32,523 nucleotides of DNA, taken from assembly GCA_005889225.1 (NCBI GenBank), contig VBEW01000056.1, positions 1-32,523 of the forward strand, in the 5' to 3' direction. The stretch's first letter is position 1; every line of letters begins with the position of its first letter. A model generated the notes under the pieces. It did no database searches. It worked only from the letters and a program-made list of their open reading frames with translations, and was not told the origin of the DNA. This document shows positions 1 through 32,523 of the stretch, piece after piece. The DNA is from Chloroflexota bacterium. Lineage in GTDB: Bacteria; Chloroflexota; Dormibacteria; CF-121. Both the position numbers and the translations under genes were made by a program.

Positions 1-942
1 AATGCCGTCGAACAGCTCGCCGGCGGTTGTCATCGGATAGGCAAAGCGCACCTCGATGGGGAGCGGTGATGCCGATTCCTGAGTGAGCGTGATGCGCAGC
101 GCGCGAGTCCCGAGGCCTTGCGCGAGCAGTGAGGCGCTGACGCGCTCGGCCAGCGCGCGGGCGATGAACTGCAGGGCTTCCGTATTGTCGACCGGCGGAT
201 CGAGTGGCTCGCTTTCCTCGATCCGGACAGCCGGTCGCCATGGGCGCAACCGACGTCGGTCATCGCCCAGCGCCAGGTCATAGACCTCGAGGGCTTTTAC
301 GCCGAACTGACGGCGAAAGGCGGGCCGGGAGATCGCCTGCAAGCGACCGATGGTCTTGAGCCCGAGGAGCTGGAGGTATTCGCGCAGGTCGTCGTCGAGC
401 GGCAGTATTTCGATCGGATAGCGTGCGAGGTAGGCGCGCGTCCTGTCGTGATCGACGATCACCGGAGCATTGCACGTGGCATGGGCGGCCGCGACCTTGC
501 TGACGAACATCGACGACGCCACGCCAATTGCCGGCGTCTCGCGAATGACGGCTTCGACGGCGCGACTGATGGCAGCGAGCAATCGCGAACGGTCGGGCCA
601 GCGCAGGGTCAGCCGGTCGAGCCGGAGGAAGCCACAGCCAGGATCCTCACCGGCAGCCACGTCGGGGGTGAAGTGGTGCAAGGTTGATAACAGTGACTGG
701 CGGACCCTGGCTATGGCCTCCTCGTCGACCGGTTGGAAGATGGCGTCCGGTGAAAACTGTTGAGCCTGGTTGAGGCTCATTCCCTCTACGACGCCCTGCG
801 CTCGCGCTTCGGCGGAAGCTGTCGTCACCGACGCGCGCTCGTGGGCAAGCCCGCCGATGACCAACGAGCGACCGCGCAATGCGGGCTCCTTCAGCCAGGC
901 GGCAACCAGAGACGGGTGGGGGGTGCGGACACAACAGATCAT
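1..942 (-). CDS. imuB: ImuB-like Y-family polymerase homologue (5' part, runs off the left edge)
   Basis: The first 314 residues are present, starting with ATG at 942; the rest lies outside the window. The start overlaps the imuA stop as ATGA, so the two genes are translationally coupled. The fold order is that of a Y-family polymerase: an N-terminal palm strand (MICCVRTPHPSLVAAW), a fingers segment (ASAEARAQGVVEGMSLNQAQ, about residues 42-61), and a helix-hairpin-helix region near LGLKTIGRLQAIS (193-205). The catalytic carboxylates of active Y-family enzymes are not visible. The first strand has no DxD, and the strand that normally carries the Asp-Glu pair reads FLRLDRLTLRW (105-115). This is typical of ImuB, a non-catalytic adaptor that links the beta clamp, ImuA and DnaE2 in error-prone repair. 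A dnaE2 gene may follow beyond the left edge, which is inference. An active DinB-type enzyme is unlikely. Confidence 0.85.
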   Translation of the reverse strand, partial: MICCVRTPHPSLVAAWLKEPALRGRSLVIGGLAHERASVTTASAEARAQGVVEGMSLNQAQQFSPDAIFQPVDEEAIARVRQSLLSTLHHFTPDVAAGEDPGCGFLRLDRLTLRWPDRSRLLAAISRAVEAVIRETPAIGVASSMFVSKVAAAHATCNAPVIVDHDRTRAYLARYPIEILPLDDDLREYLQLLGLKTIGRLQAISRPAFRRQFGVKALEVYDLALGDDRRRLRPWRPAVRIEESEPLDPPVDNTEALQFIARALAERVSASLLAQGLGTRALRITLTQESASPLPIEVRFAYPMTTAGELFDGI

Positions 943-1616
943 GGGATCGGGTACGGAATGATCAGGCGGCGCTTGAGGCCGGGCGGCGCCAGCCGGTTCT
1001 TCACGACCGTCGCATCGACCAGCAATCCTTCGAGGTCGCCATCACGGCGGAAAACCCAGGCACTGCGCTGGAACGCCAGGATCATGCTCGCGTAATAACG
1101 GATCGCATCATCCGCCTCGGCGTCGTAGATCAGCAGCAGAGTACAGTCGGCCTCCGCCACACGGTGCAAGAGGTGCGGCAGTTCAGCATCGAGCCCGGCT
1201 GATCGCGTGCGAGGCAGGTCGATGCAAATCAGGTCGACGCCGGCGCGCGCCAGCACCCGGACGCTGGCCATCCCTTCCTTTAGTGATTTCGGTCGAACCA
1301 CCAGCAAGCGATCGAGCCGCGTATCGAGGTGATTGAGGAACTCCGGATCGAGCCTGCTGGGAAAATCGACGTAGGCGACCGGTCCCGTAAGGCTGGCGGC
1401 GGCCACGCTGCGCTGGGCCAGTGTTCGTTTGCCACAACCCCGGGGGCCGGCCAGCAGGCTCAGCCGCCCGACCGGCCAGCCGCCAATTCCGGTCATCGCA
1501 TCGAGTTCGGCGATCCCGGAGGATCGCGCCGGGCATGGAGGGGCAGCAGGCCGTGGCGCGGCGCTCCCAAAACGGGTCTGGAGCACCGTAATCGCTTGTT
1601 GAAGACGATCCGACAT
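939..1616 (-). CDS. imuA: ImuA-like RecA-fold protein of the SOS mutasome
   Basis: This 225-residue protein has a RecA-like core. A Walker A variant (GPRGCGKR, residues 57-64) follows the strand VGRLSLLA, and a Walker B-like strand (LICID) lies near 129-133. Its length and its coupling to the ImuB-like gene (ATGA overlap) fit ImuA/ImuA', the RecA-related accessory factor of DnaE2-dependent mutagenesis. Such proteins modulate the mutasome and are not full recombinases; the length is well short of RecA. ATG at 1616 is the only good in-frame start, because the preceding in-frame codons contain no ATG, GTG or TTG. Transcription probably starts near 1700 from the LexA-controlled promoter, leaving a leader of about 84 nt. 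Family recognition rests on context plus the nucleotide-binding motifs. Confidence 0.8.
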   Translation of the reverse strand: MSDRLQQAITVLQTRFGSAAPRPAAPPCPARSSGIAELDAMTGIGGWPVGRLSLLAGPRGCGKRTLAQRSVAAASLTGPVAYVDFPSRLDPEFLNHLDTRLDRLLVVRPKSLKEGMASVRVLARAGVDLICIDLPRTRSAGLDAELPHLLHRVAEADCTLLLIYDAEADDAIRYYASMILAFQRSAWVFRRDGDLEGLLVDATVVKNRLAPPGLKRRLIIPYPIP

Positions 1617-1707
1617 CTGATCACGCCCCGTGCTGCGAGATGACGACAGAACCGCGGCGACATCAAGCCTCCCCGGGGACGCAGGACCAGACGCTGAGGC
1701 TGGTCAG

Positions 1708-1736
1708 ATGTTATCGAACAAATGTTCGTTCGTCAA
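1708..1736 (-). promoter_or_regulatory. SOS promoter of imuA-imuB with LexA box in the spacer
   Basis: Read on the minus strand, there is a -35 TTGACG (1731-1736), a 17-bp spacer, and a -10 TAACAT (1708-1713). The spacer contains CGAACATTTGTTCG (1715-1728), a match to the Gram-positive/actinobacterial LexA operator CGAAC-N4-GTTCG. LexA bound there would block RNA polymerase, so expression after DNA damage is expected. The arrangement is nearly the same as that at 2115-2143. Confidence 0.85.
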
Positions 1737-1787
1737 GCCGTCCTCCCTGGTCTCCCTCTTGCGAGCAGGGCTGCGAGCGGGACTGAC

Positions 1788-2084
1788 CTACCTGGCTTCC
1801 TGCAGGCCGACGCTGAACATCGCCTCGAGGTCGTGCTTCGAATAGACCTTGAAGGCGACGTGGGTTCGAGTCTTGAGAATGCCAGGGATCTGCGAGAGCC
1901 GGGTGGTCACGATCTCGGCGATCTCCTCGTGGTCCTTCACCCGGAGGATGGCGACGAAATCAAACTCGCCGGTGACCGAGTAGGCCTCGGCGACACCGGG
2001 CACATCGGCGAGCGCCGGTCCGAGCCCGGCAATCGCCGAACGCTCAGCTTCGATCAGGACGATCGCGGTGACCACGACGGGCAT
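1788..2084 (-). CDS. Stand-alone AsnC/Lrp-type effector-binding (RAM) domain protein
   Basis: This 98-residue protein begins MPVVVTAIVLIEAERSA and contains GVAEAYSVTGEFDFVAILRV, the beta-alpha-beta-beta pattern of the Lrp/AsnC C-terminal RAM domain. The usual N-terminal helix-turn-helix is absent, so it cannot bind DNA by the classical route. Such single-domain proteins oligomerise and bind amino acids or modulate full-length Lrp proteins; the ligand here is unknown. The ATG at 2084 is preferred over a longer reading to 2180, because the extra residues would run through the promoter region and show no domain character. A purine-rich stretch (GAGATGAGA) precedes this ATG. The gene sits between the two SOS promoters and shares its upstream region with the HNH operon, so LexA could also influence it. 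This is not proven. Confidence 0.85.
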   Translation of the reverse strand: MPVVVTAIVLIEAERSAIAGLGPALADVPGVAEAYSVTGEFDFVAILRVKDHEEIAEIVTTRLSQIPGILKTRTHVAFKVYSKHDLEAMFSVGLQEAR

Positions 2085-2114
2085 TGTCTCATCTCGCTGG
2101 CGAATACAAAATAC

Positions 2115-2143
2115 TTGACGAAACGAACATATGTTCGTATAAT
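2115..2143 (+). promoter_or_regulatory. SOS promoter of the HNH operon with perfect palindromic LexA box
   Basis: A -35 TTGACG (2115-2120), a spacer of exactly 17 bp and a consensus -10 TATAAT (2138-2143) are visible. The spacer contains CGAACATATGTTCG (2124-2137), a perfect 14-bp palindrome matching the LexA operator of Gram-positive and actinobacterial type. The expected transcription start (about 2150) is only a few bases before the ATG at 2153, so the transcript is probably leaderless or nearly so. Confidence 0.9.
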
Positions 2144-2152
2144 GAGAGGCCG

Positions 2153-2437
2153 ATGGCAAGCGCGCAGGCGAAGCGGCCAACCCGGGACCTTCTGCGAGAA
2201 CTCACCGTTATCGTCGAGACAACAGCTGGCAGGCTCGCGACCGGGACCGCCACTTCTGCTGAGCTGGCAATCGCCCGCGATATGGTCCGGCTCATGCTTG
2301 CTAGCGCCGACCTCGGTGAGCGTTTTGTGACTGAATCATTGTCGCAAGGGGTCAAGACCGACGTCGACCGCCTGCGCCGCGCCTGCCGCCACTACGAACT
2401 CCTGCTTTGGCGGACCGCTCCGAATTTTCTGTCGTGA
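2153..2437 (+). CDS. Small protein of unknown function, first gene of the SOS-controlled HNH operon
   Basis: This 94-residue, mostly helical-looking protein (MASAQAKRPTRDLLRELTV...) has no family I recognise. It has no membrane segment or signal peptide and carries one Cys. The start is set at ATG 2153 because the promoter -10 ends at 2143; a longer reading from 2084 would begin upstream of the promoter. A GAGAGG sequence lies just before the ATG but may be outside the transcript. The stop is followed after one base by the ATG of the DUF222-HNH gene, so the two are almost certainly co-transcribed and probably translationally coupled. The inferred role is a DNA-damage-induced partner or regulator of the HNH protein. 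There is no direct evidence for a function. Confidence 0.75.
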   Translation: MASAQAKRPTRDLLRELTVIVETTAGRLATGTATSAELAIARDMVRLMLASADLGERFVTESLSQGVKTDVDRLRRACRHYELLLWRTAPNFLS

Positions 2438-2438
2438 A

Positions 2439-3716
2439 ATGACTGCTGAGAGCCGGCAAGCAAGTAGCCTTGACGAAAGCCGGGAGGAAGTGCTGAGCGT
2501 GATCTCCGGCGGTTTCGAGCAGTACAGGGGCATGGACAAGAGTGCCCTCATCCCCGAGCAACATGCCAGGGCTATAGTCGAACTCGCGCGGATTCGCGAT
2601 AAGGCAGCGCTTGAGATCGCCGAGCATGCTATCGAGCTTGCCAAGACAGAGGCCTGCATCGATTGGGGATCGGTCTCAACTATCGATTGGGTCCGGCACA
2701 ACTGCAAACAGTCCTCTGGTGCGGCAGCCGACTTTCTTCATGTGGGTGAGCAGCTTTCGAATCTGCCGAAAACGCTGGACGCCGTCAGAGATGGCAGCAT
2801 TGGCTTCGCGCACGCGGCCATCATCGCGCGTCATGCCCAGGCGATCACGCACTCTGAGAGCGCTGAGCCATTCGACGAAGCGCCGTTCCTCAAGGCCGCC
2901 CAGGAGAGCAGCGTTAGCCGGCTCTGGTATCACTCTATGCACGAGTGGCATCGCGGCGATCCTGATGGCGTGGCCGAGGCACAGCGCCAGGCCGCCGAGG
3001 AGCGCTACCTGCGCCTCACCAACGGCGACGATGGAACGCTGTACGTCAAGGGGTCGTTCGACTCGGCGGCGGGGGCAACCATACGGACCGCACTCGAACC
3101 TCTCACGCAGGCTCACGGCGACGGCGACAGCCGATGCCGCGAGCGCCGTAACGCGGACGGCCTCGTTGAGCTGGCTGCCCACAGCCTTGACAGCGGGACG
3201 ATTCCGCAACATGGTACCGTGCGCCCCCACGTTCAGATCACCACCACGTTGGAGACCCTGCAGGGCCTGATCGGGGCGCCCGCAGGTGAGATGGCGCTCT
3301 CGCTGCCCATCTCGGCAAAGACCGTGCAGCGATTTGCATGCGACAGCTCGATCACGCGGGTTTTGCTCGGCGCGGACTCCGCGGTCATCGACGCCGGAAG
3401 GGAAAAGCGCGTCGTCGCCGGCGGCACTCGGCGCCTGCTGGACGCGCGCGACAAGCATTGCCGGTGGCCCGGGTGCGAGCGTCCGGCCTCGTGGAGTTCG
3501 GCGCACCACATCATCCACTGGGCCCAGGGCGGCAAGACCGATCTTTCGAACATGCTCCTGCTCTGCCAGCACCATCACTGGACGGTCCATGAAGGCGGCT
3601 GGCGGCTATCCCTGGCGGCAGATGGACGTGTCATCGCCATCCCGCCAGAGACAGACTTCTATCCGCCAGAGTTCTATCCCTCGGCGCGGGCGCCGGACGA
3701 ATTCGACGTGGCCTGA
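2439..3716 (+). CDS. DUF222 and HNH endonuclease domain protein (13E12 family type)
   Basis: This 425-residue protein has an N-terminal helical DUF222-like region (about residues 15-290) and a C-terminal HNH nuclease domain (about 330-390). Visible HNH elements are CRWPGC (341-346), the HH pair at 356-357 in SSAHHIIHWAQGG, the Asn at 371, and the cluster LCQHHH (375-380) followed by H384. These would bind a metal and cut DNA through a beta-beta-alpha-metal fold. The architecture is that of the 13E12-repeat proteins abundant in actinobacteria, some of which are known members of the mycobacterial LexA regulon. Here the link is explicit in the sequence, since the operon promoter carries a perfect LexA box. 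The gene follows the 94-residue gene with a one-base gap. The target DNA and biological role are unknown. The catalytic residues look intact, so this is not a decayed copy. Confidence 0.9.
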   Translation: MTAESRQASSLDESREEVLSVISGGFEQYRGMDKSALIPEQHARAIVELARIRDKAALEIAEHAIELAKTEACIDWGSVSTIDWVRHNCKQSSGAAADFLHVGEQLSNLPKTLDAVRDGSIGFAHAAIIARHAQAITHSESAEPFDEAPFLKAAQESSVSRLWYHSMHEWHRGDPDGVAEAQRQAAEERYLRLTNGDDGTLYVKGSFDSAAGATIRTALEPLTQAHGDGDSRCRERRNADGLVELAAHSLDSGTIPQHGTVRPHVQITTTLETLQGLIGAPAGEMALSLPISAKTVQRFACDSSITRVLLGADSAVIDAGREKRVVAGGTRRLLDARDKHCRWPGCERPASWSSAHHIIHWAQGGKTDLSNMLLLCQHHHWTVHEGGWRLSLAADGRVIAIPPETDFYPPEFYPSARAPDEFDVA

Positions 3717-3736
3717 TCGGGCCGTAAAGTCTGGCC

Positions 3737-4516
3737 ATGGCAGGCCAGGTCCGGATCGGATGCTCCGGCTGGTCTTATCCCCACTGGCGCGGCGGTTTCT
3801 ACCCCGAGAAGCTGCCGGCGCGCGAGCACTTCGCCTTCTACGCGCGGCACTTCGACACGGTTGAGCTGAACAACTCCTTCTATCGGCAACCGCCCCCCGA
3901 GCGATTCGACGCATGGAGAGAGCAGGCGCCGGCCGGATTTCTCTTTGCCGTCAAGGGGAGTCGGTATGTCAGCCACATCAAACGCCTCGCCGTCGAGCAG
4001 AAGTCCATCGACCTGGTCGTCGAGCCCGCCGTCCGGCTGGGTGACAAGCTGGGGCCGATCCTGTTTCAGCTTCAGGCGAACTTTCACCTCGACCTGCAGC
4101 GGCTGACGCGGTTCGTCGGCATGCTACCGGCGGACCTCCGGTTCACACTCGAGTTCCGTCACGATTCCTGGCTGATCCCGCCAGTCCGTGATTTGCTTCG
4201 GACGCGCCGGATCGCGCTCTGCATTCCGGATCATCCAAAGATGACGAGGCTGTTCGAGATCACGAGCGACTTCACATATATAAGGATGCATCTGCCTGCT
4301 CAGGGGCTCGGCTATGGCAAGCGGGCTCTGCAGCCGTGGGCCGAACGGATTGCCGGCTGGAGCAGCCGCGGCGTCGACGTTTTCGTCTACTTCAACAACG
4401 ACATGGAGGGACACGCCATCGAAGACGCCCAAACGCTCAAGGATTTACTCGGCACGCAGGTTCTGCCGGAGTCGGGTGGCGGGAAGGCCGGGATTCGAAC
4501 CCGGGGAGCGGATTAA
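3737..4516 (+). CDS. DUF72 (YecE-like) TIM-barrel family protein
   Basis: This 259-residue protein opens with IGCSGWSYPHWRGGFYPEKLP (residues 6-26), the N-terminal signature of the DUF72/YecE family. Further family segments are FDTVELNNSFYRQP, FLFAVKGSRYVSHIKRL and the C-terminal VFVYFNNDMEGHAIEDAQTL. The family adopts a TIM-barrel fold and its biochemical role is not established. The gene lies 20 bp after the HNH gene and may be read through from it, but no promoter is evident. Its last 13 codons and stop (4477-4516) run through the tRNA-Ser(GCT) gene on the other strand. The conserved body ends near residue 245 (KDLLGTQVLP), so the tail is probably incidental and its own stop may have been lost. 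Confidence 0.9.
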   Translation: MAGQVRIGCSGWSYPHWRGGFYPEKLPAREHFAFYARHFDTVELNNSFYRQPPPERFDAWREQAPAGFLFAVKGSRYVSHIKRLAVEQKSIDLVVEPAVRLGDKLGPILFQLQANFHLDLQRLTRFVGMLPADLRFTLEFRHDSWLIPPVRDLLRTRRIALCIPDHPKMTRLFEITSDFTYIRMHLPAQGLGYGKRALQPWAERIAGWSSRGVDVFVYFNNDMEGHAIEDAQTLKDLLGTQVLPESGGGKAGIRTRGAD

Positions 4517-4571
4517 AAGCCCGCTCAAGCGCTTAGCAGGCGCTCGCATTCGACCACTCTGCCACCTCCCC
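4477..4571 (-). tRNA. tRNA-Ser (anticodon GCT)
   Basis: Read on the minus strand, the acceptor arms GGGGAGG and CCTTCCC pair with one G-U. They are followed by discriminator G and an encoded CCA (4477-4479). The anticodon stem AGCGC/GCGCT encloses loop CTGCTAA, giving anticodon GCT for AGC/AGU codons. A long variable arm (TTGAGCGGG...CCGCTC) marks a class II serine tRNA, and the T loop GGTTCGAATCC is canonical. Its 3' end overlaps the coding end of the DUF72 gene on the opposite strand. Confidence 0.97.
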
Positions 4572-4602
4572 GCGGAGGCGGTAGCCAGTTTACCCTGTTT
4601 CC

Positions 4603-4866
4603 ATGCAAGCATCCGTCGATGAGCAATGGGCCCGCTATGGCCGGGCGTTGATCGGTTCGATGAGTGAGGTCCTCACTGAGACGCCCGACGAGACCCACGC
4701 CAACCTGCTCGAGACCGCCGACTACTGGCTCTCGCTGGGGCTGGTGCTCGGGCTCCGGGACCCGAGCCAGGCTACCCAGCTGCTGGGTGTGATCGAGGCG
4801 CATGAGGCGGAGCGCGGCGAGCTGGAGCGCGACGCAACCAGCCTGATCAGCCAGGCGCTTGGCTGA
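4603..4866 (+). CDS. Small hypothetical protein
   Basis: This 87-residue acidic, helical-looking protein begins MQASVDEQWARYGRALIG, with a stretch near YWLSLGLVLGLRDPSQATQL (46-65). It has no signal peptide, and the mid-region is hydrophobic but too short and interrupted to be a clear membrane segment. I do not recognise the family. The ATG at 4603 has no obvious Shine-Dalgarno sequence, so it may be leaderless. The stop is 9 bp before the next small gene on the same strand, which suggests a two-gene operon. It is accepted as real from its open frame in an otherwise unassigned stretch and from its normal composition. Confidence 0.6.
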   Translation: MQASVDEQWARYGRALIGSMSEVLTETPDETHANLLETADYWLSLGLVLGLRDPSQATQLLGVIEAHEAERGELERDATSLISQALG

Positions 4867-4875
4867 GGCGCGGTC

Positions 4876-5043
4876 GTGAGACGACGAGGTCTCGTTTCGC
4901 AGATGTACGCCGCCGCTCGCCTGACGAACGACATCTCCACGCTGGCGTCCGGCGATCCGCGGCGGATTGCCCGGCGCGCGAAGAACAAGATCATCGGTCG
5001 GGCGCTCGGTCGGGCAGGCCTATGGCGCCTGCTGTGGCGATAG
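4876..5043 (+). CDS. Very small basic protein (RRAKNK...GRALGRAGLW type)
   Basis: This 55-residue protein starts with GTG at 4876, preceded by GAGG at a spacing of 7. It reads in part YAAARLTNDISTLASGDPRR followed by IARRAKNKIIGRALGRAGLW and a short Trp/Arg-rich tail. Short basic proteins with this RRAKNK-GR-GRAGFW pattern are familiar to me as unnamed conserved proteins in GC-rich Gram-positive and related bacteria; no function is known to me. ATG at 4903 is an alternative start giving 46 residues. The gene follows the 87-residue gene by 9 bp and overlaps the 3' end of the convergent uracil-DNA glycosylase gene by 24 bp. Binding to nucleic acid or to membrane lipid through the basic helix is only inference. 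Confidence 0.65.
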   Translation: MRRRGLVSQMYAAARLTNDISTLASGDPRRIARRAKNKIIGRALGRAGLWRLLWR

Positions 5044-5757
5044 TCGCTTGAGGTCCCGGACGAAGGCCTCCATTTCGATCTGGCGGCTCTCGTCGTCCGG
5101 CGCCCGGAGGATCGACGAGGGGTGGACCGTGGCCATTATCAGCGGAAGACCAGGTCGCTCGATGAACTGGCCGCGCTGAAGGCTCACCCGGAAGTCCCGA
5201 CCAAGCAACGCCTGCGCGGCGGTGGCACCAAGCAGCACCAGGATCTTCGGCTTGATCAACCCGATTTCCGCATCGAGCCAGGGACGGCAAGCACTGATCT
5301 CCGCGGCATTGGGCCTCTGGTGTAACCGCCGCTTCCCTTGCGGCTTCCATTTGAAGTGCTTGACGGCGTTCGTGATGTAGACACGCCCGCGATCGATGCC
5401 CGCCTCCTCGAGCGCCTCATCGAGCAGACGCCCCGCCGGACCGACGAACGGCTTTCCTTCGACGTCCTCTCGGTCACCGGGCTGCTCGCCGACAAACATG
5501 ACCGATGCCTGCTCGGCACCCTCTCCAAACACGGTCTGCGTGCCTGTCTTGTAGAGATCGCAGGCCCGGCAGCCTGCCGCCGCATCGCGTAGCCGGAGTA
5601 GGGTCGGCGCTTGCGGGATGAGTTCCTGAGCCGCGGATGGCTGCCCAACCTCGCGCGGCTCGAGCCCGAGGCCGGCCTGCTCCACGCCGGGGGCAGGAGG
5701 CTGCGCGGCCCGGGGACGGGGATGTGACGGGGCGCGGTTACTTCTGGGAGGACTCAA
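5020..5757 (-). CDS. udgX: UdgX-type uracil-DNA glycosylase (family 4/5-like, iron-sulfur)
   Basis: This 245-residue protein has the uracil-DNA glycosylase core: motif A GEQPGDRED (90-98), FVGPAGRLLDEAL (104-116), ITNAVKHFKW (128-137) and motif B HPSSILR (212-218). The loop GKRRLH (141-146) corresponds to the KRRIH insertion that distinguishes UdgX, whose loop His becomes covalently bound to the abasic site after uracil removal in the mycobacterial protein. Here Ile is Leu and the His is kept (H146). Cys63 and Cys66 plus Cys157 fit three ligands of the family's iron-sulfur cluster; HFKW stands where classical family 4 enzymes have another Cys. The first 45 or so residues are Pro/Arg-rich and not conserved, so the true start may be internal. 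The gene start overlaps the upstream histidine kinase gene by 20 bp. Confidence 0.88.
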   Translation of the reverse strand: MSPPRSNRAPSHPRPRAAQPPAPGVEQAGLGLEPREVGQPSAAQELIPQAPTLLRLRDAAAGCRACDLYKTGTQTVFGEGAEQASVMFVGEQPGDREDVEGKPFVGPAGRLLDEALEEAGIDRGRVYITNAVKHFKWKPQGKRRLHQRPNAAEISACRPWLDAEIGLIKPKILVLLGATAAQALLGRDFRVSLQRGQFIERPGLPLIMATVHPSSILRAPDDESRQIEMEAFVRDLKRLSPQQAP

Positions 5758-6931
5758 GCGGCAAGCTCAGCGTGAACTCGCTCCCCTTCCCCGGCTTCGA
5801 CACGGCAGCGATGTCGCCACCATGAAGGCGAGCCAATTCGCGCGCCAGGTAGAGGCCGAGGCCGGTGCCGGGGACATCGCCGTACGGAGCCAGCCGGCTG
5901 AAGCGAACGAAGAGCCGCCTCATGTCCTCGGGGGCGATACCGATGCCCTGGTCACGGACACTCAGCATGGCCAGCCCGCCTACTGTCGACAGCTGCGCGG
6001 TCACGTCGCCGCCCGCCGGCGAGTATTTGATCGCATTGTCGACCAGGTTGCCCGTTACGATCTCCAGCCGCATCGGATCGCCGAGCACCCAGAGTTCGTG
6101 GCCGACGCGGTCATCGAACCGCAGGCGATGCTTCGGCGTACCGTTCGGCTCCGCAGCCTTGAGGCTGCGGCGGAGGAGCTCGCGCAGGTCGACCCGCTTG
6201 CGCTTCAACTGGAGCCGCCCGTCTTCGAGCCGGGCAGCCTCCACCATCTCATTGGCAAGCATGTTGATCTGGGCTGCCTTCGCCTTCAAGAGAGGCAGCA
6301 CCGGGCGCAGACGTTCCGGGATCGGTCCCAGGGACTCGTCTTCGATCATCGACAGGTAGCCACCCAGCATGGCCGCGGGCGCGCGCAGCTCGTGCGATGC
6401 GAGTCGCAGGAACTCTGACTTGGCTTTTTCCAGACTGGCAAGATGGTCGGCCTTTCGTCGCAGACGATTCGCTTCGAGTTGCTCGCGCTGACGCGCCTGC
6501 AACTTTTCGTCGGTCTGCTCGGCGAGCACCATGATGTAGCTGACCCGGCCCCCCGCGAACACCGGGTAGGCATCGATGTTCCAGATCTGATCCCGTGCTG
6601 GGACCCGTCCCCCCGCCGCCGCGAAGTAGGTCTGCGGCTCGCGGCTGACACGGACAAGCCGGAACAACTCGACGATCGCAGCCTGCTCATCTCGGCGGAA
6701 GACGTCGCCCACGGACTGTCCGTCCAACGGCATTTGCTCGAGCATCAGCACCCTGGCCAGCGCGTGGTTTCCATATCGAAATCGGAAATCGTCACCAAGG
6801 ACCTCGAACAACCCGATCCCGACGGGCAAGGCGTCCAGCACGCGCGGCAGCAACTCGGCCGCACCGTGTGACCCCGGCCGATCGAGGTGCTGGGGCTCGG
6901 GCGTCGGAGGGCCTGGTCCTGTGCGGATCAC
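5738..6931 (-). CDS. Soluble PAS-domain sensor histidine kinase
   Basis: This 397-residue protein has no membrane segment. A PAS-like sensor (about residues 27-140) is followed by a coiled linker and a HisKA domain with SHELRAP (phospho-acceptor H180). The HATPase_c domain has N box NLVDNAIKYS (295-304), G1 box DQGIGI (327-332) and G2 box GTGLGL (355-360). All catalytic motifs are intact. It should autophosphorylate in response to a cytoplasmic cue bound by the PAS domain. No response regulator gene is adjacent, so it is an orphan. The start is GTG at 6931 with AAGGA-like and GAGG sequences just upstream. It overlaps the start of the UdgX gene by 20 bp, so the glycosylase is probably co-expressed with it, although a functional link is unproven. 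Confidence 0.92.
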   Translation of the reverse strand: MIRTGPGPPTPEPQHLDRPGSHGAAELLPRVLDALPVGIGLFEVLGDDFRFRYGNHALARVLMLEQMPLDGQSVGDVFRRDEQAAIVELFRLVRVSREPQTYFAAAGGRVPARDQIWNIDAYPVFAGGRVSYIMVLAEQTDEKLQARQREQLEANRLRRKADHLASLEKAKSEFLRLASHELRAPAAMLGGYLSMIEDESLGPIPERLRPVLPLLKAKAAQINMLANEMVEAARLEDGRLQLKRKRVDLRELLRRSLKAAEPNGTPKHRLRFDDRVGHELWVLGDPMRLEIVTGNLVDNAIKYSPAGGDVTAQLSTVGGLAMLSVRDQGIGIAPEDMRRLFVRFSRLAPYGDVPGTGLGLYLARELARLHGGDIAAVSKPGKGSEFTLSLPLESSQK

Positions 6932-6948
6932 TGGTCCTTTTCCTCGTA

Positions 6949-6977
6949 TTGATACATCGATAATATGATTCTAATAT
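6949..6977 (+). promoter_or_regulatory. Candidate promoter for cphB-cphA
   Basis: TTGATA (6949-6954), a 17-bp spacer and TAATAT (6972-6977) lie in an AT-rich island between the divergent histidine kinase and cphB. If used, the leader would be about 125 nt and would contain the hairpins at 7011-7031 and 7053-7067. The AT-rich island could equally serve the histidine kinase on the other strand. Confidence 0.4.
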
Positions 6978-7010
6978 AGTTGAGCACTCATATTGTCTGT
7001 AATTGCCTGG

Positions 7011-7031
7011 CCTGCCACTCTGAGTGGCAGG
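7011..7031. other. Perfect inverted repeat in the cphB leader region
   Basis: CCTGCCACT (7011-7019), loop CTG, AGTGGCAGG (7023-7031) make a 9-bp perfect stem. No T tract follows on either strand, so it is not a standard terminator. It may be a protein-binding operator or a leader hairpin for cphB. A second short hairpin (GCCGT, five A, ACGGC) lies 21 bp further on at 7053-7067. Confidence 0.55.
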
Positions 7032-7109
7032 AAGATGTGACAGTGAGGCTATAAGATGCCGTAAAAAACGGCGCAGCGGTCGAATTGGAACGCCGGTACA
7101 CTGACGTGA

Positions 7110-8093
7110 ATGACAGACGCCTCGGCGCCGCTGCGACTGGCTCCCGCGACCGACGGCGGGCCGGTCGGGCCGGTGATGGTCATCGGGGGAGCCGAGGACA
7201 AGCTTGGCGAGCGCGTCATCCTGTCACGCTTCGTCCAGCTTGCCGGCGGCGCCCAGGCGCACATTGTGGTCATTAGCACCGCATCCTCGCTCGGCAACGC
7301 CGCGACTGACCTGTATCGCCATATCTTTGCTCGGGTCGGGGCCGACAGGGTGACCGGCTTGCGGCCCGAAACCCGCGAGGAGGCGAACGACCAGCGAACC
7401 GTCGACGCGCTCAAGGACGCGACCGGAATCTTCATGACGGGTGGCAATCAGCTTCGCCTCTCTTCGGTGATCGGCGGCACGAAACTGGGCGGCGCCGTTC
7501 TCGACGCCCACGGCCGGGGTATCGTGGTGGCCGGCACGTCGGCGGGCGCCAGCGCTGTGGCCACCCACATGATGGCGTTCGGCAGCTCCGGCGCGACGCC
7601 GAAACATCGGATGGCGCATGTCTCGGTCGGCCTCGGTCTGCTCGTCAACGTCGTCGTCGACCAGCACTTCGAGCAGCGCACCCGCCTCGGCCGGCTGCTG
7701 GCGGTGGTCGCTCAGTCGCCCTCGTTGATCGGCCTCGGGCTCGATGAAGACACGGCCGCGATCATCGATGCCAATGACATCCTCGAAGTCATCGGCCGCG
7801 GGTCGGTGACGATCGTGGACGGCTCCGACGTCGTCACCGACGCCTTCCAGACCAGCGGTCACAAACCGATGATGGTCTCGAACGCCCGTCTCCACTCACT
7901 TCCGTCCGGTTACCGATTCGACTTGCGCGCGCGGCGCGTCCTGCCGCTCGACGACAGCAAGAAGGAGCGTATCGCGCAGCTGGCGCAGAGCCGCATCGCC
8001 AGGCTGGTGCGCCAGACGGCAGCCGAAGGCCGCGACGACCGCGCGCTCGACCGCCGCCGCGCGCGGCATGAGGAGCGAAAGGCGTCGGAGTGA
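7110..8093 (+). CDS. cphB: Cyanophycinase
   Basis: This 327-residue protein is a serine-type exopeptidase of the S51-like CphB family that hydrolyses cyanophycin to beta-Asp-Arg dipeptides. Visible family signatures are VMVIGGAEDK (22-31), MTGGNQLRL (109-117), the nucleophile elbow GTSAGAS (142-148, Ser144), and DQHFEQRTRLGRL (184-196), which bears the conserved His186. The C-terminal tail of about 50 residues is rich in Arg and Lys and charged beyond the usual domain. The stop overlaps the GTG start of cphA (GTGA), so synthesis and degradation enzymes are translationally coupled. The start ATG at 7110 follows a long, structured leader. No secretion signal is present, which fits an intracellular enzyme for turning over stored polymer. 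Confidence 0.95.
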   Translation: MTDASAPLRLAPATDGGPVGPVMVIGGAEDKLGERVILSRFVQLAGGAQAHIVVISTASSLGNAATDLYRHIFARVGADRVTGLRPETREEANDQRTVDALKDATGIFMTGGNQLRLSSVIGGTKLGGAVLDAHGRGIVVAGTSAGASAVATHMMAFGSSGATPKHRMAHVSVGLGLLVNVVVDQHFEQRTRLGRLLAVVAQSPSLIGLGLDEDTAAIIDANDILEVIGRGSVTIVDGSDVVTDAFQTSGHKPMMVSNARLHSLPSGYRFDLRARRVLPLDDSKKERIAQLAQSRIARLVRQTAAEGRDDRALDRRRARHEERKASE

Positions 8094-10846
8094 GCGATTC
8101 GCGGATGGAGACGCGAGTCGAGCGCGACGAGGACGCCAAGCACGAACCTGTCGCCAGCAAGCCGCCCGTTCGTCCGGACCTGAGGATCCTCGAGAGTCAG
8201 GTGCTGCGTGGCCCCAACTACTGGTCGTACGAGCCGGCCGTCCGACTGCTCGTGGACCTCGGCTCACTGGAACACTGGCCATCGAACACGTTGCCGAAAT
8301 TTACCGATGTGCTCATCGAGATGCTGCCGGGCCTCTACGATCACGGCTGCTCGCTGCACCGGCCGGGCGGCTTCATCGAACGGCTCCGCGACGGGACCTG
8401 GATGGGGCATGTCGCCGAGCACGTTGCCCTGGAACTGCAGCGCGAGGCCGGCGGTTCGACCACCCGGGGGAAGACCCGGCGAGCCGGGATCCCCGGCCAA
8501 TACAACGTCGTCTACGGGTACAGCGAGGAGCAGGTGGGCCTGGCGGCCGGCAAGCTCGCGGTCCGCCTCCTCAATCACCTGGTGCAGGCCAACCCGACGT
8601 TCGATTTCGCCGCCGAGCTGGAGAGCCTCGTCCTGCTCGCCGACCGGGCGGCCTTCGGACCATCGACCCAGGCGATCCTCGACGAGGCCGCTCGCCGCGA
8701 CATCCCCTACATCCGGCTCAACGACCAGTCCTTCGTCCAGCTTGGCCAGGGGCGGTATCAGCAGCGGATCCGCGCCACGATGACATCGCGGACCTCGGCC
8801 CTCGGCGTCGACATCGCGGGCGACAAGAAGCTGACGACCACGCTGCTGGCCTCCGCCGGGCTGCCGGTGCCGAGGAGCGACATGGTCCGCTCCGCCGACG
8901 AGGCGACCGCCGTCGCCGCCCGCATCGGCTACCCGGTGGTCACCAAACCGCTCGACGGCAACCACGGCCGTGGCGTCAGCCTCGACCTGCGCAGCGATGA
9001 GGACGTCCGGCGCGGCTTTGAGCGCGCGATCGAGCAGACTCGCAGCGGCGTCGTGGTGGTGGAAAGTTTCATCCAGGGCAACGACTACCGGGTGCTCGTC
9101 ATCGACGGTCACATGGTCGCGGTGGCCCAGCGGGTCCCGGCCCACGTGATCGGTGATGGGGAGCATACGGTCCGTGAGCTGGTCGACATCACCAATCGCG
9201 ACTCTCGCCGCGGCATCGGTCACGAGAAAGTGCTGACCCGCATCAAGGTCGACAGTGCCGCTGAGGAGCTGGTCAGGCGACAGGGATTCGACCTCGATGC
9301 GGTGCCGCCTAAGGAAACCTTCGTCAAGCTGGCCGCCACCGGCAACATGTCAACGGGAGGGATCTCCATCGACCGGACCTGGGAAGCAGATCACGACAAC
9401 GTCGAAATCGCGGAGGAGGCTGCGCGGGTCGTCGGGCTCGATGTGGCCGGCATCGACTTCTTGACGCCCGACATCTCCCAGCCGGTCCGTGAAACCGGGG
9501 GCGCGATCGTCGAGGTCAATGCCGCGCCGGGATTCCGGATGCACACCCACCCCACGGAGGGCGATCCGCAGTACGTCGCCAAGGCGGTGATCGACATGCT
9601 GTTCCCGCAGGGCACGTCCGCCCGGATCCCGATCGTCGCCGTGACCGGCTCCAACGGCAAGACGACCACCGCCCGCATGATCGCCCACATCGTCCGAGGT
9701 CTCGGCCACCGGGTCGGGATGACGACCACCGATGGCATCTATATCGACGGGCGCCTGGTGAAACAGGCCGATGCCAGCGGGCCACGGTCGGCCCGGATGG
9801 TGCTGCAAAACCCGCGGGTCGACTTCGCGGTCTTCGAAGTCGCCCGGGGCGGCATCCTCCGCGAAGGCCTCGGCTACAGCGCGAATGACGTTGCGGTCGT
9901 TCTCAACGTGACCGGTGACCACATCGGCCTCAAGGAGATCAACTCCCTACGGCAGCTCGCCGCCATCAAGCGGGTCATCGTGGAAGCGGTCCCTCGCAGC
10001 GGCACCGCCGTGCTCAATGCCGATGACGAGCTGGTCGCCGATATGCGGACCCATTGCAGTGGCTCGGTGATTCTCTTCTCCCTGCGCGATGACAATGAGC
10101 TGGTTGAACGCTGGGTGCGGCGCGGGCGGAAAGCCTTCGTCATTCAGCAGCAGGCGGGCGGCGGCGAGATGATGGTGCTCCGCGAGGGGCGGCGCAGCAC
10201 GCAGATCGGCTGGGTCCACCTGCTACCGGCCACGTTCGAGGGCAGGGCCCGAGCCAACGTGCAGAACGCCCTGGCCGCCGCAGCGGCGGCGCACGCCGCG
10301 GGGGCGCATCTGCACGATATCCGGCAAGGCCTGCGCAGCTTCCACCCGTCGTTCGACGAGGCGCCCGGGCGGCTGAACATGTTCGAGCTGCACGGCGTGA
10401 AGGTGATCGTCGACTATGCCCACAACCCGCACGGGCTCGAGATGGCCGGTGACTTCGTCGAGCGGCTGACGGCGCCCGGCGTGAACGGGCCGCAGCCGGG
10501 CCGGCGGATTGCCGTGATCGCCACCCCCGGCGATCGGCGGGACGAGGACATTCGCGAGCTCGGTCGGGTGGCGGCTCGCGTCTTCGACGACCTCATCGTC
10601 CGCGAGGACGCAAACCCGCGTGGACGCCGGCGTGGTGAGATCGCCCAGCACGTCATGGAGGGGATCAAAGCGGCCGCCGGGAGCCGGGTCCAGCGCGCCG
10701 AGATCATCATCGATGAGCGGCCGGCCATCGACGCCGCGCTCAGCCGGGCGCGGCCCGGAGACGTCGTGCTGTTGTGCGTCGACAAGCCGGCCGACACCTG
10801 GCACAACCTCGAGGCCCGCCGGGCTCTGCCGGTCTCGCCCGCGTAG
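8090..10846 (+). CDS. cphA: Cyanophycin synthetase
   Basis: This 918-residue protein has the full three-part CphA architecture. The N-terminal domain (about 30-230) includes LRGPNYWSYEPAVRLLVDLG. An ATP-grasp domain (about 240-505) contains the GDKKLTT entry, YPVVTKPLDGNHGRGV and the metal-binding IVEVNAAPGFRMH. A C-terminal Mur-ligase domain has P-loop TGSNGKTTT (519-527), FEVARGGILREGLGY, LNVTGDHIG and DYAHNPHG (775-782). The ATP-grasp half adds Asp to the backbone and the Mur half adds Arg to side chains, building the nitrogen and energy polymer multi-L-arginyl-poly-L-aspartate. Length is normal for the family. The start GTG at 8090 overlaps the cphB stop. The gene converges on a CphA-like Mur ligase gene with a 28-bp gap. 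Confidence 0.96.
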   Translation: MSDSRMETRVERDEDAKHEPVASKPPVRPDLRILESQVLRGPNYWSYEPAVRLLVDLGSLEHWPSNTLPKFTDVLIEMLPGLYDHGCSLHRPGGFIERLRDGTWMGHVAEHVALELQREAGGSTTRGKTRRAGIPGQYNVVYGYSEEQVGLAAGKLAVRLLNHLVQANPTFDFAAELESLVLLADRAAFGPSTQAILDEAARRDIPYIRLNDQSFVQLGQGRYQQRIRATMTSRTSALGVDIAGDKKLTTTLLASAGLPVPRSDMVRSADEATAVAARIGYPVVTKPLDGNHGRGVSLDLRSDEDVRRGFERAIEQTRSGVVVVESFIQGNDYRVLVIDGHMVAVAQRVPAHVIGDGEHTVRELVDITNRDSRRGIGHEKVLTRIKVDSAAEELVRRQGFDLDAVPPKETFVKLAATGNMSTGGISIDRTWEADHDNVEIAEEAARVVGLDVAGIDFLTPDISQPVRETGGAIVEVNAAPGFRMHTHPTEGDPQYVAKAVIDMLFPQGTSARIPIVAVTGSNGKTTTARMIAHIVRGLGHRVGMTTTDGIYIDGRLVKQADASGPRSARMVLQNPRVDFAVFEVARGGILREGLGYSANDVAVVLNVTGDHIGLKEINSLRQLAAIKRVIVEAVPRSGTAVLNADDELVADMRTHCSGSVILFSLRDDNELVERWVRRGRKAFVIQQQAGGGEMMVLREGRRSTQIGWVHLLPATFEGRARANVQNALAAAAAAHAAGAHLHDIRQGLRSFHPSFDEAPGRLNMFELHGVKVIVDYAHNPHGLEMAGDFVERLTAPGVNGPQPGRRIAVIATPGDRRDEDIRELGRVAARVFDDLIVREDANPRGRRRGEIAQHVMEGIKAAAGSRVQRAEIIIDERPAIDAALSRARPGDVVLLCVDKPADTWHNLEARRALPVSPA

Positions 10847-10861
10847 GGCAACCCGGGCGCC

Positions 10862-10888
10862 GGGCGCGTCCGAGTTATTCTCGCGCCC
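10862..10888. other. GC-rich inverted repeat between convergent cphA and Mur ligase genes
   Basis: GGGCGCG (10862-10868) and CGCGCCC (10882-10888) form 7-bp arms around a 13-base loop, sitting in the short gap and over the end of the Mur ligase gene. It could act as a weak bidirectional terminator, but there is no T tract and the stretch is generally GC-rich. Confidence 0.3.
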
Positions 10889-12581
10889 GCCGGACCAGCG
10901 AGCGGATCCGCTGGGGACCTGCCGAAACGCCACCCCGGTCGCGCAGGTAGCTGAAGATCTCCGGTCGCTGCGAAAGTGCCGTGAGGGCGATGATGTCGTC
11001 GGCGCCAGACTCCCGCAACATCCAGTCCAGGGCCGCCACCTCATCGGGAAACACCGGTGCCTGGGGCTTGCCGCCGTCGACGATGCCGGCCTGCAAACGG
11101 TGGATCAGGTCCTGCCGATCCCGGCCACGCAGGTATCGCTGGAGCTCCGCGATCGCCACCCGATCGGCACCGCGCGCCGCGGTGTAACCAAGTCGATGGA
11201 GGAGGACATCGGTGCGGTCCCCGGCAGCGCCGAAGCTGAGAAAGACTCGGGCGCCCCGGGGTCGCAGGCCCTGACAAATTTCGACAAGACCTCGCAGACC
11301 GTCTTCGTTGTGGGCGTAATCGATGACGACCACCCGGCCATCCAGGTCAAAAACGTTGGCGCGGCCCGGATTGCGGTCGGGGTCCAGCACAAACGATCGC
11401 AGTCCTTCGATGACCGCCTCTTCGGGAAGAGCCGCCCCCAGCGCGGCGGCCGCCGCGGCCATCGCGTTGCTGAGATTGTGGGCAGAAATCCCGGCAAGCG
11501 TGACCGGCACCTCCTCCACCGGCAGCATCCGGTGGATGGGACGGCGCGGCGACATGATGACCAGCGCCCCGTCCAGGACCGAGACTGCCCGCCCACCTTC
11601 CGCCAGGGTGGCGCGGATCGCCGGGTGATCGGCATCGAGAGAGAACAGCCAGGGTTGTCCCGCCGCCTGGCGCCGCATCGCGAGCACTCTGGGGTCGTCG
11701 GCGTTGAGCACATCCCACCCATCCGGCCGGGTGATCTTCGTGATCGTCGCCTTCACCTCCGCCAGCTGGTCGAGCGTCCGGATCCCGTACTGGTCGAGGT
11801 GATCGGCCGTCACGTTGGTGACGACGGCGACATCGTTGTGATCCGTACCGATGCCTCGGAGCAGGATGCCCCCGCGGGCCGTCTCCAGAACCGCGAGCGC
11901 AATTCCCGGTTGCGCCAGCGCCCGGCTGGCGCCGCCGAATCCCGAGTAGTCGCCGGCTTCGACCAACTCGTCATCGCGATACACGCCATCGGTCGTGGTG
12001 TAGGCAACCGACTGGCCGGCGGTCCGGGCCAGGTGCGCGATCAGCCGAACCGTGGTCGTCTTTCCGTTGGTGCCGGTCACGGCGATGATCGGGATCGCCG
12101 GCCGCAGCGCGGGTGGCGGCGGCCCGGGCTCGACCGCGGTGACGCGGCGGGCTGCCTCGTCGATCGCGCGCGCGAGCGAGCGGCGCCCGTCCAGGCCCAG
12201 CTGCAGCAGCGGCGCCAGCTCCCGGCCAAACGCCTCCGCGGTTCCCTGCCGCCGCCAGGGAAAGGCGATCACGACCTCGTCAGGATTCGGCCCGAGCCGG
12301 CCGCGGACGGCCAGGTGGGTCTGCGTCGCGTCGGCGAGCTCCCGGGTGAGGTGAACAGCGAGCCGGGCGATGAGGCGGCGCCGCTGATCGCTCCCCGGCG
12401 TCCCCGCGCTGGCCACCGACGGAATCCCCGCCCGCCGGGCGAGTCGTTTGGCGCGTTCGTCGAGCTGGACGAGCCAGGGGCCCACGCCAAGCGTCAGCTT
12501 GAGCGCGGGACGCGTGAAATACAGGTTCGGTCCGTCGAGCACCCGGAGCTCGTCTAGCGTGACGCCGTCAGCTTCGCCCAT
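10875..12581 (-). CDS. CphA-like Mur ligase lacking the ATP-grasp domain
   Basis: This 568-residue protein resembles the two ends of CphA joined without the middle. Residues 12-36 (LRVLDGPNLYFTRPALKLTLGVG) match the start of the CphA N-terminal domain. A divergent linker region extends to about 160. A Mur-ligase domain follows, with P-loop TGTNGKTTT (169-177), TTTDGVY (195-201), LETARGGILLRGIG (232-245), NVTADHLDQYG (256-266), DYAHN (421-425) and GDRTD (454-458). The ATP-grasp module that polymerises Asp in CphA is missing. It may ligate an amino acid to a carboxylate side chain of another acceptor, or help Arg loading. Its convergent position beside cphB-cphA supports a role in cyanophycin or a related polymer, but the substrate is unknown. 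All Mur active-site motifs look intact, so it is not a decayed remnant. Confidence 0.88.
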   Translation of the reverse strand: MGEADGVTLDELRVLDGPNLYFTRPALKLTLGVGPWLVQLDERAKRLARRAGIPSVASAGTPGSDQRRRLIARLAVHLTRELADATQTHLAVRGRLGPNPDEVVIAFPWRRQGTAEAFGRELAPLLQLGLDGRRSLARAIDEAARRVTAVEPGPPPPALRPAIPIIAVTGTNGKTTTVRLIAHLARTAGQSVAYTTTDGVYRDDELVEAGDYSGFGGASRALAQPGIALAVLETARGGILLRGIGTDHNDVAVVTNVTADHLDQYGIRTLDQLAEVKATITKITRPDGWDVLNADDPRVLAMRRQAAGQPWLFSLDADHPAIRATLAEGGRAVSVLDGALVIMSPRRPIHRMLPVEEVPVTLAGISAHNLSNAMAAAAAALGAALPEEAVIEGLRSFVLDPDRNPGRANVFDLDGRVVVIDYAHNEDGLRGLVEICQGLRPRGARVFLSFGAAGDRTDVLLHRLGYTAARGADRVAIAELQRYLRGRDRQDLIHRLQAGIVDGGKPQAPVFPDEVAALDWMLRESGADDIIALTALSQRPEIFSYLRDRGGVSAGPQRIRSLVRRARE

Positions 12582-12618
12582 AGGGTAGCCAGGGTTCAGT
12601 CTGGCAGGCGGGCGGTGG

Positions 12619-13005
12619 TTAGCTCAGGTTTTCTGTGGTCTCGGGCTCGCCCGTTTGCGCCATCGTCTGGTGCAGGCGCGCAAGCAGCACGCGATAGTCG
12701 GCGATCAGCTGCCGGGTGCGATTGCGCACTAGCCGATAGTCCGAGATCGGAGGCCGGCCCTCGACGCTCTGATCCAGGAACGGCTGCAGCGCGGCGCTGA
12801 GCTCACGCGTCTTCTCCGCCATGACGCCGAGAATCTGTTCCTTCAGATCGGTCGAGAGCCCCTCCATGATGTCCGCGTATCCCTCGAGCAGCGAGAGCTT
12901 GGTCCGGATCGTTCTCGCCGCGTTTGACGCCCGCTCGTCGGCCGCCGACGGGCGCGTCCGCCGAAGGGGAACTACCTTGCCTCGTTTCGGCTCAAGCGCG
13001 CTCAT
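12619..13005 (-). CDS. HisKA-like helical protein without phospho-acceptor His
   Basis: This 128-residue protein begins MSALEPKRGKVVPLRR. Its central part, ARTIRTKLSLLEGYADIMEG followed by LSTDLKEQILGVMAEKTREL, follows the dimerisation helix pattern of histidine kinases (compare the usual HELRTPL...GYADLL). The His-Glu is replaced, and no ATPase domain follows. It cannot be a kinase on its own. The start is ATG 13005, overlapping the stop of the winged-helix gene as ATGA; a longer reading to 13296 is the shadow of that gene. Being third in the operon suggests that it binds the winged-helix product or a true kinase as a helical-bundle scaffold. This is inference from resemblance only, and the family is not firmly recognised. 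Confidence 0.75.
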   Translation of the reverse strand: MSALEPKRGKVVPLRRTRPSAADERASNAARTIRTKLSLLEGYADIMEGLSTDLKEQILGVMAEKTRELSAALQPFLDQSVEGRPPISDYRLVRNRTRQLIADYRVLLARLHQTMAQTGEPETTENLS

Positions 13006-13565
13006 GCCGTGAAGACAAGCCCGTAACCGCGGCGTGGCTCGCTCACCAGGCGCGCGGGCACCCTGGCGGTCGCGAGATGACGCCGCAGCCGGACGACGTA
13101 GGTTCGAAGCTGCTCGGCGGAGAGCTCCGGTGCGCCCCAGGCGAGGTTGACGAGCTGCGTCGCGGAATAGAACTGGCCTGGGCGGCGGGCGATGAACGCC
13201 AGCAACTCGACTTCTCGCCGGGTCAGCGTCAGGTGCCGGCCCGCATAGCTGAGCAGCCGGCGACGAACATCGAGGTCGAGCCCGGCCAGCTCCCATAAGC
13301 GGTGCTCCCAGAAATCGAGGCGCGACTGCAACCGGCGGAAATGCGCCTCCATCGAGCGCTCATCGGCATCGTGGCTCAGGGCCACCGCCTGACCGTTGCC
13401 ATCCCCGCTCCGAAGCCGGTTCAGCGTTCGTTCGGCGAAGGTTGCCAGCTCCCGATAGATCGTGACCCACTGGCGGGCATCTTCCACATCGCGGGTATCA
13501 GGCTGTTCCCCCTGGATCAGGTAGAGCTCGCCGCTGGGCGGACTGGTGACGAACGCTCGGGCCAT
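13002..13565 (-). CDS. Winged-helix (OmpR/PhoB C-terminal type) DNA-binding protein without receiver
   Basis: This 187-residue protein has a C-terminal trans_reg_C domain (about 100-185): LTLTRREVELLAFIARRPGQ, LSAEQLRTYVVRLRRHL and the wing SEPRRGYGLVF. These are the expected elements for binding direct repeats in DNA. In place of the usual receiver domain is a shorter region of about 95 residues with helical segments (EDARQWVTIYRELATFAERT and FRRLQSRLDFWEHRLWELAG). It therefore does not respond by Asp phosphorylation. ATG at 13565 is 9 bp after the stop of the 51-residue gene, and its stop overlaps the start of the HisKA-like gene. The segment RLQSRLDFWEHRL resembles the C-terminal RLQFWQVRVQRL of the 51-residue peptide, hinting at a common coiled-coil surface. 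The regulated target is unknown. Confidence 0.85.
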   Translation of the reverse strand: MARAFVTSPPSGELYLIQGEQPDTRDVEDARQWVTIYRELATFAERTLNRLRSGDGNGQAVALSHDADERSMEAHFRRLQSRLDFWEHRLWELAGLDLDVRRRLLSYAGRHLTLTRREVELLAFIARRPGQFYSATQLVNLAWGAPELSAEQLRTYVVRLRRHLATARVPARLVSEPRRGYGLVFTA

Positions 13566-13574
13566 GGCTCGATA

Positions 13575-13730
13575 CTACGCCTCCCGCACTGGACTCAACC
13601 GTTGGACGCGAACCTGCCAGAACTGCAGACGCTCGTAGAGGCGTTCGCTCTCTCGCCGCGCGATGGCGAGCTCGTCTTTCAGCTCCTTCTGGGCGGCCGG
13701 CAGCACCGTCCCGGTCCGGGGACGGTGCAT
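13575..13730 (-). CDS. 51-residue coiled-coil-like peptide heading the winged-helix operon
   Basis: The gene reads from ATG 13730 to TAG 13575. Its C-terminal two-thirds (QKELKDELAIARRESERLYE followed by RLQFWQVRVQRL) is strongly amphipathic and charged, as in a short coiled coil. It lies 9 bp upstream of the winged-helix gene on the same strand. The RLQFWQ motif resembles RLQSRLDFWEHRL inside that protein, which supports a real product that might pair with it. The first 10 codons lie within a perfect hairpin (13703-13728), so the start may instead be the GTG at 13706 region; either way translation may be structurally controlled. No known family. Confidence 0.5.
   Translation of the reverse strand: MHRPRTGTVLPAAQKELKDELAIARRESERLYERLQFWQVRVQRLSPVREA
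13703..13728. other. Perfect 10-bp hairpin overlapping the start of the small coiled-coil gene
   Basis: GCACCGTCCC (13703-13712), a six-base loop and GGGACGGTGC (13719-13728) form a perfect inverted repeat. No T tract follows, so an RNA leader hairpin or operator is more likely than a terminator. Confidence 0.65.
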
Positions 13731-13783
13731 CGCCCCATGAAACCTCGAGCACAGCAAAAATGGCAGCAAAAGTTGGGGCGATG
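13728..13783. promoter_or_regulatory. Inverted and direct repeats in the divergent region between the winged-helix operon and cheB
   Basis: CATCGCCCCA (13728-13737) is repeated in exact inverted form as TGGGGCGATG (13774-13783). Between the arms lie two direct copies of CAGCAAAA at 13752-13759 and 13764-13771, 12 bp apart. Direct repeats with a period near one helical turn are what OmpR-type winged-helix proteins usually bind, so autoregulation by the adjacent product is a reasonable inference. Confidence 0.5.
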
Positions 13784-13809
13784 TAGCATGGGCCGCAGGA
13801 GGGCAGCCT

Positions 13810-14463
13810 TTGGTCCAGCAGGCCCGCCGACCTCGAGAACCGGACGATCTCGATCTGCCGAAGATCGCCCGGCCGTTTCCGGGCGCGGCCTTCGACGTGG
13901 TCGCCATGGCCGCCTCGGCCGGGGGCATTGCCGCCCTCGGCCGCGTCCTTACCGACCTGCCGGCCGAATTTCCAGCGGCAATCGTGGTCGTCCAGCACCT
14001 CGATCCCCGCCACCGCAGCCTGATGGCCGACATCCTGCGCCGGCGGACGGAGCTCGAGGTCGTCCAGGCCAGTGAGGGGGACAGGGTGGTGCCGGGGACG
14101 GTCTATATCGCGCCGCCCGACCGCCACCTGCTCGTAAACCCCGACGGCACGCTGTCCCTATCGCAATCCGAGCTGGTCCATTTCGTCCGGCCCAGCGCGG
14201 ACCTGCTGTTCGAGTCGGTGGCGGCGAGCTACAAGGATCGGGCCATCGCCGTCGTGCTGACCGGAACGGGCAGCGATGGATCGATGGGCATCGGGGCGAT
14301 CAAGAAGATGGGCGGCACCGTCATCGCCCAGGATGAACGTTCGGCTGAGTTCTACGGCATGCCGGCGGCGGCCATCAAGTCGGGGAACGCGGACTTCATC
14401 CTGCCGCTGGAGGAGATCCCGTCGGCACTCGTGACCCTGATCATGAAAGGAATGGCGCAATGA
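13810..14463 (+). CDS. cheB: CheB-type methylesterase domain protein (no receiver)
   Basis: This 217-residue protein consists of the CheB C-terminal catalytic domain alone. The triad is visible as Ser36 in AMAASAGGI, His63 in VVQHLDPRH and Asp156 in GTGSDGSMG. Such enzymes remove methyl groups from glutamyl methyl esters in receptors or deamidate glutamine. With no N-terminal receiver it cannot be activated by phosphorylation in the usual way. The start is a TTG at 13810, chosen because a full AGGAGG (13797-13802) lies 7 bp upstream. The stop overlaps the ATG of cheR (ATGA). No chemoreceptor, CheA or CheW gene is in the window, so the system probably acts in non-chemotactic signalling. Fusions of CheB, CheR, PAS and kinase domains are common in other bacteria; here the parts are separate. 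Confidence 0.93.
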   Translation: MVQQARRPREPDDLDLPKIARPFPGAAFDVVAMAASAGGIAALGRVLTDLPAEFPAAIVVVQHLDPRHRSLMADILRRRTELEVVQASEGDRVVPGTVYIAPPDRHLLVNPDGTLSLSQSELVHFVRPSADLLFESVAASYKDRAIAVVLTGTGSDGSMGIGAIKKMGGTVIAQDERSAEFYGMPAAAIKSGNADFILPLEEIPSALVTLIMKGMAQ

Positions 14464-16316
14464 CCGACGATCCGCAGGATCCCGACCTCGAACGCCTCCT
14501 CCAGTACCTGCTGGAGAATCGGGGCTTCGATTTCAGTGGCTACAAGCGCACCACCCTGCACCGCCGGCTCGCCAAACGGATGTCGCAGGTGGGGGTCGCG
14601 GACTACAACGCCTATCAGGACCACCTGCAGGTCCATCAGGAAGAGTTTGTCGCGCTGTTCAATACCATCCTGATCAATGTCACCGGGTTCTTCCGCGATG
14701 CGCCGGCCTGGGAATACCTGCGACGCGAGATCCTGCCCAGAATCGTCGCCAGCAAGGAACGCTATGAGCCGATCCGGGTATGGAGCGCAGGCGTCGCCTC
14801 GGGTGAGGAGGCATACAGCGTCGCCATGCTGCTCTCCGAGGCGCTGGGCGCTTCCGAATACCGGGATCGGGCGAAGATTTACGCGACCGACGTCGACGAA
14901 GACGCGCTGACCCAGGCTCGTCAGGGCCGCGCGGAAGACAAGGACCTCGAGGAAGTCCCGGAAGACCTACGGGAGAAGTACTTCGAGCGCGAGGGGGATC
15001 GTTACCTGTTGCGAAGCGAGCTACGCCGCTCGATCATCTTCGGGCGCCATGACCTGGTGCAGGACGCGCCAATCTCGCGGATCGATCTGCTGATCTGCCG
15101 CAATACCCTGATGTATTTCGAGGGCGAGGCGCAGGCCAAGATCCTGGCGCGGCTCCACTACGCCGTCAACGAGAATGGGTACCTGTTCCTCGGTAAGGCG
15201 GAAATGCTACTGAGCCGGGACGCGCTGTTCACGCCGGTCGATCTGAAACACCGCATCTTCACCAGGGTGCCGAAGCTGACCCTCCGGGAGCGGCTGACGG
15301 TGCTGGCCCAGGCCGGCAATGTCGACGTGGGCAATCACCTGACCAGGCAGGCTCGACTCCGCGATGTGGTCGCGGACACCCTTCCCCTGGCGCACCTCGT
15401 CGTCGACGCCGGTGGCTATTTGATGTCGATCAACCAGCGTGCCCGGTCGCTGTTCGGCCTCGTGACGGCGGACATCGGCCGCCCCTTGCAGGACCTCGAG
15501 ATTTCTTACCGGCCGGCGGAACTCCGCTCCATGATCGACCAGGCCTATAAAGACCGGCGGCCGGTGGAGAGCCGCGATGTGGAGCGGCGGAGCGTCAACG
15601 GCGAAGGCCAGTATTTCGATGTCGAGGTTATCCCGTTGGTCGACAACGACGCGGCGCTGCTGGGGGCGAGCATCACCTTCGTGGACGTAACGGGCTCCAA
15701 TCGGTTGTATGGGGAGCTGGAGCGATCGAAGCAAGAGCTCGAGACGGCATCGGAAGAACTGCAGTCGACGAACGAAGAGCTGGAGACGACGAACGAAGAG
15801 CTGCAATCCACAGTGGAAGAGCTGGAAACGACCAATGAGGAGCTTCAGTCCAGCAACGAGGAGCTGGAGACGATGAACGAGGAGCTGGAGTCGACCAACA
15901 CGGAATTGCAGACGATCAACACCGAATTGCAACAACGAAGCGTCCAGCTGGATCGCGTCAACAGCTTCATGGAGCAGATCATGGCCAACCTCGATGTGGG
16001 GGTCGCCGTGCTCGACCGCGACCTGCGGATTCAGCTCTGGAATCGCCGCGCCGAAGACATGTGGGGGGTCCGGGCCGGCGAAACCGTCGGCCAGCCGATG
16101 CTCGCCCTCGATATCGGCTTGCCGCTGGCCGAGCTGGCGGACCCGATCAAGGCGTGCCTATCGGCCGGCAACGGCCACCAGTCCCTTACCCTGGCGGCAA
16201 CGAACCGCCGAGGCAAGCAATTCACCTGCCGGGTGCAGTGCTCGGGGATGGCCGGCGCTCAAGGCGACCGAAGCGTGATCCTCCTGATGGAAGCCGTCGA
16301 ACCCGCCCCGGCCTGA
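14460..16316 (+). CDS. cheR: CheR methyltransferase fused to PAS, long coiled coil and second PAS domain
   Basis: This 618-residue protein has a CheR N-terminal helical domain (1-75) and a SAM-binding domain (about 80-270) with WSAGVASGEEAYS (108-120), ATDVDEDAL (142-150) and LLICRNTLMYF (210-220). A PAS domain follows at about 305-415. A highly regular coiled coil (about 420-495) is built of EELQSTN/EELETTN-like heptads. A second PAS domain lies at about 505-612. It would methylate glutamates on a partner in response to signals sensed by the PAS domains. Natural CheB-CheR-PAS-kinase hybrids share this coil; here no kinase domain follows. ATGA overlap with cheB implies coupled translation. 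The last 95 bp overlap the end of a second cheB on the opposite strand. Confidence 0.94.
   Translation: MTDDPQDPDLERLLQYLLENRGFDFSGYKRTTLHRRLAKRMSQVGVADYNAYQDHLQVHQEEFVALFNTILINVTGFFRDAPAWEYLRREILPRIVASKERYEPIRVWSAGVASGEEAYSVAMLLSEALGASEYRDRAKIYATDVDEDALTQARQGRAEDKDLEEVPEDLREKYFEREGDRYLLRSELRRSIIFGRHDLVQDAPISRIDLLICRNTLMYFEGEAQAKILARLHYAVNENGYLFLGKAEMLLSRDALFTPVDLKHRIFTRVPKLTLRERLTVLAQAGNVDVGNHLTRQARLRDVVADTLPLAHLVVDAGGYLMSINQRARSLFGLVTADIGRPLQDLEISYRPAELRSMIDQAYKDRRPVESRDVERRSVNGEGQYFDVEVIPLVDNDAALLGASITFVDVTGSNRLYGELERSKQELETASEELQSTNEELETTNEELQSTVEELETTNEELQSSNEELETMNEELESTNTELQTINTELQQRSVQLDRVNSFMEQIMANLDVGVAVLDRDLRIQLWNRRAEDMWGVRAGETVGQPMLALDIGLPLAELADPIKACLSAGNGHQSLTLAATNRRGKQFTCRVQCSGMAGAQGDRSVILLMEAVEPAPA
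15745..15935 (+). repeat. In-gene tandem heptad-coding repeat of the CheR coiled coil
   Basis: About nine degenerate 21-bp units encode successive seven-residue repeats of EELQSTN, EELETTN, EELQSSN and similar types. The nucleotide copies differ mainly at third positions, so the protein pattern and not recent duplication is what is conserved. Confidence 0.8.
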
Positions 16317-16902
16317 GTTCCTCACCGGTTCCGGGTTTCCCGGCGTGGCCGGCGATCAGCCGCGCGATCTCGTCCACCGGCGCAACATGCTGGGGCCTGG
16401 CACGGCGGATCGCATTCGCGGGCATCTGCGGGAACAGCGCCTCCCCCGGCTCCTGGACGATGGCGGTGCCACCCTGCCGCCGGATGAAGCGCAATCCGCT
16501 GCTGCCGTCGTCGCGCGTGCCGGATAGGATGACGCCGATCACCCGCTGCTGGTAGGCCGAGGCTGCGCTACGAAACAACGGATCGATCGCCGGGCGGTGT
16601 CCGCCCTCTTTCGGTCCACGGCTCAGCCTGACTCGCCCGCGCTCCACCATCAGGTGGCAATCGGGCCGCGCCACGTAGATGCGATCGCAGAGGATGGGCT
16701 CGCCGTCCGTCGCCGCTGCTGCGGTGAGCGATCCCCGGCAGGTCAGGATCGCGGGTAGCAGGCTGTCGCCAAGCGGGTACGTATGGATGACGACGAAGAT
16801 CGCGGCATCGAGTTGCGCAGGGAGCTGTGAAACCAGTTCGCTCAGTGACTCGATGGCCCCGGCCGACCCTCCGATCACGATGATGTCGCGCGGTTCGCTC
16901 AC
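16222..16902 (-). CDS. Second CheB-type methylesterase domain protein
   Basis: This 226-residue catalytic-domain-only CheB homologue begins MSEPRDIIVIGGSAGAIES. The triad candidates are Ser13 (GGSAGA), His40 (VVIHTYP) and Asp132 (SGTRDDGSSG). It is divergent from the CheB at 13810: the His region reads IHTYPLGDSLLP where that protein has QHLDPRH. The C-terminal 40 or so residues are Pro/Arg/Gly-rich and lie antisense to the cheR end, so the true domain ends near residue 187. The start is GTG at 16902. It has its own upstream region facing the receiver-like gene. Two CheB paralogues around one CheR suggest either distinct substrates or opposing control. No receptor is encoded nearby. Confidence 0.9.
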   Translation of the reverse strand: MSEPRDIIVIGGSAGAIESLSELVSQLPAQLDAAIFVVIHTYPLGDSLLPAILTCRGSLTAAAATDGEPILCDRIYVARPDCHLMVERGRVRLSRGPKEGGHRPAIDPLFRSAASAYQQRVIGVILSGTRDDGSSGLRFIRRQGGTAIVQEPGEALFPQMPANAIRRARPQHVAPVDEIARLIAGHAGKPGTGEELRPGRVRRLPSGGSRFGRLERRPSPSTAPGR

Positions 16903-17024
16903 GTTTTCACTTTAGACCCGGCCCCGGCCGGCACCGAAGCCAACAGCCTGCGAATCCACCAATAGATTTGCAGTTCCTTTTGCTCGTCAGCCGATACATT
17001 GAGCCCGGGAAGGGATTAGGGTAT

Positions 17025-17432
17025 ATGGCGGTCAGGAATTCCTTTCACCTGGCTCCGCCCGATGGGCTGGATCACGAGGAGCCGGTCGACATCCTCTTCG
17101 TTGCCGGTGATCTGGACCTGGCGGAGTTGTACCGGATGAAGCTCGAGCTGGACGGCTATCGAGTGACCGTCGCGACCAGTGTCGAAGCGGCCACCGAGGC
17201 CGTCAGCCGGCAGCCGGCCGACATCGTTTACCTGGACCTCGGCGACCTCAGGCTGCAAGCCATCGCCAGCTGGCGCGCCCTGCGCCAGGTGCCGGAGATG
17301 CGCAACACCCCGATGATCCTGTTGTCCGGCCCTGACGGGCAGCGATTCGCTCGGCTGCGGGGCCGGCCTGGCGGATTCGATCACTTCATCGCTGCCGATG
17401 AGGCGCAGGCGACCTTCGCCGATCTGCCTTGA
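17025..17432 (+). CDS. Degenerate response-regulator receiver domain protein
   Basis: This 135-residue protein has a CheY-like fold pattern: VDILFVAGDLDLAELYRMKL, then the phosphorylation strand DIVYLDLGDLR and the fourth strand TPMILLSG. The usual acidic pair after the first strand is altered (VAGDLD), the Asp in YLDL is present, and the conserved Lys near the end is missing (GFDHFIAADEAQ). It may therefore be a non-canonical or inactive receiver. The start ATG 17025 is preferred over an upstream TTG at 16968 because AGGG lies just before it and the extra residues have no domain character. It ends immediately before the TetR promoter. It could be the phosphorylation or dimer partner of the orphan PAS kinase or the adjacent methylation proteins; this is speculative. 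Confidence 0.8.
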   Translation: MAVRNSFHLAPPDGLDHEEPVDILFVAGDLDLAELYRMKLELDGYRVTVATSVEAATEAVSRQPADIVYLDLGDLRLQAIASWRALRQVPEMRNTPMILLSGPDGQRFARLRGRPGGFDHFIAADEAQATFADLP

Positions 17433-17458
17433 CTTCCGCGGGTATGTTAGTGAATAAT
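17429..17458 (+). promoter_or_regulatory. TetR gene promoter, probably leaderless
   Basis: TTGACT (17429-17434), an 18-bp spacer and AATAAT (17453-17458) form a good sigma70-type promoter. The -10 lies inside the operator 17444-17467. The expected start of transcription is at or one base before the ATG at 17466, so the message is probably leaderless. Confidence 0.75.
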
Positions 17459-17467
17459 CACTAACAT
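17444..17467. promoter_or_regulatory. Operator 1 of the TetR regulator (perfect 10-bp arms)
   Basis: ATGTTAGTGA (17444-17453), centre ATAA, TCACTAACAT (17458-17467) form a perfect inverted repeat that covers the -10 and the start codon of the tetR-family gene. A binding protein here would shut off its own promoter, as is typical of TetR proteins. Confidence 0.85.
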
Positions 17468-18077
17468 GCCCAGCCTCTTGAAAGCGTCCCGCCGGAGCGG
17501 GGGACGGGATCTCCGCCACAGCGCCGCAGAGCGCCGCGATGAGGTCCTGCGGGCGGCGGTCGACGCGTTCGCGATTCACGGCCTGCATGGCACCTCGACC
17601 GAGATGATCGCGAAGCGCACCGGCATCTCCCAGCCGTATATCTTCCGGCTCTTCCCGAGCAAAAAGGACCTGTTCCTGGCCGCGGTGGACCAGTGCTTCG
17701 ACCGCGTCGAGGCAGCCTTTCGAAAAGCTGCGGAAAATCCGGACGTCGCCACCGCCAGCCATCATCTGGGCGGCTCGCCGGCCGACCGCCGGTTGCACGC
17801 GATGGGGCACGCCTATGTCCGGCTCGTCGCACACCGGGAGCTGCTCCTCTTTCAAATGCAGGCCTACGCCGCCTGCGCCGATGACGAAATTCGTCGCAAA
17901 GTCAAGCAACGATGGGAACGGCTGATGAAGGTCACTGCCGAGCTCAGTGGGGCGTCCCGCGACGAGCTCACGCTGTACTTCGCCCGCGGCATGCTGCTGA
18001 ATGTGGTGGCTTCGATCGGCCTCGTGCCGGAAGGCGCCGCGGATGCCTGGGGGCACAAGGCACTGGGCATCGGCTGA
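17466..18077 (+). CDS. TetR-family transcriptional repressor
   Basis: This 203-residue protein has an N-terminal TetR helix-turn-helix (about residues 22-70): RRDEVLRAAVDAFAIHGLHG, TSTEMIAKRTGISQPYIFRL and FPSKKDLF. The C-terminal all-helical ligand domain (about 85-200) is unlike others I can name. It is followed 62 bp later by a DHA2-type exporter gene. Two similar inverted repeats precede the two genes, so it probably represses both itself and the exporter until a toxic ligand is bound. The ATG at 17466 lies in operator 1 and at the predicted transcription start, consistent with a leaderless transcript. A start further downstream is possible, since the first 20 residues are basic and lie outside the domain. 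Confidence 0.93.
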   Translation: MPSLLKASRRSGGRDLRHSAAERRDEVLRAAVDAFAIHGLHGTSTEMIAKRTGISQPYIFRLFPSKKDLFLAAVDQCFDRVEAAFRKAAENPDVATASHHLGGSPADRRLHAMGHAYVRLVAHRELLLFQMQAYAACADDEIRRKVKQRWERLMKVTAELSGASRDELTLYFARGMLLNVVASIGLVPEGAADAWGHKALGIG

Positions 18078-18102
18078 CGGAATCTTTTTTTGGTCCGCGA
18101 AG

Positions 18103-18120
18103 TTATTGAGTAATCAGTAA
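18103..18120. promoter_or_regulatory. Operator 2 upstream of the DHA2 exporter gene
   Basis: TTATTGA (18103-18109), centre GTAA, TCAGTAA (18114-18120) match the core of operator 1 (TTAGTGA, ATAA, TCACTAA) with few changes and keep its spacing. It lies just before a strong AAGGAGG (18125-18131) and the exporter ATG. No clear separate promoter is visible, so it may act as an internal operator or as a roadblock. Confidence 0.65.
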
Positions 18121-18139
18121 TAGTAAGGAGGAATCGCTG

Positions 18140-19750
18140 ATGGCACCGAATCGCAATCCCTGGCCGGTCCTGCTGGTCACCGTCCTCGGCTTTTTCATGA
18201 TCATGCTCGACACCACGATCGTGTACGTGGCCACGCCGAGCATCCTGTCGAGCCTGCATGCGTCGCTCGACGAAGTTCTCTGGGTCTTCAACGGCTACCT
18301 GTTGACCTATGCCGTGCTCCTGATCACCGCCGGCCGGCTGGGCGACCTGTTCGGTCCACGGCAGCTCTTTGCGCTGGGACTCGTGGTCTTCACCGCTGCC
18401 TCCGCGCTCTGCGGACTGTCGACCGACGCGACCCAATTGATCGCCGCCCGCGTGCTTCAGGGTGTCGGGGGCGCGCTGATCGCTCCCCAGACGCTGACCA
18501 TCCTGATGGCGATCTTTCCACCGGAGCGCCGCGGCGCCGCCTTCGGAATCACGGGCGCGGTCATCGGCGTCTCCACGGTCGCCGGGCCGACCCTGGGCGG
18601 CCTGATCGTGACGAACTGGGATTGGCGCTGGATCTTCTTCCTCAACGTGCCGATCGGGATCCTGGCGCTGCTCGGGACGTTCCTCGTCATCCCCGATGTC
18701 CGGCCCGGGCGGCGTCACCGCCTCGATCTGATCGGGGTCGCACTCTCCAGCGCGTCGCTCTTTGCCATCGTGTTCGGCCTGATCGAAGGCCAGCGCTTCG
18801 ACTGGGGCACGATTTCGGGTTGGCTGTCCATCCCGCTGGTGCTCGCCGCCGGGGTCGTGCTCTTCCTCGCCTTCCTCGCGTGGGAACTGCGCCAGGCCGA
18901 GCCGCTCGTGCCGCTGCGGCTCTTTCGCGATCGCAACTTTTCCCTGATGAACTGGACCAGCCTGGCCATGGCCTTCGCCATGCAGGGCATCTTCATCCCG
19001 ATCACCATCTACACCCAGAGCGTGCTGGGGATGACGCCGTTGCAATCGGGACTGACCGTGGCGCCGATGTCCCTGATCGCGGGCATCCTGGCTCCCTTTG
19101 CCGGACGGTTTGCCGATCGGATCGGAGGCAAGTACCTGCTGATGGCCGGGCTCGCGATCTTCGGTGCCGGCGCCGGCGTCGTGACCCTGCTGGCCACGGT
19201 CAACGCGACCCAGGCGACGTTCATCCTGCCGTTCGTCCTGACCGGGCTTGGCCTCGGCCTGGTCTTCGCCCCGATGACGACCGTGGCGATGCAGGACATC
19301 AAGCCGGTAATGGCCGGCGCGGCCTCCGGCGTCCTCAACACCACCCGTCAGCTGGGCGCGGTGATCGGCGCTGCCGCGTTCGGTGCGATTCTCCAGAACC
19401 GGCTCGCAGTCTCGCTGCACGACCAGGCCCTGGCATCGGCGGGCCAGCTGCCGCCGGCGGTGCAGGGACGTTTTCTCGATGGCTTCACCCAGGCTGCCAG
19501 ATCCGGACTCCAGGTCGGCCGTGGGCAAACCGGCGCACAGCTTCCCGATGGATTGCCGGCACAGCTGGCCGGACGGATCGAGCAACTGATCCACGATGTC
19601 TTCGTCAACGGCTTCGTGATCGCCTTGCGGCCCACCGTCGCGGTTGCCGTGGTCGCGCTCGCGGCAGCCTCACTGAGCTGCCTGCTGGTGATCAACCGGC
19701 GGCCGGTGACCGTTGACGTGGCGGCGCCGACCGAGGCTGCGGTCGCCTGA
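18140..19750 (+). CDS. DHA2-family (EmrB/QacA type, 14-TM) drug exporter
   Basis: This 536-residue integral membrane protein of the major facilitator superfamily begins with the first helix VLLVTVLGFFMIMLDTTIVY (about 9-28). The LDTTIV motif is typical of the DHA2 family. Motif A appears as ITAGRLGDLFGPRQLF (62-77), and motif C-like Gly/Pro patterns lie around GAVIGVSTVAGPTLGG. Length and about 14 hydrophobic segments fit proton-driven multidrug export. A long extracytoplasmic stretch precedes the last helix (LAVSLHDQALASAGQLPPAV...), as in EmrB/QacA members. The start has an ideal AAGGAGG at a spacing of 8. Co-location with the TetR gene and operator 2 indicates induction by a substrate. The actual compound is not predictable. 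Confidence 0.94.
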   Translation: MAPNRNPWPVLLVTVLGFFMIMLDTTIVYVATPSILSSLHASLDEVLWVFNGYLLTYAVLLITAGRLGDLFGPRQLFALGLVVFTAASALCGLSTDATQLIAARVLQGVGGALIAPQTLTILMAIFPPERRGAAFGITGAVIGVSTVAGPTLGGLIVTNWDWRWIFFLNVPIGILALLGTFLVIPDVRPGRRHRLDLIGVALSSASLFAIVFGLIEGQRFDWGTISGWLSIPLVLAAGVVLFLAFLAWELRQAEPLVPLRLFRDRNFSLMNWTSLAMAFAMQGIFIPITIYTQSVLGMTPLQSGLTVAPMSLIAGILAPFAGRFADRIGGKYLLMAGLAIFGAGAGVVTLLATVNATQATFILPFVLTGLGLGLVFAPMTTVAMQDIKPVMAGAASGVLNTTRQLGAVIGAAAFGAILQNRLAVSLHDQALASAGQLPPAVQGRFLDGFTQAARSGLQVGRGQTGAQLPDGLPAQLAGRIEQLIHDVFVNGFVIALRPTVAVAVVALAAASLSCLLVINRRPVTVDVAAPTEAAVA

Positions 19751-19773
19751 GGGGTGGGTCTACATTTGACGGC

Positions 19774-20604
19774 GTGCCCGCCTACATTTGCCGCACCTGC
19801 GGCGTGCAGCACGCCTCCAGCGCGCAGCCACCACCGAACTGCCCGATCTGCGAGGACGAGCGTCAATACGTCCCGCCTGGTGGACAGCGCTGGGCAACGC
19901 TTGCCGAGCTCCAGGCGGAGGGCCGCCGCGCCGACATCCGCGAGCTCGAACCCGGGCTGACCGGGATCGGCGCGAATCCATCGATTGGGATCGGCCAGCG
20001 GGCACTGCTGGTGCAGACCGACGGAGGCAACGTCCTCTGGGACTGCCTGGGATTTATCGACGACGCCGGGATCGCCGCGGTTCGCGACCGAGGTGGACTG
20101 AGCGGCATCGCGATGTCGCATCCGCATTTTTACGGCGTCTGCGTCGAGTGGAGCCAGGCCTTCGGCAACGCGCCCATCTTCATCCCGGAGGCAGACCGGC
20201 AATGGGTCATGCGGCTCGACCCGGCGGTCCGCTACTGGCAGGGGGCGATCACCCCCGTCGCCGGGCTCACCTTGATCCAGTGCGGCGGCCACTTCGAAGG
20301 CAGCGCCGCTCTCCACTGGTCCGCTGGGGCCGAGAGCCGTGGGGCGCTGCTCACCGGTGACACCCTGAGCGTAGTCGCCGACCGGCGCTTCGTCAGCTTC
20401 ATGCGAAGCTATCCCAATGAAATTCCGCTGTCGGCAGCGACCGTCAAAGGGATCGCCGCGACCGTGCGGCCCTACCGCTTCGACCGCGTCTATGGCGGTT
20501 GGTGGGACCGGGTGATCGACCGCGAGGGCGCGGCCGCGGTGGAGCGCTCCGCCGATCGCTACATCCGGTGGATCGAAGGTCGAGCGGGCGAACCAGGGTC
20601 CTGA
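19774..20604 (+). CDS. MBL-fold metallo-hydrolase with N-terminal zinc ribbon
   Basis: This 276-residue protein opens with a rubredoxin-like zinc ribbon, CRTCGVQHASSAQPPPNCPI followed by C (four Cys in CxxC pairs at about residues 6-27). A metallo-beta-lactamase fold follows. The first metal-binding segment reads AMSHPHFYGVCVEW (about 113-126), a variant of HxHxDH that has only SHPHFYG. The second reads CGGHFEGSAAL (about 169-179), and an acidic metal site occurs in LLTGDTL (about 192-198). The start is GTG at 19774; there is no well-placed Shine-Dalgarno sequence. It follows the exporter by 23 bp and may be co-transcribed. The substrate is unknown; the altered metal motif places it in an unnamed subfamily, apart from beta-lactamases and glyoxalase II. 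Confidence 0.85.
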   Translation: MPAYICRTCGVQHASSAQPPPNCPICEDERQYVPPGGQRWATLAELQAEGRRADIRELEPGLTGIGANPSIGIGQRALLVQTDGGNVLWDCLGFIDDAGIAAVRDRGGLSGIAMSHPHFYGVCVEWSQAFGNAPIFIPEADRQWVMRLDPAVRYWQGAITPVAGLTLIQCGGHFEGSAALHWSAGAESRGALLTGDTLSVVADRRFVSFMRSYPNEIPLSAATVKGIAATVRPYRFDRVYGGWWDRVIDREGAAAVERSADRYIRWIEGRAGEPGS

Positions 20605-20618
20605 ATCGACGAATCGAG

Positions 20619-21371
20619 CTAGGCGTTCTCGTCGTAGGCGCGTTTGAGCCAGGTCAGCGCATCGCGATCGAGGTCGGCAGGTGATGCCAATCCGAGACGC
20701 ACGCTGAACGACCCGTTGCCAAGGCCACTCCCCGGCAGGAGCCTTCCCGCCGGCTTCTGGTTGTCGAGCCGGAAGCCGAGGTCGACGCGATGTTTTGTCG
20801 TGGCCTGCACGACGGCAAAGGTCCGGCGTTTCGAAACGAGCGAGACGTAGCCTTTGCGAGCCTGGACAGCCACTTCCCCGATGCCGGGGAGCGCATCGAC
20901 CACGGCCTCGAAGATCGGCCGCAGGTGGGGACGGTCCGCGTATTGTCCATGGATCAACGCATCGGCGCCGGCGACGATGTAGCTGGGGTAGCCGAAGCGT
21001 TCCCAAACCAGCAAGGTCTGCCCATAGCCGGTCACCCCCTGCTGGCTCAGCCAGCGCCGCAGCGCCGCCTCGTTGGCGAAGTGCTCGCGGCCCATCCGTC
21101 GTTTCCACGTTTCGACATTCGCACCGCTCCGCTTTTCCAGGATTCGCGCGCTGCGATCGCGCATGGCCTCCCAGCCGCGAATGTTCTCGGGTGCAGGTGA
21201 AGTCGAACGGGCCTGCACCTCGGCCTTGAGGCGAGCCCAGCTGCGAAAGCCATACTCGCGGGCTAGGGCAAGCTGGGCCGCGGATAGTCGTTGCGGGCTG
21301 GAGCGGCGTTGGAGCTCGCGGGCCTGGCGGCGCAGTTGATCGAGATTGGGGCGCTTGGGCAGCTGGCGCAT
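20619..21371 (-). CDS. DUF4287 and DUF5655 domain protein with N-terminal ankyrin-associated motif
   Basis: This 250-residue protein has three parts. The N-terminal MRQLPKRPNLDQLRRQAREL with AQLALAREYGFRSWARLKAE (1-60) is the short helical motif often placed before ankyrin repeats. A DUF4287-like domain (about 65-135) contains GANVETWKRRM and YGQTLLVWERFGYPSYIVAG. A DUF5655-like domain (about 140-235) contains HLRPIFEAVVDALPGIGEVA and KHRVDLGFRLDNQ. Functions of these domains are not established. The start ATG 21371 is chosen over an upstream GTG at 21410 because AGGAGG lies 7 bp before it. It converges with the MBL gene, with a 14-bp gap. No signal or membrane segment is present. Confidence 0.88.
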   Translation of the reverse strand: MRQLPKRPNLDQLRRQARELQRRSSPQRLSAAQLALAREYGFRSWARLKAEVQARSTSPAPENIRGWEAMRDRSARILEKRSGANVETWKRRMGREHFANEAALRRWLSQQGVTGYGQTLLVWERFGYPSYIVAGADALIHGQYADRPHLRPIFEAVVDALPGIGEVAVQARKGYVSLVSKRRTFAVVQATTKHRVDLGFRLDNQKPAGRLLPGSGLGNGSFSVRLGLASPADLDRDALTWLKRAYDENA

Positions 21372-21580
21372 CACGGTTCCTCCTGAGCCGGGGTCCGCGA
21401 CCAGGCCCATCTGAGAAAACGGCCTGCTACCAGCGCGGCTGTCGTGGAGGTGGACTCAGTCCTGTCCGCGGACCCGGAGGCGTCCTCCGACGCCCGGGCG
21501 ATCATACGCTCTTGCCTGGCGCATCACAAAGCAGTTAAGACCATCTCGCAGGTCTCGACCGGCGGCATGATGAGGCAGCT
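21372..21580. other. Divergent intergenic region with short GC hairpin
   Basis: These 209 bp separate the DUF4287 gene from the SGNH hydrolase gene and must hold both promoters, but no convincing -35/-10 pair was found on either strand. CGGAGG, CGT, CCTCCG (21475-21489) forms a small perfect hairpin. Confidence 0.35.
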
Positions 21581-22486
21581 GTGCGAATGACGAGGACGAA
21601 GGCGATCGCCGTCATCGCCGCCGTTCTCGGCCTTGTCGCGATCGGCGCCCTGGTGATCCGGGGCCAGCAGGGTTGCGGGAACGAGACCGAAGCATCCGGC
21701 TGTACCCGCGTGCTGTTCATCGGGAACAGCTACACCTATGTCAACGATCTCCCGGCCATGTTCGCTCAGCTGGCGCAGTCCGGAGGGCATCGAGTCGAAA
21801 CCGGCATGGTGGCGGTAGGCGGCTCAACGCTGGGCGAGCATGCCGCGTCCGTGGCGACGGCGGCCAAACTCACGTCGGCGAGGTGGGACCTGGTGGTCCT
21901 CCAGGAGCAGAGCCAGATTCCCTCGGTCGACCAGTTGCGGCAGAGCGAGATGTATCCGGCCGCTCGCCGGCTCGCCGACACGATCTACCGTCACGGCGGC
22001 CGTCCGATCTTCTTCCTCACCTGGGCGCACCGCGACGGATGGCCGGAAAATGGACTGCCCGACTACGCCAGCATGCAATCGGCCATCGACCAGGGCTATC
22101 TGACGATCGCCGCCGAGGAACAGGCTGCGGTCGCGCCGGTGGGCGTTGCCTGGGCGTCGGTGCTGAGCCAGGCGCACCCGGCTCTGTGGCAAGACGATGG
22201 GAGTCATCCAACGACCGCCGGCACCTACCTTGCCGCGTGCGTGTTCTATGCCACGGTCTTCCACCAGAGTCCGCGGGGGCTCGCCTATCACGCGGATCTT
22301 TCGGCGGCCGACGCCGCAATCCTCCAGACCGTTGCGGCCGACACGGTGCTCGACGATCCCGGCAAATGGGGCTCGGCTGCCCTCAGACCAGCGAGCTGGA
22401 CGGGAGATGCGTCACAACCGGCGCCTGACTCGACCAGGGGAAGTTCACCCATCGGCCAGTCCGCTTCCAGACGTACTCACACTTGA
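21581..22486 (+). CDS. Secreted or membrane-anchored SGNH-fold hydrolase
   Basis: This 301-residue protein has an N-terminal hydrophobic helix (AIAVIAAVLGLVAIGALVI, about 8-26) after basic residues, indicating a signal anchor or signal peptide. The SGNH-like domain starts with VLFIGNSYTY (block I, Ser50) and has VVLQEQSQIP and DDGSHPTTAGTYLAA (block V, Asp/His). These residues fit a serine esterase acting outside the cytoplasm on an ester of unknown type. GTG at 21581 has GAGG 5 bp before it; ATG at 21587 is an alternative. The last 104 bp overlap the 3' end of the convergent phosphoribosyltransferase gene. The C-terminal 35 residues are Ser/Pro-rich and probably outside the domain. Confidence 0.85.
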   Translation: MRMTRTKAIAVIAAVLGLVAIGALVIRGQQGCGNETEASGCTRVLFIGNSYTYVNDLPAMFAQLAQSGGHRVETGMVAVGGSTLGEHAASVATAAKLTSARWDLVVLQEQSQIPSVDQLRQSEMYPAARRLADTIYRHGGRPIFFLTWAHRDGWPENGLPDYASMQSAIDQGYLTIAAEEQAAVAPVGVAWASVLSQAHPALWQDDGSHPTTAGTYLAACVFYATVFHQSPRGLAYHADLSAADAAILQTVAADTVLDDPGKWGSAALRPASWTGDASQPAPDSTRGSSPIGQSASRRTHT

Positions 22487-22859
22487 CCAGCGAGCGGGGT
22501 TTCTCGTAGAGGACGGCGCAGCGCACCTCCGCGACATGCTCCGCGCAGAAGTCTTTGACCAGCTTGAGGGTCCCGCCGGTGTCGGCGACATCGTCGACGA
22601 CAAGCAGCTGAGTCCCGGCAATGTCCACCGCGTTGAGGAGTGGCGGCAACATCACCGGGAAATCCAGACGCTCGTCAACTCCGGTGTAGAACTCGACGCT
22701 CATCATGAAGACGTTCTTCACATCGAGCGCATAAGCCATCGCCGCGGCGGGTAGCAGGCCACCGCGAGCGATGCCGAGAATGATCCCGGGCCGGTAGCGA
22801 CTCTGGGCGACCAGCGTGGCGAGCTCGCGGCTAGCGTCACCAAACGCCGACCAGGTCAT
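22383..22859 (-). CDS. Phosphoribosyltransferase-fold protein (xanthine/guanine type)
   Basis: From ATG 22859 the protein is 158 residues, beginning MTWSAFGDASRELATLVAQS. The PRTase fold is shown by GIILGIARGGLLPAAAMAYA, the PRPP-binding LLVVDDVADTGGTLKLV and the C-terminal VWKRTGRWVNFPWSS, a signature of gpt-like salvage enzymes. It would couple a purine base with PRPP or serve a related role. The ATG has GAGG 8 bp upstream; a longer reading from GTG 22925 adds 22 residues and would overlap the LLM gene stop. It is probably co-transcribed with the LLM gene upstream. Its 3' end overlaps the SGNH gene on the other strand by 104 bp. The base specificity cannot be told. Confidence 0.88.
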   Translation of the reverse strand: MTWSAFGDASRELATLVAQSRYRPGIILGIARGGLLPAAAMAYALDVKNVFMMSVEFYTGVDERLDFPVMLPPLLNAVDIAGTQLLVVDDVADTGGTLKLVKDFCAEHVAEVRCAVLYEKPRSLVKCEYVWKRTGRWVNFPWSSQAPVVTHLPSSSLV

Positions 22860-22914
22860 GACTTCGACCTCGGACTCTGCCGGTGCCACGACGTCTAGGG
22901 TACCGGGTGGCACT

Positions 22915-23856
22915 TCACGTACCACTGAGCACCCGGACGATCGGCGCGAAGTCGCGATAGTCCTCGCCCACGAAGATGTGGTTGATTCCCAGCCGGTCGC
23001 GGAGCATCCGGAACTTTTCGATCAGGCTGTCGACCGTGCCGATGAACACGTGCGGCGACTCGAGGACGTCTCGCACCGACAGCTCGACTCCATAGCGCTG
23101 GCGGATTCGGTTGGCGACTTCGCGAGCAGCGGGTTCGGTCTGATCCGTGACCCTCGCCGAAAACGACGGGTAGGTGTTGATCTCGAGCTCGTCGAGCCGC
23201 TCGCCCGCAGCCTCTCTGATGATGGCAATCTTCGATTCACTTCCTGCCAGCGTGCCGCCGAGCACGTCAGGTTTCCCGTCGGGGCGCACCCGCGGGGCGA
23301 TCCCGACGATATCGGCATTGCGCGCGGCGAAGCGAAGCAGCTTTGGGCTACCGCCACCAACGAAGAACGGCGGATGCGGACGCTGGATGGGACGCGGGAG
23401 GTCGTCGAAGCCCGTCACCCGGTAGTAGCGGCCCTCGAAGTCGGCCGGACCATCCGAGAAAAGACGCTTCATGATGCTTATCGACTCGGCCAGCCGATCG
23501 ATTCGGACGGTACCGGGATCGTATGGGATTCCGGCGCTCTCGTACTCCGGCTTGTTCCAGCCGGCGCCGATGCCGATCTCCAGGCGGCCATCGCTCAGCC
23601 GGTCGAGCGTCGCCAACTCCTGTGCGAGCACCGCCGGATGCCGCAGGTCGTTGTTGAAGACGAATGTGCCCAGCCGCAGGGTCGAGGTGACCGCTGCCGC
23701 CACGCCCAGCGCGGAGATCGGCGCGAGCTGATCCACAAGGTGGTCCGACAGCATGACGGCGGAGTACCCGAGGCGTTCGATATCGCGGACGGCCTCCACG
23801 TACTCCGCGCGACTCGCGGTGCGACGGATCCCGGCCGCGAATCGGAACGGTTTCAT
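22915..23856 (-). CDS. Luciferase-like (F420-type) oxidoreductase
   Basis: This 313-residue protein is a TIM barrel of the bacterial luciferase-like monooxygenase superfamily. Visible blocks are FAAGIRRTASRAEYVEAVRD, GYSAVMLSDHLVDQLAPISA (30-49), TSTLRLGTFVFNNDLRHPAV and the signature LDRLSDGRLEIGIGAGWNKP (84-103). The features resemble the F420-dependent LLM group common in actinobacteria and Chloroflexota, but cofactor choice (F420 or FMN) cannot be settled here. The start is ATG at 23856. It diverges from the YpfJ-like gene and precedes the PRT gene on the same strand. Substrate unknown. Confidence 0.9.
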   Translation of the reverse strand: MKPFRFAAGIRRTASRAEYVEAVRDIERLGYSAVMLSDHLVDQLAPISALGVAAAVTSTLRLGTFVFNNDLRHPAVLAQELATLDRLSDGRLEIGIGAGWNKPEYESAGIPYDPGTVRIDRLAESISIMKRLFSDGPADFEGRYYRVTGFDDLPRPIQRPHPPFFVGGGSPKLLRFAARNADIVGIAPRVRPDGKPDVLGGTLAGSESKIAIIREAAGERLDELEINTYPSFSARVTDQTEPAAREVANRIRQRYGVELSVRDVLESPHVFIGTVDSLIEKFRMLRDRLGINHIFVGEDYRDFAPIVRVLSGT

Positions 23857-23892
23857 GTCGCTGGATTCACAGGCCCAGCCATCTTAACAACG

Positions 23893-23923
23893 TTGCAGTC
23901 GCCTTTCCTGATCCCTGTACTAT
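23893..23923 (+). promoter_or_regulatory. Candidate promoter of the YpfJ-like metallopeptidase gene
   Basis: TTGCAG (23893-23898), a 19-bp spacer and TACTAT (23918-23923) precede the ATG at 23936 by 12 bp, giving a very short leader. The spacer is longer than ideal. Confidence 0.45.
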
Positions 23924-23935
23924 CATGTCTGTCAG

Positions 23936-24805
23936 ATGTCCTTCGATCCCAACGCGCGCCTCGATCCAGGCCAGGTTGAGGACGTTCGCGGAAGCCGCAT
24001 CGGCGGCCGGGGCCTCGCGATCGGGGGCGGTGGCCTGGGGACCGTGGTTCTCCTGGTCGTGTACCTGCTCATGGGAGGCAACCTGGATAGCCTCGTCGGC
24101 AGCCAGGACCCGAACTCAGGATCGCAACCGCAGGGCAGCACACTCCAGCAGTGCAATACGGGCGCCGACGCCAACCGGCGCGAGGAGTGCCGCATCGTCG
24201 GCTACGTCAATAGCATCCAGAAGTTCTGGACGGGCGAATTCAGCCAAAGCGGCCAGCGGTACGAGCCGGCGAAGACGGTGATCTACAGCGACCAGGTCTC
24301 GACCGGTTGCGGGCTGGCCTCCGCGCAAGTCGGCCCCTTTTATTGCCCCGAAGACAAGCAGGTCTATATCGATCTCGGGTTCTTCCAGGATTTGCAGACG
24401 AGGTTCGGCGCCCGCGGAGGATCATTGGCTGACGGGTACGTCGTCGCACACGAGTACGGGCATCACATCCAGGACCTGGAAGGACAGCTGTCGTCGGGCG
24501 CGGGCCAGCAAGGAGCGACCGGCGTATCGGTGCGCACCGAGCTGCAGGCGGACTGTTTCGCCGGCGTCTGGGCGAACCACGCCGCGGCGACCGGGTTCCT
24601 GGAACCGCTCACCCAGGACCAGATCGGGCAGGCGTTAGACGCGGCCGCGGCGGTGGGCGACGACCGAATTCAGCAGAAGACGCAGGGTCAAGTCGATTCC
24701 GAAACGTGGACCCATGGGTCGGCTGCTCAACGGCAAAAGTGGTTCACGACCGGCTATCGGCAGGGCGACCCGAAAGGCTGCGACACGTTCCACGGCAACC
24801 CTTGA
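23936..24805 (+). CDS. YpfJ-family neutral zinc metallopeptidase, membrane-anchored
   Basis: This 289-residue protein has a short cytoplasmic N-terminus with the family-typical RGSRIGGRGLAIGGGGLG. One membrane helix follows (LGTVVLLVVYLLM, about 34-46), then an extracytoplasmic domain. The catalytic zinc site is HEYGHH (172-177), with a further acidic ligand candidate in ELQADCFAGVW (202-212). Cysteines at about 73, 85, 125, 137 and 207 may form disulfides outside the cell. The length agrees with YpfJ-like zinc peptidases of unknown substrate. A weak promoter precedes the gene. It is followed by about 200 bp without coding and then the tRNA-Ser(TGA) on the opposite strand. Confidence 0.93.
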   Translation: MSFDPNARLDPGQVEDVRGSRIGGRGLAIGGGGLGTVVLLVVYLLMGGNLDSLVGSQDPNSGSQPQGSTLQQCNTGADANRREECRIVGYVNSIQKFWTGEFSQSGQRYEPAKTVIYSDQVSTGCGLASAQVGPFYCPEDKQVYIDLGFFQDLQTRFGARGGSLADGYVVAHEYGHHIQDLEGQLSSGAGQQGATGVSVRTELQADCFAGVWANHAAATGFLEPLTQDQIGQALDAAAAVGDDRIQQKTQGQVDSETWTHGSAAQRQKWFTTGYRQGDPKGCDTFHGNP

Positions 24806-25002
24806 ATCGCCCTCACCGGTCAGTCATCTAGCGCTGCGGCCTTTGTTCGGAGACTGGTTGGTGGGTTTCAGAGAGACCGTCTCCGCGCCAGCTTTGTCTC
24901 GGACCGCATCTTCTGATCGGCCGAGCTTCAGGCCGATGACCAACGCATCGTTCCAATTTCACTATCTCAGGTTGGCGAACAGAAGGCCAAGAAATGCAGG
25001 TA
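24806..25002. other. Non-coding gap with hairpins between YpfJ-like gene and tRNA-Ser
   Basis: No coding signal is seen. GGAGAC and GTCTCC occur as an inverted repeat near 24857-24892. ATCGGCC (24916-24922) pairs with GGCCGAT (24931-24937) around an eight-base loop. Neither is followed by a T tract, so they are only weak terminator candidates. Confidence 0.35.
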
Positions 25003-25090
25003 TGGCGGAGGGAGAGGGATTCGAACCCCCGAAGGCTTGCACCTTAGTGGTTTTCAAGACCACCGCCATCGACCACTCGGCCATCCCTCC
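25003..25090 (-). tRNA. tRNA-Ser (anticodon TGA)
   Basis: Read on the minus strand, the acceptor arms GGAGGGA and TCCCTCC pair fully, with discriminator G and an encoded CCA (25003-25005). The anticodon stem GTGGT/ACCAC encloses loop CTTGAAA, giving anticodon TGA for UCN codons. The long variable arm (AAGGTGCAAGCCTTC) identifies a class II serine tRNA, and the T loop is canonical. It lies 26 bp after the stop of the preceding minus-strand gene and downstream of serS. Confidence 0.97.
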
Positions 25091-25116
25091 GGCGAGCATC
25101 AATAATACGGCCGCAC

Positions 25117-25728
25117 TTACGCGGCCCGACTACGCCTCGAAGAGGAAATAGGCGTCGGTCGTTGTAGCCAGACCACACCCGGCAAGCCGATGAGTTCCGC
25201 TACGGCCGAATCCGGTCGCTGCTGAGTGGATAGGCGGGAGTTCAGAATCTCGAGGATGCGCTCGCCCAGCTTGGCTTGCGGCAGCGCGAACGGCGTCCAC
25301 ATACCCTTGGCGTTGGCCTCCATGCTCGCTTTGAACTGCAGCTCGATGGTGCCGCGGCCCACTACATGGAGCGCATGCTTGTGAAAGAACGGCGAGGGGA
25401 TGAAAAACAGCGGATCTGTGTAGCCCCTCGCCTTTATGTCGAAATGGGCCAAGAAATAGTACAGGTGTTCATCGCTCACCAGCGGTGCCTTCACCCTGAA
25501 ATTGATTTGGAGCACCCGCGATCGGCCGTGGAGGCGCAGGTGTTTTGCGGTCTTGAGCTGCACCGCGAGGCTTTCTCGGAAGTGCCGCCGGATATGGATT
25601 TCGAAGTCACGGCGATCATCGTCGGCCAGCGCTCGAGTTGGGACGAGCCGCCCGTTCGAGGTGAGAATGGCGATCTTGGCGAACTCGGCTTCGGTGATGA
25701 CGCCCTGCTGCGTGTTGGTAATGGCCAC
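25117..25728 (-). CDS. Unrecognised protein with a possible PD-(D/E)XK-like motif
   Basis: This 203-residue soluble protein begins with GTG (AITNTQQGVITEAEFAKIAI). A short stretch, RRDFEIHIRRHFRESLAVQLK (about 39-59), contains an Asp-Phe-Glu-Ile-His and a Gln-x-Lys, in the order of the catalytic D...(E/Q)xK of restriction-like nuclease folds. Further segments include VSDEHLYYFLAHFDIKARGY and PLFFIPSPFFHKHA, which resemble the aromatic-rich second half of such domains. I do not recognise a named family, so the nuclease idea is an inference from motif order. It lies between serS and tRNA-Ser(TGA), 105 bp after serS on the same strand. The C-terminus (PISSSRRSRAA) is basic. Confidence 0.75.
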   Translation of the reverse strand: MAITNTQQGVITEAEFAKIAILTSNGRLVPTRALADDDRRDFEIHIRRHFRESLAVQLKTAKHLRLHGRSRVLQINFRVKAPLVSDEHLYYFLAHFDIKARGYTDPLFFIPSPFFHKHALHVVGRGTIELQFKASMEANAKGMWTPFALPQAKLGERILEILNSRLSTQQRPDSAVAELIGLPGVVWLQRPTPISSSRRSRAA

Positions 25729-25833
25729 CTTCCATCAAAACCCGACGCCGGTCGGATCCTTGCCGCTAGCTCGCGGGTGCGGGGTCGGCCGCGGCCCAGA
25801 GTCGAAGGACCGTCCAAGTCGGAGCAGGCCTGC

Positions 25834-27093
25834 TCACCGAATCACCTCGAGCCCGCCCATGTAGGTGCGCAGCGCCGCGGGTACCCGGATGGTGCCGTCC
25901 TCCTGCTGGTAATTGTCGATGATCGCCACGACGGTTCGCGGGAGCGCGAGACCCGAGCCGTTGAGCGTGTGAACAAACTGCGGTTTGCCGCCCTTGTCCC
26001 GATATCGGATGTTGGCCCGCCGAGCCTGGAAATCACCGAAGTTGGAGCAGGACGACACCTCGAGATAGCGTTCCTCGCCTGGGCAGTACGCCTCGAGGTC
26101 GTATTTCTTCCACTGGGCGAACCCCATGTCGCCGGTGCACATCAGCACTACGCGATAGGGAATCTCGAGCTGTTGCAGCACGGACTCCGCGTCCTTGACC
26201 AGCGACTCGAGCTCCGCCATGGACGTCGACGATTCGACGAACTTGACCAGCTCGACCTTGTTGAATTGATGCAGCCGGATATAGCCTCGCGTATCCTTGC
26301 CCGCGGCGCCGGCCTCGCTGCGGAAGTTCGTCGACCAGGCGACGTGCTTCACCGGAAGGTTTTTGCCGTCCAGGATCTCATCGCGGTACAGGTTGGTTAC
26401 CGGCACCTCCGCCGTCGGGATCAAGAAGAAGTCCCGCTTCTCGACGCGAAACGCGTCCTCTTCGAATTTCGGGAGCTGTCCGGTCCCGGTCATCGACGCT
26501 CGGTTGACGAGCTGCGGGGGCAACACTTCGGTATAGCCGTGCTCGCGGATATGCAGGTCCATCATGAAGTTGAGCAGGGCGCGCTCGAGCCGCGCGCCGG
26601 CCCCCTTGAGAAACACGAATCGCGAGCCCGTCACCTTGACGGCCCGTTCGACATCGATGATGCCCAGCCGCTCGGCGAGCTCGTAGTGCGGGCGCATGGC
26701 GAACGTCGGGGCCTTGCGCTCCTTGAGTCCCCACTCGCGGACCGTCACGTTGCCGGTGGCATCACGTCCTTCCGGTACGGATGCGTCCGGCGGGTTCGGC
26801 ACTTCGAGCAGCAGGGCATTGAGCCGGCTCTCGATCGGGGCGGCTTGCTGCTCCAGCGATTTGATCTCATCCCGCATCCGTCGCAGCGCCTCGACCGCCG
26901 CCTCGTCCCGGTTCTTCGCCATCGCGGCGGATCGCCGGTTCTGCTCCGCCTTGAGTTGTTCGACTCTCGTGACCAGCTCACGGCGCTGCTGGTCGAGCTG
27001 CAGGATCTCGTCCACGGGCGCGGGCTCGCCCTTCTTGCGGGCGCCCTCCTTGACGAGATCCGGATGTTCGCGGATGAAGTTAAGGCTCAGCAT
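25834..27093 (-). CDS. serS: Seryl-tRNA synthetase
   Basis: This 419-residue class II synthetase charges tRNA-Ser, two of which are encoded in this window. The N-terminal long coiled-coil arm (about 25-100), which grips the long variable arm of tRNA-Ser, is visible as repeated charged helices ([20 protein letters not shown]). Motif 2 is [20 protein letters not shown] (from residue 257), and motif 3 is [18 protein letters not shown] (from residue 379). The active-site TAEVP lies at 227-231. Length is normal. The start ATG 27093 lies inside the end of lysS (14-bp overlap), so the two are probably co-translated. Confidence 0.98.
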
Positions 27094-28573
27094 GCCGGGC
27101 GCGCAAGTGCGGGAACAGGATCACATCGCGGATGGAGGGCTGGTCGGTCAGGATGGCCGCGAGCCGGTCGACCCCCAAGCCCATGCCACCCGTGGGTGGA
27201 AAGCCATACTCGAGCGCAGTCAGGAAGTCCTCGTCCATCGGATGGGTCTCATCGTCACCGGCCGCACGCGCCCGCGCCTGGTCTTCGAAGCGAGCCCGCT
27301 GATCGTCCGGGTCGTTCAACTCGGAGAAGGCATTGGCGATCTCCTCGCCGGCAATGAACAGCTCGAAGCGATCCGTCAGCCGCGGATCACTGGATCGCCG
27401 CCGGGCGAGTGGCGAGACTTCCACAGGATGTCCCAGGACGAAGGTGGGCTGCACCAGGGCGTCCTGCACGAGCTCCTCGAACAGCTCGGCGATCAGCCCG
27501 CCCCAGCCGGGCCCGGGCTTCGGCTCAATGCCGTGTTTCTTGATGAGCCCCTCTAACGTGGGGACATCGGCTTTGAGCAGGTCCTCGCCGACGACCCGGC
27601 TGACCGCCTCCACCATCTCGATCCGCGCGAACGGACGGGTGAAGCGGATCTCCTGCCCCTGATACTGAATGGTCGGGGTTCCCTTGACGCGCTCCACGAG
27701 GTGGATGACCAGCGATTCGGTGAGCTCGAGCATCCCCTCCACGTCGGTGTAGGCCTGATAGAGCTCCAGCATCGTGTACTCCGGGCTGTGCCACTGGTCC
27801 ATCCCTTCATTGCGGAAGATGCGGCCGATCTCGTAGACGCGGTCGTAGCCGCCGATGATCAGTCGCTTGAGGTACAGCTCCAGAGCGATCCGCAGGTACA
27901 GGTCCATGTCGAGCGCGTTGTGGTGCGTTCGAAACGGCCGCGCAGCCGCTCCACCCGCCAGCGCCTGCAGCACCGGGGTCTCCACCTCGGTAAAGCCCCG
28001 GCCCCGAAGGAATGTCCGCGTCTCCTCAACCAACCGGCTGCGCGCGAGGAAGACATCCATCACCTCGGGGTTGGCGATCAGGTCCAGGTAGCGCTGCCGG
28101 TAGCGGAGCTCCTTGTCCTTCAGCCCGTGATATTTCTCCGGCAACGGCCGGAGCGACTTCGCCAGCAGCACAAAGTCGTCGATCTCGCAGGTGATCTCGC
28201 CGCGCTTGGTCCGAAACAGCGTGCCGCGCACTCCGATGACGTCACCGAGATCGAGGTCCGTGAAGCGCCGGTATGGCTCGGCGCCCAGCTTATCGACCTT
28301 GGCGAGCAGCTGGATCCGCCCGCTGAAATCCTGGAGGTGGGCGAATGTCGCCTTGCCCATGACGCGTTGCGCGACCACCCGGCCGGCCAGCGCCACGCGC
28401 TCGCTCCGGGCCTCGGCACCGCCAGACTTTTCCACCTGCTCGAAGAGCGCAATCGCCTGCGCGGCGCTGTGCGTGCGGTCGAAGCGGCTCTGGTAAGGCT
28501 CGATACCCTGGGAGCGGAGCGTTTGCAGCTTCTGCCGTCGCTGCCGCTCCTGATCGGTCCGCTCGGCGTCCAT
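27080..28573 (-). CDS. lysS: Lysyl-tRNA synthetase (class II)
   Basis: This 497-residue protein has an N-terminal OB-fold anticodon-binding domain (about 55-150, with [20 protein letters not shown]) and a class II catalytic core. Motif 2 is [20 protein letters not shown] (247-266) and motif 3 is [20 protein letters not shown] (463-482), followed by DVILFPHLR. It attaches Lys to tRNA-Lys. Length is typical. ATG 28573 starts 38 bp after the FAD oxidoreductase gene. The gene overlaps serS by 14 bp. The greA-lysS neighbourhood is a widely conserved arrangement, and the interposed FAD gene is a lineage feature. Confidence 0.98.
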
Positions 28574-28611
28574 GCCGCGAAAGTCTAAAGGGTGGAGCGC
28601 TGACGCCCGCC

Positions 28612-29766
28612 CTAAAGAATGTCGAAAGTGCGCGCCGTCATGGGACGATCGGGCCGGAATGGGTTGTCCTCAGCGCGCAGCGTGCCGGTGATCGCATCGA
28701 TCGCGCGCCGGCTACCGCCAATGCTTCCCATGATGCCGTGCCCGCTGTAGCCGGTGTTCACCGCCAGCCCGGGGATGGGTGTCGGTCCCAGCAGCGGTCG
28801 CCGGTCCGGGGTATACGTGTACTGCCCCGCCTGCAGCCACCACTGCAACCGCGCCGACCTCCAGACATCCTTCCAGAAGGGAGCGATCCGCGCCAGCGCA
28901 TGGTCGCTGCGCGGATCGAGCAGCCCGAAGGCAAACGCCGATGAGGTCGGGACCTCGTCGAGTGGTGGCTCAGCCGGCAACGGCGCCGTCCAGAGCGCGT
29001 GGGCGCCGCCGCCTGCCGGTCGCCAGTGCGCACCGGTTTCGAACTCGATAGTCATGGGTGCGCCGGCGGGCACCTGCGGTACGTCGGGAACGATCAACTT
29101 GTGCCGCCGCACCGTCGCCAGCGGCAGATCCAGGTCGGCAAGCTTCGCGAGCGGACCCGACAGCGGGCCGGCGGCGATCACGACCCAGTCGGCCCGCACC
29201 GGACCGGCGGTCGTGGTCACGCCCCGCACCCGGCCACCTTCCAGGATGAAACCGGTCGCCGTCACGCCGGTGTCGAAGCGGGCACCGCTCGCCCGCGCCA
29301 GCTCCAGGGCCAGCCGGCGTGGCTCGAGCCAGCCGTCACCCTGGCGAAAGCGGGCGTTCACGATATCCGGGGCCAGGTAGGGAAAGCGCTGCCGCGCCTC
29401 GGCGCCGCCCAGCAGCTCGACATCGGTCAGCCCCCACTGGCGCTGCGCCGCGGCCAGGTTCGCCTGGATCTGCGCGCCCTCATCCGTCCGGGCGACGAAC
29501 AGGTAGCCCTGGTGGAAAAGGCCCACATCCACGCGCTCGTGAAGCTCGTCGAAGAAGGCGACGCTTTCCCGAACCAGCTCGACTTCTTCCGCGTTGTCGA
29601 ACTGCAGCCGGAAGGCGCCGGTCGCCACCGGCGTGGTGAGCGTCGCCAGCGCCGGCCGCTTCTCGAGAACGCGCGTGCGAAGCCCGGCGCGCTCCGCAAA
29701 CAGCGCGGTCGCGCAACCGATGATCCCCCCACCGATGACGACGAGGTCGGCGGCGTCGGCCGCTAG
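28612..29766 (-). CDS. FAD-dependent oxidoreductase (DAO/sarcosine-oxidase type) without a usable start codon
   Basis: The coding frame is open from about 29820 to the stop at 28612. The FAD-binding strand DLVVIGGGIIGCATALFAER, followed by VLEKRPALATL, is encoded at about 29630-29750. The rest (GDGWLEPRRLALELA, TGYSGHGIMGSIGGSRRAID) fits the amine or amino-acid oxidoreductase family of DadA/SoxB type. Between the in-frame stops at 29821-29826 and the glycine motif there is no ATG, GTG, TTG or CTG. The first canonical start is GTG 29628, which would remove the FAD motif and yield 338 residues. The boundary given (CTA at 29764-29766, just over the greA stop) is only where homologous proteins would begin. 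A real frameshift, an ATC start, a -1 shift out of greA, or an assembly error could explain this. The gene is otherwise intact. Confidence 0.75.
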   Translation of the reverse strand, partial: LAADAADLVVIGGGIIGCATALFAERAGLRTRVLEKRPALATLTTPVATGAFRLQFDNAEEVELVRESVAFFDELHERVDVGLFHQGYLFVARTDEGAQIQANLAAAQRQWGLTDVELLGGAEARQRFPYLAPDIVNARFRQGDGWLEPRRLALELARASGARFDTGVTATGFILEGGRVRGVTTTAGPVRADWVVIAAGPLSGPLAKLADLDLPLATVRRHKLIVPDVPQVPAGAPMTIEFETGAHWRPAGGGAHALWTAPLPAEPPLDEVPTSSAFAFGLLDPRSDHALARIAPFWKDVWRSARLQWWLQAGQYTYTPDRRPLLGPTPIPGLAVNTGYSGHGIMGSIGGSRRAIDAITGTLRAEDNPFRPDRPMTARTFDIL

Positions 29767-30230
29767 CGGACCTCGACGATCAGCATCTTGGTGGACCCAC
29801 CCGGCGTCAGCACCGAGACGTCATCACCGACCCGCTTGCCCAACAGGGCCTTGCCAACCGGCGACTCCAGCGAGATCCGACCTTTGCTGGGCTCCGCCTC
29901 CGCCGAGCCGACGATCGTGAACGCCTCGTCGCCGTAGTCGTCGTGGACCTTGACGGTGGAACCGACTTCCACCACGCCCTTGGCGTGCTTGCCCTCGATG
30001 ATGCTGGCGTTGCGGATCAACTTTTCCAGCAAAAGGATGCGGCCCTCGACGAAGCCCTGCTCATTCTTGGCATCGTCGTATTCGGCGTTTTCATTGATAT
30101 CGCCGAACTCTTTCGCCTGCCGGATTCGCTCGGCGACCTCGGCGCGGCGCTTGTTACGGAGCACCTCGAGCTCCGCCTGCAGGCGGTTCAGGCCCTCCTG
30201 GGTGATATAGACGACCTTGTCGTTTTCCAT
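29763..30230 (-). CDS. greA: Transcript cleavage factor GreA
   Basis: This 155-residue protein has the N-terminal coiled coil with acidic tip typical of GreA: EGLNRLQAELEVLRNKRRAE, IRQAKEFGDINENAEYDDAK and NEQGFVEGRILLLEKLI. The tip residues Asp and Glu in GDINENAEYDDAK stimulate transcript cleavage in paused RNA polymerase. The C-terminal FKBP-like domain ends LESPVGKALLGKRVGDDVSV...LIVEVR. ATG 30230 is chosen, since the longer reading to 30575 is antisense-like and without domain character; GGGAG lies 5 bp upstream. A consensus -10 TATAAT and a hairpin precede it. The stop TAG abuts the start-less FAD gene. Confidence 0.97.
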   Translation of the reverse strand: MENDKVVYITQEGLNRLQAELEVLRNKRRAEVAERIRQAKEFGDINENAEYDDAKNEQGFVEGRILLLEKLIRNASIIEGKHAKGVVEVGSTVKVHDDYGDEAFTIVGSAEAEPSKGRISLESPVGKALLGKRVGDDVSVLTPGGSTKMLIVEVR

Positions 30231-30255
30231 GATTCTCCCTTCCGGAACCGCCCCT

Positions 30256-30273
30256 GCGGCTCCGTAGAGCCGC
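30256..30273 (-). other. greA leader hairpin with UACG tetraloop
   Basis: On the minus strand GCGGCTC, TACG, GAGCCGC forms a perfect 7-bp stem closed by C-G around a UNCG-class loop. It lies a few bases after the -10 and about 26 bp before the greA ATG. No U tract follows, so it is not an intrinsic terminator; transcript stabilisation or control is more likely. Confidence 0.65.
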
Positions 30274-30276
30274 CGT

Positions 30277-30298
30277 ATTATACGAGATTCCCGGAATC
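30277..30298 (-). promoter_or_regulatory. greA promoter -10 with adjacent palindrome
   Basis: On the minus strand TATAAT (30277-30282) is a consensus -10. Three bases upstream is GATTCCGGGAATC (30286-30298), a palindrome with 6-bp arms that fills the spacer region and may be an operator. The -35 is weak. Confidence 0.6.
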
Positions 30299-30304
30299 GG
30301 TTCG

Positions 30305-30772
30305 CTAGCGCGAAATCTGAATCGCCAGCGGTGGCAAATTCTCGCGCACCCGGGCGCCGGCGCCCATTGGCAGGACGACCAGGAAGAGACCGTGAATGGT
30401 ATAGGTTCCAGGCGCCAGGTTGCTCGAGGTGGGCCAGTCTGCTGTGAATTTCGCGGCCTCCCCGGCCGGCAGGGACTTGTGGCCGAATGCCATGCACTGG
30501 ATGGCGGGCACCGGCTGCGCCCAGACCTGCTGATGCTGGCTGTCCTCCGCCCAGATATGGAGCGTCTGGACACATCCGATCTCGTAGTCGATCGGTCCCG
30601 TGACGGTCAGGATGAGATGGACGGTCTCGCCGGCGGCCAGCCGAGCCGGCGCGGCCTGCGCAGAAAAGGGTCCGCTGCTCCCGGATACGGTGCCGCCCGC
30701 GCCTGGGCCGGCGGCCTGGGCGCCGCAGCCGGCCAGCACGATGGCGACCAGCAGCAAGAAGAATCGGTTCAC
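30305..30772 (-). CDS. Lipoprotein with BsuPI-like (Ig-fold) domain
   Basis: From GTG 30772 the protein is 155 residues and begins (M)NRFFLLLVAIVLAGCG. This is a short lipoprotein signal peptide with lipobox LAGC, so the mature protein is lipid-anchored outside the membrane. The remainder (FSAQAAPARLAAGETVHLIL, then SLPAGEAAKFTADWPTSSNL and LAPGTYTIHGLFLV) has the pattern of the BsuPI-type intracellular proteinase inhibitor fold, an Ig-like beta sandwich. Two cysteines in CVQTLHIWAE and IQCMAFGH may pair. A TTG 9 codons upstream (30799) is an alternative start, but it would disrupt the signal peptide layout. Function is unknown; an extracellular inhibitor or binding module is plausible. It is upstream of greA by 74 bp. 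Confidence 0.85.
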   Translation of the reverse strand: MNRFFLLLVAIVLAGCGAQAAGPGAGGTVSGSSGPFSAQAAPARLAAGETVHLILTVTGPIDYEIGCVQTLHIWAEDSQHQQVWAQPVPAIQCMAFGHKSLPAGEAAKFTADWPTSSNLAPGTYTIHGLFLVVLPMGAGARVRENLPPLAIQISR

Positions 30773-30839
30773 TCCGGTATGACGGTCGGGGAGGGGCAAA
30801 AGTTCCGGGGTCGCGGGTCCGATCCGGACCGGCGGATCG

Positions 30840-31262
30840 TTATTGGCCGGTCCCGCGGCCCCTTTTCGGGTCCTTCAGGTAATCGGTCAGCCCGAGGACG
30901 TTCCCCCATGGATCGGCCAGCTCAACCGCCCAGCCGGTGAGGATCTCCATCGGCTCGCCCAGGACCTGGGCCCCTCTCGAACGTAGAGCCGCGGCGGCCG
31001 CCCGAGCATCCTTGACCTCGAGCCAGATCCGGGGCGTGTCACGTGGTGGTGACGGCGTCATCGCCTGAACTCGGATCATCAACCCGGGCTCTTCCCCGCC
31101 GAGGCGATAGCCGACCACCCCCGCCTGGGGCACCGCGAACTTGACCGGTAGCCCGAGCGTCGACTCATAGAAGGTCCGCGCCTGCTCCAGGTCGCCGACC
31201 GCCAGCATGACGTTGTCGACGCCGAGCACCTCGAGGTCGCCCACGGTCAGGCCGCTTCGCAC
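30840..31262 (-). CDS. VOC (glyoxalase/bleomycin resistance fold) family protein
   Basis: This 140-residue protein has the paired beta-alpha-beta-beta-beta pattern of the VOC superfamily: GVDNVMLAVGDLEQARTFYE and STLGLPVKFAVPQ, then IWLEVKDARAAAAALRSRGA and ELADPWGNVLGLTDYL. The usual metal-binding His in the first strand is Asn here (VDNV), while a Glu near the end (VELADPWGN) remains, so metal binding is doubtful. GTG at 31262 overlaps the dus gene by 16 bp; GTG at 31244, 2 bp after the dus stop, is an equally good start. No activity can be assigned. Confidence 0.88.
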   Translation of the reverse strand: MRSGLTVGDLEVLGVDNVMLAVGDLEQARTFYESTLGLPVKFAVPQAGVVGYRLGGEEPGLMIRVQAMTPSPPRDTPRIWLEVKDARAAAAALRSRGAQVLGEPMEILTGWAVELADPWGNVLGLTDYLKDPKRGRGTGQ

Positions 31263-32248
31263 TCGGGGTCGGACAGGCGAGACCCGGGATCGATCATAAG
31301 CGCGCGCTCCAGGACCTCCGCGACATCCGACGGGCTGGACACCGACTGGACCATCGTCCGGAGTCGGGCCGCGCCGCGGAAGCCTCGCAGGCCCCAGGCG
31401 ATGAACTTACGAAGCAGCCGGGGCCCGCGCTCGGCGCCGTAATAGTCGAGGACCAGGTCAGCGTGCCGACGGATCAGCGCGATCTGCTCGGTCCAGGACA
31501 GGTCGGGGATCACCTCGCCGGTGGTCAGGCGAGCCACCGTCTGGCGCACCAGCCAGAGGTTGCCCAGGATGCCGCGACCCAGCATCACGGCATCGACGCC
31601 GCTCTCCCGGATGCGGCGGACACTGTCGTCCGCGGTCCGCAGGTCGCCGCTGCCCGCCACCGGGATCGCGACCGCGGCCCGGACCTGCGCGATCGCCACC
31701 CAGTCCGCCGAGGGGTCATACCGCTGGGCGCGCGTGCGGCCGTGCACCGCGAGGCCCTGGATACCGGTTGCCTCCAGCCGGGTGGCCATTTCCAGGTAGT
31801 TGCGGGTGCCGGCGTCCCAGCCGATGCGGATCTTGACAGTCACCGGAACGGCAACCGCCCCGACCATGGCTTCGCTGACGCGGCAGGCACGATCGGGATC
31901 GCGCAGCAAGGACGAGCCACCCGAGGTCTTGACGACCTTCGGCACCGGGCAGCCCATGTTGATATCGACAATGTCGGCGCCGGCCGCCTCCGCGATTTTG
32001 GCCGCCTCCGCCATCACCCCGGGATCGCCGCCCATCAGCTGCACCGAGACAGGCCGCTGGTCCCAGCCGAGGTCCATCAGCCGAAACGATTCGCGGTGCC
32101 GCCGGACGAGCGCCTCGCTGCTGATCATCTCGGTACAGGCCAGCCCGGCGCCGAACTCGCGAGCCATCTTGCGGAAGGGCGCGTCCGTAACGCCCGCCAT
32201 CGGGGCGACGTACACGGGCGAGCTCAGGGTATACGAGCCGATTTTCAC
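31247..32248 (-). CDS. dusB: tRNA-dihydrouridine synthase (DusB type)
   Basis: This 333-residue flavoenzyme reduces uridine to dihydrouridine in tRNA D loops. It begins LSSPVYVAPMAGVTDAPFRK (8-27), with the catalytic Cys100 in INMGCPVPKVVKTSGGSSLL and FMN-binding segments ITVK-like (VPVTVKIRIGWD), VHGRTRAQRYDP and VMLGRGILGNLWLV. Length is normal. The start is GTG at 32248. It is followed by the VOC gene with a 16-bp overlap and preceded by the small membrane protein gene on the same strand. A dus gene near lysS is common in bacteria. Confidence 0.95.
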   Translation of the reverse strand: MKIGSYTLSSPVYVAPMAGVTDAPFRKMAREFGAGLACTEMISSEALVRRHRESFRLMDLGWDQRPVSVQLMGGDPGVMAEAAKIAEAAGADIVDINMGCPVPKVVKTSGGSSLLRDPDRACRVSEAMVGAVAVPVTVKIRIGWDAGTRNYLEMATRLEATGIQGLAVHGRTRAQRYDPSADWVAIAQVRAAVAIPVAGSGDLRTADDSVRRIRESGVDAVMLGRGILGNLWLVRQTVARLTTGEVIPDLSWTEQIALIRRHADLVLDYYGAERGPRLLRKFIAWGLRGFRGAARLRTMVQSVSSPSDVAEVLERALMIDPGSRLSDPECEAA

Positions 32249-32263
32249 GGGCTTACCAGCCTA

Positions 32264-32467
32264 TCAGCCTCCGCGCCGGAATCGGACCTCGAGCAGGAGG
32301 GCGATCACGCCGAGCATCAAGATCACGCCCACGTTCTGTGGGTTGATGAAAATCGCGAACAGGGTGGCGGCGGCGATGAAAATAGCCGCGGGGTCGCGGA
32401 TGGGCGGCGTCCGCTCCGGACGAAGGGGCGGCGGCTGTCCGGGTGGCGGCGGGAGCTGCTCAGACAT
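32264..32467 (-). CDS. Small two-helix membrane protein
   Basis: This 67-residue protein has a Pro-rich N-terminus (MSEQLPPPPGQPPPLRPERT) followed by two hydrophobic stretches, AAIFIAAATLFAIFIN and VGVILMLGVIALLLEV. The C-terminus is basic (RFRRGG), so it is probably a hairpin in the cytoplasmic membrane. Family unknown. Its ATG overlaps the end of the coaX-like gene by 8 bp, and dusB starts 15 bp after its stop, so it belongs to the same operon. Confidence 0.75.
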   Translation of the reverse strand: MSEQLPPPPGQPPPLRPERTPPIRDPAAIFIAAATLFAIFINPQNVGVILMLGVIALLLEVRFRRGG

Positions 32468-32523
32468 TCATCTCATAGATGAGCCGCAGCCCCTCGAGCA
32501 TCAAGCGCTGATCGACCAGCTCG
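32460..32523 (-). CDS. coaX: Type III pantothenate kinase, C-terminal end only (runs off the right edge)
   Basis: Only the last 21 residues are in the window: ELVDQRLMLEGLRLIYEMNV, then TGA at 32460. The LEGLRLIYE ending resembles the C-terminus of CoaX (type III pantothenate kinase), which makes 4'-phosphopantothenate for coenzyme A synthesis. The dus and lysS neighbourhood also fits coaX, but the assignment rests on a short stretch. It overlaps the start of the membrane protein gene by 8 bp. Confidence 0.55.
   Translation of the reverse strand, partial: ELVDQRLMLEGLRLIYEMNV

Follow-up and report, generated by a model that had tools for sequence, protein, structure and literature searches.

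A greA-linked oxidoreductase gene without a canonical start codon in soil Chloroflexota: translation probably restarts at the stop codon of the preceding gene

A gene for an FAD-dependent oxidoreductase that directly follows greA in a group of soil Chloroflexota has no canonical start codon, and its translation probably restarts at the greA stop. On balance we consider it likely that this is a real, selected gene, whose product would be made as a separate protein from a GCG codon by termination-reinitiation coupled to greA. A re-initiated product had been named in an earlier note on this DNA (the sequence-only reading) as a thing to seek, and it appears to be the best reading of the junction described below.

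The window, that is the whole stretch of 32,523 nucleotides that was analysed, carries on its minus strand an open frame (28612-29826) whose translation, RLGADAGWVHQDADRRGPLAADAADLVVIGGGIIG..., meets no stop until 28612-28614. The sequence-only reading had described this frame as open from an in-frame TGA TGA (29821..29826, minus strand), as it indeed is, and codon-by-codon reading bore out its central claim that no ATG, GTG, TTG or CTG lies between this double stop (29826-29821) and the GGGIIG motif. The earliest canonical start is a GTG at codon 46 (29628-29626, minus strand), which we judge not to be the true start because it comes after the FAD-binding motif and lacks conservation. The frame was also rightly said to be -1 relative to greA and to cross its stop, the overlap with the greA TAG (29765-29763) being one base. 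The proposed start codon, GCG (29761..29763, minus strand), shares its first G with this TAG, and the gene (28612..29763, minus strand) has 383 codons when counted from GCG up to its stop (28614-28612). Its product has both features that define the DAO family, an N-terminal GxGxxG and the Pfam DAO domain (PF01266, E=2.8e-49, residues 6-352 counted from GCG against profile positions 1-348 of 353). No NCBIfam equivalog scored above its cut-off for this protein, and the nearest model, glycine oxidase ThiO, was far below it.

The upstream partner, greA (29763..30230, minus strand), encodes 155 amino acids ending in ...MLIVEVR before its TAG (29763..29765), and its identity is given by Pfam GreA_GreB_N/GreA_GreB and by the NCBIfam GreA equivalog PRK00226. 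A Shine-Dalgarno-like GAGG is present in the 3' end of greA (29771..29774, minus strand), 7 nt before GCG. The next gene of the apparent operon in the list of open reading frames (27080..28573, same strand) is one which we take, from its translation alone, to be lysS-like (lysyl-tRNA synthetase). The window also contains two tRNA-Ser genes on the minus strand, at 25006-25090 and 4480-4571, with anticodons TGA and GCT.

The window belongs to a draft genome (G000) of 296 contigs (2.92 Mb). An assembly error was one of the options that the sequence-only reading had proposed, along with a recent mutation. We searched 18 genomes of the order for homologues of the oxidoreductase; the related genomes are metagenome-assembled from soil and labelled ‘Chloroflexi bacterium’. 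The junction was readable in 13 greA-linked copies: 12 from 11 species of the window's genus, one species having two, and one from G017, which belongs to another genus. These copies align from codon 1 onward. All 13 lack a canonical start, so the missing start exceeds chance, and its presence in 12 species of two genera rules out both a misassembly and a mutation of recent date. Every copy has an in-frame stop upstream of GCG, and no ATG, GTG, TTG, CTG, ATT or ATC was found between that stop and GCG in any of them; an ATA occurs 58 codons upstream of GCG in one species. Downstream, canonical starts are scattered, the first one lying anywhere from codon 14 to none within 80 codons (G001). The species with two copies, G008, has two greA-oxidoreductase loci (L005 on C199 and L046 on C232) with identical junctions and different oxidoreductase bodies, one of which is near that of G002; these might reflect duplication, recombination or a chimeric bin. 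We left the second copy, G008b, out of most counts because it may be a chimera of a G008a-like greA end and a G002-like oxidoreductase.

The lack of a canonical start might be taken as a sign that the gene is decaying or is an artefact, with its start lost and the enzyme either not made or made from GTG at codon 46. However, the frames are full-length in nearly all species, with 71-92% identity (G013 has an in-frame deletion), and dN/dS over codons 2-46 is about 0.12 (NG86, pooled pairs), compared to 0.10-0.17 in the remaining gene. Codons 2-46 are thus under purifying selection similar to that on the rest of the gene, which indicates that they are translated, and GTG at codon 46 is missing in many species. 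We therefore regard decay or artefact as extremely improbable; the absence of the start is confirmed, old and selected.

Synonymous variability points to the junction itself. We scanned 311 codons (the last 111 of greA and the first 200 of the oxidoreductase) in 9-codon windows, and the lowest values were found at the junction (0.10-0.13); the twelve lowest windows (0.10-0.17) all span or touch it, compared to 0.34 in greA and 0.47 in the oxidoreductase. On the greA side, codon -4 is GAG in 12 of 12 species and is followed by GT in all, with TAG likewise invariant. On the oxidoreductase side, codon 1 is GCG in all 12 species, and among codons 1-4 only GCG is common to all copies. The invariance of GCG by itself is modest evidence, as the 12 species are related and one other alanine column is codon-invariant too: among the 27 always-alanine alignment columns listed, a single codon is kept in one (GCC) and GCG is kept throughout in none. 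In that alignment G017 is shifted by one column, and the column with 11 GCG and one GCC corresponds to codon 1 of the other species. Conservation of the nucleotides at the junction might also reflect another role, for example as a regulatory site.

It is plausible to ask whether a different codon near the junction serves as the start, either the ATC in VVIGGG, which the sequence-only reading had suggested, or another of codons 1-4, or no fixed codon at all within a few nucleotides of the stop. Weak initiation at ATC is known, and the pheA gene of this genus appears to use this codon. On the other hand, the position of the ATC differs among relatives (codon 8, 9 or 10), G017 has none before the motif, and starting at ATC would cost the protein its conserved ADLVV strand. 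There is free variation at codons 3 and 4, and one species has ACC as codon 2, whereas GCG is constant. Such an alternative start thus seems quite unlikely: the proposal of a non-canonical start holds, its identification as ATC does not, and GCG is the most likely candidate. Where exactly among codons 1-4 translation would begin is read from this comparison of sequences.

In all 13 copies GCG, as the first codon of the frame, sits at -1 or 0 nt from the greA TAG. Nine copies, including the window, have the overlapping arrangement GAGGTCCGC-TAG-CGGCC (TAGCG, in which GCG shares one base with TAG), and four (G011, G014, G002 and G017) have the abutting arrangement GAGGTCCGC-TAG-GCGGCC (TAGGCG), which is in frame with greA. 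In trees of the oxidoreductase, both protein and DNA, G000 with its TAGCG is nested within a TAGGCG clade that also holds G011 and G014 (support 87-100), which implies at least two changes of the frame relation to greA. Three changes were counted on the best maximum-likelihood trees; the count was made by hand, without the possibly chimeric G008b, and the deeper nodes are poorly supported. GCG was retained through these switches, and the frame relation is, as observed, dispensable.

These observations bear on another option of the sequence-only reading, a GreA-FAD fusion produced by a -1 ribosomal shift. As a more general explanation, recoding would yield a GreA-oxidoreductase fusion by -1 frameshifting in the TAGCG species and by TAG readthrough in the TAGGCG species. 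In its favour, both frames continue past the junction without a further stop, and in the four abutting copies the two genes share a frame and are separated by one TAG only. However, two distinct recoding events would be needed in close relatives, and the gene was kept although its frame relation switched at least twice with GCG fixed, which argues against either type of fusion; a fusion would not easily survive such changes, to which a start at GCG is indifferent. No in-frame X_XXY_YYZ heptamer is shared in the last 20 codons of greA (the only one is in G017, where no shift is needed), and RNA folding at the junction does not exceed that of shuffled sequence (z 0.43, single sequence), the consensus fold of the junction being without covariation support. 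The combination of a conserved frame relation and a signal, by which programmed frameshifting or readthrough is recognised, was thus not found. TAG is an ordinary stop, ending a third of genes (142/435), and its reassignment was rejected for the same reason. We consider a fusion very unlikely.

The explanation that we prefer, reinitiation at GCG, would proceed as follows. Some ribosomes would stay on the mRNA after finishing greA, the GAGG in the greA 3' end may assist these post-termination ribosomes, and they would reinitiate on the GCG next to the greA stop with the initiator fMet-tRNA. We infer the reinitiation, the use of fMet and thereby the N-terminus of the protein. One might argue instead that GAGG directs de novo initiation at GCG, independently of ribosomes arriving from greA. 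The motif is conserved and well spaced, at 7 nt from GCG or 8 nt in the TAGGCG species. Nevertheless, GCG has two mismatches to AUG and should support ordinary initiation only very weakly, and the distance between stop and start is held at -1 or 0 nt, as coupling predicts; de novo initiation therefore appears rather unlikely.

Two possible causes of start selection on GCG were considered and rejected. An altered initiator tRNA is not indicated, because the one initiator-like tRNA (among 36 tRNA hits, of which the six lowest-scoring were untyped) looks ordinary, with anticodon CAT and three G-C pairs. Loss of IF3 is not indicated either, as IF3_C was detected in 18/18 genomes and the IF3 sequences look ordinary. 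Thus, no special initiation apparatus was found. A literature search restricted to open-licence papers returned none that describes GCG as a natural start codon in bacteria.

As to the origin of the junction, homologues that do not abut greA have ordinary ATG or GTG starts, 15-20 codons further upstream. In G015, which represents a related genus (g2) of the same family, greA and the oxidoreductase gene are adjacent and about 0.2 kb apart, and the latter has its own ATG. The simplest history, and a likely one, is that a deletion of the spacer and the old start in an ancestor of the other species joined greA to the oxidoreductase gene.

When about 1.2 Mb of stretches from G000 and G003 was scanned for codon usage, other genes with coding signal and no canonical start came to light. 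One of them encodes an alpha/beta-hydrolase (L262, G000:C77 about 17375-16551, minus strand; relatives L263-L275) and directly follows a gene ending in ...RAQIDTGE*. A GCG is invariant in the 13/13 readable genus members (13 species), at a distance from the upstream stop that varies from 4 to 7 nt, so that all three relative frames occur. This start is less certain, because the genus also keeps a constant ATC nine codons further on, which is not conserved in G016. In pheA, for prephenate dehydratase (L210-L220, G000:C9 about 930-1844), ATC is found in 11/11 genus members where G015 has ATG, and since this ATC is closely preceded by a TATAGAGT-like -10 box, the pheA mRNA may be nearly leaderless. 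An NAD-dependent epimerase gene after metK lacks a canonical start in both G000 and G003 (L182 about 17921-19061 and L158 about 7025-8128); in both there is an ACG in the last codons of metK, 7 nt after a GGAG, and conservation of ACG and GGAG could be explained by metK coding. In most family members rlmN (L279-L291), which overlaps the stop codon of the preceding gene, is without a canonical start; ACT GAx is preceded by GCG, ATA or ACA in different species. As the frame of rlmN is +1 to that of the preceding gene at TGA, a +1 frameshift would be another possibility there. Furthermore, an lspA-like gene of G000 (L135, minus strand) has an apparent CTG start within a CTGA overlap, and a hemL-like gene of G003 (L155, minus strand) has no ATG, GTG or TTG near its N-terminus and possibly uses ATC.

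The second GCG gene and the other startless genes suggest that start selection in this lineage may be relaxed. A wider reading can be put forward tentatively, although we find it somewhat doubtful: that GCG is a genuine, repeatedly used start in this Chloroflexota lineage, where post-termination ribosomes would restart on a non-NTG codon near the stop and coupled genes (greA-oxidoreductase, the alpha/beta-hydrolase pair, possibly rlmN and the metK-epimerase pair) would dispense with a canonical start. A few startless genes were also seen in the control (0.4 Mb of G039), so a lineage-wide excess is not demonstrated. The control also contains a DsbA/FrnE-like gene (L252 about 18010-18589, plus strand) with an in-frame TGA in FSDYV*PWCY, a possible selenocysteine codon.

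Bacterial gene finders assume ATG, GTG and TTG starts and, rarely, CTG, ATT, ATC or ATA. Genes with starts like the one proposed here would be shortened or overlooked in annotation. The retention of GCG as first codon by twelve species, in either frame relation, suggests that ribosomes can be less strict in choosing a start after termination, and the greA-oxidoreductase junction may offer a compact, naturally replicated test case for what a reinitiating ribosome needs.

Among known systems, the closest are termination-reinitiation pairs at TGATG overlaps, e.g. trpE-trpD (Huber et al. 2019, 2023; PMC6728339, PMC10666635, PMC12548453). Stop/start overlaps of -1 nt are classic reinitiation sites (PMC10666635, PMC6728339) and one of the two commonest types of gene overlap, and efficient coupling requires such proximity (PMC10666635); a Shine-Dalgarno motif is usual in the upstream gene (PMC6728339). 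The greA-oxidoreductase pair resembles these systems in its geometry (-1 or 0 nt in 13/13 copies), in its same-strand arrangement and in the conserved Shine-Dalgarno-like GAGG in the upstream gene, a feature that is common and not essential in such pairs. It differs in the restart codon, which is GCG in all copies instead of the usual NTG, and in that coupling is here read from sequence alone. Because of this restart codon we speak of a mechanism like termination-reinitiation and not of a standard member of that class. As for the protein itself, it is like other DAO-family FAD oxidoreductases (PF01266) in having the full domain, here from residue 6, and its N-terminus is shorter than in the homologues that do not abut greA.

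A second comparison is with natural non-canonical starts in bacteria, namely AUU in infC and pcnB of E. coli, and AUA in infC and ccpN and AUU in cvfC1 of S. aureus (PMC13009471). The likeness lies in the pairing of a conserved weak start and a Shine-Dalgarno motif, by which expression is probably kept low; in the greA-linked gene the non-NTG codon is conserved in 13/13 copies and selected codons (2-46) lie upstream of the first canonical start of the window. Those starts are one mismatch from AUG, whereas the greA-linked GCG is two. Finally, in reinitiation at calicivirus VP1/VP2 an AUG restart codon is not essential and non-AUG restart near the stop occurs (PMC4848598), although in that system the ribosomes are eukaryotic, a dedicated RNA element upstream (TURBS) takes part, and the native restart codon is AUG.
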